A DNA stretch of 64,000 nt. Origin: Muriicola marianensis. GTDB lineage: Bacteria; Bacteroidota; Bacteroidia; Flavobacteriales; Flavobacteriaceae. The notes under the pieces are model-generated. The model did no database searches. It worked only from the letters and a program-made list of their open reading frames with translations, and was not told where the DNA came from. Where the stretch lies: assembly GCF_014638095.1 (NCBI RefSeq), contig NZ_BMFH01000001.1, forward strand, positions 2,303,227 through 2,367,226, read 5' to 3'. Made by a program: the position numbers and the translations under genes. Of this stretch, positions 1-64,000 are shown piece by piece (position 1 is the first letter of the stretch; each line of letters opens with the position of its first letter).

Positions 1-373
1 GTCGCACTTGGGTGGTCAGGGGGAGTTCACCGACTTCGTCGAGAAAGATCGTCCCTCCGTCGGCCACTTCGAAATACCCGCTACGGGTCTGGGTTGCACC
101 CGTAAACGCCCCTTTTTCGTGCCCGAAAAGTTCGCTGTCTATGGTCCCTTCCGGGATGGCACCACAGTTCACAGCTATGTACTTGGCGTGCTTCCTGTGA
201 GAGAGGGAATGGATGATCTTGGGTACGGCTTCCTTCCCGACCCCGCTTTCCCCGGTGACCAGCACGGAGATATCCGTAGGGGCCACCTGTATGGCTTTTT
301 CGAGGGCCCTGTTGAGTTTTGGGTCATTGCCTATGATCCCAAAACGCTGTTTTATAGCTTGTACATTTTCCAT
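1..373 (-). CDS. Sigma-54-type AAA+ transcriptional regulator (partial, N-terminal 124 codons)
   Basis: The reading frame runs off the left edge, so only the start of the AAA+ sigma-54 interaction domain is present. The Walker A motif GESGVGKE lies at about residues 43-50. The GAFTGA loop that contacts sigma-54 is intact, and a Walker B-like [11 protein letters not shown] follows. The AAA+ domain begins almost at residue 1, so there is no room for an N-terminal receiver or sensor domain; this resembles PspF-like enhancer-binding proteins. The start ATG overlaps the miaB stop by one base (TAATG), so the two genes are probably co-transcribed and translationally coupled. The C-terminal HTH lies outside the window. 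Family assignment is firm; target genes are unknown. Confidence 0.93.
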
Positions 374-1821
374 TACTCCATATTTTCTGCAAGTCCGACC
401 GCCTCGCCTAGCAGGGTGGCCGATGTGCAGTCGTCAATCCGGACCATCACGAACTGACCTACCTTGTAGTCTTCTTTGGGGAAGACCACCACTGTATTGC
501 TGGAGGTCCTGCCCATCCAGTGCTGATCTGATTTCTTTGACGGTCCTTCGATCAGGACTTCCTCTGTCTTGCCCAGGTGCTGGGAAGTGCGGTAAAGGCT
601 GTGTTTTTGTTGTAAGGCGATGATCTCCTGCAGCCTTCTTTTCTTGACCTCCTCCGGGATGTCATCCTCCAGTTTCCTGGCGGCCAGGGTACCGGGGCGT
701 TCCGAATAGGCGAACATAAATCCGAAGTCGTATTTCACGTATTCCATGAGTGAGAGGGTCTCCCTGTGGTCTTCTTCGGTCTCTCCCGGGAAGCCTGCTA
801 TCATATCCTGGCTGATCCCGCAATCCGGGATGATCCTCCGTATATCGTCTATAAGCTGCATGTACTCCTCCCGTGTGTGAAGGCGGTTCATGGCCTTGAG
901 GATGCGGTCGCTCCCGCTTTGTACCGGCAGGTGTATGTAGTTACAGATGTTCCTGTACTTCGCCATGGTCCTGACCACATCCAGGGTCATGTCCTGGGGA
1001 TTGGAGGTGGAGAATCGGATCCGCATCCCGGGCTGGGCTTCGGCCACCATGGCAAGCAAACCGGCAAAGTCAACGGCCGTCGCCTTTTGCATATCGCTGG
1101 CCTTGTCAAAGTCTTTTTTGAGTCCGCCTCCATACCACAGGTAGCTATCGACATTCTGCCCCAACAGGGTCACTTCACGATATCCCTGTTCCCAGAGTTC
1201 GTTCACTTCCTGTACGACCGACTGGGGATCCCGGCTGCGTTCCCTTCCCCTGGTAAAGGGGACCACGCAGAAGGTGCACATATTGTCGCATCCCCGGGTG
1301 ATGGAGACAAAGGCAGTTACTCCGTTGGAGTTGAGCCTCACCGGGGCAATATCCCCGTATGTCTCTTCTTTGGAGAGGATGACGTTCACTGCATTGCGGC
1401 CCTCGTCTACTTCCCGGACCAGGTTGGGCAGATCCTTGTAAGCGTCCGGGCCTACCACCATGTCTACGATCTTTTCCTCTTCCAGCAACTGGCTTTTCAA
1501 TCGCTCTGCCATACACCCCAGGACACCCACTTTCATGTGGGGTCTGTTCTTTTTGACCGCATTGAATTTCTCCAGTCGCCTCCTGACCGTGGTCTCTGCC
1601 TTTTCCCTGATGGAGCAGGTGTTGACCAGGACGAGGTCTGCATCCTCCAGATCTGAAGTGGTATTGAACCCTTCATTAGCGAGGATAGATGCCACGATCT
1701 CGCTGTCGGAGAAGTTCATCTGGCACCCATAGCTCTCAATATATAGCTTGCGATTGTTCTTCCCGTTTGCTGAGATCATCAGAGGTGAACCCTGAACGCT
1801 TTCGTCAATTACTTTTTCCAT
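373..1821 (-). CDS. miaB: tRNA-2-methylthio-N6-dimethylallyladenosine synthase MiaB
   Basis: A 482-residue radical-SAM methylthiotransferase that converts i6A37 to ms2i6A37 in tRNAs reading UNN codons. The three N-terminal cluster cysteines are visible at C33 (YGCQMN), C69 (NTCSIR) and C103 (LGCMAE). The radical SAM CxxxCxxC is C178-C182-C185 ([10 protein letters not shown]). A C-terminal TRAM domain follows from about residue 415. Length is a little above the usual 440-475 because of an N-terminal extension of about 20 residues. A perfect -7 box (TATCTTTG) lies 36 bp upstream. The gene is followed without gap by a sigma-54-type regulator. Confidence 0.97.
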
Positions 1822-1856
1822 GCAAATACGCTACTGCCCTTGTTATTAAAGGATCG

Positions 1857-1864
1857 CAAAGATA
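1857..1864 (-). promoter_or_regulatory. Bacteroidetes -7 box for miaB
   Basis: On the minus strand this reads TATCTTTG, a perfect TAnnTTTG. A TTG that could act as the -33 element lies 21 bp upstream (complement of 1886-1888). The distance to the miaB ATG leaves a leader of roughly 30 nt. Confidence 0.7.
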
Positions 1865-1980
1865 AGACAATATCCCCTTTTATGACAATTTGGCAGGTGA
1901 ATATTTTCATAAAAGAAGACGCAACTAGGGGGTTGCCAACGTATCTATAGGGAAACCTCAACCCAATTAATAAAAGCCCT

Positions 1981-3213
1981 ATGAAAATCCTGAAATCCCT
2001 TCTGCCTGTTTTTGCTCTGTTGGGACTGATCTCCTGTTCCGACAATGACTCCGATAAGTACGCAGACTATCTGGTCGCCAGGCCCCTGACCATGTCCCTG
2101 GAAGAATTCAAGAACAGTGTGGATATCATTACCCCGGTGCCCATAGATGAATCAGGCAAGATCTACGCCTACCAGGACCTGATATTTGTGAATGATAAAT
2201 ACAAAGGGGTTCACGTGATCGATAACAGTGATCCTTCTTCTCCGAGAAAGGTGGCCTTTATCAAGATCGCCGGGAATGTCGATATTTCCATTAAGGACAA
2301 TTACCTGTACGCAGACAGCCTCACGGACCTCATCGTCCTGGATATTTCGGACATTGACAACATACAGATCGTAAACCGCCTGGAGAATGTGCTGAGGGAC
2401 AATGTGATCTGGCCTTTGGAGGCGGATATCTTTGAGTACGACGACTGGGGGAACCCAGATCAGGTGTTGATCGGCTGGGAGGTGACCACGGAAAGGCGAC
2501 TGGTGGAAGAGGTGCAGATGCGTTTCGAGAATGTCCTTATGATGGATGCTGCCTCCAACAGTGTAGGGCAGGGGGGATCCCTGGCCCGCTTTAAGATCGT
2601 AGGGAATTTCCTTTACGCCGTAGATAACCATTCTATCAATGTCTTTGATATCACAGACCTCGGGAACCCCCAGGACCTGGAGGACGTCTTTGCCGGTTTC
2701 GACATTGAGACCATCTTTAACCAGGGAGATCATCTTTTCCTGGGAAGCCGAAGCGGGATGTATATATATGACATTACCAATCCCGCCCAGCCCGGTTTTG
2801 TATCCGAGTTCCAGCACGGCACCGCCTGCGATCCCGTGGTGGTTGACGGCGACTACGCCTATGTCACTTTGAGAGGCGGGAACAATTGTGGAGCTACGGA
2901 AAGTGGACTCTTCGTGATCGATATTGCAGATCTCAGTAACCCGGAATTGCTCAAGTCATATCCCATGGAGGAACCTTATGGCCTGGGAGTAAAGGATGAC
3001 AGGGTCTTTGTGTGTGACGGCAGTTTTGGTCTGAAGGTATTTGACAAATCGAATGTCCCCGACCTCACCCAGGTACAACACTTCCAGGACATTACCACCT
3101 TTGATGTGATTCCTCTTTCACAGCACCTCCTCATGGTTGGAGAAGAAGTTCTTTACCAGTATACCTATAATGATACCGGCATTGAACTCATAAGCACTTT
3201 CTCGCTGAATTAG
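1981..3213 (+). CDS. LVIVD-repeat beta-propeller lipoprotein
   Basis: A 410-residue exported lipoprotein of unknown function. The N-terminus is a lipoprotein signal peptide with lipobox LISC and C19 as the lipidation site, followed by Asp/Ser/Asn-rich linker residues. The body contains about six repeats, each with a strand pair of the form (L/V)xVxDxxxPxxP. Examples are VHVIDNSDPSSP, IVLDISDIDN, INVFDITDLGNP, MYIYDITNPAQP and LFVIDIADLSNP. This is the LVIVD pattern expected to fold as a beta-propeller at the cell surface or in the periplasm. It is divergent from miaB with 159 bp between them and precedes topA by 114 bp. Ligand and role cannot be told from the sequence. Confidence 0.88.
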   Translation: MKILKSLLPVFALLGLISCSDNDSDKYADYLVARPLTMSLEEFKNSVDIITPVPIDESGKIYAYQDLIFVNDKYKGVHVIDNSDPSSPRKVAFIKIAGNVDISIKDNYLYADSLTDLIVLDISDIDNIQIVNRLENVLRDNVIWPLEADIFEYDDWGNPDQVLIGWEVTTERRLVEEVQMRFENVLMMDAASNSVGQGGSLARFKIVGNFLYAVDNHSINVFDITDLGNPQDLEDVFAGFDIETIFNQGDHLFLGSRSGMYIYDITNPAQPGFVSEFQHGTACDPVVVDGDYAYVTLRGGNNCGATESGLFVIDIADLSNPELLKSYPMEEPYGLGVKDDRVFVCDGSFGLKVFDKSNVPDLTQVQHFQDITTFDVIPLSQHLLMVGEEVLYQYTYNDTGIELISTFSLN

Positions 3214-3300
3214 ATTCAGGAGCCTCTTATCCGGGCCCATCGGGAGGAAGAAATGTGCAGGTGGAAGAAACAGATGAGAAAGCAAATAAATTTTTTGCCA

Positions 3301-3308
3301 TACTTTTG
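3301..3308 (+). promoter_or_regulatory. Bacteroidetes -7 box for topA
   Basis: TACTTTTG matches TAnnTTTG and ends 19 bp before the topA ATG. No convincing -33 TTG is seen at the expected distance, so the assignment rests on the -7 element and its position. Confidence 0.6.
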
Positions 3309-3327
3309 TGACTTCTAAAATCATTGA

Positions 3328-5793
3328 ATGGCGAAGAATTTAGTAATCGTAGAGTCACCTGCCAAGGCAAAAACCATCGAGAAATTTCTGGGGAAGGACT
3401 TTAAGGTTGAGTCGAGTTTCGGACATATAGCAGACCTGCCCTCCAAGGAACTGGGTGTCGATGTTGACAATGATTTTAAACCGAAATACATCGTAGACAA
3501 GGACAAAAAGTCTTTGGTCAAAAAATTGAAGGACCTGGCCAACAAGGCAGAGTTGATCTGGCTGGCCAGTGATGAGGACCGGGAAGGAGAGGCCATCTCC
3601 TGGCATTTGGCGGAGACCCTCGACCTCGATAAAAACAAGACCCGCAGGATCGTCTTTAACTCCATTACTAAATCCGCTATTCAGAAAGCGATAGATAACC
3701 CAAGGGGAATCAACTACGACCTGGTAAATGCCCAACAGGCCCGGCGGGTGCTGGACCGGCTCGTGGGTTACGAACTCTCTCCAGTATTGTGGAAGAAGAT
3801 CAAGCCCGGTCTCTCTGCAGGGAGGGTACAGTCTGTGGCCGTACGGCTTATTGTGGAGCGGGAACGCGACATCGAGGCCTTTGAGCCCGTAGCCTCTTTC
3901 CGCATCAATGCCGAGTTCAGCACTTCGGAAGGAGAGGTGTTCAGCGCAAAGCTTTCAAAGACCTTTGACACCAAGGAAGAGGCTGAGGCATTTTTGAAAA
4001 AGAATCTGGAGGCCGACTTTGCGGTGGCTTCCCTCGATAAGAAACCAGCTAAAAAATCTCCTTCGGCACCTTTCACCACCTCTACCTTACAACAGGAGGC
4101 ATCGAGAAAACTCTATTTCTCCGTAGCCAGGACCATGCAAGTGGCACAGCGGCTCTATGAGGCAGGACTCATTACCTATATGAGGACAGACAGTGTGAAC
4201 CTGTCTCCTGAGGCTATCAATGACGCCAAACAGGCCATTGTGTCCCTCTATGGAGAGCGATACAGCAAGGTGAGGAATTACAAAGGAAAATCCAAAGGCG
4301 CCCAGGAGGCACACGAAGCCATCCGCCCGACAGATATGACACTTCAGCATCCCAAGGTGGAAAGAGACCAGGCGAGGCTGTACGAACTGATCCGCATGAG
4401 GACACTGGCCTCTCAGATGGCAGATGCAGAACTGGAAAGGACGAACGTAAAGATCAGTGCCAACACCCACGGGGAAGAATTCTCGGCTAACGGGGAGGTG
4501 ATCAAGTTCGACGGATTCCTCAAAGTATATCTGGAAGGGAAGGACGAAGAAGATCTGGAAGAACAGGAAGGTATCCTGCCGGCTTTGAAGGAAGGAGATT
4601 CCCTCGTGAACAGATATATCACAGCAACCGAAAGATTCACCCGCCCTCCCTATCGTTTTACGGAGGCTTCCCTGGTAAAGAAACTGGAAGAACTGGGAAT
4701 CGGCAGGCCATCGACCTATGCCCCAACCATTTCTACCATCCAGAACAGGGGCTATATCGAAAAAGGCACCGTGGAGGGAACTGAAAGGAACTACAGCCAG
4801 CTGGTCCTTGAAAACAATACCATAAAGGAGAACAAACTTACCGAGACCGTAGGATCGGATAAGGGCAAGCTCGTCCCAACTGATATTGGAATGATCGTCA
4901 ATGACTTCCTGGTCGACAATTTTGCCAACATCCTGGATTACCATTTCACGGCCAAGGTGGAAAAGGATTTTGACGAGATCGCTTCAGGAGAAGAGGACTG
5001 GCAAAAGGTGATGCGCGACTTCTATAAGGACTTCCACCCCACTGTGGTGGATGTGGAGGAGAACGCAGACCGCGCGAGTGGAGAGCGCGTACTGGGGATA
5101 GACCCCAAGACCAAGCGGCAGGTCTCTGCCAGGTTGGGTCGATTCGGCCCCATGGTACAGATCGGGACGGCCGAGGAGGAGGAAAAACCCCTCTTTGCAA
5201 GCCTGCTGCCGGAACAATCCATCACCACCATCACCTTTGAAGAGGCTATGGACCTGTTTAAGCTTCCGAGAAAGCTCGGAGTATATGAAGGGGAGGAAGT
5301 AGAGGCCAATGTGGGAAGGTACGGACCTTATATCAGGCACGGGAAAAAATTCATCTCCCTGGAGAGCGGGGAAAATGCGCTGGATGTGGCTATGGACCGG
5401 GCGGTTGAACTTATCAAGGCCAAACAGAAGGCTGATGCCCCCATCACCTCCTACGAAGGGAAGGATGTGACCAAAGGAAAGGGAAGGTTCGGGCCCTTTA
5501 TCAAGTGGGATGGCATGTTCATCAATGTCAGCAAGAAATACGACTTCGACAATCTCTCCGACGAGGACATCACTGAGCTCATAGAGGCCAAGAAAAAGAA
5601 GGAGGCCGAACGCGTGGTGAAGGAGTGGCCGGAGGAAGGTATCCGGATCGAGAAGGCGCGATGGGGAAGGCATAATATCATAAAAGGCAGGACCAAGGCC
5701 GAGCTCGGCAAAGAGGTCGATGTCGCCAAAGTGAGCCTGGAAGATGCGAAAAGCCTCCTGGAGAAAAAGAAACCCCGGAAAAAAAGTAAATAA
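3328..5793 (+). CDS. topA: DNA topoisomerase I (type IA)
   Basis: An 821-residue type IA topoisomerase that relaxes negative supercoils. The N-terminal TOPRIM domain carries E9 (VIVESPAKAK) and the acidic triad in DEDRE (D82, D84, E86). The catalytic tyrosine is Y284 in GLITYMRTDS. The C-terminal third has glycine-rich topo C-terminal repeats (GRYGPYIRHG, GRFGPFIKW) instead of the tetracysteine zinc ribbons of E. coli TopA, followed by a Lys-rich tail. The repeat type is usual in Bacteroidetes. The next gene starts 21 bp downstream and the same strand continues into gldKLMN, so topA may head a long transcription unit. Confidence 0.98.
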   Translation: MAKNLVIVESPAKAKTIEKFLGKDFKVESSFGHIADLPSKELGVDVDNDFKPKYIVDKDKKSLVKKLKDLANKAELIWLASDEDREGEAISWHLAETLDLDKNKTRRIVFNSITKSAIQKAIDNPRGINYDLVNAQQARRVLDRLVGYELSPVLWKKIKPGLSAGRVQSVAVRLIVERERDIEAFEPVASFRINAEFSTSEGEVFSAKLSKTFDTKEEAEAFLKKNLEADFAVASLDKKPAKKSPSAPFTTSTLQQEASRKLYFSVARTMQVAQRLYEAGLITYMRTDSVNLSPEAINDAKQAIVSLYGERYSKVRNYKGKSKGAQEAHEAIRPTDMTLQHPKVERDQARLYELIRMRTLASQMADAELERTNVKISANTHGEEFSANGEVIKFDGFLKVYLEGKDEEDLEEQEGILPALKEGDSLVNRYITATERFTRPPYRFTEASLVKKLEELGIGRPSTYAPTISTIQNRGYIEKGTVEGTERNYSQLVLENNTIKENKLTETVGSDKGKLVPTDIGMIVNDFLVDNFANILDYHFTAKVEKDFDEIASGEEDWQKVMRDFYKDFHPTVVDVEENADRASGERVLGIDPKTKRQVSARLGRFGPMVQIGTAEEEEKPLFASLLPEQSITTITFEEAMDLFKLPRKLGVYEGEEVEANVGRYGPYIRHGKKFISLESGENALDVAMDRAVELIKAKQKADAPITSYEGKDVTKGKGRFGPFIKWDGMFINVSKKYDFDNLSDEDITELIEAKKKKEAERVVKEWPEEGIRIEKARWGRHNIIKGRTKAELGKEVDVAKVSLEDAKSLLEKKKPRKKSK

Positions 5794-5814
5794 CCTGTTT
5801 TTGCAAGAGTTCCT

Positions 5815-6972
5815 ATGGCGTTCGATTTCCTGGTTCCGGTAGAAGACAAAGCCCTGGCACACTGTGAACTGCTCCCACCTCAGGCCCTGGGGAAAAATAT
5901 CTTCAAACACACCCAAAGGGACGGCCTTCCTGTACTGGCCAACGCCTCTTTTGCGATCCTGGGTGTAAACGAATCACGTAACGCCTTTGAGAAGAAGCCG
6001 GAGAAATTAGCCCTTGTCGAGATCCGTATCCAGTTGTACAAACTGATGATGGGCAACTGGAATGTGAACATCGTCGACCTTGGAAATGTGGAAGAGGGGG
6101 AGACCGTGGAGGACACCTACTTCGTAGTGAAGGAAATCACGGCAGAACTCCTGGAAGAAAAAGTTATACCTATTATTATAGGAGCTACCCAGGATATCAC
6201 CTATCCCACCTACCGGGCTTTTGACAGGATAAAAGACCTGATCAACCTGGTTTCTATTGACAGCAGGTTCGACTTTGGGGCGGATGAGGAATTGATCTCC
6301 TCACATTCCTATATGAGCAAGATCATTACCGACAAGCCCAACAATCTCTTTAACTTTTCCAATATAGGCTACCAGAGCTACTTCAATGCACAGGAGGAGG
6401 TAGACCTGATGGAAAGGCTGTTCTTTGATGCCTACCGCCTTGGGGAGATCACCTCAGACATTACCCTGGCCGAGCCTGTGCTGAGGAATGCCCACTCTGT
6501 CAGCCTGGACATGAGGGCGGTAAAGGCGAGTGAAATGGGCTGTCCGCCACAGTTTTCCCCCAACGGTTTTGACGGTAGGGAAATCTGTGCCATCTCCCGC
6601 TATGCCGGGATGAGCGAGAATGTGGCAGTCTTCGGGATCTACGAGATGGAGAACACACCCCTGTCATGCCAGCTGGTCGCCCAGATCGTGTGGTATTTTA
6701 TGGAGGGTTTCAACTTCCGCATCAAAGAGCGCCCGAGTGCCGGCAACAAGGATTTTACCAAGTTTATCGTTCCCACGGAGACCGAGGAACTCATCTTCTA
6801 CAAAAGTCTGCTCACACACCGATGGTGGGTAGAGGTTCCTCCATTTACTTCCCCGCATACTAAATCCAATCCACCCGCGTTATTACCCTGCACCGAACAG
6901 GATTATCTCGACGCTTGTGATCAGATCATTCCCGAACGGTGGTTCAAGGCCTATAAGAAAGGCCTGAACTAA
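5815..6972 (+). CDS. Arginase-fold (formimidoylglutamase-like) protein lacking metal ligands
   Basis: A 385-residue protein with ureohydrolase-like sequence order but degenerate active-site motifs. Where family enzymes have GGDHS this one has GATQD (residues 123-127). Where they have DAHxD it has DSRFD (149-153). Where they have SxDxD it has SLDMR (230-234). Both metal-binding histidines and the last aspartate are therefore replaced, and a binuclear Mn2+ site looks impossible. Automated annotation would probably call it formimidoylglutamase or arginase; I infer a non-catalytic or altered function. It lies 21 bp after topA and 115 bp before gldK on the same strand, which suggests a link with the gliding/secretion machinery but does not prove it. 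Confidence 0.85.
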   Translation: MAFDFLVPVEDKALAHCELLPPQALGKNIFKHTQRDGLPVLANASFAILGVNESRNAFEKKPEKLALVEIRIQLYKLMMGNWNVNIVDLGNVEEGETVEDTYFVVKEITAELLEEKVIPIIIGATQDITYPTYRAFDRIKDLINLVSIDSRFDFGADEELISSHSYMSKIITDKPNNLFNFSNIGYQSYFNAQEEVDLMERLFFDAYRLGEITSDITLAEPVLRNAHSVSLDMRAVKASEMGCPPQFSPNGFDGREICAISRYAGMSENVAVFGIYEMENTPLSCQLVAQIVWYFMEGFNFRIKERPSAGNKDFTKFIVPTETEELIFYKSLLTHRWWVEVPPFTSPHTKSNPPALLPCTEQDYLDACDQIIPERWFKAYKKGLN

Positions 6973-7087
6973 AATTTGAAATTTTTGTCAGGAAGGCTGG
7001 TAACGTACAATAATTTACTCAAAAAGTAGTTTTAGAGAGTATAATTGACATTACTGCTTAAAGTCTAAATCGAAATTTAACCTAAGT

Positions 7088-8443
7088 ATGAAGAAGCTAT
7101 TGTTGTTATCTATAGCGTTTGTTTTTTTACTCTCAAGTTGCGGGTCTAAAACAAGAGGAGAACTAGTGGGCGTCCAAGGAAAGAAGTGGTACCCTGAAAA
7201 ACCCTACGGGATGGAGCTCATACCGAGAGGTGCTTTCATCATGGGTAAAAGCGAGGAAGATGTAGCGCAGGTTCTCAATGCCCCAACCAAAACAGTTACG
7301 GTAAGATCGTTCTATATGGACGACACCGAAATAACAAACAGCGAATACCGTCAGTTCGTAGAGTGGGTCCGCGATTCTATTGTCAGGACCCGTTTGGCTA
7401 TTCTGGCCGATGAGCTCGGGATGGGACCTGAGGATGGAGGGATCGGTGAGTACGCTTTCAAAAGCGCCGATACCACCAGGATGTCTGTCTATGAAAAATA
7501 TATGATGGATAATTACTCCGGGATGGGAGAAACCGGATACGAAGGCTACAAACTCAATACAGATGAAGATCTTGTTTGGGATACCTCGGATTATCCGGAT
7601 GAGTACTACGCCGAAGTAATGGATTCATTGTATATCCCCGAAGAGGAGTCGTACAACGGACAGCGTATCATAGATGTTTCCAAATTAAAATATAAGTACA
7701 CATGGATGGATATCGAAGAAGCTGCCCGTTCCAGGGATGCCCGTAGGAAGGATTTTATCCGTACCGAAGAACTCGAGATCTATCCGGATACGACTGTGTG
7801 GATCAGGGACTTCGAATATTCCTACAACGAGCCCATGCACAACGATTACTTTTGGCACGATGCCTATAGCGACTACCCTGTAGTGGGAGTGTCGTGGACA
7901 CAGGCCAAGGCGTTCTGCCACTGGAGGACTAAATTTAAAAACGATGACCAGAAGGCCCGTGGCAAGCAGTTTGTCAATCAGTTCCGTCTGCCCACTGAGG
8001 CCGAATGGGAATACGCTGCCCGAGGAGGTATTGAAGGAGGTACCTATCCATGGGGAGGTCCGTACGTGATCAGTGACACCGGTTGCTTTATGGCCAACTT
8101 TAAGCCACAGCGCGGAGACTATGCTGCCGATGCAGCCCTGTATACCGTAGAGGCCAAGTCGTACGAACCCAATGATTTCAACCTGTACAATATGGCGGGT
8201 AACGTGGCTGAGTGGACCAACAGCAGTTATTTCCCAGGTTCCTATGAATACGCTTCCACTATGAACCCCAACGCAGATTCCAAGGACAATGCGAGGAAGG
8301 TGATCAGGGGAGGATCCTGGAAGGACGTGGCTTACTTCCTCCAGGTGAGTACCAGGGATTACGAGTACAGGGATTCTGCCAGGAGCTATATCGGTTTCAG
8401 GACCGTTCAGGACTACATGGGAGAAGAAGATTCAACACAGTAA
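7088..8443 (+). CDS. gldK: Gliding motility / T9SS lipoprotein GldK (PorK)
   Basis: A 451-residue lipoprotein with lipobox LSSC and C18 as the lipidated residue. Most of the chain is a formylglycine-generating-enzyme-like (SUMF1) fold: an early PRGAFIMGKSEED, RLPTEAEWEYAARGG in the middle, and NLYNMAGNVAEWT and VIRGGSWKD near the C-terminus. In the family GldK/PorK forms the periplasmic ring with GldN/PorN beneath the outer membrane and is required for type IX secretion and gliding. An insertion of about 130 residues between the first FGE segment and the core is rich in Asp, Glu and Tyr. It is the first gene of the gldKLMN cluster. Confidence 0.97.
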   Translation: MKKLLLLSIAFVFLLSSCGSKTRGELVGVQGKKWYPEKPYGMELIPRGAFIMGKSEEDVAQVLNAPTKTVTVRSFYMDDTEITNSEYRQFVEWVRDSIVRTRLAILADELGMGPEDGGIGEYAFKSADTTRMSVYEKYMMDNYSGMGETGYEGYKLNTDEDLVWDTSDYPDEYYAEVMDSLYIPEEESYNGQRIIDVSKLKYKYTWMDIEEAARSRDARRKDFIRTEELEIYPDTTVWIRDFEYSYNEPMHNDYFWHDAYSDYPVVGVSWTQAKAFCHWRTKFKNDDQKARGKQFVNQFRLPTEAEWEYAARGGIEGGTYPWGGPYVISDTGCFMANFKPQRGDYAADAALYTVEAKSYEPNDFNLYNMAGNVAEWTNSSYFPGSYEYASTMNPNADSKDNARKVIRGGSWKDVAYFLQVSTRDYEYRDSARSYIGFRTVQDYMGEEDSTQ

Positions 8444-8507
8444 TCAGACAATTAAATCAAACGTAAACCAAATACTTATTTATTAAACTTAATTAAATCT
8501 TAGAATT

Positions 8508-9155
8508 ATGGCACAGTCAAAATCAACAAAAAAACTATTCAACATGGCCTATGGCCTCGGTGCTTCGGTGGTTATTATCGGAGCCCTCTTTAAGATCCTT
8601 CACTGGGAGTTCGGCCCCCTTACAGGTGGTCTCCTCCTCGCCGTGGGTCTGATCACAGAAGCCCTAATTTTCGCGATCAGTGCATTTGAGCCTGTAGACG
8701 ACGAATACGATTGGTCTCTGGTGTATCCGGAACTGGCCGGCGGACAGTCTAGCGGAAAAAATGCCGCAAAAGAAGCCAAAGAGGCTGAAGGATTACTTTC
8801 CAGGAAACTGGATGAATTGTTGAAAGAAGCTAATATCGATGCAGAATTGATGACCAGCCTTGGTGACAGCATCCGCAACTTTGAAGGTGCTGCCAAAGGT
8901 ATCGCTCCATCTGTTGACGCTATCGAAACTACCAAGAAGTACTCTGAAGAGATGGCACAGGCTGCCGCTCAGATGGAATCTCTCAACAGTCTGTACAAAG
9001 TGCAGCTTGAAAGTGCCAGCAGGCAGGCTTCCATCAATGAGGAAGTTGTTCAGAACGCCGGCGCTCTGAAAGATCAAATGGAATCACTGGCGTCTAACCT
9101 CTCATCTCTTAATGGTGTCTATGGTGGCATGTTGTCTGCCATGAGCAGAAACTAA
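8508..9155 (+). CDS. gldL: T9SS/gliding motor inner-membrane protein GldL (PorL)
   Basis: A 215-residue inner-membrane protein. Two hydrophobic helices lie near the N-terminus: about residues 14-32 (GASVVIIGALFKILHW) and 40-62 (GGLLLAVGLITEALIFAIS). The remaining roughly 150 residues are cytoplasmic and largely helical/coiled-coil. A glutamate inside the second helix (ITEALIF) fits the proton-pathway residue described for the GldLM motor. GldL with GldM uses the proton motive force to power T9SS and gliding. It lies between gldK (64 bp) and gldM (55 bp). Confidence 0.97.
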   Translation: MAQSKSTKKLFNMAYGLGASVVIIGALFKILHWEFGPLTGGLLLAVGLITEALIFAISAFEPVDDEYDWSLVYPELAGGQSSGKNAAKEAKEAEGLLSRKLDELLKEANIDAELMTSLGDSIRNFEGAAKGIAPSVDAIETTKKYSEEMAQAAAQMESLNSLYKVQLESASRQASINEEVVQNAGALKDQMESLASNLSSLNGVYGGMLSAMSRN

Positions 9156-9210
9156 TTAGTCGCGAAGCAATAACCCAAATCAAGTTACAAATCCAATCTA
9201 ATTAGAAAAC

Positions 9211-10779
9211 ATGGCATCAGGAAAAGCAACGCCCCGGCAGAAGATGATCAACTTAATGTATTTGATCTTTATCGCAATGCTGGCGCTTAATATGAGTAAG
9301 GAAGTTTTGGCCGCATTCGGTCTGATGAACGAAAAGTTCGAAGCTTCCAATGTAAAGGCAACCGAAAGCAACGAAGCGTTTTTGGCCAGCCTTGAGACCA
9401 AGGCATCGGAAGATGCTGCTAAATACGAAAAGGTGTATAAGGATGCACGAAAGATCAAAGAACTTTCTGCAGACTATTTCACCTACCTGGAAGATCTGAA
9501 GAAATCCATGACAGTAGACGTGGAGGACACCAAGGATTACCAGGTAATGGACAAGTCGGACTGGCTTGACCAGAAGTTCTTCCAGGGAGACAACCTGGCC
9601 CCTGAAGGGAAAGAATTCATGAAGAGGATCGAGGATTACCGCACTCAGGTGGTCGCTATCCTTGGAAATGACTACCCGGAAGTAAAGGCCCAGGTAGAAG
9701 CCCGGTTCAAGACCGGAGACGCGAATGGAAAGGTAGAGCGCAGAGACGGTGTGAAAGTTGACTGGATCAACTATCACTACGAAGGATTTCCTTTGATCGC
9801 TTCTTTGGCAAACCTGACCTCACTGCAGTCTGATATCAAGGCTACTGAAGAAGCAGCCCTGAAAGCGATGCTGCAGGGAGAGCTTACCAGCCAGGTATCT
9901 CTGACCAACTTTGAGACCCAGTTGTTCTCTGAGAAGTCGGCCTTCTATTCCGGTGAGAAATTCAGCGGAAGCATCGTCCTCGGAAAAACAGACCGGTCTG
10001 CCAAGCCTGTAAAAGCTGAGCTGACCATAGACGGACGCAAGATGGAAGAAGGAAGAGACTACGATCTCAAAGAAGGAGGCGTAGAACTCAAGATCAGCGC
10101 TGGAAGCGCAGGTGACCACGAAATCGCCGGTACCCTTTTCTATATGCAGGATGGGGTGGAAACAGAAGTTCCCGTAAAGAATTCCTTTTCTACCATTTCC
10201 AAGCCCGACGCGGCTGTGATCTCTGCAGACAAGATGAATGTGGTATATCGTGGGGTGGCTAACCCAATGACAATCTCCATTCCCGGAATCCCGGACAACA
10301 AGGTATCTGCCAGTGCACCCGGACTTAAGAGGGTGAGCGGAAGCAAGTACGTGATGAATCCAGGAACGGGTCGTGAGGTGACCATCAATGCCTCCGGTGT
10401 ATTGCCCGATGGCAAGAAGATCTCTACTCCTGCCACGTTCAGGATCAAGGATATCCCAAGGCCTGCTGGTTCTATCAGGGGTGAGTCCGGAAGCACCAAA
10501 ATGCCAAGGCAAAACCTGGAGATCTCAACCGTGGGAGCCCTGCTTGAGGACTTCGATTTCGACCTGAACCTCGCGGTCAGCGGATTCAAGTTCAAAGTTC
10601 CCGGACAGCCAACTGTTGTCGTGAATGGCAACAAACTGGACTCCAGGGCTAAGTCGGCCCTCAAAAGAGCCGGAAGAGGTGATGCGGTACAGATCTTCGA
10701 TATCGAAGCCTATATCACCAACAACAAAAGCTATAAGCTGAAGAAAGTGTCTCCTGTAGTAGTGGAGATCACAAACTAA
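9211..10779 (+). CDS. gldM: T9SS/gliding motor protein GldM (PorM)
   Basis: A 522-residue protein with one N-terminal transmembrane helix (about residues 12-32, MINLMYLIFIAMLALNM) and a long periplasmic part, the known GldM architecture of four periplasmic domains D1-D4. The N-terminal segment ASGKATPRQKMINLMYLI is the conserved start of the family. The first periplasmic section is helical, the rest beta-rich. GldM dimers pair with GldL pentamers in the inner membrane and reach the GldK/GldN ring. Same-strand spacing to gldN is 24 bp. Confidence 0.97.
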   Translation: MASGKATPRQKMINLMYLIFIAMLALNMSKEVLAAFGLMNEKFEASNVKATESNEAFLASLETKASEDAAKYEKVYKDARKIKELSADYFTYLEDLKKSMTVDVEDTKDYQVMDKSDWLDQKFFQGDNLAPEGKEFMKRIEDYRTQVVAILGNDYPEVKAQVEARFKTGDANGKVERRDGVKVDWINYHYEGFPLIASLANLTSLQSDIKATEEAALKAMLQGELTSQVSLTNFETQLFSEKSAFYSGEKFSGSIVLGKTDRSAKPVKAELTIDGRKMEEGRDYDLKEGGVELKISAGSAGDHEIAGTLFYMQDGVETEVPVKNSFSTISKPDAAVISADKMNVVYRGVANPMTISIPGIPDNKVSASAPGLKRVSGSKYVMNPGTGREVTINASGVLPDGKKISTPATFRIKDIPRPAGSIRGESGSTKMPRQNLEISTVGALLEDFDFDLNLAVSGFKFKVPGQPTVVVNGNKLDSRAKSALKRAGRGDAVQIFDIEAYITNNKSYKLKKVSPVVVEITN

Positions 10780-10803
10780 GAATAGACAGTTAAATTGAAT
10801 TTT

Positions 10804-11706
10804 ATGAATTGGAAGAATGTAATTCTAGTTGGAGCTGTTTCCCTCCTCCCGATTTCGATCATGGCACAGGCAAACATCCTGAATGCCAAGAAACCTGAAG
10901 ATATCGGGAAGAAAACAGCCAACCAGTTGGCGATGGACGATGATATTCCCCTGGATTACGGTTATGTGGACGACAGAGACATCCTCTGGTCCAAGACCAT
11001 CTGGGAAACCATCGACCTGGATGAGAGGGTGAATTTCCCCCTCTACTATCCAACCGATACAGTAGATATCGGGGCCGACAGGAGATCGCTCTACGATGTC
11101 TTTCTCAAGAACATCAAGAACGGTAAGTTAACGGATGTCTATGTAGATTCTTACTTCACCGAAAAGAGGAAGTTCGAGGATCTCAGGGCAACCCTCACCC
11201 GAATAGATACAACAGATCTCGGATACGAACAGATCAATGCCGGTGAAGCACTCTCCCCTGAATATGTAAACAGGAGGGATATCACAGCGGCGGATATCGA
11301 AGAGTATCGTATCAAAGGTATTTGGTATTTTGACAAGCGCCAGGGAGAGCTGAAGTATCGCCTGCTGGGGATAGCCCCAGTGGCTCCGGATGTCAACTTT
11401 GTGGACGATGAGTCTATGAGCCCCGGAGACAATAAGGTAGAACTGTTCTGGGTTTGGTTTCCAAGTGCCAGGCAGATCCTTCACGATGCCAAGGTGTACA
11501 ACCAGCGGAATTCTGCTCAGCCCATCTCATTCGACATGCTGTTGAATGCGAGGAGGTTCAACGCCGTCATCTACAAGGAGGATAATGTCCATGGAGACCG
11601 TGAGATAGAGGATTACATCGCTGATAACGCCCTGTTCCAATTACTGGAATCCAATCGTATCAAAGAAGCGATACGGGACCGGGAGCAGGATATGTGGGCC
11701 TATTAG
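10804..11706 (+). CDS. gldN: T9SS/gliding periplasmic protein GldN (PorN)
   Basis: A 300-residue secreted protein. I start at the ATG at 10804 (MNWKNVILVGA), not at an in-frame TTG nine bases upstream, because the signal peptide is complete from there (cleavage after SIMAQA). The family pattern is clear: early WSKTIWETIDLDERVN, and WYFDKRQGELKYRLLGIAP followed by ELFWVWFP. GldN/PorN binds GldK/PorK to form the periplasmic ring of T9SS. No gldO paralogue follows. A strong intrinsic terminator sits 36 bp after the stop and closes the locus. Confidence 0.96.
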   Translation: MNWKNVILVGAVSLLPISIMAQANILNAKKPEDIGKKTANQLAMDDDIPLDYGYVDDRDILWSKTIWETIDLDERVNFPLYYPTDTVDIGADRRSLYDVFLKNIKNGKLTDVYVDSYFTEKRKFEDLRATLTRIDTTDLGYEQINAGEALSPEYVNRRDITAADIEEYRIKGIWYFDKRQGELKYRLLGIAPVAPDVNFVDDESMSPGDNKVELFWVWFPSARQILHDAKVYNQRNSAQPISFDMLLNARRFNAVIYKEDNVHGDREIEDYIADNALFQLLESNRIKEAIRDREQDMWAY

Positions 11707-11741
11707 GAAATACTATTTGATTCCAATTCAATTATAAGTTG

Positions 11742-11770
11742 AAAACGCCGCTTTTTGAAGCGGCGTTTTT
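11742..11770 (+). terminator. Intrinsic terminator after gldN
   Basis: A perfect 8-bp stem (CGCCGCTT / AAGCGGCG) with a TTTG loop, flanked by AAAA on the left and TTTTT on the right. It ends the gldKLMN unit. The terminal T-run overlaps the -7 box of the next gene. Confidence 0.9.
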
Positions 11771-11777
11771 ATTTTTG
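11770..11777 (+). promoter_or_regulatory. -7 box of the FAD oxidoreductase gene, inside the terminator T-tract
   Basis: TATTTTTG matches TAnnTTTG and ends only 4 bp before the ATG at 11782, so initiation would occur at or within the start codon and the mRNA would be essentially leaderless. No good -33 element is seen, so this is tentative. Confidence 0.45.
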
Positions 11778-11781
11778 TACC

Positions 11782-12846
11782 ATGGTAGATTACCTGGTAG
11801 TAGGCCTGGGCCTGGCTGGAATTTCCTTCTGCGAAACGCTGGAAGAACACGGGAAAACATTCCGTGTGGTCAGTGATGATTCACAAAAAGCTTCCACCGT
11901 AGCAGGTGGCCTTTACAATCCTGTTATCCTGAAACGGTTCACCCTCTCGTGGAAGGCACATGAACAACTGGCCGTACTGCCTGATTTTTACGCCGGGCTG
12001 GAGAATAAGCTGGAGGTCACCCTGGACCATCCCCTGCGGGTCCTGAGGAGATTTGTGAGCCCCGAGGAGCAAAACGGATGGTTCGAAGCCTCTGATAAGC
12101 CGGGCATGGGGGAACTCATGTCTGCAGACCTGATCAGGAATACTAATCCTTCCATCGATGCACCTTTCGGCTATGGAGAAGTACTGGGGACAGGCAGGCT
12201 GGATACCGAATTGCTGCAAGAAACCTACCGGAAGTATCTTACAAATAAATCTTTGCTGGTTAGGGAAACTTTCGACTTTAATGCTTTAAAGTTGCTGGAA
12301 GCCGGGGTTGAATACAAGGATATTCGGGCCAGGCACCTCGTTCTTGCCATGGGCTTCGGGCTTAAGCGTGATCCGTACTTCAACTACCTGCCCCTCAACG
12401 GGACCAAGGGAGAACTGCTGACTGTAAAAGCCCCCGATCTAAATGAAACCCGGGTCATCAAATCCTCCGTTTTTATCATTCCGCTGGGTGACGATCTCTA
12501 CCGAATCGGGGCCACCTATAAATGGCAGGACAAAACCAATTTGCCCACTCAGGCAGCCAGGGAAGAATTGGAAGCCAAACTCCGCACCTTCCTGAAATGC
12601 GATTACGAGGTGGTTGATCACGTAGCCGGAGTACGGCCAACGGTGGCAGACCGAAGACCTCTGGTGGGAAGACATCCCTTGCACAATAGTCTGTATGTGC
12701 TCAATGGATTTGGTTCAAGAGGGGTCATGATCGCCCCCTATGCATCCAAAGCCCTTTACAGGCTTATCGAGTCCGGTGAGGATCTTCCGCACGATATGGA
12801 TATTGCGAGGTTCAGGAAGCGTTTTGAGAAGCATGCGTCTTCCTGA
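11782..12846 (+). CDS. FAD-dependent oxidoreductase, DadA/glycine oxidase-like
   Basis: A 354-residue flavoprotein. The N-terminal Rossmann dinucleotide-binding motif VVGLGLAGISF (GxGxxG) follows directly after MVDYL, which fixes the start at 11782 rather than at an upstream in-frame codon. The C-terminal segment AGVRPTVADRRPLVGRHP and FGSRGVMIAPY is the usual FAD-contacting end of the DAO family. Members oxidise amino acids or amines; the substrate cannot be named. It follows the gldN terminator. The 3' end overlaps the convergent DUF983 gene by 35 bp. Confidence 0.88.
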   Translation: MVDYLVVGLGLAGISFCETLEEHGKTFRVVSDDSQKASTVAGGLYNPVILKRFTLSWKAHEQLAVLPDFYAGLENKLEVTLDHPLRVLRRFVSPEEQNGWFEASDKPGMGELMSADLIRNTNPSIDAPFGYGEVLGTGRLDTELLQETYRKYLTNKSLLVRETFDFNALKLLEAGVEYKDIRARHLVLAMGFGLKRDPYFNYLPLNGTKGELLTVKAPDLNETRVIKSSVFIIPLGDDLYRIGATYKWQDKTNLPTQAAREELEAKLRTFLKCDYEVVDHVAGVRPTVADRRPLVGRHPLHNSLYVLNGFGSRGVMIAPYASKALYRLIESGEDLPHDMDIARFRKRFEKHASS

Positions 12847-13219
12847 GGAGGGAGGGATCGTAGTGTATAAAGAAATTGATCCAGATGTTCCGGGACAGGC
12901 GGATGATCACCGGGAGGAAGACGATGAGGGTCCCGATGATGCTGATAAAGGTCTGTAGAAGCGAAGCCCCGAAAATTAAAAAGGAGATCACAAAGGCGGC
13001 CACGGCAAAGGCGATCCCCACAGCATAGCTCACATACATGGCCCCGTAGAAGAATGAAGGTTCCATCTTGTATTTCGTGCCGCAATGGGAGCAGCGCTCG
13101 TGCATCTTAAACAAGGATACCAGGCGGTAAGGATTTCGCTCCACATACATGCTTTCCATATGGCATTTCGGGCAACTTCCTGTTAAAATGCTGTAGAGTT
13201 TGACTCCTTTTTTTAACAT
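12812..13219 (-). CDS. DUF983 zinc-ribbon membrane protein
   Basis: A 135-residue protein with two CxxC pairs near the N-terminus (C16PKC19 and C43SHC46) forming a probable zinc ribbon. Two transmembrane helices follow (about residues 58-80 and 85-107). This is the DUF983 architecture; function unknown. The start is the ATG at 13219; a TTG two codons earlier is in frame but unlikely. A perfect -7 box (TATCTTTG) lies 16 bp upstream. The last 35 bp overlap the convergent FAD oxidoreductase gene. Confidence 0.88.
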   Translation of the reverse strand: MLKKGVKLYSILTGSCPKCHMESMYVERNPYRLVSLFKMHERCSHCGTKYKMEPSFFYGAMYVSYAVGIAFAVAAFVISFLIFGASLLQTFISIIGTLIVFLPVIIRLSRNIWINFFIHYDPSLLRKTHASQNAS

Positions 13220-13235
13220 TTGCAAAACTTTTGGG

Positions 13236-13243
13236 CAAAGATA
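13236..13243 (-). promoter_or_regulatory. -7 box of the DUF983 gene
   Basis: Reads TATCTTTG on the minus strand, 16 bp before the ATG. It sits in the 63-bp space between this gene and the divergent ABC-F gene. Confidence 0.65.
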
Positions 13244-13282
13244 CTTTTTTGCTTCCCATTCTCTGTAAACCGGGTTACAATC

Positions 13283-15190
13283 ATGTTAAATGTGCACAAT
13301 CTTTCCGTCTCCTTCTCAGGGGAATCCCTGTTTGAAGAGATTTCATTCCGTTTGCACCCGGGAGACCGTATTGGACTCATCGGAAGGAATGGCGCCGGGA
13401 AATCGACCCTCCTGAAGCTTCTGGCAGGGGACATGGGCCCGGATTCCGGGACCATAGCTTCTGACAAGGATCTCAGTATCGGATTCCTGAGGCAGGACAT
13501 CGACTTTGAGGAAGGCAACACCGTACTGGAGGAAACCTACAAAGCCTTTGAGGCCCTGCAGGGGATCGAGAAGAAACTGGCTAAGATCAATGAACAGCTG
13601 GCCGAACGGACGGATTATGAAAGCGAAGCGTATCACCAGTTGATGGTAGATCTCAACGATCTGACTCACCGTTATGAGATCCTTGGCGGGTACAACTACC
13701 AGGGTGAAACAGAAAAGATCCTCCAGGGACTGGGATTCAGACGGGAGGAGTTCAACAAAAAGACCGATACCTTCTCCGGGGGTTGGCGGATGCGGATCGA
13801 ACTGGCAAAACTCCTGCTGCAGCAAAATGACGTCCTCCTGCTGGATGAGCCTACCAACCACCTCGACATTGAATCCATCCTCTGGCTGGAACAATTCCTG
13901 CTCGCCTTCCCGGGAGCTGTGGTGATCGTTTCCCACGATAAGATGTTCCTGGACAACGTCACCAACCGAACCATAGAGATCTCCCTGGGCAGGATATACG
14001 ACTACAACAAACCCTATTCGCAATTTCTCGTGCTGAGGGAGGAGATCAGAGAGCAGCAGCTCAATGCCCTGAAAAACCAGGAGAGAGAAATACAGCAGGC
14101 AGAAAGGCTCATAGAAAAATTCCGAGCCAAAGCCTCCAAAGCCTCCATGGCCCAGTCCCTGATCAAGAAACTGGACCGAATGGAACGCATAGAGGTAGAT
14201 CAGACAGACAATAGTGTTTTCAAGGTCAGGTTCCCTGTTTCCGTCACCCCGGGTAAGGTGGTTGCAGAACTGGATGGGGTCACCAAACACTACGGCTCTA
14301 AAGAAGTACTGAACGATATCAGCCTGTTGCTGGAACGCGACAGCAAGACGGCCTTCGTCGGTCAGAACGGGCAGGGAAAAACCACCCTGGCCAAGATCCT
14401 GGTTGGGGAAATCGATTGCCAGGGGAAGGTAAAGCTCGGGCATAACGTACAGATCGGCTATTTTGCCCAGAACCAGGCTGAATATCTCGATGGGAACAAG
14501 ACGGTCCTCGATACCATGATAGATGCTGCTAATGAATCGAACAGGAGCAAGGTCAGGGATATCCTGGGCTCCTTCCTCTTCAGCGGGGAGGAGGTAGACA
14601 AATACGTAAAGGTCCTTTCCGGGGGCGAGCGCAACCGCCTTGCCCTTGCCAAGATGTTGTTACAGCCCTTTAACGTACTGGTTATGGATGAGCCGACCAA
14701 CCATCTCGACATGGCTTCCAAGAATGTGCTCAAACAGGCCTTGATCAATTTTCAGGGCACTCTTATAGTGGTATCCCACGACAGGGATTTCCTTCAGGGC
14801 CTTACCAACAAGGTATACGAATTCAAGGACCGGAAGATCAAGGAGTACCTCGGGGATATCAATTTCTTCCTATCTGAGCGGAAAGCTGCAGACTTCAGGG
14901 AGATCGAAAAGAAATCGGCCCCGGTACTGGGAAAAGAAGTCTCTACTGAGGCTGAAAAGTCCTATGAGGATCAGAAGAAGGAGAAAAGCCTGAAGAACAA
15001 GCTCAGCAAGGTGGAGAGTGAGATCAGCTCCCTTGAAAAAGAGATTGGAGAGATCGATCACGACCTGTTGATGAATTACGACGAGACCATAGCCAGGCCT
15101 GATTTCTTCGACCGGTACCAGGAAAAGAAGAAACGGCTCGAATCCCTCATGAAACAATGGGAAGAGATCACCCTCGCCCTCGAAAATTAA
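13283..15190 (+). CDS. ABC-F family ATPase (ribosome-associated type)
   Basis: A 635-residue soluble protein with two ABC ATPase domains and no membrane segments. Domain 1 has Walker A GRNGAGKST (residues 34-42) and signature FSGGWRMR. Domain 2 has Walker A GQNGQGKTT and signature LSGGERNR. Both have a D-box LDEPTNHLD / MDEPTNHLD. A helical linker joins the domains, and a charged coiled-coil tail of about 100 residues ends the protein, as in YdiF/Uup-type ABC-F proteins. Such proteins act on stalled or initiating ribosomes. I start at MLNVHNLSVSF (13283); the 21 upstream codons do not look like the family. The exact subfamily is not certain. Confidence 0.93.
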   Translation: MLNVHNLSVSFSGESLFEEISFRLHPGDRIGLIGRNGAGKSTLLKLLAGDMGPDSGTIASDKDLSIGFLRQDIDFEEGNTVLEETYKAFEALQGIEKKLAKINEQLAERTDYESEAYHQLMVDLNDLTHRYEILGGYNYQGETEKILQGLGFRREEFNKKTDTFSGGWRMRIELAKLLLQQNDVLLLDEPTNHLDIESILWLEQFLLAFPGAVVIVSHDKMFLDNVTNRTIEISLGRIYDYNKPYSQFLVLREEIREQQLNALKNQEREIQQAERLIEKFRAKASKASMAQSLIKKLDRMERIEVDQTDNSVFKVRFPVSVTPGKVVAELDGVTKHYGSKEVLNDISLLLERDSKTAFVGQNGQGKTTLAKILVGEIDCQGKVKLGHNVQIGYFAQNQAEYLDGNKTVLDTMIDAANESNRSKVRDILGSFLFSGEEVDKYVKVLSGGERNRLALAKMLLQPFNVLVMDEPTNHLDMASKNVLKQALINFQGTLIVVSHDRDFLQGLTNKVYEFKDRKIKEYLGDINFFLSERKAADFREIEKKSAPVLGKEVSTEAEKSYEDQKKEKSLKNKLSKVESEISSLEKEIGEIDHDLLMNYDETIARPDFFDRYQEKKKRLESLMKQWEEITLALEN

Positions 15191-15304
15191 ACAGCTCTTG
15201 CCCGGGGTAAGTAAGCCTTTTGCAGTTCACCACAAAAATCGTTGGTTTCACAACAAATACGGGCCCTTCGTCGTTTTATTATGTAGTTAATCCTTACTTT
15301 CAGG

Positions 15305-15312
15305 TATCTTTG
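15305..15312 (+). promoter_or_regulatory. -7 box of the LRR gene
   Basis: TATCTTTG, a perfect TAnnTTTG, 61 bp before the LRR protein ATG. Nothing else is recognisable in the 183-bp gap after the ABC-F gene. Confidence 0.6.
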
Positions 15313-15373
15313 TAAGGTAATTCTGAGTTTATATATCAGATTATTAATAAGGGTAATCTTCAAAAGTACTTCA

Positions 15374-16282
15374 ATGAAAGGAAAATATTTCTTATCCCTT
15401 ATCGCGCTGGCCTCCTGCCTGATGGTCTCAGCTCAGGTGACCAAAAAGGAAAGGTCGGCCCTGGAAGATCTGTATGAAAGCACGAATGGGAAGGAATGGG
15501 TACGCACCTGGGATCTGAACGCTCCTGTAAAAACATGGTATGGGGTAGAAGTGGTAGACGACCATGTAGTCGCCATCAATCTTTTCAGAAATAACCTGAA
15601 GGGCGTTTTGCCCGAAAGCCTCGGAAAGTTAACGCACCTCAAGGTGCTCAACCTGGCCTTTAACGGGCTTACCGGTGAATTGCCTGAGAGCATTGAACAC
15701 ATGGAAAACCTGGAGGTGATCAAAATAGAGATGAACAGGTTTAAGGGAGAGTTGCCGGAGTCACTCGGGAATTTAAAGAACCTCCGTGAGCTGACAGCAT
15801 TCAATAATTTCTTCACAGGGAGCATCCCGGGGAGTATGGGGGAGCTCACCCATTTAAAGGTGCTGAACCTGTCGAGTAATAACCTGAAGGGTGCTATCCC
15901 GGAGTCACTCGGCAAGCTGACAAAACTGGAAAGCCTGGGACTCTTTGAGAATACCCTCGAAGGGTCAATCCCAAGAGAGTTCGGACAACTTGTGGAGTTG
16001 AGGGAACTCATCCTTGCCAATAACCAGCTTGATGGGGAGATTCCCCACGAATTCACCCAGTTGGCCAGCCTGGAGATCCTGCAGATACAGAACAACAAAT
16101 TCAACTCCCTCAAGAACCTGGAGGGCATGAATACAAAACAATTCCTGGTCTTTGACTATGATAAGAGCGATAGTAAATTGAATTTTAAAGAAATCGACTT
16201 TAAAAAGACACGTGTCGTGGAGACCATGTTCGATGACGATGAACCCGATGGGAAAAAGAAAAACGATAATAAGCCCGATTAA
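15374..16282 (+). CDS. Secreted plant-type leucine-rich repeat protein
   Basis: A 302-residue exported protein with a signal peptide ending near CLMVSAQ. After a short cap (LYESTNGKEW) come about eight 24-residue leucine-rich repeats of the plant-specific type LxxLxxLxLxxNxLxGxIPxxLGx. Examples are LKVLNLAFNGLTGELPE, LKVLNLSSNNLKGAIPE and LESLGLFENTLEGSIPR. The C-terminus is a charged tail rich in Asp and Lys. No T9SS C-terminal sorting domain is seen, so it is probably periplasmic or exported by another route. Such proteins usually bind proteins; the partner is unknown. It is monocistronic, with its own -7 box and a strong terminator. Confidence 0.88.
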   Translation: MKGKYFLSLIALASCLMVSAQVTKKERSALEDLYESTNGKEWVRTWDLNAPVKTWYGVEVVDDHVVAINLFRNNLKGVLPESLGKLTHLKVLNLAFNGLTGELPESIEHMENLEVIKIEMNRFKGELPESLGNLKNLRELTAFNNFFTGSIPGSMGELTHLKVLNLSSNNLKGAIPESLGKLTKLESLGLFENTLEGSIPREFGQLVELRELILANNQLDGEIPHEFTQLASLEILQIQNNKFNSLKNLEGMNTKQFLVFDYDKSDSKLNFKEIDFKKTRVVETMFDDDEPDGKKKNDNKPD

Positions 16283-16313
16283 AAGATTAGGTTTTAAGTT
16301 GGTTAACTGTCAG

Positions 16314-16342
16314 AAAGAGGTGATTTTTCACCTCTTTTTTTG
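16314..16342 (+). terminator. Intrinsic terminator after the LRR gene
   Basis: A 10-bp perfect stem (AAAGAGGTGA / TCACCTCTTT) with a TTTT loop followed by a run of T. Confidence 0.9.
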
Positions 16343-16410
16343 TTGAAGATCAGGCCGGAAGGAATTAACACTTTAGGTTTTATTTAACTCGCCTCAAGGG
16401 AAGTATTATC

Positions 16411-16418
16411 TAGCTTTG
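16411..16418 (+). promoter_or_regulatory. -7 box of the RND efflux operon
   Basis: TAGCTTTG matches TAnnTTTG, 32 bp before the adaptor gene. No repressor gene or clear operator is adjacent. Confidence 0.6.
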
Positions 16419-16450
16419 TGGCCGATCGTTAAACAAATCAACCCTCCCGG

Positions 16451-17602
16451 ATGAGAAAAATTATACTCTATTCCCTCGGTGTTATAATCCTGGTACTGGC
16501 TGTATTTATAGCCTATCTCCTCGTGACTGCCGAGGAGGAAAAGAGGCCTGTGGCCCGCAGGGAAGTGAAGACCGTATTCGTCGATACCGTGGTCAACAGG
16601 ACCATCCCAATTGTGATCCCCGCCAACGGTAATCTCGCGGCCAAGGAGAGGGTAGAGATCTTCTCGGAGGTTCAGGGCATCTTCAGGAGCAGCAGCCACC
16701 CCTTTAAACCGGGTCAGGCATATAGGAAAGGGGAAGTCCTTCTGCGTATTGATGCCGATGAATACGCGGCTTCCGTACAGAGTGCAAAAAGCAACCTCTA
16801 CAATCTGATTACCGCCGCCATGCCGGATCTCAGGCTGGATTACCCCGAAGTATATCCCAAGTGGCAGGCCTACCTCAACGGCTTCGATCTGGAGAAAAGC
16901 ACTCCAGACCTTCCGGAGATCACTTCAGAAAAAGAGCGCTACTTCATCAGTGGAAGAAATATTGTCACTACCTATTACAACGTAAAGAATCTGGAGAGGA
17001 GACTCTCCAAATACGTAATCCGCGCCCCCTTCGACGGGGTGCTTACTGAAGCCCTCGTTACTGAGGGAAGCCTGATAAGGCCCAGTCAGAAACTAGGTGC
17101 GTTCATTAACCCCAGCGTTTACGAACTGCAGGTTGCTGTCAATAAGTCGTACAGCGAATTCCTGAAAGTAGGGGAAGAGGTGGCCCTTGAAAACCTGGAG
17201 GGGACACAGCAATTCCTTGGCAAAGTAGCCAGGATCAATGCTGCAGTGAACCAGGAATCACAGACGGTCTCCGTCTTTATCGATGTAAAGGATGACAGGG
17301 TTAAGGAAGGCATGTACCTCGAAGCCAGTATTGAAGGGCGGAACGAGGAAAATGCCTTTGAGATCTCGAGAAAGCTGCTGAACGATCAGAAGGAACTCTT
17401 CGTGGTACGGGACAGTGTTCTGGATGTGATGGAGGTAACCCCTGTATTTTTTTCGGACAAGACGGCTATCCTCAAAGGAATTGAGGACGGCACGGTCATC
17501 CTCTCCCGCCCGGTGCCCGGAGCCTATGCCGGTCTGGTGGTAAAGGTATACAGGGACACGACCAACCTTGCGGCCGCTTCAGAAATCAATCCAATCCCGT
17601 AA
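16451..17602 (+). CDS. RND efflux periplasmic adaptor (membrane fusion protein)
   Basis: A 383-residue HlyD/AcrA-type adaptor. One N-terminal membrane helix (about residues 4-26) is followed by a lipoyl/barrel-sandwich half (ANGNLAAKERVEIFSEVQG), an alpha-hairpin of about 90 residues, the second lipoyl half (IRAPFDGVLTEALVTEGSLI) and beta-barrel domains. It would link the inner-membrane RND pump to the outer-membrane TolC channel. The pump gene starts 1 bp after its stop, so the operon is tight. Substrate class cannot be inferred. Confidence 0.94.
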   Translation: MRKIILYSLGVIILVLAVFIAYLLVTAEEEKRPVARREVKTVFVDTVVNRTIPIVIPANGNLAAKERVEIFSEVQGIFRSSSHPFKPGQAYRKGEVLLRIDADEYAASVQSAKSNLYNLITAAMPDLRLDYPEVYPKWQAYLNGFDLEKSTPDLPEITSEKERYFISGRNIVTTYYNVKNLERRLSKYVIRAPFDGVLTEALVTEGSLIRPSQKLGAFINPSVYELQVAVNKSYSEFLKVGEEVALENLEGTQQFLGKVARINAAVNQESQTVSVFIDVKDDRVKEGMYLEASIEGRNEENAFEISRKLLNDQKELFVVRDSVLDVMEVTPVFFSDKTAILKGIEDGTVILSRPVPGAYAGLVVKVYRDTTNLAAASEINPIP

Positions 17603-17603
17603 G

Positions 17604-20600
17604 ATGAGAAAGATCATAGGATATTTTATCAGATTTGATGTCGCAGTAAATGTGATCATCCTCGCCTTTGTGGTCTTCGGGATCGTGGGCGCCCTGAGGA
17701 TGAAATCGTCATTTTTCCCTCTGATCGACTCACAGATCATCACGATCAATATCAATTACCCCGGTGCGGCTCCGCAGGAGATCGAGGAGGGGGTTGTTTT
17801 GAAGATAGAGGATAACCTAAAAGGACTGGTCGGGATAGAAAGAGTAACTTCCACCTCCAGAGAGAACGGGGGAAGTATCACCGTAGAGATCGATGCCGAT
17901 GAGGATATAGACGTGATCCTGACCGAAGTTAAAAACGCGGTAGACCGCGTACCCAACTTCCCCGGGGGGATGGAACCCCTCGTTGTGGCCAAACAGGAAT
18001 CGATCAGACCCACCATCAGCTTTGCGGTCAGTGGGAAAGGAATTTCCCTGAGCAACCTGAAACAGATCACGCGGAAGATCGAATACGACCTCAGGGCGAT
18101 GGAAGGCATCTCACAGATCGAGGTCACAGGCTATCCCGAGGAGGAAATAGAGATCGCCATCAGGGAAAGAGACCTCCTGGCGTATAATCTCACCTTCCAG
18201 GAAGTGGCCCAGGCTGTAGGGCAGAGTAATATACTGTCCACGGGGGGCGAAATAAAAACGGAGCAGGAAGACTACCTGATCCGGGCAAAGAACCGTTCCT
18301 ACTACGGAGATGAACTCAACAACCTCGTAGTGCGTTCCGATGCCAGTGGGAATATCATCAGGCTGAGCGATGTGGCTGAGGTAAGGGACCGTTTCTCCGA
18401 TACCCCCAACGTCAGCTTTTTTAACGGAAACCTTTCTGTAAACGTACAGGTGAGCAACACCAACAGTGAAGATCTTATCTCCACTGCCGAAAAGATCAAC
18501 GCTTACATAGAGAATTACAATGCCACGCACAACAACGTGCACCTGGATGTGGTCTCCGATGCCTCCATATCCCTGAAGCAAAGGACAGCCCTTTTGATAG
18601 AGAACGGGGCCATAGGGATCTTGCTGGTACTCTTATTCCTCTCATTCTTCCTGAACACCCGTCTGGCGTTCTGGGTGGCCTTTGGCCTGCCCATCTCCTT
18701 TCTGGGGATGTTCATCTTTGCAGCCATGTTCTCGGTGACCATCAATATCCTTTCCCTGTTCGGGATGATAATTGTGATCGGTATCCTGGTGGATGACGGG
18801 ATCGTGATCTCAGAGAATATCTACCAACATTACGAAATGGGCAAATCGCCCGTCCAGGCAGCCATAGACGGAACCGTGGAAGTGATTCCCCCCATCCTGT
18901 CTGCCATCATCACGACCATATTGGCCTTTTCCACCTTCCTCTTTCTCGACTCCCGGATCGGGGAATTCTTTGGAGAAGTTTCAACCGTGGTGATCCTCAC
19001 CCTGACCGTTTCCCTTTTCGAAGCCCTGATCATTCTGCCGGCTCACATCGCACACTCCAAGGCCCTGGTAAGACAGACCCCTGAAGAGCTCGAAAATCAA
19101 TCGGGAGTAGACAAGTTTCTGACCAAATTGAGGGTTTTTAACAAGATCGGGGATCGGGTTATGACCTATCTCAGGGATACGCTTTACAGCCCCGCCCTGC
19201 ATTTCGTGCTCAACAACCGATTTATAAGTTTTTCCATCTTTACAGGATTGCTGGTGATCACATTTGGCTCTATTATCTCCGGTGTCGTCCGGGTGACCTT
19301 ATTTCCCAGTGTAGCCAGTGATCAGGTGAGTATTGAATTGCTGATGCCTGAAGGGACCAATCCGGAGATCACAGAAGATATCATCACCAGGGTAGAGGCA
19401 GCTGCATGGAGGGTGAATGAAGATTTTACAGCCCGTCAAACGGGGAACTTGCAGGTGGTAGAGAATATCATCAAAAGGGTGGGTCCCGGGAACAACAAGG
19501 CTTCCCTCAGGGTTAACCTTTTACCAGGTGAGGAGAGGGACTTTCCTTCTCCTGAAATCACCAATGCGATTCGGGAAGAAGTAGGCGAAGTGTACGGGGT
19601 GGAGCGACTCACCTTCGGTTCTGGAGGAAATTTCGGGGGAAGTCCGGTTTCCATTGCCCTGCTGGGAAATGACAATGAACAGCTCGAAAATGCCAAGGAA
19701 GAACTCCGGGCGTTTCTGGAGAGCAACCCAAAGCTCAGGGACGTTACGGACACAGATCCTGAAGGGATCAAAGAACTCGATATTGAGCTCAAGGAGAATG
19801 CCTATGCGCTCGGCCTGAACCTTCAGTCTGTTATGAGCCAGGTCCGCGCCGGGTTCTTTGGTGCCCAGGCCCAGAGGTTCCAGAGGGGGCAGGACGAGAT
19901 CCGTGTTTGGGTGAGATACGACCGGTCTAACCGCTCGAGCATTTCAGATCTGGATGATATGAGGATCCTCACCCCCACGGGTCAGAGGGTGCCTTTTTCT
20001 GAGATTGCCACCTATACCATTGCCAGGGGTGATGAGTCTATCAGTCACCTCGACGGGCAGCGGGAGATCAGAGTGGAAGCCGACCTGGAAAATCCCAACG
20101 AAAGTGCTACCGACGTCCTCTTCGACGTGCAGCAAAATTTCATCCCGGGCTTGCTCGCCAAGTATCCTACCCTTTCCGTGTCCTATGAAGGACAGAACCG
20201 TGAAGCTCAAAAACTTTCTCGATCGGCCAACAAGGTGTTTCCGGTGGTCCTGTTCTTGATCTTTGCTGTGATCGCGTTTACCTTCAGATCTTACAGTCAG
20301 CCTGTGATCCTGCTCTCCATGATCCCTTTCAGCGTGATCGGGGTCGCCTGGGGGCATTATATTCACGGGTTCCCCATCAACGTGCTCTCTGCACTGGGGA
20401 TTATTGCACTGATAGGGATCATGGTGAACGACGGCCTGGTGCTCATCGGGAAATTCAACGGTTACCTGAGACAGGGGATGAATTTTGACGACGCCCTGTA
20501 CGAAGCCGGAAAATCCCGCTTCAGGGCCATCTTCCTGACATCTTTGACTACGATCGCGGGGCTTGCGCCCCTGCTGCTGGAAAAGAGCCGGCAGGCACAG

Positions 20601-20903
20601 TTCCTAAAGCCCATGGCCATCTCAATTTCCTACGGGATCGGGATTGCGACCATTTTGACACTGCTGATGCTGCCCCTGTTGTTATCGGCCATCAATACGG
20701 CCAAAGGAAATATCGCCTGGCTGAAAACAGGAGAAAGGCTGAACAAAGAAGCAGTGGAGAGGGTGATCAAAGAGCAGAAGCAGGAGGCCAAGCTCAAGGA
20801 GAAATTAGAAGTGGCCACCAACGGTCATACCTCTCAAATACGTCGGAATGACAAAAAGAAAAGCCTGAAAGAAACGGTCCATTTAGAAGACACCGATTCA
20901 TGA
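17604..20903 (+). CDS. RND family efflux permease (AcrB-like)
   Basis: A 1099-residue inner-membrane pump. The start is MRKIIGYFIRF at 17604; the longer frame would overlap the adaptor gene. Architecture is the RND duplication: TM1, a large periplasmic loop, TM2-6, TM7, a second loop, TM8-12. The proton-relay pair Asp-Asp is present in TM4 (ILVDDGIVISEN). The equivalent position in the second half reads GIMVNDGLVLIGKF. It closes with a soluble basic tail of about 60 residues that standard AcrB lacks. Family members export drugs, detergents, lipids or siderophores using proton influx. The stop overlaps the TolC gene start (ATGA). Confidence 0.95.
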   Translation: MRKIIGYFIRFDVAVNVIILAFVVFGIVGALRMKSSFFPLIDSQIITININYPGAAPQEIEEGVVLKIEDNLKGLVGIERVTSTSRENGGSITVEIDADEDIDVILTEVKNAVDRVPNFPGGMEPLVVAKQESIRPTISFAVSGKGISLSNLKQITRKIEYDLRAMEGISQIEVTGYPEEEIEIAIRERDLLAYNLTFQEVAQAVGQSNILSTGGEIKTEQEDYLIRAKNRSYYGDELNNLVVRSDASGNIIRLSDVAEVRDRFSDTPNVSFFNGNLSVNVQVSNTNSEDLISTAEKINAYIENYNATHNNVHLDVVSDASISLKQRTALLIENGAIGILLVLLFLSFFLNTRLAFWVAFGLPISFLGMFIFAAMFSVTINILSLFGMIIVIGILVDDGIVISENIYQHYEMGKSPVQAAIDGTVEVIPPILSAIITTILAFSTFLFLDSRIGEFFGEVSTVVILTLTVSLFEALIILPAHIAHSKALVRQTPEELENQSGVDKFLTKLRVFNKIGDRVMTYLRDTLYSPALHFVLNNRFISFSIFTGLLVITFGSIISGVVRVTLFPSVASDQVSIELLMPEGTNPEITEDIITRVEAAAWRVNEDFTARQTGNLQVVENIIKRVGPGNNKASLRVNLLPGEERDFPSPEITNAIREEVGEVYGVERLTFGSGGNFGGSPVSIALLGNDNEQLENAKEELRAFLESNPKLRDVTDTDPEGIKELDIELKENAYALGLNLQSVMSQVRAGFFGAQAQRFQRGQDEIRVWVRYDRSNRSSISDLDDMRILTPTGQRVPFSEIATYTIARGDESISHLDGQREIRVEADLENPNESATDVLFDVQQNFIPGLLAKYPTLSVSYEGQNREAQKLSRSANKVFPVVLFLIFAVIAFTFRSYSQPVILLSMIPFSVIGVAWGHYIHGFPINVLSALGIIALIGIMVNDGLVLIGKFNGYLRQGMNFDDALYEAGKSRFRAIFLTSLTTIAGLAPLLLEKSRQAQFLKPMAISISYGIGIATILTLLMLPLLLSAINTAKGNIAWLKTGERLNKEAVERVIKEQKQEAKLKEKLEVATNGHTSQIRRNDKKKSLKETVHLEDTDS

Positions 20904-22255
20904 GAAGAAGTTACCCTACACTCCTATTCCTGGTCTTTTCCCTTGGAATATTTACCGGATTTACACAAGAACCCATCCTCTCAAAACAGGAGGCCATGAC
21001 CCTGGCCCTTGAGAACAATTTTGGGATAAAGGTGGCCAGGAACCAGGTCAAAATCGCTGAAAACAACCAGAGTATCCTGAATTCCGGGTTTCTGCCGTCC
21101 CTGACGGCCAATGCAGGAGCCACCTATAACAGGGATGATATCACGGTTGAATTCCCCGGCCAGCTCGATGAGAACGGTCAGCCCAGGCCGGATTTTGAAC
21201 TCAACAAGGCTGAAGCGCAGCGGTACAATACCGGGGTAACTCTCGATTATACACTCTTTGACGGTCTCGGAAGGCTCTACAACTATAAAAGCCTTCAGGA
21301 ACAATACGAGCTTACCGAACTCCAGGCCAGGGAGACTATTGAAAATACGATGCTGCAGCTGTTTAGCGTGTATTTTGAGGTGGCCCGTCTAACCGAGAAC
21401 GTCAATGTCTTTAAACAGGCACTGGAGATCTCCAGGGACCGGATCACTAGGGCTGAATACTCCTTCGAATACGGACAGAATACCAAGCTGGATATCCTGA
21501 ACGCCCAGGTGGATGTGACCAACGACAGTATCAACCTTTTAAATGCCAAGCAACAACTCGCAAATGCCAAGAGAGACCTCAATGTAGTGCTGAACCAAAA
21601 CCTCAATGAGACCTTTGCCGTGGACACGGTGGTCAATTTTATTCCCAGGCTTGCGCTGGATGAATTCATAGCCTCAGCCAAAGAGAATAACGTGGCCTTG
21701 TTGCAGACGGAAAAGAACCTGAAGATCAACGAATACGATATCAAGGTAAGCAGGAGCGGTTATTTACCTACCGTAGGGCTGAGCGGCTCCTATGGGTGGA
21801 ACCTGAACCAGAATCCGCCTTCTGCCTTCTTCCCCGGAACGAATAACACAACCTTCAACCTCAACCTCGGGGCGCGACTCACCTGGAACCTCTTTGACGG
21901 AGGAAGCACAGCTGTGAGGGTAAAGAACGCCAAGATCGCCTTTGAGAACCAGGACTTGCTTAAGAAGCAGATCGAACTGGAGGTAGACCGGGATATCCTC
22001 AATGCCCTTCAGATCTATGAGAACCGCCTGGCGATCTATGCCATTCAGGAACAGAATGTGATCACCAATGAGAACAATTTTGCCCGATCCAGGGAACAGT
22101 TCCAGCTGGGGCGCATCACCTCCATAGAATTCAGGCAGGCTCAGATCAACCTGCTCAATGCGCAGACAAATAAAAACCTATCCAAATACGACGCAAAACT
22201 CGCCGAGCTGCAGCTCCTTCAACTCACCGGACAGCTACTGAACATAGAATTGTAG
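20900..22255 (+). CDS. TolC family outer-membrane efflux channel
   Basis: A 451-residue protein with a signal peptide (ending near GIFTGFTQE) and two homologous halves of long helices with conserved TolC features, such as LTLEQ-like MTLALENNFGIKVARNQ and NLNLGARLTWNLFDGG. It is the outer-membrane part of the tripartite pump encoded by the two preceding genes. Its ATG overlaps the pump stop by 4 bp, which implies translational coupling. A small CPXCG gene follows after 7 bp. Confidence 0.95.
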   Translation: MRRSYPTLLFLVFSLGIFTGFTQEPILSKQEAMTLALENNFGIKVARNQVKIAENNQSILNSGFLPSLTANAGATYNRDDITVEFPGQLDENGQPRPDFELNKAEAQRYNTGVTLDYTLFDGLGRLYNYKSLQEQYELTELQARETIENTMLQLFSVYFEVARLTENVNVFKQALEISRDRITRAEYSFEYGQNTKLDILNAQVDVTNDSINLLNAKQQLANAKRDLNVVLNQNLNETFAVDTVVNFIPRLALDEFIASAKENNVALLQTEKNLKINEYDIKVSRSGYLPTVGLSGSYGWNLNQNPPSAFFPGTNNTTFNLNLGARLTWNLFDGGSTAVRVKNAKIAFENQDLLKKQIELEVDRDILNALQIYENRLAIYAIQEQNVITNENNFARSREQFQLGRITSIEFRQAQINLLNAQTNKNLSKYDAKLAELQLLQLTGQLLNIEL

Positions 22256-22262
22256 TATTAGG

Positions 22263-22445
22263 ATGTACGAACACTTTTTCCAATGCCCGTATTGCTGGGA
22301 GGAGATCTCCGTCCTCCTGGACACCTCCGTGTCACAGCAGTCCTATGTAGAGGATTGCGAGGTGTGTTGTAACCCTATAGAGTTCAATGTGATCTGCGAG
22401 GATCACGAACTCAGCCAGTTCGATGCCCAGCCACTTGGTCAATGA
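22263..22445 (+). CDS. CPXCG-motif cysteine-rich small protein
   Basis: A 60-residue protein with CPYC (C8, C11) and a second cysteine pair CEVCC (C32, C35, C36), a probable zinc-binding fold. The motif and size match the CPXCG cysteine-rich family, whose function is unknown. It follows the TolC gene by 7 bp and is likely read with the efflux operon, although members are also found elsewhere in other genomes, so a role in efflux is not implied. Confidence 0.85.
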   Translation: MYEHFFQCPYCWEEISVLLDTSVSQQSYVEDCEVCCNPIEFNVICEDHELSQFDAQPLGQ

Positions 22446-22524
22446 TAAGATCGACCCCTCCAGCAGACCCTTACTGCTTTTAATTCCCGCGGAATTTAGT
22501 ATTTTGTTCCTTGCATAAGGGACA

Positions 22525-22791
22525 ATGGAGAAACCTCAACATAACGCCAGGGCCTACTGGAGGCAGAACCTCAGGTATCTTATCGTGCTCCTGGCCATTT
22601 GGTTCCTGGTATCATTCGGCGCCGGTGTCCTCTTCAAAGATGTATTGAATACCATTAAAATAGGTGGCTTTGGCCTTGGGTTCTGGTTTGCCCAGCAAGG
22701 ATCCATCTACGTCTTTGTACTCCTCATCTTTATCTATGTCCGTCTGATGAATAAACTCGACAAGAAATTCGGATACGATGACGAGGATTAA
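22525..22791 (+). CDS. DUF4212 small subunit of a sodium:solute symporter
   Basis: An 88-residue membrane protein with two transmembrane helices (about residues 17-37 and 52-72) and the conserved ARAYWRQNLRYL start and FGLGFWFAQQGS motif of DUF4212. In other bacteria such genes lie directly before a VC_2705-type sodium/substrate symporter, as here (21 bp). It is probably the accessory subunit of that transporter. Confidence 0.9.
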   Translation: MEKPQHNARAYWRQNLRYLIVLLAIWFLVSFGAGVLFKDVLNTIKIGGFGLGFWFAQQGSIYVFVLLIFIYVRLMNKLDKKFGYDDED

Positions 22792-22812
22792 TCCCGATTT
22801 AACGCTTTGAGT

Positions 22813-24504
22813 ATGGACGTACAGAGCTGGACGTTGCTCCTTGTGGTCATATCCTTTTCCCTTTACATCGGGATCGCCATCTGGTCCCGTGCCAATTCCA
22901 CCAGCGATTTTTACATCGCAGGAGGCCATGTCCCGCCCCTGGCCAACGGACTGGCAACTGCGGCCGACTGGATGTCTGCTGCTTCCTTTCTGGGGATGGC
23001 CGGACTGCTCTCATTTACCGGCTATGACGGATCGGTATACCTGATGGGGTGGACGGGTGGATACGTCCTCCTCGCCCTCCTTCTGGCTCCTTATCTCAGA
23101 AAATTCGGCAAATTCACAGTGCCCGATTTTATTGGCGACAGGTACTATTCCAATATCACCAGGACGGTGGCGGTTTTCTGTGCTCTCATGGTCTCTTTTA
23201 CCTATGTGGCCGGGCAGATGAGAGGGGTAGGCCTGGTCTTCTCGAGATTCCTGGAAGTACCCATAGATACAGGGGTGATCATCGGGATGCTGATCGTTTT
23301 ATTCTATGCCGTACTGGGGGGTATGAAGGGGATCACCTATACCCAGGTTGCCCAATACTGTGTCCTGATCTTCGCCTTTATGGTCCCGGCCATCTTTATC
23401 TCCATCCAGATGACAGGCAATCCTGTACCCCAGCTGGGGATGGGTTCCCAGGTACTGGGTGAGGAGACTTACCTCCTCGACAAACTGGATGGACTTTCAG
23501 AAGCCCTTGGTTTTACAGCTTATACGGATGGATCCAAGTCGACCCTCGACATCCTCTGTATCACGGCAGCCCTTATGGTGGGTACAGCGGGATTGCCCCA
23601 TGTCATCGTCAGGTTCTTTACAGTGCCCAAGGTGAGGGACGCGAGAAAATCTGCGGGTTATGCCCTGCTTTTTATTGCAATCCTGTATACAACTGCCCCG
23701 GCTGTAGCTGTCTTCGCCAGGACCAACCTCCTGGAAACTGTGAGTGGTCAGCCCTATGAAGCCATGCCCGAATGGTTTCGAAAATGGGAAACGACCGGAC
23801 TTATCCTCTTCGAGGACAAGAATCAGGACGGCCTAATTCAATACACGGGGGATGCAGAAATTAATGAGTTGACTGTGGATCCGGACATCACTGTGCTGGC
23901 CAACCCCGAAATTGCCGACCTGCCCAACTGGGTGATTGCCCTTGTGGCTGCCGGAGGCCTGGCTGCGGCCCTTTCAACAGCAGCGGGGTTACTGCTGGTT
24001 ATCTCTACGGCCATCTCCCACGACCTGATCAAAAAACAATGGAAACCGGATATCTCGGACCGAAGCGAGCTCGTCCTGGCACGTATCTCTGCTGTGATCG
24101 CCGTGTGTATCGCTGGATATTTTGGTATCAATCCGCCTGATTTTGTGGCAGCTACGGTAGCTCTGGCCTTTGGCCTTGCAGCAGCTTCCTTTTTTCCGGC
24201 CATCATTCTGGGGATCTTTTATAAAAAGATGAACAAGGAAGGGGCCACGGCCGGTATGGTGGTAGGCATTGGAGCGATGCTCTATTACATGCTTAGATTC
24301 AAATTCGACATGTTCGGAGGAGGAACATCTGAAGACTGGTGGTTTGGAATCTCTCCTGAAGGCTTTGGAACCGTGGCAATGTTGCTTAATTTTATAGTCT
24401 CCCTCTCTGTTTCGGCCTTCTTCCGTGATCCGCCCGAAGAGGTTCAGGAGATTGTGGAGAACATACGTCTGCCAAAAGGGGCCGGAGAAGCCAGTCCGCA
24501 TTAA
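22813..24504 (+). CDS. Sodium:solute symporter, probably acetate/monocarboxylate (ActP-like)
   Basis: A 563-residue permease of the SSS family with about 13 helices. The family segments FYIAGGHVPPLANGLATAADWMSAASF and GTAGLPHVIVRF near the middle are typical of the acetate permease subgroup. I start at ATG 22813, two codons after the first in-frame TTG. An inserted loop of about 60 residues (residues 325-375) contains an EF-hand-like segment DKNQDG. Neighbours are the DUF4212 subunit upstream and acs 10 bp downstream, which points to acetate uptake coupled to activation. The substrate remains inference. Confidence 0.92.
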   Translation: MDVQSWTLLLVVISFSLYIGIAIWSRANSTSDFYIAGGHVPPLANGLATAADWMSAASFLGMAGLLSFTGYDGSVYLMGWTGGYVLLALLLAPYLRKFGKFTVPDFIGDRYYSNITRTVAVFCALMVSFTYVAGQMRGVGLVFSRFLEVPIDTGVIIGMLIVLFYAVLGGMKGITYTQVAQYCVLIFAFMVPAIFISIQMTGNPVPQLGMGSQVLGEETYLLDKLDGLSEALGFTAYTDGSKSTLDILCITAALMVGTAGLPHVIVRFFTVPKVRDARKSAGYALLFIAILYTTAPAVAVFARTNLLETVSGQPYEAMPEWFRKWETTGLILFEDKNQDGLIQYTGDAEINELTVDPDITVLANPEIADLPNWVIALVAAGGLAAALSTAAGLLLVISTAISHDLIKKQWKPDISDRSELVLARISAVIAVCIAGYFGINPPDFVAATVALAFGLAAASFFPAIILGIFYKKMNKEGATAGMVVGIGAMLYYMLRFKFDMFGGGTSEDWWFGISPEGFGTVAMLLNFIVSLSVSAFFRDPPEEVQEIVENIRLPKGAGEASPH

Positions 24505-24514
24505 AAATGATCCT

Positions 24515-26422
24515 ATGAGTAATTACAGTATCAAAAACCTAGAAGAGTATTTCCAGCTTTACAGAAAATCGGTAAGAGAACCCGAGAATTTCTGGGAGGA
24601 GATCGCAGAAGAACATTTCTTATGGAGAAAACGCTGGAAGCGGGTCATGAGATGGGATTTTTCCAAGCCTGAAGTGACTTGGTTTGAAGGGGCAAAATTG
24701 AATATCACAGAAAATTGTCTGGACAGGCACCTCGCCATAAGGGGGGAGAAGACCGCGATCCTTTTCGAACCTAACGACCCTGAAGAGAAAGCCCAGCATA
24801 TTTCTTACAACGAATTGCATAAACGCGTATGCCGTTTTGCCAATGTCCTGAAATCCCAGGGAGTAAAAAAAGGGGACAGGGTCTGTATATATCTGCCTAT
24901 GATCCCTGAGCTGGCTATTTCGGTCCTGGCCTGCGCACGAATAGGTGCCATACATTCTGTGGTCTTTGCCGGCTTTTCTTCCCAGGCACTGGCTGCGAGG
25001 ATAAACGACTGTGACTGCAGGACGGTGATCACTTCCGACGGTTCTTACCGTGGAGCAAAGACCCTGGATCTCAAAGGTATCGTAGATCAGAGCCTGAAGG
25101 ACTGCAAAGGGGTGAAGACTGTTCTTGTGGTTAATCGCACGGGGGGAGAAGTGGAAATGGTAAAAGGAAGGGACCATTGGATAGAACCTCTGCTGGAGAA
25201 GGCCAAAGATGAATGCAAACCGGAGATCATGGATGCCGAAGACCCCCTGTTTATCCTCTACACTTCGGGATCAACCGGTAAACCCAAGGGTATGGTGCAC
25301 AGTTCCGGCGGATATATGGTATTCACAGCCTACACTTTTAAAAATATATTCAGGTACAGAGAGGAAGACATTTACTGGTGCACGGCAGACATCGGTTGGA
25401 TCACAGGACATTCCTATATCGTATATGGGCCCCTGGCCAACGGAGCTACAACGGTTATGTTTGAAGGGGTGCCTACCTATCCCGATCACGGACGATTCTG
25501 GGAGGTGGTGGCCAAACACAAGGTCAATCAATTCTATACCGCTCCGACGGCGATTCGCGCCCTGGCCAAGGAAAGCCTTGATTACGTGGAGAAATACGAC
25601 CTGTCTTCCATCAAGGTACTGGGAACGGTAGGGGAGCCTATCAATGAGGAGGCATGGAACTGGTATAACAACAACATCGGAAAGAATAAGAGTCCGATCG
25701 TAGACACCTGGTGGCAGACCGAGACCGGTGGCATCATGATCTCTCCCATCCCTTATGTAACTCCCACGACACCTACCTATGCTACCTTGCCCTTTATTGG
25801 GGTGCAGCCGGCCCTCATGGATGATAAAGGCAATGAGATCAAGGGGAACCAGGTCGAGGGGAGGCTTTGCATTAAATTCCCCTGGCCTTCCATGGCCCGA
25901 ACGATATGGGGGGACCATAAGCGGTATTACGACACCTATTTTTCGGCTTTTAAGAATATGTACTTCACAGGTGACGGCGCAATGCGGAATGCCGTGGGAT
26001 ACTACAGGATTACGGGAAGGGTTGACGATGTGATCATCGTCTCCGGACATAACCTGGGAACAGCACCCATAGAAGATGCCATCAACGAGCACCAGGCCGT
26101 CTCTGAATCTGCTATAGTAGGATTCCCGCATGAAGTTAAAGGGAATGCGCTTTACGGCTTTGTGATCCTGAAAGAAGTTGGGGAAGCCCGGGACAGGGAG
26201 AATTTGAAAAAAGAGATCAATCAGCAGATCGCCGAGCATATCGGCCCGATCGCCAAACTGGATAAGATCCAATTCGTACCCGGATTGCCCAAGACCAGGA
26301 GCGGGAAGATCATGAGGAGGATCCTCAGGAAGATCGCAGCGAATGATACCTCTAACCTCGGGGATATCAGTACATTGCTGAATCCAGAAGTGGTAGAAGA
26401 GATCATCAAAGACGCCCAGTAA
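24515..26422 (+). CDS. acs: Acetyl-CoA synthetase
   Basis: A 635-residue AMP-forming acetate:CoA ligase. Visible motifs are the P-loop YTSGSTGKPKGMVHS, WWQTETGG, YYRITGRVDDVI, and the C-terminal acetylation site PKTRSGKIMRR with K598, the lysine regulated by reversible acetylation in this family. The start is MSNYSIKN at 24515, ten bases after the symporter stop; the longer frame reads into the symporter gene and is not supported. It converts acetate to acetyl-CoA and fits an operon with the upstream transporter. Confidence 0.97.
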   Translation: MSNYSIKNLEEYFQLYRKSVREPENFWEEIAEEHFLWRKRWKRVMRWDFSKPEVTWFEGAKLNITENCLDRHLAIRGEKTAILFEPNDPEEKAQHISYNELHKRVCRFANVLKSQGVKKGDRVCIYLPMIPELAISVLACARIGAIHSVVFAGFSSQALAARINDCDCRTVITSDGSYRGAKTLDLKGIVDQSLKDCKGVKTVLVVNRTGGEVEMVKGRDHWIEPLLEKAKDECKPEIMDAEDPLFILYTSGSTGKPKGMVHSSGGYMVFTAYTFKNIFRYREEDIYWCTADIGWITGHSYIVYGPLANGATTVMFEGVPTYPDHGRFWEVVAKHKVNQFYTAPTAIRALAKESLDYVEKYDLSSIKVLGTVGEPINEEAWNWYNNNIGKNKSPIVDTWWQTETGGIMISPIPYVTPTTPTYATLPFIGVQPALMDDKGNEIKGNQVEGRLCIKFPWPSMARTIWGDHKRYYDTYFSAFKNMYFTGDGAMRNAVGYYRITGRVDDVIIVSGHNLGTAPIEDAINEHQAVSESAIVGFPHEVKGNALYGFVILKEVGEARDRENLKKEINQQIAEHIGPIAKLDKIQFVPGLPKTRSGKIMRRILRKIAANDTSNLGDISTLLNPEVVEEIIKDAQ

Positions 26423-26424
26423 GA

Positions 26425-26811
26425 TCAGAGCAGGGCATATAGCACGAATCCCCCAAAAGCGAAGGATAATGGCGTCAGCAATCGGATTGCCGGCGGGGGT
26501 AAGAGGGCCGCGCATTTTTTGGCGTAGGCGTGGTGCCAGCGCCTGGGAAGCAGGATCAGCACTGCGGAAGTCCCCAGCATAAACCACCCCAGCCATTCAA
26601 AAATCACAGGAAACCGTGATTCAGGTGCACAAAGGATGAGTCCGGCTGCAGGGATCATCCGAAGGATGAGTTCCCCGTAATTGATCAAAGGGGTGCTCCC
26701 GGCCTTGCTGAGGATTCGCCACACGAGGGTGGGGGATACGAGCATCATAAAACCCACTGCAATCAGGAAGAGGCCGAAAAATGCCGTGACGATCTGGGCT
26801 GCGAGGTCCAT
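26425..26811 (-). CDS. Small integral membrane protein, function unknown
   Basis: A 128-residue protein with four hydrophobic helices (about residues 6-26, 45-60, 70-85 and 105-127). I do not recognise a named family with certainty. It is convergent with acs, 2 bp between stops, and 4 bp downstream of the GH2 gene on the same strand, so it may be the last gene of that unit. Confidence 0.7.
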   Translation of the reverse strand: MDLAAQIVTAFFGLFLIAVGFMMLVSPTLVWRILSKAGSTPLINYGELILRMIPAAGLILCAPESRFPVIFEWLGWFMLGTSAVLILLPRRWHHAYAKKCAALLPPPAIRLLTPLSFAFGGFVLYALL

Positions 26812-26815
26812 GGAC

Positions 26816-28663
26816 TTATTCTTTTGACAGGTAATATTTTTGCAGGGTGTAGAAAGCTTTCTTTTTTATGCCCTCCTCAGAGATCAGCCCTTTTCGGTTC
26901 CAGCCATCCTGGATTTTAGGGAGCATCCTGCGTGGCGACCTGAAGTCTACAAGGATCCAGGGAGACATGCCCCTCAATTGTTCAATAGAGCTAAGCATTT
27001 TGATGTTTTCTTCATAGAGGTATTCCTGGTAATCTTCTGTCCAACGGGTGTGTTTGTCTCCAAAATATCCTTGTTTCGCCCCGCCACCGAATTCGGATAT
27101 GAACACAGGTTTATTCTGTTGGATCTTCCAGCTTATTTTTTCGGCTTTGTCCGGAAGGCCGTCATACCAGCCGATGTACTGATTAAAGCTTAAAATGTCG
27201 GTTACCCGGGCAAAATCGTCCTCAATCGTCCTGACCCAGGGATCTCCCTGATATGAACTCTGTTCAAGTGCTGCACTGATCAGGCGTGTCGGGTCCAGCG
27301 ATCTCGTCAGTTCGGCCAGATCTGTCAGGAAACGGTTCCTCGCATTGCTTGTGGGTGTTTCATTGGCCATGGACCAGATAATGACAGATGCCCGGTTTCT
27401 GTCCCTCCTGATGAGTTCCTGTAACTGGTTGGCGGCGTTCTCATAGGTAGCCTCATTTTCCCAGGAGATAGTCCAGTAGACCGGAATTTCCTCCCAGACA
27501 AGAATGCCAAGTGAATCTGCGAGCCTGACCATGTGTTCGTTGTGAGGATAATGTGCAAGGCGCACAAAATTGCATCCCAGCTCTTTTGCCCAACCCAATA
27601 ACTGCCTGGCGTCTGCTTTGGAATGCGCACGGCCTCCCCTGATGGGACTCTCCTCATGAATGGAAATTCCTTTTAGGAAGACAGGACGGTCATTCAATAG
27701 TATATCCCTTCCTTTTACAGTAATGGTTCGAAATCCGACCATGTCTGTTATGGTGTCCTCCTTTGTATTGAAAATAACTTTATAAAGTTTAGGGTCATTT
27801 ACAGACCACAGCCTGAGTGAATCAACAGAAGTACGAAAAGATGCTTTGCCTTTTTCATCGGTCTTTAAGAGTACCGACTTACCGAGTTCGGGAATGTGTA
27901 CTTCTACTTCTGACCCGGACCGGTCTATACCGTTCAACTGTACCAGGCCGACAATATGCCCCGGATCGTCGCGCTCCAGTTGTATGCTAAAGCCCTCTAT
28001 GAATGTGGAAGGAGTTTCCAATAGGTTTACATCCCTTGTGATGCCCCCGTAATTCCACCAGTCGGTATTTACCGTAGGCACCCCGTCTTTCAGGCGTTTG
28101 TTGTCAACCTTTACAACCAGGGAATTGACAGTATCCTTCAACAGGGAAGTAATTTCAAAGGAAAATGGGGTGAAACCTCCGGTATGACTCCCAAGTTTCT
28201 GGCCGTTCAGATATACGTCAGCCTTGTAATTGGCTGCACCAAAGGAAAGAAAAACACGATTCGCAGGATCCTTTATAGTGGAATTGAAAAGCCTCCGATA
28301 CCAGACAGTTCCTTCGTAAAAGAATAGTTTCTCTTTTTGTGTATTCCAGTCGCCGGGAACATAAATGCTGTCACTGAGATCGAAGTCGTATTCGATAAGT
28401 TCTGACCGATCTCGGGGTTTGCTATCGGTAAAAAAGGCATTCCTGGATGTATCTTCCTGCTCCTCGAACGGTTCCAGCCTGTAATTGTAATAGCCATTTT
28501 CATAGGGGTCCACTATATATTTCCAATATCCGGATAAGGATTCCGAAGCCCTGACGTTGGGGTTGACATAGGGTGTCGCCTGAGAGAAGCAAGAGAGGGA
28601 AAGCAACAGGAATAAAGCAGGGCAGCCTATTGACAATATCGATTTGAAGCGCGCGAATGACAT
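26816..28663 (-). CDS. Secreted glycoside hydrolase family 2 enzyme
   Basis: A 615-residue enzyme with a signal peptide (cleavage near SCFSQA). Order: N-terminal sugar-binding jelly roll (about 35-215), immunoglobulin-like domain (215-315), TIM barrel (315-610). The acid/base is E435 in WSMANE and the nucleophile E524 in ISEFGGG, the GH2 catalytic pair; NFVRLAHYPH precedes them. The closest architecture is beta-glucuronidase/beta-galactosidase-like, but substrate cannot be told. A 55-codon membrane gene ends 1 bp upstream of this start. No SusC/SusD pair is nearby, so this is not a full polysaccharide-utilisation locus. Confidence 0.92.
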   Translation of the reverse strand: MSFARFKSILSIGCPALFLLLSLSCFSQATPYVNPNVRASESLSGYWKYIVDPYENGYYNYRLEPFEEQEDTSRNAFFTDSKPRDRSELIEYDFDLSDSIYVPGDWNTQKEKLFFYEGTVWYRRLFNSTIKDPANRVFLSFGAANYKADVYLNGQKLGSHTGGFTPFSFEITSLLKDTVNSLVVKVDNKRLKDGVPTVNTDWWNYGGITRDVNLLETPSTFIEGFSIQLERDDPGHIVGLVQLNGIDRSGSEVEVHIPELGKSVLLKTDEKGKASFRTSVDSLRLWSVNDPKLYKVIFNTKEDTITDMVGFRTITVKGRDILLNDRPVFLKGISIHEESPIRGGRAHSKADARQLLGWAKELGCNFVRLAHYPHNEHMVRLADSLGILVWEEIPVYWTISWENEATYENAANQLQELIRRDRNRASVIIWSMANETPTSNARNRFLTDLAELTRSLDPTRLISAALEQSSYQGDPWVRTIEDDFARVTDILSFNQYIGWYDGLPDKAEKISWKIQQNKPVFISEFGGGAKQGYFGDKHTRWTEDYQEYLYEENIKMLSSIEQLRGMSPWILVDFRSPRRMLPKIQDGWNRKGLISEEGIKKKAFYTLQKYYLSKE

Positions 28664-28664
28664 G

Positions 28665-28832
28665 TTAGTTTTTGTCCTTCAGAAAGGCATATGTAAATCC
28701 GTTTTGAAGGGTAAACCCAACGGCCAGTACACCGATCAGGATCTGGTATTGAGGATGATCCCCGACAAGGGAAGAGGCCAGCAGAATGACCGCTGCCCAG
28801 ATAAGGGCGTTTAAGATCAGAACTTTTTTCAT
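28665..28832 (-). CDS. 55-residue membrane protein, function unknown
   Basis: An open frame of 55 codons with ATG at 28832 and stop TAA at 28667-28665. The product begins MKKVLILNALIWAAV and has two hydrophobic segments (residues 4-22 and 30-48) separated by a polar GDHPQ turn, so it should be a small two-helix membrane protein. The GH2 start lies 1 bp after its stop on the same strand, so the two are probably co-transcribed. No family is recognised. Confidence 0.6.
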   Translation of the reverse strand: MKKVLILNALIWAAVILLASSLVGDHPQYQILIGVLAVGFTLQNGFTYAFLKDKN

Positions 28833-28930
28833 AGCATTGAAATGAGGATTATTATAAAAAAGCTGTTTATGGATAAAGAGGCTCCTGAATCAAATAATAA
28901 ATGGCGACCGGTTTGAGCATTCGTCTCAGG

Positions 28931-29695
28931 TCATTCTTGCACAAAATACACCCTGGCCCACTTGTGATTTTTCTTATCCGTTGTAAGGGTGTCTATTTTA
29001 ATTTTACTTCCTTTTTTGGCAACCCTTACGAATTGCGGCAATCTGTAATTATTTTCCTTTCTGGGTTTGTCTGCCCTGACATTGGCCCCTTTGATCAGAT
29101 CATAGGTCTCTCCTTCTTTGGGAGTACCCGCAATGATCCGGTCGCTGGTCAACCCGGGTGTAAAGTTTCCGAGGTAGAGCCAGTCGACAGCCGCGATTTT
29201 TTGCTCTTCATTAGTTGTGGCGAATTCAGTGGCATTAGCGGTTTGTTCATCGATCTTATCGATGATCTGTAAGGCGTTTCTCTGAATATCAGAGAGATGG
29301 GATAGTTGAACTGAATCTCCGGGATTCAGGTCGATGTTTTCAAGCACCCGATTTACTACGTTTTTGATCGCTGTGTCCCTTGTGCCTATATCGACCAGGA
29401 CGTCCATCAAATGGGGCTTTCCCGGGGCGAGGATCATCTGGGCCGCGATCTGGGGATCATCGTCTTTTTTTAACATATAAATGGCATAGGCACCCATCTT
29501 GGAGGTGGTAATATCCTTATCTGCGATCATTTCCATAAAGGGTTGCATGGCAGAAACATTGGCGATCTGACTTTCGATCTGGGTGAGGCTCCTGTTAAAG
29601 AAATATCCCATTACGGCGACAAGGACAGGGGTGAGGAGCAAAATGATGGACTGGGTGATCTCCCAGGCTGATTTTGATTTCTTGGTTTCAGACAT
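28931..29695 (-). CDS. Membrane-anchored protein of unknown function
   Basis: A 254-residue protein with a single N-terminal helix (about residues 12-30, SIILLLTPVLVAVMGYFF) and a large C-terminal soluble part. The middle is helical with many charged residues. The last about 70 residues (from DLIKGANVRADKP to WARVYFVQE) look like a small beta-barrel, SH3-like, but the match is weak. No family is recognised. It lies in a minus-strand run of unrelated accessory genes. Confidence 0.65.
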   Translation of the reverse strand: MSETKKSKSAWEITQSIILLLTPVLVAVMGYFFNRSLTQIESQIANVSAMQPFMEMIADKDITTSKMGAYAIYMLKKDDDPQIAAQMILAPGKPHLMDVLVDIGTRDTAIKNVVNRVLENIDLNPGDSVQLSHLSDIQRNALQIIDKIDEQTANATEFATTNEEQKIAAVDWLYLGNFTPGLTSDRIIAGTPKEGETYDLIKGANVRADKPRKENNYRLPQFVRVAKKGSKIKIDTLTTDKKNHKWARVYFVQE

Positions 29696-29812
29696 CGGTG
29701 TGTTGGTTTTTAGGTTTATATATGATGAAAGGTTCGTTGGAGCTCGATTTTGATAGGATCATTTGATATCTGACCTGAGATAATGAATGACCTGGAGAAC
29801 GAGTTTCAGACT

Positions 29813-30232
29813 TCATTTTTTTGATATTCTGCTGCCTAATTTTCCGCCTAACCAACCCATTGGGATATAGGCCAGGACGAGGTCGAGGGTCGAGAACCAG
29901 CCCGGAGCCGGCAGATTGATCACGTTGATGATCCCTCCCGCAAGAAAAGCCACCCCTATGACCATGGCGAACAGCATTTTCCTGTTGGCGGCTATCCTGG
30001 CGGCGAAATACGCCCCGACGAACGTCCCTATGGCATGTGCCAGGAATGGGAAGATAAAGTGCTTGGGTTCAAAGAGCGACATACTCTCGGCAAGTCCTTC
30101 CATGGTACTTACATCGGCTCCTTCGGGCAGGGAGATAACCCTGCCGTTCAGGGAGATAAAGAACATGTTTACGGCGCTGCCTATGACCAGTCCCGCGATA
30201 ACAGCTAAAATATTCCTGAAGATGGGATTCAT
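29813..30232 (-). CDS. Four-helix membrane protein, function unknown
   Basis: A 139-residue integral membrane protein with helices at about 7-27, 60-80, 86-104 and 112-130. The Gly-rich helix starts (LAHAIGTFVGAYFAARIAANR) resemble small hypothetical membrane proteins common in flavobacteria. No catalytic motif is visible. Confidence 0.7.
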   Translation of the reverse strand: MNPIFRNILAVIAGLVIGSAVNMFFISLNGRVISLPEGADVSTMEGLAESMSLFEPKHFIFPFLAHAIGTFVGAYFAARIAANRKMLFAMVIGVAFLAGGIINVINLPAPGWFSTLDLVLAYIPMGWLGGKLGSRISKK

Positions 30233-30342
30233 GGTGGTTGGTTTTTGTTGTTGACTGATTCAGGGCAGGATCTTCCCAACCCCTTTTGTTAAAATTAGGG
30301 ATTTTATCCTAAACGGTAATAACATTTATGAGGGTTCCGGTG

Positions 30343-30822
30343 TCAGAACTTCCTTTCTTTCAGGAGTTTTCTGATCAGGACGATCTGTCCGAGATGGTAA
30401 TGGCTGTGTTCTACCAACCCGTAGAGATTACGTTCATAGGAGCCGTACTTCGGGTCTGAAAAGATCTCGTCCAGCTTTTTATCGGACAGGTTTCGGGCCA
30501 GTCGGCCAAAGGTCCGGGCATCCTCCCAGACCTCTTCGAGAAAAACATTCCAGCCTTCCCGTGAGTTGATTTCAGGGACGTCAAAGCTTACAGCATCTTT
30601 TCCTTCCAGGGGCTGCCCCTGCAATACCCGGTTCACCACCTTGATAAAATAATTGATATGGTAGACCAACTCTGAAATGGAGTGCAAGGAGGCTATTTTC
30701 TGATGGGCCTCTTCCCAGGTGAGTCCTTCCAGGGCACCCTGCAGGTTGACGGCGGTCCAGTTTCCCCCAAAGTGGAGGTCCTCGAGGTTCTTTGCGATGA
30801 AGGAAGTCTGTTTATTCGACAT
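30343..30822 (-). CDS. DinB-like four-helix protein
   Basis: A 159-residue soluble protein with the DinB/YfiT-like pattern. An early helix reads ISELVYHINYF, and the C-terminal helix carries HSHYHLGQIVLIRK; these histidines form the probable metal triad. Members include thiol transferases (BSTs), but most are of unknown function. No partner gene is adjacent. Confidence 0.8.
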   Translation of the reverse strand: MSNKQTSFIAKNLEDLHFGGNWTAVNLQGALEGLTWEEAHQKIASLHSISELVYHINYFIKVVNRVLQGQPLEGKDAVSFDVPEINSREGWNVFLEEVWEDARTFGRLARNLSDKKLDEIFSDPKYGSYERNLYGLVEHSHYHLGQIVLIRKLLKERKF

Positions 30823-30900
30823 AAAAAAGCCGTTTCCAACCCACTCTAAAAAAGACCCGTTCTTTCTTAAGCGAAGTTTTTTAAGACGCCGGGAGTGTAT

Positions 30901-31488
30901 TTATTTCCCGCGGTAATAATTCAAAAGTATGGAATCCATCTCTTTTTTTCCGCCGATGATGTCTTCGACGGTCTTCCAGGTAGAATCATTAACCAAAGCC
31001 CTGAGGGGTTGTTTCTTTTCAGATATCAGGTTAAAAACCTTGCGAAGTTCGGCATCCCATACCTCGTGGTAACGCAAAAGATCATCCGGAAATACCACTT
31101 TCCGATCTGTACCTTCATCCACTCCCGTGAAAGGTTCCTGTAAGTTCAAATATCCGTAATCATCTGTGAGTTGTTCCCCTTTTTTGATGTCGCGGATGGC
31201 GATCTCGAATTCGTAGGCGGTGGAGAGGCAATTCGACCTGAAACTGTGGTTGACGTAGCGCCCCAGATCCCAGCAAAGGACATAATGTCCCTTATTATTC
31301 CTGTAGGTGTAGGTGTCAAGGATAGTCTTGTAGATGGGAGGCATCTTTTCGTATTGTGCAGAGGTGAACTCCCTGTCGAGCGCATCCAGTACCCAGGTAA
31401 TGGTGCCGGCCGGGATATCCCTGGTGGCCACCACGCCGTAGCCTATGGTCTTATTTATAAATCGCAGTTCCGTATCAGGGTGGATCAT
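30901..31488 (-). CDS. SET-domain protein (putative lysine methyltransferase)
   Basis: A 195-residue protein that is mostly one SET domain. Visible motifs are GYGVVATRDIPAGT at the N-terminus, the AdoMet/knot segment RYVNHSFRSNCL (N80, H81, S82), and GEQLTDDYGY (Y111), matching the NHSxxPN and GEELxxxY signatures. A post-SET cysteine cluster is not obvious. It is likely an S-adenosylmethionine-dependent protein methyltransferase; the target is unknown. Bacterial SET proteins of this type occur sporadically. Confidence 0.85.
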   Translation of the reverse strand: MIHPDTELRFINKTIGYGVVATRDIPAGTITWVLDALDREFTSAQYEKMPPIYKTILDTYTYRNNKGHYVLCWDLGRYVNHSFRSNCLSTAYEFEIAIRDIKKGEQLTDDYGYLNLQEPFTGVDEGTDRKVVFPDDLLRYHEVWDAELRKVFNLISEKKQPLRALVNDSTWKTVEDIIGGKKEMDSILLNYYRGK

Positions 31489-31546
31489 AATATTGGGGAT
31501 AATGGATGACCTGATTAAATGTACTTATCATTTAGATTCGCCCGAC

Positions 31547-32107
31547 CTACCTAACCGCCTTTTTTTTGAGAAAATTTCTCAGCAGGAAAAGTGCTACGGA
31601 GGTGGTAATGGCCATGGTCACGGCTATGCTGTTAAAGGCGATGTCCTGGGGGTCGAATACTCTGTTGGGCAGGAAGAACTGTATCCCTTCATCCAGGGCA
31701 CCCAGCAATACGCCGCAAATCCAGGCGGTAATAGCGGGCTTCCAAATCCTGTTTTCTGTTGCGTATCTTTTTCCGAATGCCTTGTGCAGAAGTACGGCAA
31801 GTACGCTGTATTCGATAAGGTGGCTGCGTTCAGGAGCACCCAGCCTGAAAAAGAACATGACATAGACCGCTGCTATACCGATCAGAAAGGCGTATTCTAC
31901 TGCACCGGGTCTCCGGATCAATCCGTGCAGCAGCACAGCCACGGCAACCAACAACATACCCGATAAAAATATCACTGCCTGAACATTCTGGTCTCTCAGT
32001 TCATTAGCCAGAGGCTGACCTATAAAGAGGGTGGACAGGATCGTCAGATAAACCACCATAACTGCTATCCACAGATGCTTCTCCTTTATTTCTGTTATTC
32101 TGAACAT
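31547..32107 (-). CDS. VanZ-like membrane protein
   Basis: A 186-residue integral membrane protein with five or six helices. The C-terminal segment DEGIQFFLPNRVFDPQDIAFN is the VanZ-family signature. VanZ domains are associated with low-level teicoplanin resistance and with envelope functions, but most members are uncharacterised. Confidence 0.85.
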   Translation of the reverse strand: MFRITEIKEKHLWIAVMVVYLTILSTLFIGQPLANELRDQNVQAVIFLSGMLLVAVAVLLHGLIRRPGAVEYAFLIGIAAVYVMFFFRLGAPERSHLIEYSVLAVLLHKAFGKRYATENRIWKPAITAWICGVLLGALDEGIQFFLPNRVFDPQDIAFNSIAVTMAITTSVALFLLRNFLKKKAVR

Positions 32108-32151
32108 AGATGCCTTTTGAGAATTCTGAAGATTTCAGCTTTACTCTTATT

Positions 32152-32721
32152 TTATTTGCTATCTGAACTGAGCTTCTTTGCGATCCGTTGAATGGTTTTC
32201 CAATTCCTGGTCGTGACCCCTTTTCCATAAATTCTTTCGACCAGGGCCATTGCTTTTGGCGTATCGCTCTTGTTGAGATCCAGTATGCTATAAAGAACTT
32301 GCCCACTCTGCCTCAGGATTTTAAAAGATCCGTCCTCGCTGCTCATGGGGTATTCATTTGTATCTTTGACCGTATTGCCGAGGAACGTAACGTAACAGCG
32401 GGTCTTTTCGTTCAACTCCTCGTCTCGGAAGGGTTCTGTTTTGGACATACCCTTAAGAATTTCGGCATCCAAAACTTGTGTGGGTATCTCAAAAGCAAAC
32501 ACCTCCCTCAGGTGAGAGGAGATGTGATCCTGAATACTTGCAGTATCGTGATTGTCTGACAGGAAAATCACATTACCCGAATTCAAAATAGTTATAACTC
32601 CTGTATACCCCATATTTTGCATTTCCTTTTTTAATTGGGCCATAGGCATCTTGTGGTGACCTCCCACGTTGATGCCTCTCAGAAGGGCTATATAGGTCTT
32701 TGATGAAGTTTTCGATACCAT
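32152..32721 (-). CDS. DUF1697 protein
   Basis: A 189-residue soluble protein with the DUF1697 start YIALLRGINVGGHHKMPMAQL and the middle segment TILNSGNVIF. It ends ARNWKTIQRI-like (TTRNWKTIQRIA). The function of the family is unknown. A near-perfect -7 box (TATCTTTT) lies upstream on the minus strand. Confidence 0.88.
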   Translation of the reverse strand: MVSKTSSKTYIALLRGINVGGHHKMPMAQLKKEMQNMGYTGVITILNSGNVIFLSDNHDTASIQDHISSHLREVFAFEIPTQVLDAEILKGMSKTEPFRDEELNEKTRCYVTFLGNTVKDTNEYPMSSEDGSFKILRQSGQVLYSILDLNKSDTPKAMALVERIYGKGVTTRNWKTIQRIAKKLSSDSK

Positions 32722-32842
32722 CGATCTGAGGTAGATTTGTTACTCCTCAAAAGATACAGAGATAATCTTATATCAGTTGAATAATTCGCTTCGGAATACC
32801 TTTGAGTACCCCACCCTGAGAGAAGATCGGAAAACTACATGA

Positions 32843-35206
<2,364 letters not shown>

Positions 35207-35228
35207 ATCTCAGCATCGATATATATGG

Positions 35229-35256
35229 AAAATGGCCCCTTTTGGGGCCATTTTTT
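35229..35256 (+). terminator. Intrinsic terminator after katG
   Basis: A perfect 11-bp stem (AAAATGGCCCC / GGGGCCATTTT) with a TTTT loop and a T-run on the plus strand. The minus-strand DUF6090 gene ends at 35272, so it may serve both directions. The stem arms are identical to those of the hairpin at 36123-36148. Confidence 0.88.
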
Positions 35257-35271
35257 GTGCTCTTTTTTGAC

Positions 35272-36042
35272 TTAAGAATCTACTTCAAAGTCGATCAGCG
35301 AACGTATTGTCTTGATCTTTTCCAGCAGGGGCATGTAGTGCTCTCCCTCTACACTGATACTCGTAATGATAAAGGTGAGAATGTTGTTCTCAAATTCACG
35401 GCTTCTAAACATCTCCATGTTGCTGTAAAATACGTCGGATTTCTCTATTCCCATTATCTTGTTGCTGATCCCTGTTTGATCAAAAACGGTTCTGATGCTG
35501 GCGTTGTTTCTGCGAAACATATCCCTGATCTTTTCCCGCTCTAATCTCAGATCCTGTTCCTGTATTTTGATGCTTTCCAGGAACGAGCTCCACGAAGCGA
35601 GGTGAATCCTCAAGTCGTCGTTAGAAATATCCCGAAGGCTACCGGAACTGATCATCTCATTCAAAACGGCGTTGTTCGGGTAATAGGCGATTTCATAAGC
35701 GAAGGAATTATATCCCAGTTGGGAGAGCGTTTCTTCCAGATCAGAGGAAGGATTTTTATCAATCACGGAAAGGATCTTTTTTGCAGCCTCGTAATTCTTC
35801 CTGTTCACCTCCATGAGAGTTTCCAGTTTTTTCTGGCTCACCAAAAACTCTGATTGCAGGCTCTTGAGGTAGGTCTGTTCTTTTTTTCTGAGGATACGGT
35901 CCTCGTTGTAGTTGTTAATACTAAGGGCGATCAGAATGCCTATGACCACCAGGATGATCTCACCAATGGCGTATTTTAAATATTGTCCGGCCTTGTTTTT
36001 CTCGATGAGATTATAACGTATGCGTCTGAAAAATTTGATCAT
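35272..36042 (-). CDS. DUF6090 family membrane-anchored protein
   Basis: A 256-residue protein that starts with a short basic region (MIKFFRRIRYNLIEKNK), a helix YAIGEIILVVIGILIALSINN, and a long helical, charged ectodomain with coiled-coil character. This start is diagnostic of DUF6090, common and often multi-copy in Flavobacteriia; function unknown. It is flanked by two hairpins with identical stems (35229 and 36123). Confidence 0.85.
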   Translation of the reverse strand: MIKFFRRIRYNLIEKNKAGQYLKYAIGEIILVVIGILIALSINNYNEDRILRKKEQTYLKSLQSEFLVSQKKLETLMEVNRKNYEAAKKILSVIDKNPSSDLEETLSQLGYNSFAYEIAYYPNNAVLNEMISSGSLRDISNDDLRIHLASWSSFLESIKIQEQDLRLEREKIRDMFRRNNASIRTVFDQTGISNKIMGIEKSDVFYSNMEMFRSREFENNILTFIITSISVEGEHYMPLLEKIKTIRSLIDFEVDS

Positions 36043-36122
36043 ATGTATTAGGTGATCGGTTTAAGGGTGAAAGTAAAAAAAAACGCATTAGCAGAAACCC
36101 ATATTTCAATTAGGATAAACAG

Positions 36123-36148
36123 AAAATGGCCCCAACCGGGGCCATTTT
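36123..36148 (-). terminator. Terminator-like hairpin after the NTF2-like lipoprotein gene
   Basis: A perfect 11-bp stem AAAATGGCCCC / GGGGCCATTTT with a 4-nt loop, 18 bp past the end of the gene at 36167. The T-run on the minus strand is only four long. Confidence 0.75.
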
Positions 36149-36166
36149 ATAGTCTTAAACGGGAAT

Positions 36167-36730
36167 TTATTCCTCTGCAACCTGTACAGCCAGGCCGTTT
36201 ACGTCAAAGTAGTCGGAGGCAGCGGCGATCTTACCCTCATCATTTACTGAGATGATGGCGTAGAATTTGACACCTACGGGCTTGCCGGTTGCGGTATGGG
36301 TGGCATTCCAGGTACCATACACCCTTATATTGTTGGATTCCGTGGTAGCGGTGGCTTCAGGGAAGACCGAACCGGACCAGTAGCCACCTTCGGTTGCATT
36401 GGGTGTGGACACCCCGGGAGTAAAGCTGATGTCGTCAAAATTCTCGTGATAGTTCTTCAGGGCAGCCAGCAGGTCGTCCTTCCCTAACCATTGGTTGCCG
36501 TTGAACTGGGGCGGGCTCCATTGAAGGGTATCCGCCAGCAGGTTGGTAAGGGTTTCCAGATTTTCGGCTTCGTGGGCCTTGTAAAAGGCCGTGATGATGG
36601 CTACTTTGGAATCGAAGGCAGCGTAGTCAGGAGCTTCGGCAGCATCCATCTGCTCTTCAGATGCAGCCTGTTTGCAAGCAGAGAGGGCGAGTAAGCCCAG
36701 TACCGCAAGGGTAATGAATCGTGTTCTCAT
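36167..36730 (-). CDS. NTF2-like (SnoaL-type) lipoprotein
   Basis: A 187-residue protein with lipobox LSAC (C19) followed by an acidic linker and one NTF2-like domain: helix AAFDSKVAIITAFYKAHEAENLE, LADTLQWSPPQF, then a twisted beta sheet with YGTWNATHTATGKPVGVKFYAII. Such domains bind small ligands or act as enzymes; no catalytic residues can be named. It ends in a hairpin terminator. Confidence 0.82.
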   Translation of the reverse strand: MRTRFITLAVLGLLALSACKQAASEEQMDAAEAPDYAAFDSKVAIITAFYKAHEAENLETLTNLLADTLQWSPPQFNGNQWLGKDDLLAALKNYHENFDDISFTPGVSTPNATEGGYWSGSVFPEATATTESNNIRVYGTWNATHTATGKPVGVKFYAIISVNDEGKIAAASDYFDVNGLAVQVAEE

Positions 36731-36822
36731 GGGTTGGTTATTTAATTGGTTTATAATGGTTTAAGGTACAAAAAATATAGAACCGAAAGGCATCCTTTTT
36801 TTAATGCCCGTAAGATTTATTG

Positions 36823-37737
36823 TCAGTTGCTATAGACCCTTACATAATCCACTTCCATGATTCCCTCTGTAAAGGATGCAGGAATTTCACCACCCAGATT
36901 ACCCCCCATAGCCACATTCAGCAGCAGGTAATGAGGGTTGTCATAGGGTTTGTCTGTGGTATTAGACAGTTCATGGACCAGGGTATCATCTACGTAGATC
37001 CTCATATATTCCTCGTCCCATTGCAGAATGTACAGGTGGAATTCCTCTGTGGAACCGGGATTAGGGATAGTTGATCCCTCTGTTTGATAAGCGCCAGTTT
37101 GGGTGTTTCCCCAGTGGAAGTATCCCAGGGAAGTGTTTTTATCCCACCCCCTTTGTTCCATGATATCGATCTCCCCACAAGCTGGCCAGCCCACGCTGCC
37201 ATATTCAGACCCAAAATAGTTTCCGGTCTCGTCAATATTGGCGCCCAGAGTCCAGATAGCAGGCCACGTACCCCCGGGTGACGGGAGTTTAGCCCTGACC
37301 TCCACCCGGCCGTAGGTAAAGGCGAATTTTGAATTCAATCGGGCTGAGGTAAAGGATTTAGTTATCCCATCAGAAGTATATTTTTCACGTAAAGCCCTAA
37401 TCTTCAGAGTGCCGTCGCTGACATAGGAATTTTCCGGTCTTGCCGTGTAATGTTGTTTTTCTGCGTTAAACCAATGGCCTTTTGCCGGACCGACGACCTG
37501 GTAGTGCCATTTCTCAGGGTCCGGTCTGCCCTCGTATTCGAATTCATCGGAAAAGATCAGGGAGAGCGTATCAAGATGCTCCGATTTATGGTCAGATGTG
37601 ATGTCATTGGCGGATCCGTTTCTGGTCTCAGCACCCATTGGGATGTCAATAACGGATTCATTGCCTGTAGAGGAGCTGGAGGAAATTAGGAAGATAGACA
37701 GCAGGATTATACTGAGAAGGACTTTAGTATGGTTCAT
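36823..37737 (-). CDS. Glycoside hydrolase family 16, laminarinase-like
   Basis: A 304-residue exported enzyme with an N-terminal hydrophobic signal segment and a Ser/Asn-rich linker, then one GH16 beta-jelly roll. The catalytic signature is GEIDIMEQRG with E189 as nucleophile, D191, and E194 as acid/base, the beta-bulge type found in bacterial beta-1,3-glucanases. Trp-rich substrate cleft segments WPAIWTLG and WHYQVVGP are present. It would hydrolyse laminarin or a related glucan. It has no CBM and no T9SS sorting domain. No SusC/D pair is adjacent. Confidence 0.93.
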   Translation of the reverse strand: MNHTKVLLSIILLSIFLISSSSSTGNESVIDIPMGAETRNGSANDITSDHKSEHLDTLSLIFSDEFEYEGRPDPEKWHYQVVGPAKGHWFNAEKQHYTARPENSYVSDGTLKIRALREKYTSDGITKSFTSARLNSKFAFTYGRVEVRAKLPSPGGTWPAIWTLGANIDETGNYFGSEYGSVGWPACGEIDIMEQRGWDKNTSLGYFHWGNTQTGAYQTEGSTIPNPGSTEEFHLYILQWDEEYMRIYVDDTLVHELSNTTDKPYDNPHYLLLNVAMGGNLGGEIPASFTEGIMEVDYVRVYSN

Positions 37738-37826
37738 CGGAGATTCAAAATTTTAAGTCACCAATGATACTCAATTTTTCCGGGAGTTAGGGTATGGTAT
37801 TTCCAGGCACCTGAGTTTTGTAAGTC

Positions 37827-38348
37827 TCATATCTTTTTAACCATGTTGTACCATACAAGATCTTCCCCGTCCGGAAAATAAGGGGCATTCTTCTCGAACT
37901 GCATCCCCGCCTTTTCCATGACCCTGATGGAGGCGATGTTCTCCTTCATCGCAATGGCGACTATCCGTTGCAGTTTGAGGTCGTTGAAAGCATAGGTCAA
38001 AATGGCCCGCGTGGCCTCAGTGGCCAGGCCTTGTCCCCAAAATTCCGGCAGAAAGCGATACCCAACGTCAACTTCGTCAAATTCCGGGAGATAGGCCAGA
38101 CCAGACCAGCCTACGAACTGGTCGCCCTCTTTCAGGACAGTCGCCCAGCGGCCATAGCCGTATTTTCGGTAATCCGCTTGTTTTTCGGCTATCTTATTGC
38201 GGATTCTTTCGGGTGTGGTGATGACCCCTTCCCCCGTATATCGCTGCACTACGGGGTGGGAATGCAGCCGCATCATATCATCTGCATCTTCGGGGCATAG
38301 TTCCCTCAGGATCAGGCGTTGGGTTTCTAGGATGGGTTTGGGTTTCAT
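37827..38348 (-). CDS. GNAT family N-acetyltransferase (RimJ/RimL type)
   Basis: A 173-residue enzyme of the RimJ/RimL/Acetyltransf_3 group. It opens ILETQRLILRELCPEDADDMMRLH, and the acetyl-CoA loop is FWGQGLATEATRAIL, followed by IVAIAMKENIASIRVMEKAGM. The start is ATG 38348; upstream codons to 38492 are open but lie in the repeat array and would add an unrelated 48-residue tail. A near-match -7 box (TATCTTTA, complement of 38372-38379) lies 23 bp upstream and supports that start. Confidence 0.88.
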   Translation of the reverse strand: MKPKPILETQRLILRELCPEDADDMMRLHSHPVVQRYTGEGVITTPERIRNKIAEKQADYRKYGYGRWATVLKEGDQFVGWSGLAYLPEFDEVDVGYRFLPEFWGQGLATEATRAILTYAFNDLKLQRIVAIAMKENIASIRVMEKAGMQFEKNAPYFPDGEDLVWYNMVKKI

Positions 38349-38406
38349 GGTTGGCAAAAGAGATGATGGAATAAAGATAGAATTTATCGGGACGGAATTA
38401 TGCTGT

Positions 38407-38885
38407 GGACTGGATTCTTTCCTCCCCACCTTCGTTTCGGAAACATCCAAAGTGGATGGGTGCTGCACAGCAATTCCTTTTCCCCTCTCCAAAGCTCAGA
38501 CAAGCCTGGCTTTTGCGACGGAAAAGTCCTTCTGATGGGAATTGCTTTGTGAAAGGACTGGATTGCTTCCTCGCTATGTTCGGAAGCGGCCTGGGGGGTG
38601 GCTGTACAAAGAAAGCCATTCGCCATGCTGTGCATGGCGCTGCTTTTTCATTTGCTACAAGTTTAACCAATATTGAAATTGCTTTGCCAAGGGGATTGGA
38701 TTCTTTCCTCCCCACCTTCGTTGAAAACTTCGGTGGATCGGAAAGGGCCTAAGGAGGTAGCTTTACAAAGAAAGCCATCAAACTCGCCAGGGCGAGTTTG
38801 CTCCTTTTCCTTTGCTCCCAAGCTGGAACAAGTTCCGCTTGTCCGCAAAGAAAAAGCCACCAACTTTCGTTGATGGCTTTCTTTG

Positions 38886-38891
<6 letters not shown>
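38407..38891. repeat. Degenerate tandem repeat array beside tRNA-fMet
   Basis: Three related units begin at 38407, 38555 and 38693 with GGA(C/T)TGGATT followed by a TTTCCTC-like run; a fourth copy of the opening, GGACTGGACT, is the T-arm of the tRNA itself at 38892. Spacing is 148, 138 and 199 bp. Units two and three also share ATTGCTTTG before the opening, and ACAAAGAAAGCCAT after it, followed by different perfect hairpins (38621-38639 and 38779-38800). The open frames on both strands here repeat the same residues and are not credible genes. There is no gene in this stretch. Confidence 0.75.
38846..38878 (-). terminator. Terminator hairpin after tRNA-fMet
   Basis: On the minus strand: AGCCATCAAC, GAAA loop, GTTGGTGGCT (10 pairs, one G-U), then TTTTTCTTT. 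It starts 8 bp after the mature 3' end of the tRNA. Confidence 0.85.
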
Positions 38892-38958
<67 letters not shown>

Positions 38959-39079
38959 ATGTGGACGGCAAATATACAACGGTTTTTTAGCAATATCAAG
39001 ATTTCCCCGGAGAATTATTTGGAGCCGCCGGGATGGCCAAACCTGTAAAAATACCTACCTTCGGACGCGAAGAAACTCT

Positions 39080-40444
39080 ATGGAAGCGATCAACGATTTT
39101 CTTTCCGCCCTCATCCCATATACGGAATGGCCCATGTTTATCCTGCTGATCGGTGGGGGGCTTTTCCTGGTCTTCTATTCTCGGTTTTTGCCCTATCGGT
39201 TCTTTGGGCATGCGATCGCCATAACCTCCGGGAAATACGACGACAAGAATGCCAAAGGTGATGTGAGTTCCTTCCAGGCCCTAAGTGCGGCTGTGGCTGC
39301 CACGGTAGGCCTCGGGAACATCTCAGGCGTGGCCATCGCCATACACGACGGGGGACCCGGAGTAGTCTTCTGGATCTGGGTTACCGCCCTCCTTGGCATG
39401 TGTATCAAATTCTATTCCTGCAGCCTGGCCATCATGTACCGGGGTACCGACTCCGAAGGGAAGATGCAGGGTGGCCCCATGTTCTACATCACCCAGGGAA
39501 TAGGCCCAAAGGCCAAACCCCTGGCCACCTTTTTCTGTATCTGCGGACTGTTTGGCTTCCTGGGGGTCTTTACGGCCAACCAGTTTACTGAGACGTTTAT
39601 GAGTGTGGTAGACCCAGTAGAAACGGTGTACGCTACCAGTGAATTCAACTGGAAACTTGGGATCGGGATCGTGCTTGCGGTGATCACGTCCTTTGTGATC
39701 TTCGGGGGGCTGACCAAGATCGCCAGGGTGGCTTCGGCCATCGTACCCTTTATGGTCCTGGTCTACCTGGTCTCTGTGATCGTCGTTATGGCCCTGAATT
39801 CAGAACTCATCTGGCCTTCCCTGAAAATGATACTCACCGAAGCCTGGAATTTCAATACTGTCGTAACAGGTGGGTTCTGGGGCCTGGTGATCATAGGGAT
39901 CCGCAGGGCTATGTTCTCCAATGAAGCCGGACTCGGAAGCGCCCCTATGTACCATGGACAATCCAAGAATGACGAACCCATTAAAGAAGGCCTGGTGGCC
40001 ATGCTGGGTCCCTTTATCGACACCATCATGGTCTGTACCTTTACTGCCGTGGTCATCATCCTGAGTGGAGCATACCTCGAAGACGGAAGCGGGATCGTCA
40101 TGACCCTCACCGCCTTCCGAAGGACCCTCTTCGGATACGGAGATGAGCTCCTGATGCTGATCGTCACCGCCTTTGCCCTTTCCACCCTCTTTACCTATTC
40201 CTATTACGGGGTAAAGAGTTTGTCCTTCCTCTCCAATGCGAGGATAGGTAAATGGTACAATGTGTATTTTGTGGTCATGATCATCTTTGCAGCCGTAGCT
40301 TCCCTTGAACTGGTCAAGAACCTGATCGACCTCTCATACGCCCTCATGGTCATTCCCAATATGATCGCGGTGTTGTACCTTGCACCCAGGGTGAATAAAG
40401 CCGCCAAAAAATATTTTGCCCAACATGCCCAACGTAAAACATAA
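39080..40444 (+). CDS. Alanine/glycine:cation symporter family (AGCS) protein
   Basis: A 454-residue permease with about ten or eleven helices. Family motifs are present: FQALSAAVAATVGLGNISGVAIAIHDGGPGVVFW near the N-terminus, GGPMFYITQG, and FSNEAGLGSAPMYHG. It imports alanine or glycine with Na+ or H+. The last 20 bp overlap the start of era. Confidence 0.94.
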   Translation: MEAINDFLSALIPYTEWPMFILLIGGGLFLVFYSRFLPYRFFGHAIAITSGKYDDKNAKGDVSSFQALSAAVAATVGLGNISGVAIAIHDGGPGVVFWIWVTALLGMCIKFYSCSLAIMYRGTDSEGKMQGGPMFYITQGIGPKAKPLATFFCICGLFGFLGVFTANQFTETFMSVVDPVETVYATSEFNWKLGIGIVLAVITSFVIFGGLTKIARVASAIVPFMVLVYLVSVIVVMALNSELIWPSLKMILTEAWNFNTVVTGGFWGLVIIGIRRAMFSNEAGLGSAPMYHGQSKNDEPIKEGLVAMLGPFIDTIMVCTFTAVVIILSGAYLEDGSGIVMTLTAFRRTLFGYGDELLMLIVTAFALSTLFTYSYYGVKSLSFLSNARIGKWYNVYFVVMIIFAAVASLELVKNLIDLSYALMVIPNMIAVLYLAPRVNKAAKKYFAQHAQRKT

Positions 40445-41315
40445 AGCCGGTTTCGTCAACATCATTGGCAATCCCAACGTGGGGAAATCTACCCTCATGA
40501 ATGCCTTCGTAGGGGAGAAACTCTCCATCATCACCTCCAAGGCCCAGACCACCAGGCACAGGATCCTGGGGATCGTGAACGGGGAGAACTTCCAGGTGAT
40601 CCTTTCGGATACTCCGGGCATCATCAAGCCGGCCTATGAATTGCAGAGCGCCATGATGGACTTTGTGAAATCGGCCTTTGAGGATGCTGATATCCTACTG
40701 TACATGGTCGAGATAGGTGAAAAGGCGTTGAAGGACGAGGCCTTCTTTGAAAAGATAAAGAACAGCCAAATCCCGGTACTGCTTTTGTTGAACAAGATCG
40801 ATACGGCAGACCAGGCCCTCCTTGAAGAACAGGTGCAATACTGGCAGGAACAATTGCCTAAGGCTGAACTCCATCCGATTTCGGCCCTGAGCAATTTTAA
40901 CGTAAAGAACGTTTTTGAGCGTATCATTGAACTGCTCCCTGAGAGTCCGCCCTATTTCCCAAAGGACCAGCTTACGGATCGGCCTGAGCGCTTTTTTGTG
41001 AACGAGACCATACGTGAAAAGATCCTGAAACACTACAAAAAGGAGATCCCTTATGCCGTGGAGATCGAAACAGAAGAGTTCCTGGAGGAAGAGGGGATCA
41101 TCCGGATTCGCTCCGTGATCATGGTGGAACGGAATTCACAAAAAGGAATACTCATCGGCCACAAAGGCAGCGCCCTGAAAAGGGTTGGGGTAGAGGCGCG
41201 CAAGGACCTGGAGCAATTCTTTGACAAGCAGGTCCACATTGAGCTCTATGTAAAGGTCAACAAGGATTGGCGCAGCGACAGCAGACAGCTTCGGAGGTTT
41301 GGGTATCAATCCTGA
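40425..41315 (+). CDS. era: GTPase Era
   Basis: A 296-residue ribosome-assembly GTPase with G1 GNPNVGKST, switch segment SKAQTTRHRI, G3 DTPG, G4 NKID, and a C-terminal KH domain (SQKGILIGHKGSALKRVG). It binds 16S rRNA near its 3' end. The start is the ATG at 40425; an in-frame TTG three codons earlier is less likely. It overlaps the symporter gene by 20 bp at the start and the convergent 41306 gene by 10 bp at the end. Confidence 0.97.
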   Translation: MPNVKHKAGFVNIIGNPNVGKSTLMNAFVGEKLSIITSKAQTTRHRILGIVNGENFQVILSDTPGIIKPAYELQSAMMDFVKSAFEDADILLYMVEIGEKALKDEAFFEKIKNSQIPVLLLLNKIDTADQALLEEQVQYWQEQLPKAELHPISALSNFNVKNVFERIIELLPESPPYFPKDQLTDRPERFFVNETIREKILKHYKKEIPYAVEIETEEFLEEEGIIRIRSVIMVERNSQKGILIGHKGSALKRVGVEARKDLEQFFDKQVHIELYVKVNKDWRSDSRQLRRFGYQS

Positions 41316-41821
41316 GCCTTGGCCTTATCTCCCAGTACATTCATCAGGAATGTGTGGAGTTCTTTCATCTGGGGTTTCCCCTTTTTCTTCCCGGCCCTTC
41401 CCATCGCATAGAAGATAAACCAGAGGACCACCATGCCTCCCATGGCTCCTATCAACCACCCATAGGGTTTGTTCAGGACGGCACTGCTGTAGGCCCAGAT
41501 CCCGAAGATGATAAACAAGGTGGCCACCCCGAAGTGGAGGAACATAAAGAAGGTCCACAGGGTAGGGTTAGGCCCGAAAAGCCCATATATCCTGCTCCCT
41601 CCGTTCTCTTCTTCAAGGATCTCCAGGTGGAGCTGGGGCGACCAGAAGTGGGCGTCATCCGATTTGAATTTAATAAACACATGATCGTCCATCCGCTTGA
41701 TGTGATAAGGAACCCCTTCTAACTCTTCAAAGGCTTCCAGCAGGGTCTCCTTGGGTTCCCCCCGCTCCAGGTTGAAACGAGGGCGCAACACGATCTCATT
41801 GGGCAGTGGTTTCATAGTCAT
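41306..41821 (-). CDS. Two-helix membrane protein of unknown function
   Basis: A 171-residue protein with a soluble N-terminal half of alternating strands (VLRPRFNLERGEP, VFIKFKSDDAHFWSPQLHLEI), two hydrophobic helices (about residues 88-108 and 118-137), and a basic C-terminus. It lies convergent to era and divergent from der. I do not recognise a named family. Confidence 0.72.
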   Translation of the reverse strand: MTMKPLPNEIVLRPRFNLERGEPKETLLEAFEELEGVPYHIKRMDDHVFIKFKSDDAHFWSPQLHLEILEEENGGSRIYGLFGPNPTLWTFFMFLHFGVATLFIIFGIWAYSSAVLNKPYGWLIGAMGGMVVLWFIFYAMGRAGKKKGKPQMKELHTFLMNVLGDKAKAQD

Positions 41822-41919
41822 TTTATCAAACGAGAAGTTACAATATTAGGTGCAATTTTTAGCTTTTGAGATCATAAGAGTTCTGATATTTCTCATCTTG
41901 TTTGTCAATACATTAATAC

Positions 41920-41927
41920 TACCTTTG
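41920..41927 (+). promoter_or_regulatory. -7 box of der
   Basis: TACCTTTG matches TAnnTTTG, with TTG at 41898-41900 located 19 bp upstream as a good -33. The leader to the der ATG is about 10 nt. Confidence 0.75.
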
Positions 41928-41943
41928 CCCCAAGTTTTTAGCT

Positions 41944-43245
41944 ATGAGTGCAATTGTGGCCATTGTGGGCCGACCCAATGTGGGTAAATCGACCTTCTTC
42001 AACCGTCTGATACAACGGAGGGAAGCCATCGTCGATGCTGTGAGCGGTGTGACACGCGACCGTCATTACGGGAAGAGCGACTGGAATGGGAGGGAATTTA
42101 CCGTGATCGATACGGGTGGTTACGTACTCGGCAGTGATGACGTCTTTGAAAAGGAGATCGACAAACAGGTAGAGCTCGCCATTGGGGAGGCTGATGCGGT
42201 TATTTTTATGGTAGATGTGGAGACCGGGATCACCGGCATGGACGAGGACGTGGCCAAATTGCTCAGGAAAGTGGAAAAACCCGTATTCCTGGCCGTGAAC
42301 AAGGTAGACAATACGCAACGGCTGCAGGATGCCGTGGAATTCTATTCCCTGGGGCTGGGAGAATATTACCCCATCTCCAGCATAAACGGTAGCGGTAGCG
42401 GGGAGTTGCTCGATGACCTAATAAAAGTACTGCCGGAGAAAATAGAGGAGAAAAGTGAACTGCCCCGGTTTGCCGTGGTGGGCAGGCCCAATGCCGGTAA
42501 ATCGTCCTTTATCAATGCCCTAATAGGGGAGGATCGATACATTGTTACCGATATCGCCGGCACTACCCGCGATAGCATAGATACCCGCTACAACCGATTC
42601 GGATTTGAGTTCAACCTGGTGGATACGGCAGGGATCCGGAAGAAATCCAAAGTAAGGGAAGACCTCGAATTCTACTCTGTGATGAGGTCCATCAGGGCGA
42701 TCGAACACTGTGATGTCTGTATCCTCCTTTTGGATGCCACCCGGGGTTTCGACGGGCAGGTGGAAAACATCTTCTGGCTGGCGCAGCGCAACAACAAAGG
42801 CATCGTGATCCTGGTAAACAAATGGGACCTGGTGGAGAAGGACACACAATCGGTAAAACAGTACACCAAAGCCATTAAACAGGCTATTGAGCCCTTTACA
42901 GACGTCCCGATCGTCTTTATTTCTGCCCTGACTAAGCAACGGATCTACAAGGCGATAGAAACCGCAGTGGAAGTATATAAGAACCGCAGCAAGCGGATCC
43001 CCACGAGGAAATTAAACGATGTGTTGCTGCCGATCATCGAGCAGACCCCGCCTCCGGCCTACAAGGGCAAGTACGTAAAGATCAAGTACATCACCCAGTT
43101 GCCTACGCCCTACCCGCAATTTGCTTTTTTCTGCAACCTGCCTCAGTATGTCCGCGATCCCTACAAGCGCTTTCTTGAAAATAAGCTCAGGGAGCACTTC
43201 GACTTTACAGGGGTGCCCGTGACCATTTTTATGCGCAAGAAATAA
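41944..43245 (+). CDS. der: GTPase Der (EngA)
   Basis: A 433-residue double-GTPase needed for 50S subunit maturation. The first G-domain has [13 protein letters not shown] and NKVD; the second has [13 protein letters not shown] and NKWD. A C-terminal KH-like domain closes the protein. Length and order are normal. The stop lies 3 bp before the end of the convergent lipoprotein gene. Confidence 0.98.
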
Positions 43246-43248
43246 GGC

Positions 43249-43734
43249 CTAGATCAGAATGATGGTGAAGATACCGGAATTGACCCTGTATTCCACAATA
43301 GCATTCTGAGAAGTGAGTTCCCTTATTTCCAGCCGGTCGCCACAACACGGATAATCAGTCACCCCGAAGGTCACCGAAATGTCGACCTCAAAGTCATTCC
43401 CAAGAAAGATCGTGTAGTTATAATTACCCGCCTTCCAGTCGAAACTGGAGATCTCCAGGTATCCGGTGGTCGCTCCCTGAGTATTAGGGAATACCTTTAT
43501 CTGCAGCTCTTCTGTGGTGGCCCCTGTCACTTCAATATTTTCCAGGGTATAGGTTTCGTTGGAGATCACATTCTGGCCTTCGGAGATCAGCTCCAGGTTG
43601 ATGGAATCCCCTGCTGCGCAAAGGACCAGAGAGCAATCAATACCTTTTTCTTCCACGCAGCCCAAAAGAGAGAAGCAAACGAATCCGATAAAGAAGTATC
43701 TCAATGCCAAAGCATACTTTTTAGTGAGAGTCAT
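43249..43734 (-). CDS. Small lipoprotein of unknown function
   Basis: A 161-residue protein with lipobox LLGC (C25) from the ATG at 43734. The in-frame extension to 43854 is low-complexity Ala/Glu/Val and is only an antisense copy of the Gly-rich end of the neighbouring TPM gene. The mature part contains several cysteines (CSLVLCAAGD, YPCCGD) and an Ig-like beta pattern. No family is recognised. It follows the TPM gene by 22 bp and is likely the last gene of the lemA unit. Confidence 0.75.
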   Translation of the reverse strand: MTLTKKYALALRYFFIGFVCFSLLGCVEEKGIDCSLVLCAAGDSINLELISEGQNVISNETYTLENIEVTGATTEELQIKVFPNTQGATTGYLEISSFDWKAGNYNYTIFLGNDFEVDISVTFGVTDYPCCGDRLEIRELTSQNAIVEYRVNSGIFTIILI

Positions 43735-43756
43735 GGTTCTCAAAGGGGTTGCGTTC

Positions 43757-44569
43757 CTACCATCCCCCAGAGGCCCCGCCACCGCCGAAACCTCCGCCAC
43801 CGAAGCCGCCGCCGAAACCTCCGCCTCCAAAGCTGCCACCTCCGAAGCCGCCACCCCGGCCTTTATAGCTGCCCCGACCCATGTTGCTGAGGATGATCAC
43901 ATCCCAGATATCGAGCCCCTTGTGGCGTCCGCCGCCTTTTCCGCCCCCTTTGTTCTTTCGGTTGGCGTAGATGATCAGCAAGACGATAATAAAGATCACG
44001 AAGAGGATCACGATCAGGACAAAGATGGCCTTTACTTCCTTGGCTACGGGATTGGTATTCTCCTCCAGCGCTTTCTGGAACTCTCCACTCAGTACCTGGA
44101 AGATAACATCGGCCCCTTTGTTGAGTCCGCTTGCATAATTGCCATTTCTGAACTCCGGAACGATGACCAGGTCGATGATCCTGCTGCACATGGCATCCGT
44201 GAGCCGGCCTTCCACCCCGTACCCTGTACTGATGGCTATTTTGCGGTCGTCATTGGCTACGAGGACCAGAACCCCGTTGTCCTCTTTCTCCTGCCCGATC
44301 CCCCATTTCTGACCCCATTGGGCACCCAGATAATTGATGTTCTCCCCTTCCGTGGAAGCGATGATGGCCACCACGATCTGGGTGGAGGTGGTGTCTGAGT
44401 AGCGGATGAGCTTTTCTTCCAGGGCTTTTCGATCGCTCTGAGACAACAGGGAGACATAATCGTATACACTGGTCTGCAGCTCGGGTTTCTCCGGAATGGT
44501 GAACTGAGCTGTACCCTGTGAAAAGATGCACAGGAACAGAAGAAGGATACTAGCTTTTAGATACCTCAT
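43757..44569 (-). CDS. TPM-domain membrane protein (YgcG-like)
   Basis: A 270-residue protein with a signal peptide (ending near SQGTAQ), a TPM domain (about 35-165, with VYDYVSLLSQSDRKALEEKL and GQEKEDNGVLVLVANDDRKIAI), one membrane helix (about 183-205), and a C-terminal tail made almost only of Gly with Phe and Ser. This is the YgcG type. TPM domains have been linked to photosystem II repair in plants; the bacterial role is unsettled. The start overlaps the second TPM gene by 20 bp. Confidence 0.9.
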   Translation of the reverse strand: MRYLKASILLLFLCIFSQGTAQFTIPEKPELQTSVYDYVSLLSQSDRKALEEKLIRYSDTTSTQIVVAIIASTEGENINYLGAQWGQKWGIGQEKEDNGVLVLVANDDRKIAISTGYGVEGRLTDAMCSRIIDLVIVPEFRNGNYASGLNKGADVIFQVLSGEFQKALEENTNPVAKEVKAIFVLIVILFVIFIIVLLIIYANRKNKGGGKGGGRHKGLDIWDVIILSNMGRGSYKGRGGGFGGGSFGGGGFGGGFGGGGFGGGGASGGW

Positions 44570-44993
44570 TGCTCAATTCGTTTGTATCGTCGCTTTTAAA
44601 TGGGAAGTGTACTTTTAATTCTTCCCCGGCTTTCAGGATTCCTGCCACGATCCCCTGTTTAAATTCACCTTTTTTAAAATGTGCCTGTATGACCTCTTTT
44701 GTATCATTCCAAAAGGTCTTGGGAACTACCTCGTTTATACCCTTGTCTCCATAGATCACAAAGGTTCTGTCCAACACTGCAATATAGATAAGGACCCCGT
44801 TGGCATCCCGGGTCTTGTCCATCTCGAGTTCGTGGAATACTTCCTGAGCCCGTTCGTAGTGGTCCGAATCGGTATGGTGTTCAATGTGCACCCGGATCTC
44901 TCCGGAAGTATTCTTCTCCGCCTCGCGGATAGCACGGACGATCTCCTGTTCCTCTTCCTGTGTTAAAAACGCTTCAACCTTAGATTCGGACAT
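44550..44993 (-). CDS. TPM-domain protein, soluble
   Basis: A 147-residue TPM-domain protein without a signal peptide: FLTQEEEQEIVRAIREAEKNTSGEIRVHIE, then DANGVLIYIAVLDRTFVIYGDKGIN. It is a second, cytoplasmic TPM paralogue. It sits 3 bp downstream of lemA and overlaps the next gene by 20 bp, so the three are read together. Pairing of LemA with TPM proteins recurs in Bacteroidetes. Confidence 0.88.
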   Translation of the reverse strand: MSESKVEAFLTQEEEQEIVRAIREAEKNTSGEIRVHIEHHTDSDHYERAQEVFHELEMDKTRDANGVLIYIAVLDRTFVIYGDKGINEVVPKTFWNDTKEVIQAHFKKGEFKQGIVAGILKAGEELKVHFPFKSDDTNELSNEVSKS

Positions 44994-44996
44994 GGA

Positions 44997-45596
44997 TTAA
45001 TCGAATTCGAAGTTCACATCAGGGGCATTCTCTGAACCCGGACTGGCCTGGTAACGGGCCATTTCCTCAAAGCCGAACCAGCCGGCGAGAATCTTGTTAG
45101 GGAATTTGGTGGTATGGATGTCGTAGATATTGACGGCTTCATTGTAGCGGTCCCTGGCCACGTTGATCCGGTTCTCGGTGCCCTCCAATTGGGATTGCAG
45201 GTCGAGGAAGTTCTGGTTGGCCTTCAGGTCGGGATAGCGCTCAACCGTAACCAGTAACCTGGACAAAGCTGACGACAATCCGGTCTGTGCTTCCTGGAAA
45301 GCGGCCATTTTTTCAGGGGTCAGGTCATTTACGTCGATGTTGGTAGAGGTGGCTTTGGCCCTCGCCTCGATCACATCGGTAAGCGTTCCCCTTTCAAAAT
45401 CGGCTGCTCCCTGGACGGTTTTCACCAGGTTACCAATGAGGTCATTACGCCTCTGATAGGTGCTTTCCACGTTAGACCAGGCCGTTTTGGCATTGGCCTC
45501 ATATTCTACCGCGGTGTTGTTAAATCCTACTGCCCACTGGTAGAGCCCGAATGCGACCACGACCAGGATAATTACGGGAATTAACCATTTTTTCAT
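44997..45596 (-). CDS. LemA family protein
   Basis: A 199-residue protein with one N-terminal helix (about 4-22) and the LemA helical bundle: YEANAKTAWSNVESTYQRRNDLIGNLV, GLSSALSRLLVTVERYPDLKANQNF, RINVARDRYNEAVNIYD. Membrane-anchored LemA proteins are widespread and mostly uncharacterised. It heads a lemA-TPM-TPM-lipoprotein cluster on the minus strand. Confidence 0.95.
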   Translation of the reverse strand: MKKWLIPVIILVVVAFGLYQWAVGFNNTAVEYEANAKTAWSNVESTYQRRNDLIGNLVKTVQGAADFERGTLTDVIEARAKATSTNIDVNDLTPEKMAAFQEAQTGLSSALSRLLVTVERYPDLKANQNFLDLQSQLEGTENRINVARDRYNEAVNIYDIHTTKFPNKILAGWFGFEEMARYQASPGSENAPDVNFEFD

Positions 45597-45654
45597 AAGT
45601 GTTCAGAATTAAAGTTAGGTATCTGTATGTCTAAAAAAAGCCCCAATTGTTACA

Positions 45655-45984
45655 TCAGAGCTGGTTTTTGATCTTGATCAGTTCGGCCTTGACCTTCTCG
45701 AGTTTCTGGATGATCTCGAAGTTCGACAGGGTTTTCTTTCGCTCTTCCTTCAGGTGGATCTTGGCCCCTTCCAACGTAAAGCCCCGCTCTTTTACCAGGT
45801 GGTAGATCAGGTGGAGGTTCTTGACGTCCTCAGGGGTGAACTTGCGGTTGCCTTTTGCGTTCTTTTTTGGCTGAAGCACGTCGAACTCCTTTTCCCAGAA
45901 TCGGATCAGGGAGGTATTTACATCAAAGGCCCTGGCTACTTCGCCAATGCCATAATACCGTTTTTCAGGAAGTTCTATATGCAT
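45655..45984 (-). CDS. MerR family transcriptional regulator
   Basis: A 109-residue protein with the MerR winged HTH at the N-terminus (YYGIGEVARAFDVNTSLIRFWEKEF, then NRKFTPEDVKNLHLIYHLV) and a C-terminal dimerisation helix. It has no ligand-binding domain. Its ATG overlaps the stop of the M23 gene by one base (TGATG), so its translation is coupled to that of the peptidase. Target genes are unknown; the cotranscribed envelope genes are possible. Confidence 0.9.
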   Translation of the reverse strand: MHIELPEKRYYGIGEVARAFDVNTSLIRFWEKEFDVLQPKKNAKGNRKFTPEDVKNLHLIYHLVKERGFTLEGAKIHLKEERKKTLSNFEIIQKLEKVKAELIKIKNQL

Positions 45985-46961
45985 CAGTCAAGGGATTGGT
46001 TCTCTTGGTTGGCGTATTTCAGCATGTTCTCGAATTCTTCAGCTGTCAAACTGCCGTAGTAGAAGTTGATAGGGTTGATCCGTTCCTCGTCTTTCCAGAC
46101 CTCGTAATGCAGGTGGGGTGCTTCAGACCTTCCTGTACTGCCAATAAATCCGATCAGGTCGCCCCGCTTCACTTTCTGCCCTCTTTTGACGTTGTAATTG
46201 CTCAGGTGGGCGTAGAGCGACATATATCCATAACCGTGATCCACCCTGATATGCTTGCCGTACCCGGAGGCGTTATTATCCGCCCGGGTAACGATACCAT
46301 CACCGGTGGCGTAGATAGGCACTCCCTTGGGGGCGGTAAAATCCATTCCCCAGTGCATTTTTCGCGCTTTGGTGAACGGATCTGACCTCCATCCGTACCC
46401 GGAGGCCATGCGGGTCAGGTCCTCATTTTTTACCGGTTGGATGGCGGGGATGGACGCCAGCAATTTTTCTTTGTCCTCGGCGAGTTTTGTGATCTCGTCC
46501 AGAGAACGGGACTGTATCACCATTTGCTTCTGGATCACGTCCAGTCTGCGCGTGGTGGCAATGATCATTTCGGAATTATTAAAACCTTCGAGGGATTTGT
46601 AGCGATTTACCCCACCGAACCCGGCACGTCTCTGTTCTTCCGGAATGGGGTTGGCCTCAAAATACAGGCGGTAGATGTTGTTATCCCGGTCTTCAATATT
46701 CGCCAATACCTGCTCAACCTGCTCCATTTTCTTGTTGAGCAGCTCAAACCTGAGTTCGTAATTCTTGAGTTCGCGGGCAAGGGATAATTCCCTGGGGGTG
46801 TTGAGGATATTCGTGTTGAGGAGGAAGATGAGTCCGAGGAACCCAAACAGGGCCGAACCCAGGATAAAAAGGAAGATGTTCCTGTAGCGTCGGGTTTTCT
46901 TAAGCTCTATTTTCCGATAGGAAAGCGTATCCGGATCGTAATAGTACTTAACTTTAGACAT
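45984..46961 (-). CDS. M23 family peptidase, membrane-anchored
   Basis: A 325-residue protein with one N-terminal helix (about 28-50), a coiled-coil region (60-175), and a C-terminal M23 (LytM) domain. Zinc ligands are H203 and D207 (HWGMD) and H285 (HLHYEVW), with H252 and H283 as further active-site histidines, so the domain looks catalytically intact. It is expected to cleave peptidoglycan cross-bridges or stem peptides in the periplasm. It is divergent from alaS. Confidence 0.93.
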   Translation of the reverse strand: MSKVKYYYDPDTLSYRKIELKKTRRYRNIFLFILGSALFGFLGLIFLLNTNILNTPRELSLARELKNYELRFELLNKKMEQVEQVLANIEDRDNNIYRLYFEANPIPEEQRRAGFGGVNRYKSLEGFNNSEMIIATTRRLDVIQKQMVIQSRSLDEITKLAEDKEKLLASIPAIQPVKNEDLTRMASGYGWRSDPFTKARKMHWGMDFTAPKGVPIYATGDGIVTRADNNASGYGKHIRVDHGYGYMSLYAHLSNYNVKRGQKVKRGDLIGFIGSTGRSEAPHLHYEVWKDEERINPINFYYGSLTAEEFENMLKYANQENQSLD

Positions 46962-46976
46962 GAATGTAATTTATCC

Positions 46977-46984
46977 TATTTTTG
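46977..46984 (+). promoter_or_regulatory. -7 box of alaS
   Basis: TATTTTTG matches TAnnTTTG, 81 bp before the alaS ATG. A second, weaker box TAGCTTTT sits 3 bp from the ATG. Confidence 0.5.
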
Positions 46985-47065
46985 TGCTTCCAAAGTATCA
47001 AAACAAACAAATATAAAAATTGTTTTGCAGAAAGCGTTAAAATTACCAAAACCTTAGCTTTTTCT

Positions 47066-49678
47066 ATGACTTCCAGCGAGATACGCGAAAATTTCCTGGC
47101 TTTTTTCAAGGGTAAGGACCACACAATCGTACCCTCTGCTCCCATGGTGATCAAGGACGATCCCACCCTGATGTTCACCAATGCCGGGATGAACCAGTTT
47201 AAAGAGTATTTCCTGGGGAACAGCAAATCAAAATACCCCCGTATCGCAGATACCCAGAAATGCCTCAGGGTGAGCGGAAAGCACAACGACCTGGAAGAGG
47301 TGGGTAAGGACACTTACCATCATACCATGTTCGAGATGCTGGGCAACTGGAGTTTTGGTGATTATTTTAAAAAAGAGGCCATTTCCTGGGCCTGGGAACT
47401 CCTGACAGAGGTCTACAAACTCGACAAGGACAGTCTGTATGTTTCCGTTTTTGAGGGCAGTGAAGACGACGAGCTGGAGCTCGACAAGGAAGCCTATGAT
47501 CTGTGGAAGGCTATTGTCCCGGAAGACAGGATCATCCTCGGCAGCAAGAAGGACAATTTCTGGGAGATGGGCGACCAGGGACCCTGCGGGCCCTGTTCAG
47601 AGATCCATGTGGATCTGCGTTCAGCAAAAGAAAAATCAAAAATACCCGGGGCCAGTCTCGTCAATCAGGATCACCCCGAAGTGGTGGAGATCTGGAACCT
47701 GGTCTTCATCCAATACAACCGCAAGGCCGATGGGAGCCTGGAATCCCTGCCCGAGAAACACGTAGATACCGGGATGGGCTTTGAACGCCTTTGCATGGCC
47801 CTGCAGGGAGTGAAATCGAATTACGATACAGATGTCTTCCGTCCTATCCTGAAAGAGGTAGAGACTATCACAGGGGAAACCTACGGATCTGATCCCAAAA
47901 AAGACATTGCCATGAGGGTCGTGGCAGACCATATCCGGGCGGTGGCGTTTTCCATAGCAGACGGGCAGCTGCCCAGTAATGGCGGGGCCGGATACGTCAT
48001 CAGGCGCATCCTGAGAAGGGCCGTGAGGTATGGATTTACCTTTTTGGGGCTCCATGAACCTTTTCTTTACAAATTGGTGAAGGTATTGGTAACCCAAATG
48101 GGGTCTGCATTCCCGGAATTGAAAAAACAAACTGCTCTGATCGAGAATGTCGTCAGGGAAGAGGAGCATTCCTTCCTGAAAACTCTGGAGCAGGGACTTA
48201 TACTACTGGATGAGGTGATAGCCCAGACCAAAGACAAGGAGGTAGACGGGCAGAAGGCCTTTGAGTTGTACGACACTTTCGGCTTTCCCATAGACCTGAC
48301 AAGCCTGATCCTGAGCGAAAAAGGATATACCCTGGATGAAGCCGGCTTTGAAAAGGCGATGCAGGAACAGAAGTCGAGGTCGAGGTCGGCCTCCGAGGTG
48401 GCTAAAGACGACTGGCAGGTGGTGCACCCCAATGGGGAACAGGAATTCCTGGGGTATGATCAGCTCAAGGCAGAGGTCAGGCTGTTGAAGTACCGGAAGA
48501 TCTCCACGAAAAAGGAAGGGACCCAGTTCCAACTGGTGTTCGACAAGACCCCGTTTTATCCCGAGGGTGGTGGCCAGGTCGGCGACAAGGGTTATCTGGA
48601 GGTCCCCAATGGGGATGTGGTGTATATCCTGGATACCAAAAAGGAGAATAACGAGATCGTACACTACGCGAAAAACCTCCCCAAACACCTTAATGATCCT
48701 CTTACGGCGGTGGTAGATGCCGAGTCCAGGGCCAGGACTGCCCGGAATCACAGCGCTACCCATTTGTTACACCAGGCCCTGAGAGAGATCCTGGGCTCCC
48801 ATGTGGAACAAAAAGGTTCAGCTGTGCATGCAGGTCATTTGCGCTTCGATTTCTCACATTTTGCGAAACTGACAAATGAGGAGCTCAAAAGAGTAGAGGA
48901 TTTTGTCAATGAACGCATTCACGAGCACTTGCCCTTGCAGGAAAACCGCAAGGTTTCCATGCAGGAGGCTATGAATGAAGGGGCGATCGCCCTGTTCGGA
49001 GAAAAGTACGGAGATCAGGTTCGCACCATACGCTTTGGTGATTCCATCGAACTCTGCGGGGGAACACACGTGCAAAACACGGCCGAGATCTGGCATTTTA
49101 AGATCGTCTCTGAAGGGGCTATCGCCGCAGGGGTGCGCAGGATCGAGGCTATCACTTCGGATGCGACCAGGGAATACTTCCGGGAAAAGGAAGAACAGCT
49201 AGACGAGATCAAAGCACATTTAAAAAGCAGTGGGGACCCGGTGAAGGCTATCGAAAGCCTCATGGAGGATAATGCCCAGCTGAAAAAAGAGTTGGAAGCC
49301 TTGCAAAAAGACAAGGCAAAAGGCCTGAAATCTGAGATCAAAAAGGAGCTGGAACAGATAAACGGCTACAAGTTCCTTTCGAGAAAGGTGGACATCGATG
49401 CTGGGGCTATGAAAGACCTTTCCTTCGAACTAGGGCAGGAGGAAGAGAATCTGTTTCTTCTCCTGGGAGCTGAGAAGGACGGCAAAGCCCTCCTCAGCTG
49501 TTATATTTCGAAGGACCTGGCGGCTTCCAAAGGATGGAACGCCGGACAGATCGTACGGGAGCTCGGGAAATACATTCAGGGGGGTGGTGGTGGCCAACCT
49601 TTCTTCGCTACGGCCGGGGGTAAGAATCCCGATGGATTAAAGGAGGCGCTTGATAAGGTGCGCACCCTCATATCCTGA
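47066..49678 (+). CDS. alaS: Alanyl-tRNA synthetase
   Basis: An 870-residue class II enzyme that charges tRNA-Ala. The start [14 protein letters not shown] at 47066 matches the family; the extra 28 upstream codons do not. Order: catalytic domain (motif 1 [15 protein letters not shown]), tRNA-recognition domain, editing domain with H562-H566 (HSATH) and C664-H668 (CGGTH) as zinc/editing ligands, and C-terminal DHHA1 domain ending [14 protein letters not shown]. Length is normal. Confidence 0.98.
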
Positions 49679-49682
49679 TCCC

Positions 49683-50648
49683 ATGGAACTCCAGACACGC
49701 CTTAAGATACCCCAGCACCCAAACCCCATTTCCTATTCGAGTGAAACCCTGTTGATGGGTTCCTGTTTTGCGAGCCATATGGGAGGTAAATTGTCCTACT
49801 ACCAGTTCAGGAATACACTGAATCCTTTTGGAACGCTTTTTCATCCCAGGGGGATCTGTAATCTCCTGGAAAGGGCAAAGACAGGACGATATTTTAAGGC
49901 AGAAGATTGTTTTTACCACATGGAGCGATGGCATTGTCATGAAGTGCATTCAGATTTGAGCCATGCCAACCGGGAGGAGATGCTCAAAGAGCTGAACGGC
50001 AAGGTGGACCTCACAGCCGAGTTGCTCTCCCGAGTCTCCCACCTGGTCTTGACACTGGGTACAGCCTGGGGTTATGTTCGAAAGGAAAGCGGGCAGTGGG
50101 TGGCGAATTGTCATAAGGTACCCCAGCGTGAGTTCGACAAGGTGTTATCCTCCCCTCAGGAGATACAGCAAGATCTCATAAAAGCCCTGGATCTGGTCCT
50201 GGAAGCAAATCCTGAGATTTCGGTGATCTTAACGGTTTCACCCGTGAGACATATGAGGGATGGCTTTGTAGAGAACCAGCGAAGCAAGTCGCACCTTTTT
50301 GTGGCCTTACATGAAGTTCTTGAGATGTATCAGGACGGGGGAGTCACCTATTTTCCGGCCTATGAATTGATGATGGACGAGCTCAGGGATTACCGGTTTT
50401 ACGAGATGGATATGCTGCACCCCAATGCCCTGGCGGTGGACTATATCTGGGAGCGATTCCGATCAGCCTGTATTCAATCTTCAGAAAATCCCATCATGGC
50501 GCGCGTGGAAGAGATTCAAAAAGGCCTTAACCATCGGCCTTTTAATCCGGGATCTAAGGCTTATACCTCGTTTGCGAATGATCTTAAAGAGAAAATCGCA
50601 GGCCTGAAAAAAGAATATCCTTTTATGTCGTTTGACACCGGACTATGA
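49683..50648 (+). CDS. GSCFA-domain protein
   Basis: A 321-residue soluble protein with the name-giving motif LLMGSCFASHMG near the N-terminus and the later blocks FHPRGICNLL, VLTLGTAW, LTVSPVRHM and DMLHPNALAVDYIW, an SGNH-hydrolase-like order (Ser in GSC, Asp-x-x-His in DMLHP). Function is unknown; a hydrolase of the SGNH type is an inference from motif order. It follows alaS by 4 bp, with likely shared transcription, and overlaps the convergent hydroxylase gene by 6 bp. Confidence 0.9.
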   Translation: MELQTRLKIPQHPNPISYSSETLLMGSCFASHMGGKLSYYQFRNTLNPFGTLFHPRGICNLLERAKTGRYFKAEDCFYHMERWHCHEVHSDLSHANREEMLKELNGKVDLTAELLSRVSHLVLTLGTAWGYVRKESGQWVANCHKVPQREFDKVLSSPQEIQQDLIKALDLVLEANPEISVILTVSPVRHMRDGFVENQRSKSHLFVALHEVLEMYQDGGVTYFPAYELMMDELRDYRFYEMDMLHPNALAVDYIWERFRSACIQSSENPIMARVEEIQKGLNHRPFNPGSKAYTSFANDLKEKIAGLKKEYPFMSFDTGL

Positions 50649-52397
50649 GGCCACTTTTTCGGCATCCACCAGGCCGATCCCGTCATCGATCAGGTGACCT
50701 ACTTCAGGCCGTCTCTGTTTTACATCCTGAAGGTGATCCAGGATTTCACCTGCAAAATCCTCATCCCTGTTATTCCTGGCCAGTTCATACAATTCTACGG
50801 AGAGCAGCCAGTCTTCCGGATAGTTCTCCCTGATTTCTTTAAATACCTTGTTCCTGGAGATGGTCGTATTGCTCCCTTCCCTGAACTCCCGAATCTGCCG
50901 ATAAAGTTGCTGAAGTTTCTTTCGCTCAGCGGATATCACAGGTTTGATGGTGGTGCTTGTCACCTTATGGGTGATAAGATCGAAACTCGACAGGTCGGCC
51001 GGGCCATTGAAGGCCGAAACGATCTTGTCTCCCACAGCCATGTGATACAGGCCAAAGGAAGGTTCAAAAAGCACGGTATCCCCATGGGTCACCGTACAAT
51101 CCTTAAAAGTGATCAGAATGATCTCCCCCCGGAGGTTACGGGTACCTGTAATGATCTCGCCTTCTACCTTAATTCCTCCTTCGAATTCAAGGGTCTTGCG
51201 TTCTCCTTCATAAATGTTGTACGCCTTCAGGTCGCGTGGGCTCATATCCTCTATCGCCAGGTTGATCCCCTTTAACTTTCCTATGGGTGATCCAAAACCT
51301 TCGGGATGGTTTTTGGTGCTGTGGCCCACCAGTTCCTTCTCACGGTACGCTAGGGCAGTGGGCCCTGTGGTCTGAATATAGACGGGAAGATTTTGGTGTT
51401 CGATGACCCGGGTAAAGGAGCCAGAGATCTGCAGTCCTGTACTCAGTTCCAGCGTACATAGTTCCCTGGAGGCGATTACTTTTTTCACCCCATCCAGTCC
51501 GCCTTTTCTCAAAGCCATGGTGTTGGCAAATTCCTCCAAAACCTGACTCAGGTAAGCGAAGTCAGGTGTTACGAACAATTGGGGTTGCGGTTTGGTAATG
51601 TCGAAAGAGGTGTGTGCCGCTTCAATCGAATAGGGGACCTTCTTCACCTTGTCGGTCATGCACCAGGCGCTTTCCCCTATGGAGGAAAGCAGGCCGGCCC
51701 CATAGATCTTGGGTCGGTCCAGTGTACCGATCAGCCCGTATTCCACGGTCCACCAGTGCAGGTTACGAATGAGAGCGATCTCGCTGGGTTCTCCCATATT
51801 GTTCTGGAGTTCCTCTATCTTCTTTTCTGCTTCCTCTATGGTCTTCTCTGGCGTTCCGGGCGCTTCCTTGATGATGGACAGGTGCCTCACCGCTTCGTAC
51901 AATTCATGGTCCTTGGCATTGGAAAGCGCTTTGCACCCAATCTCACCGAACCTCCTCAGGTATTCTGCATATTCTGGGTTTGCTATAATAGGTGCATGCC
52001 CGGCCCCTTCGTGGATGATGTCCGGGGCGGGGGTGTATTCGATGTGTTCGAGCTGGCGGATATCCCCGGCGATCACCAGGACGTTATACGCCTGAAATTC
52101 CATAAAGGCCGAAGGGGGAATAAAGCCATCAACGGCCACCGCTGCCCATCCGATCTCCTTCAGGATCCGGTTCATCCCGTACATGTTTGGGATATGGTCA
52201 ATTGAGATCCCGGTTTTTGCGAGCCCGTCCACATAAGAACGATGGGCCACCTTGCTGAGGTAGTCCACATTCTTCCGCATCACATATCTCCATACGGCCT
52301 GATCTATAGCCGTGTACTCCTCGTAATTCTGAGGTTTTATGTATTGCTTCAGATGCTCGGGTAATTTATCCAGGATGGGGTTGCTCTGGTAGCTCAT
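50643..52397 (-). CDS. Long aromatic amino acid hydroxylase (phenylalanine 4-monooxygenase-like)
   Basis: A 584-residue protein. The catalytic core (about 60-290) carries the iron ligands H129 and H134 (IIHEGAGH) and E219 (WWTVEYG), with PAPD just before the first His as in phenylalanine hydroxylases. It is a pterin-dependent, Fe(II) enzyme. The protein is about twice the length of typical bacterial PAH: residues 300-584 form an extra part with beta segments (GLQISGSFTRVIE, GGIKVEGEIITGTRNLRGEIILITFKDC) and a C-terminal helical region. No ACT domain is seen at the N-terminus. Long forms occur in Bacteroidetes; the role of the C-terminal part is unknown. A perfect -7 box lies upstream. Confidence 0.9.
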   Translation of the reverse strand: MSYQSNPILDKLPEHLKQYIKPQNYEEYTAIDQAVWRYVMRKNVDYLSKVAHRSYVDGLAKTGISIDHIPNMYGMNRILKEIGWAAVAVDGFIPPSAFMEFQAYNVLVIAGDIRQLEHIEYTPAPDIIHEGAGHAPIIANPEYAEYLRRFGEIGCKALSNAKDHELYEAVRHLSIIKEAPGTPEKTIEEAEKKIEELQNNMGEPSEIALIRNLHWWTVEYGLIGTLDRPKIYGAGLLSSIGESAWCMTDKVKKVPYSIEAAHTSFDITKPQPQLFVTPDFAYLSQVLEEFANTMALRKGGLDGVKKVIASRELCTLELSTGLQISGSFTRVIEHQNLPVYIQTTGPTALAYREKELVGHSTKNHPEGFGSPIGKLKGINLAIEDMSPRDLKAYNIYEGERKTLEFEGGIKVEGEIITGTRNLRGEIILITFKDCTVTHGDTVLFEPSFGLYHMAVGDKIVSAFNGPADLSSFDLITHKVTSTTIKPVISAERKKLQQLYRQIREFREGSNTTISRNKVFKEIRENYPEDWLLSVELYELARNNRDEDFAGEILDHLQDVKQRRPEVGHLIDDGIGLVDAEKVAS

Positions 52398-52419
52398 AAA
52401 GTGAATTTTGATATACCCT

Positions 52420-52427
52420 CAAAGGTA
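52420..52427 (-). promoter_or_regulatory. -7 box of the aromatic amino acid hydroxylase gene
   Basis: TACCTTTG on the minus strand, 22 bp before the ATG. Confidence 0.6.
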
Positions 52428-52496
52428 AGAAATCACAGGCATAAATCCATGATACAGGAGTGTACTGACGCGCATTTCCGGTGCGTATATGGAGAT

Positions 52497-52523
52497 AAAA
52501 AAACCGCCTTTGAAGGCGGTTTT
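52497..52523 (-). terminator. Terminator after the DUF4136 lipoprotein gene
   Basis: Stem AAAACCGCCTT / AAGGCGGTTTT with a tight loop, 5 bp past the gene end, T-rich on both strands and so possibly bidirectional. Confidence 0.85.
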
Positions 52524-52528
52524 ATTTT

Positions 52529-53110
52529 TTAGCTTGAAGGTGCAGTATTGGGGGGATACCGCTCCATGATCTCGGAGACGAATTCCCGAATCCTCGCTTC
52601 CTTCTTGTCTATGTTGTCGATGTTACTAAGCGTTCCCACACCGCGACCCTGCCAGATAAGTTCTTTGGTCTTGGCGTCGATAAGGTCGATGTAAAGAGAA
52701 CCTTCGGTACGGGTACTCACATTGTTACCCCATCCGGGTCCGCCCCACATCCAGGGATTCCAGAAGCCCCATCCGGGACCCCAACCCCAGCCCCAACCCC
52801 AGCCCCAGCCGGCGTTGTTGTAGACATCCACGCGTTCGCGTTCCTTGGTAAAAATGCTCACCATAAGATCGGGTCTTTCTGATTTCACAAAACCTTTATT
52901 GGCCATTTCCGTTTCTATGGCCCTCAGGATCCTTTTCTTGTCCAGGTCAGAGATCTGGGCCTTGTCTATCCCTGTCTTGTAAAAAGCGTAGGTCTTGTAG
53001 GAATTGAAATCTGCATTCCTGTCGTAGTCCGCAACTACTCGCACAGAAACACATGAACTTGCCAGCACAAGCAAGGCAAGAGGCAGTAATACTAAAATTC
53101 TCTTTTTCAT
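52529..53110 (-). CDS. DUF4136 lipoprotein with a Gly-Trp-rich insert
   Basis: A 193-residue lipoprotein with lipobox ASSC (C20). The DUF4136 fold is recognisable: VVADYDRNADFNSYKTYAFY, ILRAIETEMANKGF, LMVSIFTKERERV, GSLYIDLIDAKTKELIWQGRG and an end IMERYPP. Between the last two strands lies an insert of about 25 residues (around 99-126) that is nearly all Gly and Trp with a few Pro/Phe/Asn. Such inserts occur in this family; function is unknown. The DUF5522 gene lies 66 bp upstream on the same strand. Confidence 0.9.
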   Translation of the reverse strand: MKKRILVLLPLALLVLASSCVSVRVVADYDRNADFNSYKTYAFYKTGIDKAQISDLDKKRILRAIETEMANKGFVKSERPDLMVSIFTKERERVDVYNNAGWGWGWGWGWGPGWGFWNPWMWGGPGWGNNVSTRTEGSLYIDLIDAKTKELIWQGRGVGTLSNIDNIDKKEARIREFVSEIMERYPPNTAPSS

Positions 53111-53176
53111 AAATACAGTTTTTTAGGGGTAAGGAACACTAAAAAACGCTCAAATATCATGCCGAATAATCCCCGG

Positions 53177-53335
53177 TCAGCGTCTTTTAACCCTGGGATC
53201 GAAGCCATACGGACAGTGTCTGCAATTACTTTCACAACAATACCCCCTTTTGAGGAGGTATTGTTCCGTGAATACTTTATATCCTTCTTCAGAAAGGTAA
53301 AAATCCCCATCTTCCAGGGGTATGATCTTTTTCAC
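53177..53335 (-). CDS. DUF5522 cysteine-rich small protein
   Basis: An open frame of 52 codons from GTG at 53335 to TGA at 53177. The product contains EEGYKVFTEQYLLKRGYCC (C33, C34), then C38 and C41 (NCRHCPYGF), the signature of DUF5522. The start is not ATG: GTG gives a normal-looking VKKIIPLEDGDFYL opening. A TTG at 53353 is also in frame, but a -7 box lies so close that it would be leaderless. The four cysteines suggest metal binding; function unknown. Longer open frames on both strands here are spurious. Confidence 0.8.
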   Translation of the reverse strand: MKKIIPLEDGDFYLSEEGYKVFTEQYLLKRGYCCESNCRHCPYGFDPRVKRR

Positions 53336-53360
53336 TCTCGAACGTTCATTCAACCTCTTA

Positions 53361-53368
53361 CAAAATTA
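53361..53368 (-). promoter_or_regulatory. -7 box of the DUF5522 gene
   Basis: Reads TAATTTTG on the minus strand, 25 bp before the GTG start; this spacing supports GTG over the upstream TTG. Confidence 0.6.
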
Positions 53369-53490
53369 CGGGTTTTCATCTTAATATCCCATGCCTGCAA
53401 AGCAGTTGCTGGCTCAGGTGAGTTAGAACACTATCCTCTCATTTAACTCATATTCAAGGATGCCCGGGTTCCGTTCAAAGAAAAACACCT

Positions 53491-53498
53491 TATTTTTG
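53491..53498 (+). promoter_or_regulatory. -7 box of the HERIH-motif gene
   Basis: TATTTTTG matches TAnnTTTG, 21 bp before the ATG at 53520. It lies downstream of the earlier in-frame codon at 53460, which argues for the later start. Confidence 0.6.
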
Positions 53499-53519
53499 AG
53501 TCTGAGGAAGGAAATACTC

Positions 53520-53867
53520 ATGGTGATCATCAGCAGATACTTTTTTTACAGGAATTATGTGGCTCTTACCCTATGGCCTTTTATCATCCTCAAGACTCCG
53601 GAGTTAAGCCGCGATAAGGTACTGATCAACCACGAACGCATTCACTTAAGACAGCAGGCGGAACTCCTCATCCTCCCGTTCTATCTATGGTATTTGCTGG
53701 AATGGTTAATTAAGACCATCAGGTACCTCAGTCCTTATACAGCCTATCGCAACCTCAGTTTTGAAAGGGAAGCCTACAGGTATGAATCAGACCCCACTTA
53801 TCTTCAGAGGAGAAAAAGATTCTCCTTTACACACTATCTTTGGAAGGCACAACCGAATCGTCCGTGA
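53520..53867 (+). CDS. HERIH-motif membrane-associated protein
   Basis: A 115-residue protein starting MVIISRYFFYRN. It contains NHERIHLRQQAELLILPFYLWYLLEWL: a HExxH-like H-E-R-I-H followed by a conserved Gln-Gln-x-Glu and a hydrophobic helix, and later EREAY. The pattern resembles a short gluzincin core (HExxH, then a downstream Glu), but catalytic activity is not shown. It is a small conserved-looking Bacteroidetes protein; I do not know its function. Its stop overlaps the GTG start of the next gene. Confidence 0.75.
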   Translation: MVIISRYFFYRNYVALTLWPFIILKTPELSRDKVLINHERIHLRQQAELLILPFYLWYLLEWLIKTIRYLSPYTAYRNLSFEREAYRYESDPTYLQRRKRFSFTHYLWKAQPNRP

Positions 53868-54769
53868 CCACTCCCACTCAGGAAATACAACTCCCGCTAC
53901 TTGAGGAAGCGGGGATCTGTCTCCGAATCCGGAGGGAGGACCTCCTGCACCCGGTCGTCTCAGGAAACAAATGCCGAAAGCTGAAGTACAATCTGGAGGA
54001 GGCCCTAAGACAGCGGCATGACACCCTTTTGACCTTCGGAGGGGCTTATTCCAACCACATCCCCGCCACAGCATTTGCCGCTGCAGAAAACGGGTTGAGA
54101 TCCATCGGATTCATTCGGGGAGAAGAACTCGCAGATTCATGGAAGGACAATCCCACGCTAAAATACGCTTCGGAAATGGGCATGCAATTGGAGTTTGTTA
54201 GTCGGACTGCGTACCGAAAAAAGACGGATAAAGCATTTCTGCTGGATCTTGAAAACCAATACGGCCGCTTCTATATTGTCCCGGAAGGGGGCACCAACCT
54301 GCCCGGGATCAGGGGATGCCGTGAGATCCTGCAACCCGGGGATGAGGCATACGATGTCATCGCCTGTGCTGTGGGAACCGGTGGTACTCTGGCTGGGATA
54401 AGCATGTCGGCATCTGAAAAGCAAAAAGTCCTGGGATTTCCTGCCTTGAAAGGGGATTTTCTTCACAAGGTCCTGGAAGGTCTTACCCCCAATGACAACT
54501 GGACCCTCACCTGTGATTTCCATTTCGGGGGATACGGGAAAGTGACAGGAGAATTGATCGGCTTTATCAATGATTTTAAGGCGCAAACCGGGATTCCCCT
54601 CGACCCTGTATACACAGGCAAAATGATGTTCGGCCTGCTAAAAATGGTGGAGGAGGGACACTTTGAAAAAGGGACGCAAATCCTGGCCATTCATACGGGC
54701 GGACTTCAAGGGATCACTGGGATGAATGGCATTTTGAGAAAAAAGAACTTACCTTTGCTTACTGTATGA
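53864..54769 (+). CDS. PLP enzyme, ACC deaminase / D-cysteine desulfhydrase family
   Basis: A 301-residue fold-type II PLP enzyme. The Schiff-base lysine is K36 in SGNKCRKLKYN, followed by GGAYSNHIPATA and the phosphate-binding GTGGTLAG. The start chosen is GTG at 53864, whose GTGA overlaps the upstream stop; a TTG at 53840 is possible. The precise reaction (ACC deaminase or D-cysteine desulfhydrase) cannot be separated without comparing the substrate loop. Its stop overlaps the next ATG by 4 bp. Confidence 0.9.
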   Translation: MTTPTQEIQLPLLEEAGICLRIRREDLLHPVVSGNKCRKLKYNLEEALRQRHDTLLTFGGAYSNHIPATAFAAAENGLRSIGFIRGEELADSWKDNPTLKYASEMGMQLEFVSRTAYRKKTDKAFLLDLENQYGRFYIVPEGGTNLPGIRGCREILQPGDEAYDVIACAVGTGGTLAGISMSASEKQKVLGFPALKGDFLHKVLEGLTPNDNWTLTCDFHFGGYGKVTGELIGFINDFKAQTGIPLDPVYTGKMMFGLLKMVEEGHFEKGTQILAIHTGGLQGITGMNGILRKKNLPLLTV

Positions 54770-55584
54770 GGAAGATTTTTTTTACCTGTGCCCTGCTTGT
54801 GCTCATCTGGGGATGTGGCACCAAGAAAAAAACTACTTACGCCAAAGGGCCGGGCTCCGGTTTGGAAACTGAAAGATTCAGGGGAGATGCAGATCCCCAG
54901 TCCATGCCTGAAGATACAGGGAGGTTCATGGAATTCCCAATTGCTTCAATCGAAGATTACATAGATACTTTTTCCGAGATCGCCCAGAACGAGATGAGGG
55001 CCTACGGGATCCCCGCGAGCATAACCCTTGCCCAGGGAATTTTGGAAAGTGGTTTTGGGAGAGGGGAACTGACCCTGAAGACGAACAACCACTTCGGGAT
55101 CAAATGTCATACGGGATGGGAAGGTCCTTATGCCCTGCATGACGATGATGAGGCAGGAGAGTGCTTCAGAAAATACAACCACCCTGTGTATTCCTTCAGA
55201 GACCATAGCCTCTTTCTTACCACTAGGTCGCGTTACGCTTCCCTGTTCGAGCTCAGGAAGGACGATTACAAAGGATGGGCACGAGGGCTCAAACAGGCCG
55301 GCTATGCCACCGACAGAAAGTATCCTGAGAAGTTGATCAATTTCATTGAACGTTACCGGCTTTACGAGTATGACAGGGCAGTGCTGCAGGGCGACCTCGC
55401 CGTTGCCAAAAGGTCATCTTCTGACCAGTATCAGGTTCACATAGTTCAGGAAGGGGATACGCTCTATTCCATTTCGAGGCGATATTTTACCACGGTAGAA
55501 GCATTAAAACAGCTGAATGCCCTGAATGATAATATTATTTCCGTAGGACAGGAATTGAGAATACAGTCCAACAATATCAGATAA
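54766..55584 (+). CDS. Glucosaminidase-domain lipoprotein with LysM
   Basis: A 272-residue lipoprotein with lipobox IWGC (C17), a GH73-type N-acetylglucosaminidase domain (about 65-205, with catalytic Glu in [11 protein letters not shown] and the NNHFGIKC motif), and one C-terminal LysM domain ([20 protein letters not shown]). It would cut and bind peptidoglycan in the periplasm or at the outer membrane. The ATG overlaps the previous stop (ATGA), and hemL follows after 4 bp. Confidence 0.93.
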
Positions 55585-55588
55585 GATC

Positions 55589-56878
55589 ATGAAGTACCAA
55601 AGAAGCAGCGCCCTTTTCAGGGAGGCTCAACGCTATATTCCGGGTGGGGTGAATTCCCCGGTCCGTGCTTTTAAGGCTGTGGGGGGAACCCCGGTTTTTG
55701 TAAAAGAAGCCAAAGGCGCCTACATATACGACGTGGATGGAAACCGCCTGATAGACTACATATCCTCCTGGGGTCCGCTAATCCTCGGCCATGCTTTTGA
55801 ACCTGTTCTGGAAGCTGTGATCGAGAAAGCCAAAAAAGGGACCTCTTTCGGCATGCCCACAGAGATAGAGACGGACTTGGCCAGGCTCGCCGTCTCCATG
55901 GCACCGAACATCGATAAGATAAGGTTTGTGAACAGCGGAACGGAAGCCTGCATGAGTGCGATCCGACTGGCCAGGGGTTTTACGGGAAAAGAAAAGATCA
56001 TCAAATTCGCAGGCTGTTACCACGGCCATGCGGATGCCTTCCTGATCCAGGCAGGCAGTGGGGCGGTGACCTTCGGGAGTCCGAATAGTCCGGGTGTAAC
56101 CCAGGGTACAGCCAATGACACCCTCCTGGCCCGTTACAATGACCTGAACAGTGTAGACGAACTCATTGCCGCCAACCAGGGTGAGATAGCTGCAGTTATT
56201 ATCGAACCCGTGGCAGGGAATATGGGATGCATCATCCCGGAAGAAGCCTTCATTCAAGGATTGAGAGAAAGGTGCACCAAGGCGGGGATCCTGCTCATTT
56301 TCGACGAGGTCATGACCGGTTTCAGACTGGGACGCGGAGGAGCGCAGGAAGTATTGGGCATCCCTGCAGATATTGTCACGTATGGAAAAGTCATAGGTGG
56401 GGGATTACCCGTAGGAGCTTTTGCAGCCAGAAGCGAGATCATGGACCACCTGGCTCCTGAAGGTCCGGTCTATCAGGCGGGAACTCTCAGCGGTAATCCT
56501 CTGGCAATGAGTGCCGGATTGGCCATGCTCACTGCCCTAAATGAGAACCCCGGCGTCTTTGATAGCCTGGACAAGAAAACCCGGTACCTTCACAAAGGGA
56601 TTGAAGAAATACTTATGGATCAAGAGATACCCCACCAGATCAACCGTTTTGGATCCATGATCTCCGTGCATTTCACGGAAGAGCCGGTGGTCGATTTCGA
56701 AGGGGCTGTCAGAGGGAATAACGATACATTCAAAGCCTATTTCCACGGGATGCTCTCAAAAGGTGTCTACCTTCCGCCCAGTGCTTTTGAAAGCTATTTC
56801 CTGAACGATGCCCTGAGTTATGAGGACATCGACTTTACCCTTGATGCCCTAAAGCAGATAGCACCGAAATTGAAATAA
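55589..56878 (+). CDS. hemL: Glutamate-1-semialdehyde 2,1-aminomutase
   Basis: A 429-residue fold-type I PLP enzyme that makes 5-aminolevulinate in the C5 tetrapyrrole pathway. The Schiff-base lysine is K267 in [14 protein letters not shown], preceded by [11 protein letters not shown]. The N-terminal [13 protein letters not shown] and [14 protein letters not shown] are family signatures. It is the last gene of a plus-strand run (HERIH gene, PLP enzyme, glucosaminidase, hemL) and ends in a terminator. Confidence 0.97.
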
Positions 56879-56880
56879 GA

Positions 56881-56905
56881 AAAGGACCCGCACGGGTCCT
56901 TTTTT
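56881..56905 (+). terminator. Bidirectional terminator between hemL and the Spy-like gene
   Basis: Stem AAAGGACCCG / CGGGTCCTTT, T-rich on both strands. It lies 2 bp after hemL and 1 bp past the end of the convergent gene. Confidence 0.88.
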
Positions 56906-56906
56906 G

Positions 56907-57350
56907 TTAATGTCTGCCCCGACCATCCCGGTCGCCTTTAGGCCTGTGGTGTTTCTTGTGATGCATGGCCTTTTCCCATTTTTCGAATTGCTCCTCGTTG
57001 AGGATCTTCTTCATTTTCTCCTTACTGGCGATCATGTGATCCAGGCGTTCACTTTCCCTGCTGAATCGTTCATCGGAGCTGAGGTCTTTACGCGACCTAT
57101 CATCTCTCTCCTCTTTACGGGCCTCCATTTTTTCCTTGCGCAGGCGGGCATTCTCCAGATGAAGTTTCTGAACCTCCTCCTGCTGTGCCTTCGAGAGGTC
57201 GAGTGCAAGGGTCATACGTTTTGTTTTGAGGGTAGCGACCTGTTCCGGGGTCAGTGGGTCTTCTGAGTGCCTGGGACCGTGTTTATGTCCTTCCTGGGCC
57301 ACTGCACTGTAACTGGCTATGACGAGCATAGCGATCATGATTTTTTTCAT
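56907..57350 (-). CDS. Spy/CpxP-like periplasmic helical protein
   Basis: A 147-residue protein with a signal peptide (MKKIMIAMLVIASYSAVAQ) and a helical, highly charged mature part with a LTPEQVATLKTKRMTLALDLSKAQ start, as in LTxxQ-type Spy/CpxP proteins. It ends in a His/Lys/Gly-rich tail (HHKKHHRPKG). It is probably a periplasmic chaperone-like or metal-binding protein; assignment to the Spy family is by pattern only. Confidence 0.75.
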   Translation of the reverse strand: MKKIMIAMLVIASYSAVAQEGHKHGPRHSEDPLTPEQVATLKTKRMTLALDLSKAQQEEVQKLHLENARLRKEKMEARKEERDDRSRKDLSSDERFSRESERLDHMIASKEKMKKILNEEQFEKWEKAMHHKKHHRPKGDRDGRGRH

Positions 57351-57451
57351 GTGTTGATGATTTAAGTTATACTCCTTTGACCTGTAACCGTATCAAAGGT
57401 TTAGTGCAGGAGGAGGATTTAAGACAGAATTAACGCTTGAGTTCTAAAACG

Positions 57452-57475
57452 AAAAAGCCCCGCTGGGTGCGGGGC
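57452..57475 (-). terminator. Terminator after the 54-codon gene
   Basis: Stem GCCCCGC / GCGGGGC with a 5-nt loop, followed on the minus strand by TTTTTC. Confidence 0.85.
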
Positions 57476-57517
57476 AATTTCTATGGGTGATTTGGGGATA
57501 TGTATTCTGGTAAACGC

Positions 57518-57682
57518 CTACAGAGCTTCGTCTTTCTGTTGTTGCAGATCTTCCGTCTGGGTCTGCACCAATTGGATATCCTCAGTTTTAAATTCTTCTG
57601 AGGATGTTTCCACCTGGCTGTAGATCAGTACAGAAGCGATGAAACAAATGAGGTAGATAAGACTTTTTACTTTGTAAGGCAT
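57518..57682 (-). CDS. 54-residue exported/membrane protein, function unknown
   Basis: An open frame of 54 codons with ATG at 57682 and stop at 57518. It starts MPYKVKSLIYLICFIASVL, a hydrophobic leader ending near IYSQ, then an acidic Gln/Glu/Thr-rich stretch with TEDIQLVQTQTEDLQQQ. It could be an exported peptide after cleavage or a membrane-anchored one. A strong terminator 42 bp downstream supports a real gene. No family is recognised. Confidence 0.6.
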   Translation of the reverse strand: MPYKVKSLIYLICFIASVLIYSQVETSSEEFKTEDIQLVQTQTEDLQQQKDEAL

Positions 57683-57824
57683 GATCTGGGGTTTTTAATT
57701 TCATCACTAATATAGGACGTAAAAGCAGGTGGTTTCCCGGAATGTTGTCCAGCGGCAGCCTGGTTGTGGTGAAAAGGCCGAAAGTTGTGGTAAACGGTAA
57801 AATGACTTTGAGGTGATAAAAAAC

Positions 57825-57859
57825 AAAAGGTACCGTTCACAGAGGAAACGGTACCTTTT
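57825..57859 (-). terminator. Terminator after the metalloprotease gene
   Basis: A perfect 13-bp stem AAAAGGTACCGTT / AACGGTACCTTTT with a 9-nt loop and A/T tails, 20 bp past the gene end. Apart from this hairpin I see nothing in the 197-bp gap. Confidence 0.85.
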
Positions 57860-57879
57860 ACAGAATGCATTTTCAGCTT

Positions 57880-60375
57880 TTAGCTTGGATCCAGAATCTT
57901 TTCTATACGTTGCGCAATGTCCTGGAGGTGATATTTGCTCATCCGGTCAGAAGTCCTGTTCACCGCGTTCAGAGCAGCAGACCTGATGGTGCTCAGCTCA
58001 GCTCTGGCGATAGATCTCAGGTCGGATTGACTCATGGTTACTGCCGTCGACTTTCTGTATCCTCCAAAGTCGGGCAGCTTTCTCTGGTCTTCGGCCTTCA
58101 TAATATACTCCAGTCGGTCTACATGAGCCTTTTGTAAGTTCCTTCGATACGTATCTATGGTCCTGCCGCTACGCAATTCAGACCAAAGCCCGCGCCTGAT
58201 ATCGGTCATCAGGTCGATGAGGGTATAAGCCTCGTTTCCGTGCAGGGCTTCGTATTCTACCAGCCGTTCCATTTTACCGAGGCTCAGCAGGTTGTTCAGG
58301 GTGCGCTCCTGCAGTCCTCTCAGCCTCTCTACAGAACCTGAATATTCGATCTTTGCAAACAGGTCTTTGTCGATAAGCCACTCCGGGGTCTCAAACAGCT
58401 GATCGTGCAGGAATGCCACGCAATTCTCCTGATGTTCTTTAGGTACATAGGTATATACAGGGCCTTCCTGCTCGTAGGTTTTATGGTTTTCATATACCCC
58501 ACCTATATTGTTGGAAACATGTCCCATATAGCGGTTAAACTGTGAGAGCACCTGGCCGTAAAGCGTTTCCAGGTCGTCATAGTTCTTCCCATCTTCTTTG
58601 GTCCATTCAACCAGGTTGGGAACGATGCGTTTCAGGTTCTCGATCCCGTATTCACTGGCAAGGATCGCATTGTCACCCAGGTCCTCGGTCTGAGAGCTTG
58701 GGTCGACCACGTCTCCGGCCTGCTGGTGTCCGAATCTGTAGAGGGGATCTCCGGCATGCTCCAGTATCCAGGAATCAAGGACCGGCTTCTCCTCCTCGGC
58801 TGATTTATCTAAGATGGGACGGTATCCCCATTTAATGGCGTATTTATCATAGATACCGATGTTCGGCATCAGGGCCACATCCCCGTCCTCGGGCTGGGCG
58901 ATGTAGTTAAAGCGGGCGTAATCCATAATGGAAGGAGCCGTGCCGTATTTTTTTGTAAAGGAGGGTGATCGAAGGGAATCTACAGGATAGGCCACGCTGC
59001 TACCCATATTGTGGGGCAGGCCCAGGGTATGTCCCACCTCGTGAGATGATACGAACCTGATCAGCCTTCCCATCACTTCATCCTTGAAGGCCACGCCCCG
59101 GGCATCCGGGTTGATGGCAGCTGTCTGTACAAAGAACCAGTTCCTCAACAGCGTCATCACATTGTGGTACCAGTTGATGTCCGATTCCAGGATCTCCCCG
59201 CTTCTCGGGTCACTCACGTGAGGTCCGTTTGCGTTGGGGATGGGTGAGGCCAGGTATCGAACTACCGAATAACGCACATCCTCGGGAGACCACTCAGGGT
59301 CTTCTTCAGGGGATGGCGGGTTTTTGGCGATGATCGCATTTTTAAAACCTGCCGCTTCAAAGGCTACCTGCCAGTCTTCGATCCCTTGTTTGATGTAAGG
59401 GACCCATTGTTCAGGGGTGGCGCGATCTACGTAGTATACGATAGGTTTCTTGGGTTCAACCAGTTCACCTCTCTTGAACTTTTCCATGTCCTCTTCTTTT
59501 ACTTCCAGTCTCCATCGGTCGAGGTAAGTAATAGTCTTGCTCTCTTGTGCGTCTAGACCGTAATCTACCTGGCCTCTGGCGAACCAGCCTACCCGTCTGT
59601 CGAAATACCTTCTTTTCATAGGTTCCTTTGGCAGCAGAATCATAGAGTTGTTGATCTCAATGGAAATAGAACCGAGGCTCTCATTGGATGGAGGATCCCC
59701 GGCGTTGTATGTTTTCACATGCCTGGCTTCGATGTTCAGGGGATAGCTTTTAATGGATTCGATAAAACTCCTGCTGTCATCCAGCCTTGTAGCTTTGTAG
59801 CGTTTTTTATAGCGGTCGGGCATACCCAGGGCCTGAACGTCCTTGGTAAAGAGATCGTCGACCTCTATCACTGTGGCCGGGTTAAGGGAATCCTTATTAA
59901 ATGCCTTGATATCGAAAGAATAGAGCACCGGTTCAAAATTGGAATTGACCACGGCCTCGTGTACGGGAAGACTGTCAGCGGCTACCACGTCGTGACTTAC
60001 CACACGGAGGAGCACCTTTTTGGGCTTCTTTTCCCACCTCAGAACCTGAGTATTGATTTTTCCACCCCCAAAACCAATGCCTGAAGCTGTTTTGGAAATC
60101 CTGCTAACCATAAGCATCTCCCGGTTAAAGAGGGAATCCGGAATTTCGTAAAAATGGGTGTCATCCACCACGTGGACCTTAAAAAGGCCCTCATCGGTGA
60201 CGGCCTCCTTGGTGATGACCTTGTCGTAGGGTTCAATATCACCTTTTTTACTTTTGGCTGCAGGTTTGGCAGCTTCTGTTTTTTTCTTCTTCTTAAAAAG
60301 TTGTGCATCGACCGATTGGGAGTATCCTGCAAAAAGTAGTATAACCAGGATCTTCGGAAGTAATTTTCTTATCAT
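57880..60375 (-). CDS. Large zinc-dependent metalloprotease (DUF5117/DUF4953-type)
   Basis: An 831-residue exported protein with a signal peptide (cleavage near QSVDAQ). After a basic spacer and a beta-rich N-terminal part (about 50-330) comes the catalytic site H445-E446-x-x-H449-x5-H455 (HEVGHTLGLPH), a metzincin motif, and a Met-turn SIMDYARFNY about 30 residues later. The C-terminal 300 residues are helical. The motif set and length match the large Bacteroidetes metalloproteases annotated as DUF5117/DUF4953. It lacks a T9SS sorting domain. Confidence 0.92.
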   Translation of the reverse strand: MIRKLLPKILVILLFAGYSQSVDAQLFKKKKKTEAAKPAAKSKKGDIEPYDKVITKEAVTDEGLFKVHVVDDTHFYEIPDSLFNREMLMVSRISKTASGIGFGGGKINTQVLRWEKKPKKVLLRVVSHDVVAADSLPVHEAVVNSNFEPVLYSFDIKAFNKDSLNPATVIEVDDLFTKDVQALGMPDRYKKRYKATRLDDSRSFIESIKSYPLNIEARHVKTYNAGDPPSNESLGSISIEINNSMILLPKEPMKRRYFDRRVGWFARGQVDYGLDAQESKTITYLDRWRLEVKEEDMEKFKRGELVEPKKPIVYYVDRATPEQWVPYIKQGIEDWQVAFEAAGFKNAIIAKNPPSPEEDPEWSPEDVRYSVVRYLASPIPNANGPHVSDPRSGEILESDINWYHNVMTLLRNWFFVQTAAINPDARGVAFKDEVMGRLIRFVSSHEVGHTLGLPHNMGSSVAYPVDSLRSPSFTKKYGTAPSIMDYARFNYIAQPEDGDVALMPNIGIYDKYAIKWGYRPILDKSAEEEKPVLDSWILEHAGDPLYRFGHQQAGDVVDPSSQTEDLGDNAILASEYGIENLKRIVPNLVEWTKEDGKNYDDLETLYGQVLSQFNRYMGHVSNNIGGVYENHKTYEQEGPVYTYVPKEHQENCVAFLHDQLFETPEWLIDKDLFAKIEYSGSVERLRGLQERTLNNLLSLGKMERLVEYEALHGNEAYTLIDLMTDIRRGLWSELRSGRTIDTYRRNLQKAHVDRLEYIMKAEDQRKLPDFGGYRKSTAVTMSQSDLRSIARAELSTIRSAALNAVNRTSDRMSKYHLQDIAQRIEKILDPS

Positions 60376-60644
60376 TTTCAGGTTCTTTTGATTTTGAAAT
60401 TTTTCAAAGAACTGAAAAAATCACACAGGGTTCTGTTAAGGATTTCTTAAGTAGGGCAATGCAGGTCTGGCCCTGGGGATACCTATATAACTTTCTATAA
60501 ATCATACTATTAAGATTAAAAAACACCTGAAAAATCTCTTCAGTTCTGAAGGTTTTCAAGTGTTAATTATCAGCCAACAATGTAACATCTTACGTTTTTT
60601 AAAGTCTTATAGACATAGAATTACAACCATCAATCAATCGAGAA

Positions 60645-61256
60645 ATGAACAAACTATTTATCCTATGTGGAATGGTTTTCCTGGGGATAACCTCCACGCC
60701 GCAATCACCCGAAACTATTGAATCAGAATCTTTTGAAACCCTGTCACCTGTGACACTCAAGGCTACCTGGAAACAAGATCAGGTCGGGCATCTGAACCTT
60801 AAATCAAAGGTCTGTGAGGAAACGGTTTATGCAGAGGATCTGGATGTTGCTTCAATCCTCTATGAGGAAGACGAAGAACCTATTGAACTGGGGTTTGACA
60901 CCCGGGAGTACCTGCCCGAGAATTTTAATCCTTATGTGACTTATGTCGACTTTAGTGCAATTCCTTATATCGAAGGGGAGGAAGAGGAAGTGTTCCCCGG
61001 AACATTGATGGCACTATTGCCTGAAGGATTCAATGCCTATGCAGCTCCTGTCGATGTTATGAATGTATCATATATCGAGGAAGAAGACCTGGACCTGGGC
61101 TTCGATACTAGTGAGTGGCTGCCCGAGGGGTTTGATCCTTATTTCCGCGACCTGGATCTGGACACCATTGTGTACATTGAAGAAGGTGAAGATCTCGACC
61201 TGGGATTTGATACCTCCCTCTACCTTCCGAAGGATTTTGATCCCTATAGTCTGTAA
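60645..61256 (+). CDS. Acidic secreted repeat protein A (four 35-residue units)
   Basis: A 203-residue protein with a signal peptide (MNKLFILCGMVFLG...) and four tandem units of 30-35 residues: 69-103, 104-138, 139-172 and 173-203. The consensus is (S/T)(I/V)xYIEEEDLDLGFDTxxxLPExFDPY with an acidic tail. Unit 2 lacks the LGFDT part. The protein is very acidic. The paralogue at 61610 has the same units, and the two lie in tandem with a terminator between them. No family is recognised; a calcium-binding or adhesive surface role is a guess only. Confidence 0.8.
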   Translation: MNKLFILCGMVFLGITSTPQSPETIESESFETLSPVTLKATWKQDQVGHLNLKSKVCEETVYAEDLDVASILYEEDEEPIELGFDTREYLPENFNPYVTYVDFSAIPYIEGEEEEVFPGTLMALLPEGFNAYAAPVDVMNVSYIEEEDLDLGFDTSEWLPEGFDPYFRDLDLDTIVYIEEGEDLDLGFDTSLYLPKDFDPYSL

Positions 61257-61311
61257 AGCATCTTTAAATGAAATAAAGATTTCATTGAGATATTTGAATT
61301 AGTTAGTTGAG

Positions 61312-61338
61312 AAGCCCCGCTGATGCCGGGGCTTTTTT
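61312..61338 (+). terminator. Terminator after repeat protein A gene
   Basis: Stem AAGCCCCG / CGGGGCTT with a 7-nt loop and a run of T. Confidence 0.88.
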
Positions 61339-61576
61339 ATGGTGAGGGTGAGTTTTTAAACAGAGAGGCATCATTTGCAGCTGATTAACAAATGTTTAAC
61401 TCACTGCATTGGTGGTAATAAAAGAGGGTCGCAACTGCCTTAAAATATCTAAATGAACCTCCTAATTATCAACTTGATAAGAAGAATCTATAGAAATTAC
61501 GAAAGTCATAATCATGACTGATATTGCAGATTGTTAATCATTTCTGAAGGGCAATAAAAACGGGGTTTTTGGGTTA
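61339..61576. other. Non-coding gap between the two repeat-protein genes
   Basis: About 240 bases between the terminator of gene A and the -7 box of gene B hold no credible frame. A perfect inverted repeat AGTCAT-AATC-ATGACT at 61504-61519, 58 bp upstream of the -7 box, could be an operator. Confidence 0.5.
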
Positions 61577-61584
61577 TATCTTTG
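61577..61584 (+). promoter_or_regulatory. -7 box of repeat protein B gene
   Basis: TATCTTTG, a perfect TAnnTTTG, 25 bp before the ATG. Confidence 0.7.
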
Positions 61585-61609
61585 CCTTAAAATGTAACCA
61601 GAAAATGTT

Positions 61610-62038
61610 ATGAATACACAAAATACATTACTTTATATCTTTCTTTTCTTCGGTTTTGGATTGAGTTCATCAGCCATGGAAAAGAATAACGAGATCAACC
61701 TGGAAGTGGATTCCATCACCTATATTGAAGAGGAGGACTCTGCATCTTTGGACTTTAATACGGAGGCTTTTTTACCGGAGGATTTCAACCCATACAGTGC
61801 GCCTGAAAACATTCTTCATGTAAGCTATATAGATGCTGAACAGGAAATCGATCTGGGGTTTGATACCGAGGAGTACCTGCCGGCCGGATTTAATCCTCAC
61901 CGCTTTTTTTTCGATATCCATTCCATTGAATATATCGAAGATGAAGAGCTGTTCGATATCGATCTAGCGATTATAATCCAGGTACCGACATCAGGAATTA
62001 TGATCGCCTATGACAGGGAGCCCGGCAAAGGCTTCTAA
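61610..62038 (+). CDS. Acidic secreted repeat protein B (paralogue of A)
   Basis: A 142-residue protein with a hydrophobic leader (YIFLFFGFGLSSSAM) and two full units plus a degenerate third. Unit 1 has ITYIEEEDSASLDFNT then LPEDFNPY. Unit 2 has VSYIDAEQEIDLGFDT then LPAGFNPH. Unit 3 starts IEYIEDEELFDIDL and runs into a different C-terminus. It has its own promoter and terminator. Function unknown, as for protein A. Confidence 0.8.
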   Translation: MNTQNTLLYIFLFFGFGLSSSAMEKNNEINLEVDSITYIEEEDSASLDFNTEAFLPEDFNPYSAPENILHVSYIDAEQEIDLGFDTEEYLPAGFNPHRFFFDIHSIEYIEDEELFDIDLAIIIQVPTSGIMIAYDREPGKGF

Positions 62039-62061
62039 CATCTGAATCAAGATTTTTCTAC

Positions 62062-62097
62062 ATCCCCGGAAGCACCTTTCTTCCGGGGATTTTTTTT
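62062..62097 (+). terminator. Terminator after repeat protein B gene
   Basis: An 11-bp perfect stem ATCCCCGGAAG / CTTCCGGGGAT with a 7-nt loop, then a T-run that touches the stop codon of the convergent SLC13 gene. Confidence 0.9.
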
Positions 62098-63529
62098 AGA
62101 ATAACAGGGGTAAAATAAACTGGAACATAAGCACCAGCAGGACCACCGAGATCAAATTCAGGATGACACCCACCCTGGCCATCTGGTGTACCTCGATATA
62201 GCCGCTGGCAAAGACGATCGCATTAGGTGGGGTGGCCATCGGGAGCATAAAGGCACAACTGCTGGCAATGGTAACAGGGATGAGCAGGTGCAGCATGGGA
62301 ATCCCCAGTCCGATAGCGATACCCGCTACCACAGGGGCCAGGACAGCCACCAGGGCCACGTTGCTCATCAGCTCCGTCATAAAAAGCATCAGCAGGATCA
62401 GCAGGGAAGCGGTGAACAGGATCTGGAAGTCACTGTTGGCGATGGCTCCTGAGACCACATCTACCAGTCCGCTACTCGACATCCCGTTGGCCAGGGCCAA
62501 ACCTCCTCCGAACAGGATCAGAATACCCCACGCCAGTTTATGGGTATCCCCCCAGGTAATTATAAAGTCGTTTTTCCTCAGATTATAGGGCAAAGCGAAA
62601 AGAGAGATGGCCCCGATCATGGAAATGATCGTATCAGAAAGCCCCAATGAAGGGAAGATACTGTTGATCACTGTGCGGAATACCCACAGAAATACGGTCA
62701 CCCCGAAGATGGCCAGGACCATTTTTTCCTTCCCTGATGTAGGCCCCAGTTTTTTGAGTTCTTCCTGTATGACCTGGTGCGAAGCCGTAAACTGCAAATG
62801 CCGGTTGGGAAACATCCATTTTACCAGTACCCAGTAGCAGATCAGCAGCAAGATGGCTGAAAAGGGCAGGCCAAAGCTCATCCATTTCAGGAAGGAGATT
62901 TCGATCTGGTACTGGTTCTCCAGAAGACCTATCAATACGGAATTCGGAGGGGTGCCTATTACAGTGGCGATCCCGCCTGCATTAGCCGAGAAGGCGATCC
63001 CCAGCATCACACTGAGGGCAAAATTCCTGTCGTCCTTCGTGAATCCATCCTCGTCGTGAATCAGGAGGCGGATCACCGACATGGCGATAGGGAGCATCAC
63101 AACCGTACTGGCCGTATTGCTGATCCACATGCTGAGGGTGGCCGTTGCAATCATAAAGCCCAGCACCACCTTGTTAGGGGTGGTCCCTGTGATCCGGATG
63201 ATGGTCAGGGCGATCCGTTTGTGGAGGTTTACCTTTTCAAGGGCCAATGCCAGCACAAAGCCCCCGAAGAAAAGAAAAATGATCGGACTCCCATAGTTGG
63301 CTCCTACCTCCGTGATATTCATTACATCAAGGCTGGGAAAAAGCACCAACGGTAACAATGCAGTTACGGAAATAGATACTGCTTCCGTGATCCACCAGAC
63401 CACCATCCACAAGGCCGTGGCGATCACGGCATTGGCGTGTTCCTTACCGGGCAGGAGGTCCGGGAGGTTGATCAAAATGAAGAAAAGGGCCGGACCCAGA
63501 AAGAGGCCGATTCTCTTACTCCAGGGCAT
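62096..63529 (-). CDS. SLC13/DASS family anion:sodium symporter
   Basis: A 477-residue permease with 11-12 helices. The first Ser-Asn-Thr signature is in SMWISNTASTVVMLP; the second half has FMTELMSNVALVAVLAP at the matching place. Members import di- or tricarboxylates, sulfate or phosphate with Na+; the substrate is not determined. It is convergent with repeat protein B. Confidence 0.93.
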   Translation of the reverse strand: MPWSKRIGLFLGPALFFILINLPDLLPGKEHANAVIATALWMVVWWITEAVSISVTALLPLVLFPSLDVMNITEVGANYGSPIIFLFFGGFVLALALEKVNLHKRIALTIIRITGTTPNKVVLGFMIATATLSMWISNTASTVVMLPIAMSVIRLLIHDEDGFTKDDRNFALSVMLGIAFSANAGGIATVIGTPPNSVLIGLLENQYQIEISFLKWMSFGLPFSAILLLICYWVLVKWMFPNRHLQFTASHQVIQEELKKLGPTSGKEKMVLAIFGVTVFLWVFRTVINSIFPSLGLSDTIISMIGAISLFALPYNLRKNDFIITWGDTHKLAWGILILFGGGLALANGMSSSGLVDVVSGAIANSDFQILFTASLLILLMLFMTELMSNVALVAVLAPVVAGIAIGLGIPMLHLLIPVTIASSCAFMLPMATPPNAIVFASGYIEVHQMARVGVILNLISVVLLVLMFQFILPLLF

Positions 63530-63580
63530 AAGGTGTAATTTTGGCCTAATCTATAGGTTATTTTTCAGTTGGGAAAATAA

Positions 63581-63605
63581 AAAAGGGAGCGAACCGCTCC
63601 CTTTT
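63581..63605 (-). terminator. Terminator after the right-edge gene
   Basis: Stem GGGAGC / GCTCCC extended by AAAA/TTTT, 21 bp past the stop of the minus-strand gene at 63627. Confidence 0.85.
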
Positions 63606-63626
63606 CCGAACATGGCAACCAACCCT

Positions 63627-64000
63627 TTACGGAGTGAGATCAATGATCGAAAGATCACTGTCACAGGCTCCGTAGAAGATCTTAATTTCGTTTTCTACAT
63701 CGTATCCCGCGATGAAATACAGCACGTTGTCTTTCTGTACGATCTCAGGCAGGTAATTTCCGTTGTATTTCACCTGGGCGATCTGCACCCCTTCAGCGCT
63801 GAATTTTCGAAGGTAATTATCCGTAGAGATCACAAATGAATTTCCGAGTGATATCAGGGCTTGTATGTTGGAAGTACCCTCGTAAAATTCTTCTTTTAGG
63901 ATATTCCCCTCGCTATCCGTAACACGCAATTCTCCATTGGCGTACATGGCCAGGTTGCCATTGGAGAGTTCCACAAGCTGATAACTTCCGTTAAACCCAT
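63627..64000 (-). CDS. Beta-propeller-like protein, partial (C-terminal part)
   Basis: The frame is open to the right edge, so the true start lies outside the window. The visible 124 codons have repeated short strands with the pattern LVELSNGNLAMYANGELRVTDSEG, FVISTDNYLRKFSAEG, LYFIAGYDVENE, resembling blades of a beta-propeller. No catalytic residues are visible. It ends ACDSDLSIIDLTP before a terminator. Family and function are not known. Confidence 0.7.
   Translation of the reverse strand, partial: GFNGSYQLVELSNGNLAMYANGELRVTDSEGNILKEEFYEGTSNIQALISLGNSFVISTDNYLRKFSAEGVQIAQVKYNGNYLPEIVQKDNVLYFIAGYDVENEIKIFYGACDSDLSIIDLTP

Follow-up and report, generated by a model that had tools for sequence, protein, structure and literature searches.

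The window analysed here, the whole stretch of 64,000 nucleotides of the Muriicola marianensis genome, carries two tandem genes, A and B, with the following features:

60581..60609, + strand: putative ECF-sigma-like promoter of gene A (-35 TGTAAC, 17-nt spacer, -10 GTCTTA)
60610..60644, + strand: 5' leader of gene A, A-rich and conserved, with A at -1, -2 and -3 (97-100%)
60645..61256, + strand: gene A, 203 aa, acidic repeat protein, probably exported
60645..60704, + strand: apparent signal peptide of A (MNKLFILCGMVFLGITSTPQ), assigned by visual inspection and from its conservation across 57 relatives
60837..60935, + strand: A unit 1, aa 65-97
60942..61040, + strand: A unit 2, aa 100-132, degenerate (LGFDT gone, LPEGFNAY retained)
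61044..61142, + strand: A unit 3, aa 134-166
61149..61247, + strand: A unit 4, aa 169-201
61309..61338, + strand: intrinsic terminator of gene A, hairpin then T run (-18.0 kcal/mol, z -3.24)
61577..61584, + strand: putative housekeeping-type -7 element TATCTTTG of gene B (TAnnTTTG type)
61610..62038, + strand: gene B, 142 aa, acidic repeat protein, probably exported, paralogue of A
61697..61795, + strand: B unit 1, aa 30-62
61802..61900, + strand: B unit 2, aa 65-97
61913..62035, + strand: B degenerate third unit and tail, beginning at aa 102
62062..62090, + strand: intrinsic terminator of gene B, hairpin then T run (z -5.8)

The initial annotation of this DNA had described two tandem paralogues, each with an export signal and each followed by a terminator, and it holds on all of these points: the ORF coordinates are exact, A and B match each other with 42% identity across 90 aa (tblastn E 1.2e-16), and a good hairpin with a T run lies behind both genes, the terminator pattern scan having picked up that of gene B only and folding having confirmed that of gene A. 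A and B are the only two copies of their family detected in the M. marianensis genome. A scan of the window for RNA families returned one tRNA and nothing else.

Both proteins carry apparent Sec signals and are probably exported; in the A orthologues the signal region has the sequence MNKLLLIYGSVLLSSTAIA^NDQQ, with an A-x-A site, as judged by eye and from conservation. Inspection by eye of the A and B orthologues found no lipobox Cys at the end of the hydrophobic region of the signal, the Cys of MNKLLxIYGC sitting midway along the hydrophobic stretch and not at its end. Neither was a T9SS C-terminal sorting domain found, with no Pfam match, and in most relatives the protein terminates at its last unit or a few residues beyond. 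Because there is no lipobox and no extra C-terminal domain, a periplasmic or released location would be the most likely one for both proteins. Mature A is strongly acidic (D+E 25%, pI about 4), with a net charge beyond residue 20 of about -40, the median of its relatives being -46.

The repeat unit and its family

The repeats reported in the initial annotation, four in A and two to three in B, are far above chance. The ungapped internal self-similarity of A is 124, against 27.8 for shuffles (sd 5.1, max 52; about 19 sd above), and that of B is 89, against 24.6 (sd 4.4, max 44; about 15 sd above), with four units in A, the second degenerate, and two in B plus a degenerate third. The third unit of B shows the same erosion in M. 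jejuensis (L026) and is intact in another Muriicola genome (L004). Five units is the usual number for A among relatives (61 of 79; four in 15), and two units for B (33 of 38). A profile of 455 units, spaced as in A and B by 34-35 residues, resolves a core of 16 residues, LGF[DN]T-x2-YLPE[GDN]F[DN]PY, preceded by a stretch rich in E and D and by a hydrophobic segment, [IV]x[YF][IL]E. Conservation peaks in the core at L, G, F, D/N, T, Y, L, P, E, F, D/N, P and Y, most of which reach 3.0-4.3 bits.

Overall dN/dS is 0.11, with 0.07 for the core against 0.15 for the remainder, and such strong purifying selection on the core indicates that the units are functional. Moreover, same-index units are 0.54-0.74 alike between species, whereas units within one protein are 0.44 alike. 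The units thus retain their position identity across species, which rules out recent repeat expansion or gene conversion and, together with the low dN/dS, indicates that they are old and individually maintained.

That the repeat is undescribed, as first suspected, agrees with every library searched. A and B both fall below every family cut-off in curated Pfam and NCBIfam; the 57 relatives of A gave scattered weak family matches only, the commonest in 4 of the 57 and none to the first member; a PDB sequence search returned no relative of either protein; and PHROGs yielded a single weak sub-repeat match (phrog_10520, E 3e-4, function unknown). These searches rule out a known repeat family, and a search of open PMC text with a few terms likewise returned no description of this one. 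Cargo of a mobile element or phage was also ruled out, the plasmid and phage collections being without a match.

The family is present in 105 of 397 Flavobacteriaceae genomes and in 68 of 237 genera (E 1e-6), and genome draws from the phylum and class gave no match beyond Flavobacteriaceae. A contig scan confirmed 209 relatives; the best 80 of these 209, which were retained, are nearly all from Flavobacteriaceae (Allomuricauda/Flagellimonas, Eudoraea, Muriicola, Croceitalea and others), one being labelled merely Bacteroidia bacterium.

The initial annotation had also suggested a repeating structural or metal-binding unit, and this the models do not support. In two AlphaFold2 runs (57 and 45 homologues, the alignments shallow and repetitive) mean pLDDT was 60.8 and 38.1 and pTM 0.17 and 0.14, with short turns at the core motif only and no confident repeat fold or packing. 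Low confidence from a shallow repetitive alignment is a weak sign of disorder; in view of the composition as well, a disordered chain that makes local turns at the core would be the simplest reading. The lack of a confident fold largely agrees with the disorder that had been named in advance as the finding to speak against a structural unit, whereas selection on the core shows the units to be functional.

A calcium-binding structural repeat, in which acidic clusters and aromatic and Pro residues fold round a divalent ion into an elongated rod, nevertheless has several points in its favour: the acidic stretch and the DT and DP residues are kept in every unit, the spacing is fixed, and most relatives belong to genera of marine, calcium-rich habitats. 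Folding upon binding of calcium or of a partner may be compatible with the AlphaFold2 result, which is an apo prediction. However, that prediction is without a repeat fold or packing, the acidic positions accept D, E or N and changes in length where the core does not, and the PDB offers no relative; we consider such a repeat unlikely. Quite unlikely, too, is that A and B are released to bind polysaccharide or neighbouring cells as adhesive or biofilm components. They are exported, repetitive and lineage-specific, with more than one family copy in some genomes, but they are small (about 100-240 aa) and lack an anchor, a known adhesin module and the C-terminal domain of T9SS cargo, and a conserved single locus with a dN/dS of 0.11 is unlike fast-evolving adhesins.

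Promoters, leader and candidate regulon

The strongest signal at the locus, overlooked in the initial annotation, is the ECF-type promoter of gene A. Aligned upstream regions share a conserved block ahead of A, TGTAACA...AGTCTTATA, within which 76 of 78 A genes have TGTAAC-N17-GTCTTA exactly, the spacer being 17 in every case and the other two genes having variants; these 76 loci are related and hence not independent, but the flanking intergenic sequence is far less conserved. The distance from the element to the start codon is 34-37 nt in nearly all loci and 46 nt in one. Within the window the element occurs once only, before A; there are no further exact sites in the 1.21 Mb of collected loci and 0 ahead of the 891 other ORFs, and a reversed-pattern control gave 0. 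The B genes have TAnnTTTG upstream in 34 of 38 and the ECF-type element in 0 of 38, TAnnTTTG being described in PMC9723704 as the Bacteroidetes housekeeping -7 box. Gene A thus has the AAC in the -35, the GTC in the -10 and the fixed spacing by which ECF-type promoters are recognised, and gene B does not.

The same division extends to further genera, in which the sampled A-type genes have this element, intact or with one base of its -35 changed (CGTAACA/AGTAACA...GTCTTA), and their B partners TAnnTTTG. A third group of the family, from other genera, has neither promoter type and shares a common upstream block, GCGTTATATAnACTCAT (L117, L127, L129, L130, L134 and L135). Regulation of gene A by a putative ECF-type promoter has good sequence support, and the split between A and B suggests a stress-induced and a basal form of one protein. 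The promoter by itself is no proof that A acts in stress; ECF factors also have T9SS genes, among others, under their control. Since the ECF reading is drawn from sequence alone, the element might be the site of a repressor or activator and not a promoter, but this seems very unlikely: the layout is bipartite, AAC and GTC, with a spacer invariant at 17 nt; its distance to the start is nearly constant; TAnnTTTG is absent upstream of A, as expected for an ECF promoter; and a like layout stands at an ECF gene's own start.

That ECF gene (L172, G000:C1 about 920 kb) has the promoter TGTAACC-N17-CGTCTTA, that is, a spacer of 18. It lies in an ECF sigma / anti-sigma-like pair, with a divergent TGTAACC-N17-CGTCATA before a DUF6249 membrane-protein gene, and the arrangement is repeated in L173, L174 and L178, the relatives in which this region was inspected. 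As the promoters of the ECF gene have a spacer of 18, not 17, we have not adopted this factor as the sigma of gene A, which a second, separate ECF factor may serve.

Other genes may share the control of A. In eight genomes exact sites lie 15-51 nt ahead of genes for DUF456 (four genomes), DUF4870 (three) and MacB-like permease (four) proteins; by the same count, A-type genes have them in five genomes and ECF genes in two. In the DUF456 membrane-protein gene the ECF-type element is 15-16 nt upstream in all four (G000:C1:1381848 (L137), L149, L150 and L154). In the M. marianensis genome, sites with one mismatch precede LemA, Band_7 and DUF4870 genes, but their genome-wide number is not above control, so that the case for a wider regulon rests on the position of the sites before genes and on their recurrence across genomes.

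The transcript of A may also be under constraint. Of the A genes, 97% have an A at -3 of the leader, a base that promotes translation in Flavobacterium johnsoniae (PMC6847099). In codons 1-20 of A (60645-60704) pooled dS is 0.22-0.26, against about 1.0 past codon 120, and synonymous positions there are about fourfold more conserved than in the remainder, whereas three neighbouring genes show a low dS (0.31-0.37) in codons 1-10 only and 0.70-1.22 in codons 11-20. This low early dS suggests that the mRNA itself is constrained, perhaps so as to be translated strongly. A conserved RNA structure at the start of A, sought by minimum free energy, found no support, the values being no lower than those of mononucleotide shuffles (20 relatives, mean z +0.75).

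Neighbourhood and proposed role

The genes flanking the A-B pair are shared among Muriicola, Eudoraea and Flagellimonas/Allomuricauda; in the Muriicola and Flagellimonas loci viewed, cluster 3 or the Met-zincin protease lies to the left and a DASS symporter to the right. Certain loci are without a detected B. In Allomuricauda/Flagellimonas (L030, L034, L035, L043 and others) the contig often ends about 15-30 kb from the locus, which might point to a repeated element nearby, an rRNA operon for instance. In M. marianensis gene A adjoins the divergent Met-zincin protease gene (DUF4953/DUF5117/DUF5118, 57880-60375), whose cluster is found in 69 of 81 loci. That this protease cuts between the units of a polyprotein precursor, freeing repeated peptides, would accord with this proximity and with a repeated motif on variable linkers, but is highly improbable, as Eudoraea (L036) and Muriicola Z0-33 (L074) have an intact A-B pair in a slot without the protease, no conserved cleavage site is seen between units, and the units are not homogenised.

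We favour, at roughly even odds for the account as a whole, an explanation in which one family of exported repeat proteins, so far of Flavobacteriaceae, has a stress-inducible member, A, and a basal one, B. An ECF sigma factor would transcribe gene A from TGTAAC-N17-GTCTTA, within an envelope-stress regulon also holding the genes for a MacB-type transporter and small membrane proteins, and the housekeeping sigma factor would transcribe gene B. Sec would export both proteins, most likely to the periplasm or beyond the cell, as polyanionic, multivalent and probably disordered chains. Each unit would dock through a short motif (LGFDTxxYLPEGFDPY) borne on an acidic tether that supplies charge and reach, so that one chain may bind several copies of one partner, or it may protect the envelope against molecules that are cationic or misfolded. 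More tentatively, the pair could represent a new class of envelope-stress effector, in which an ECF-induced disordered, multivalent polyanion docks by its aromatic and proline motifs on one conserved partner in the envelope and a constitutive paralogue gives basal protection.

The family occurs in about a quarter of the sampled genomes of an environmentally important group and is without an entry in the curated libraries searched. The promoter split offers a concrete handle, as A would be a ready reporter for a little-known ECF envelope-stress response, and the pair allows the role of a probably disordered acidic repeat in the Gram-negative envelope to be addressed.

Comparison with known systems

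Tandem acidic repeats in exported proteins recall RTX and other calcium-binding acidic repeats. RTX repeats are glycine-rich nonapeptides of proteins exported by type I systems, whereas A and B have a 34-35-residue unit, an apparent Sec signal and no GGxGxD, the GGxGxDxUx nonapeptide being absent from the unit profile. Spy and CpxP are, as A is proposed to be, small, exported, stress-inducible periplasmic proteins; they are helical dimers under two-component control, and A and B bear no apparent resemblance to them by PDB sequence search.

The regulation has closer counterparts. In Flavobacterium psychrophilum an ECF-type motif, that of SM6, has been mapped by TSS, and its GTC/CGT-type -10 box is like that of gene A; as described in the relevant passages of that report, its targets include an ECF/anti-sigma pair, Band 7 and ABC-transporter (ABC ATPase) genes and, in contrast to what we find, T9SS genes, the same passages making no mention of the acidic repeat family; the comparison is one of -10 box and targets (PMC9723704). 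In Bacteroidales, the EcfO-like regulons, with dual membrane-spanning anti-sigma factors, are likewise presented as an ECF answer to envelope damage, include exported proteins without known function and protect against toxins; they differ in anti-sigma architecture and in exported targets (e.g. NigD-like), and no acidic repeat protein figures in the passages describing them (PMC9308784). What is new in A and B, as far as the libraries and papers searched show, is the sequence family of a putative ECF-linked exported stress protein, under a type of regulation already known in the phylum.
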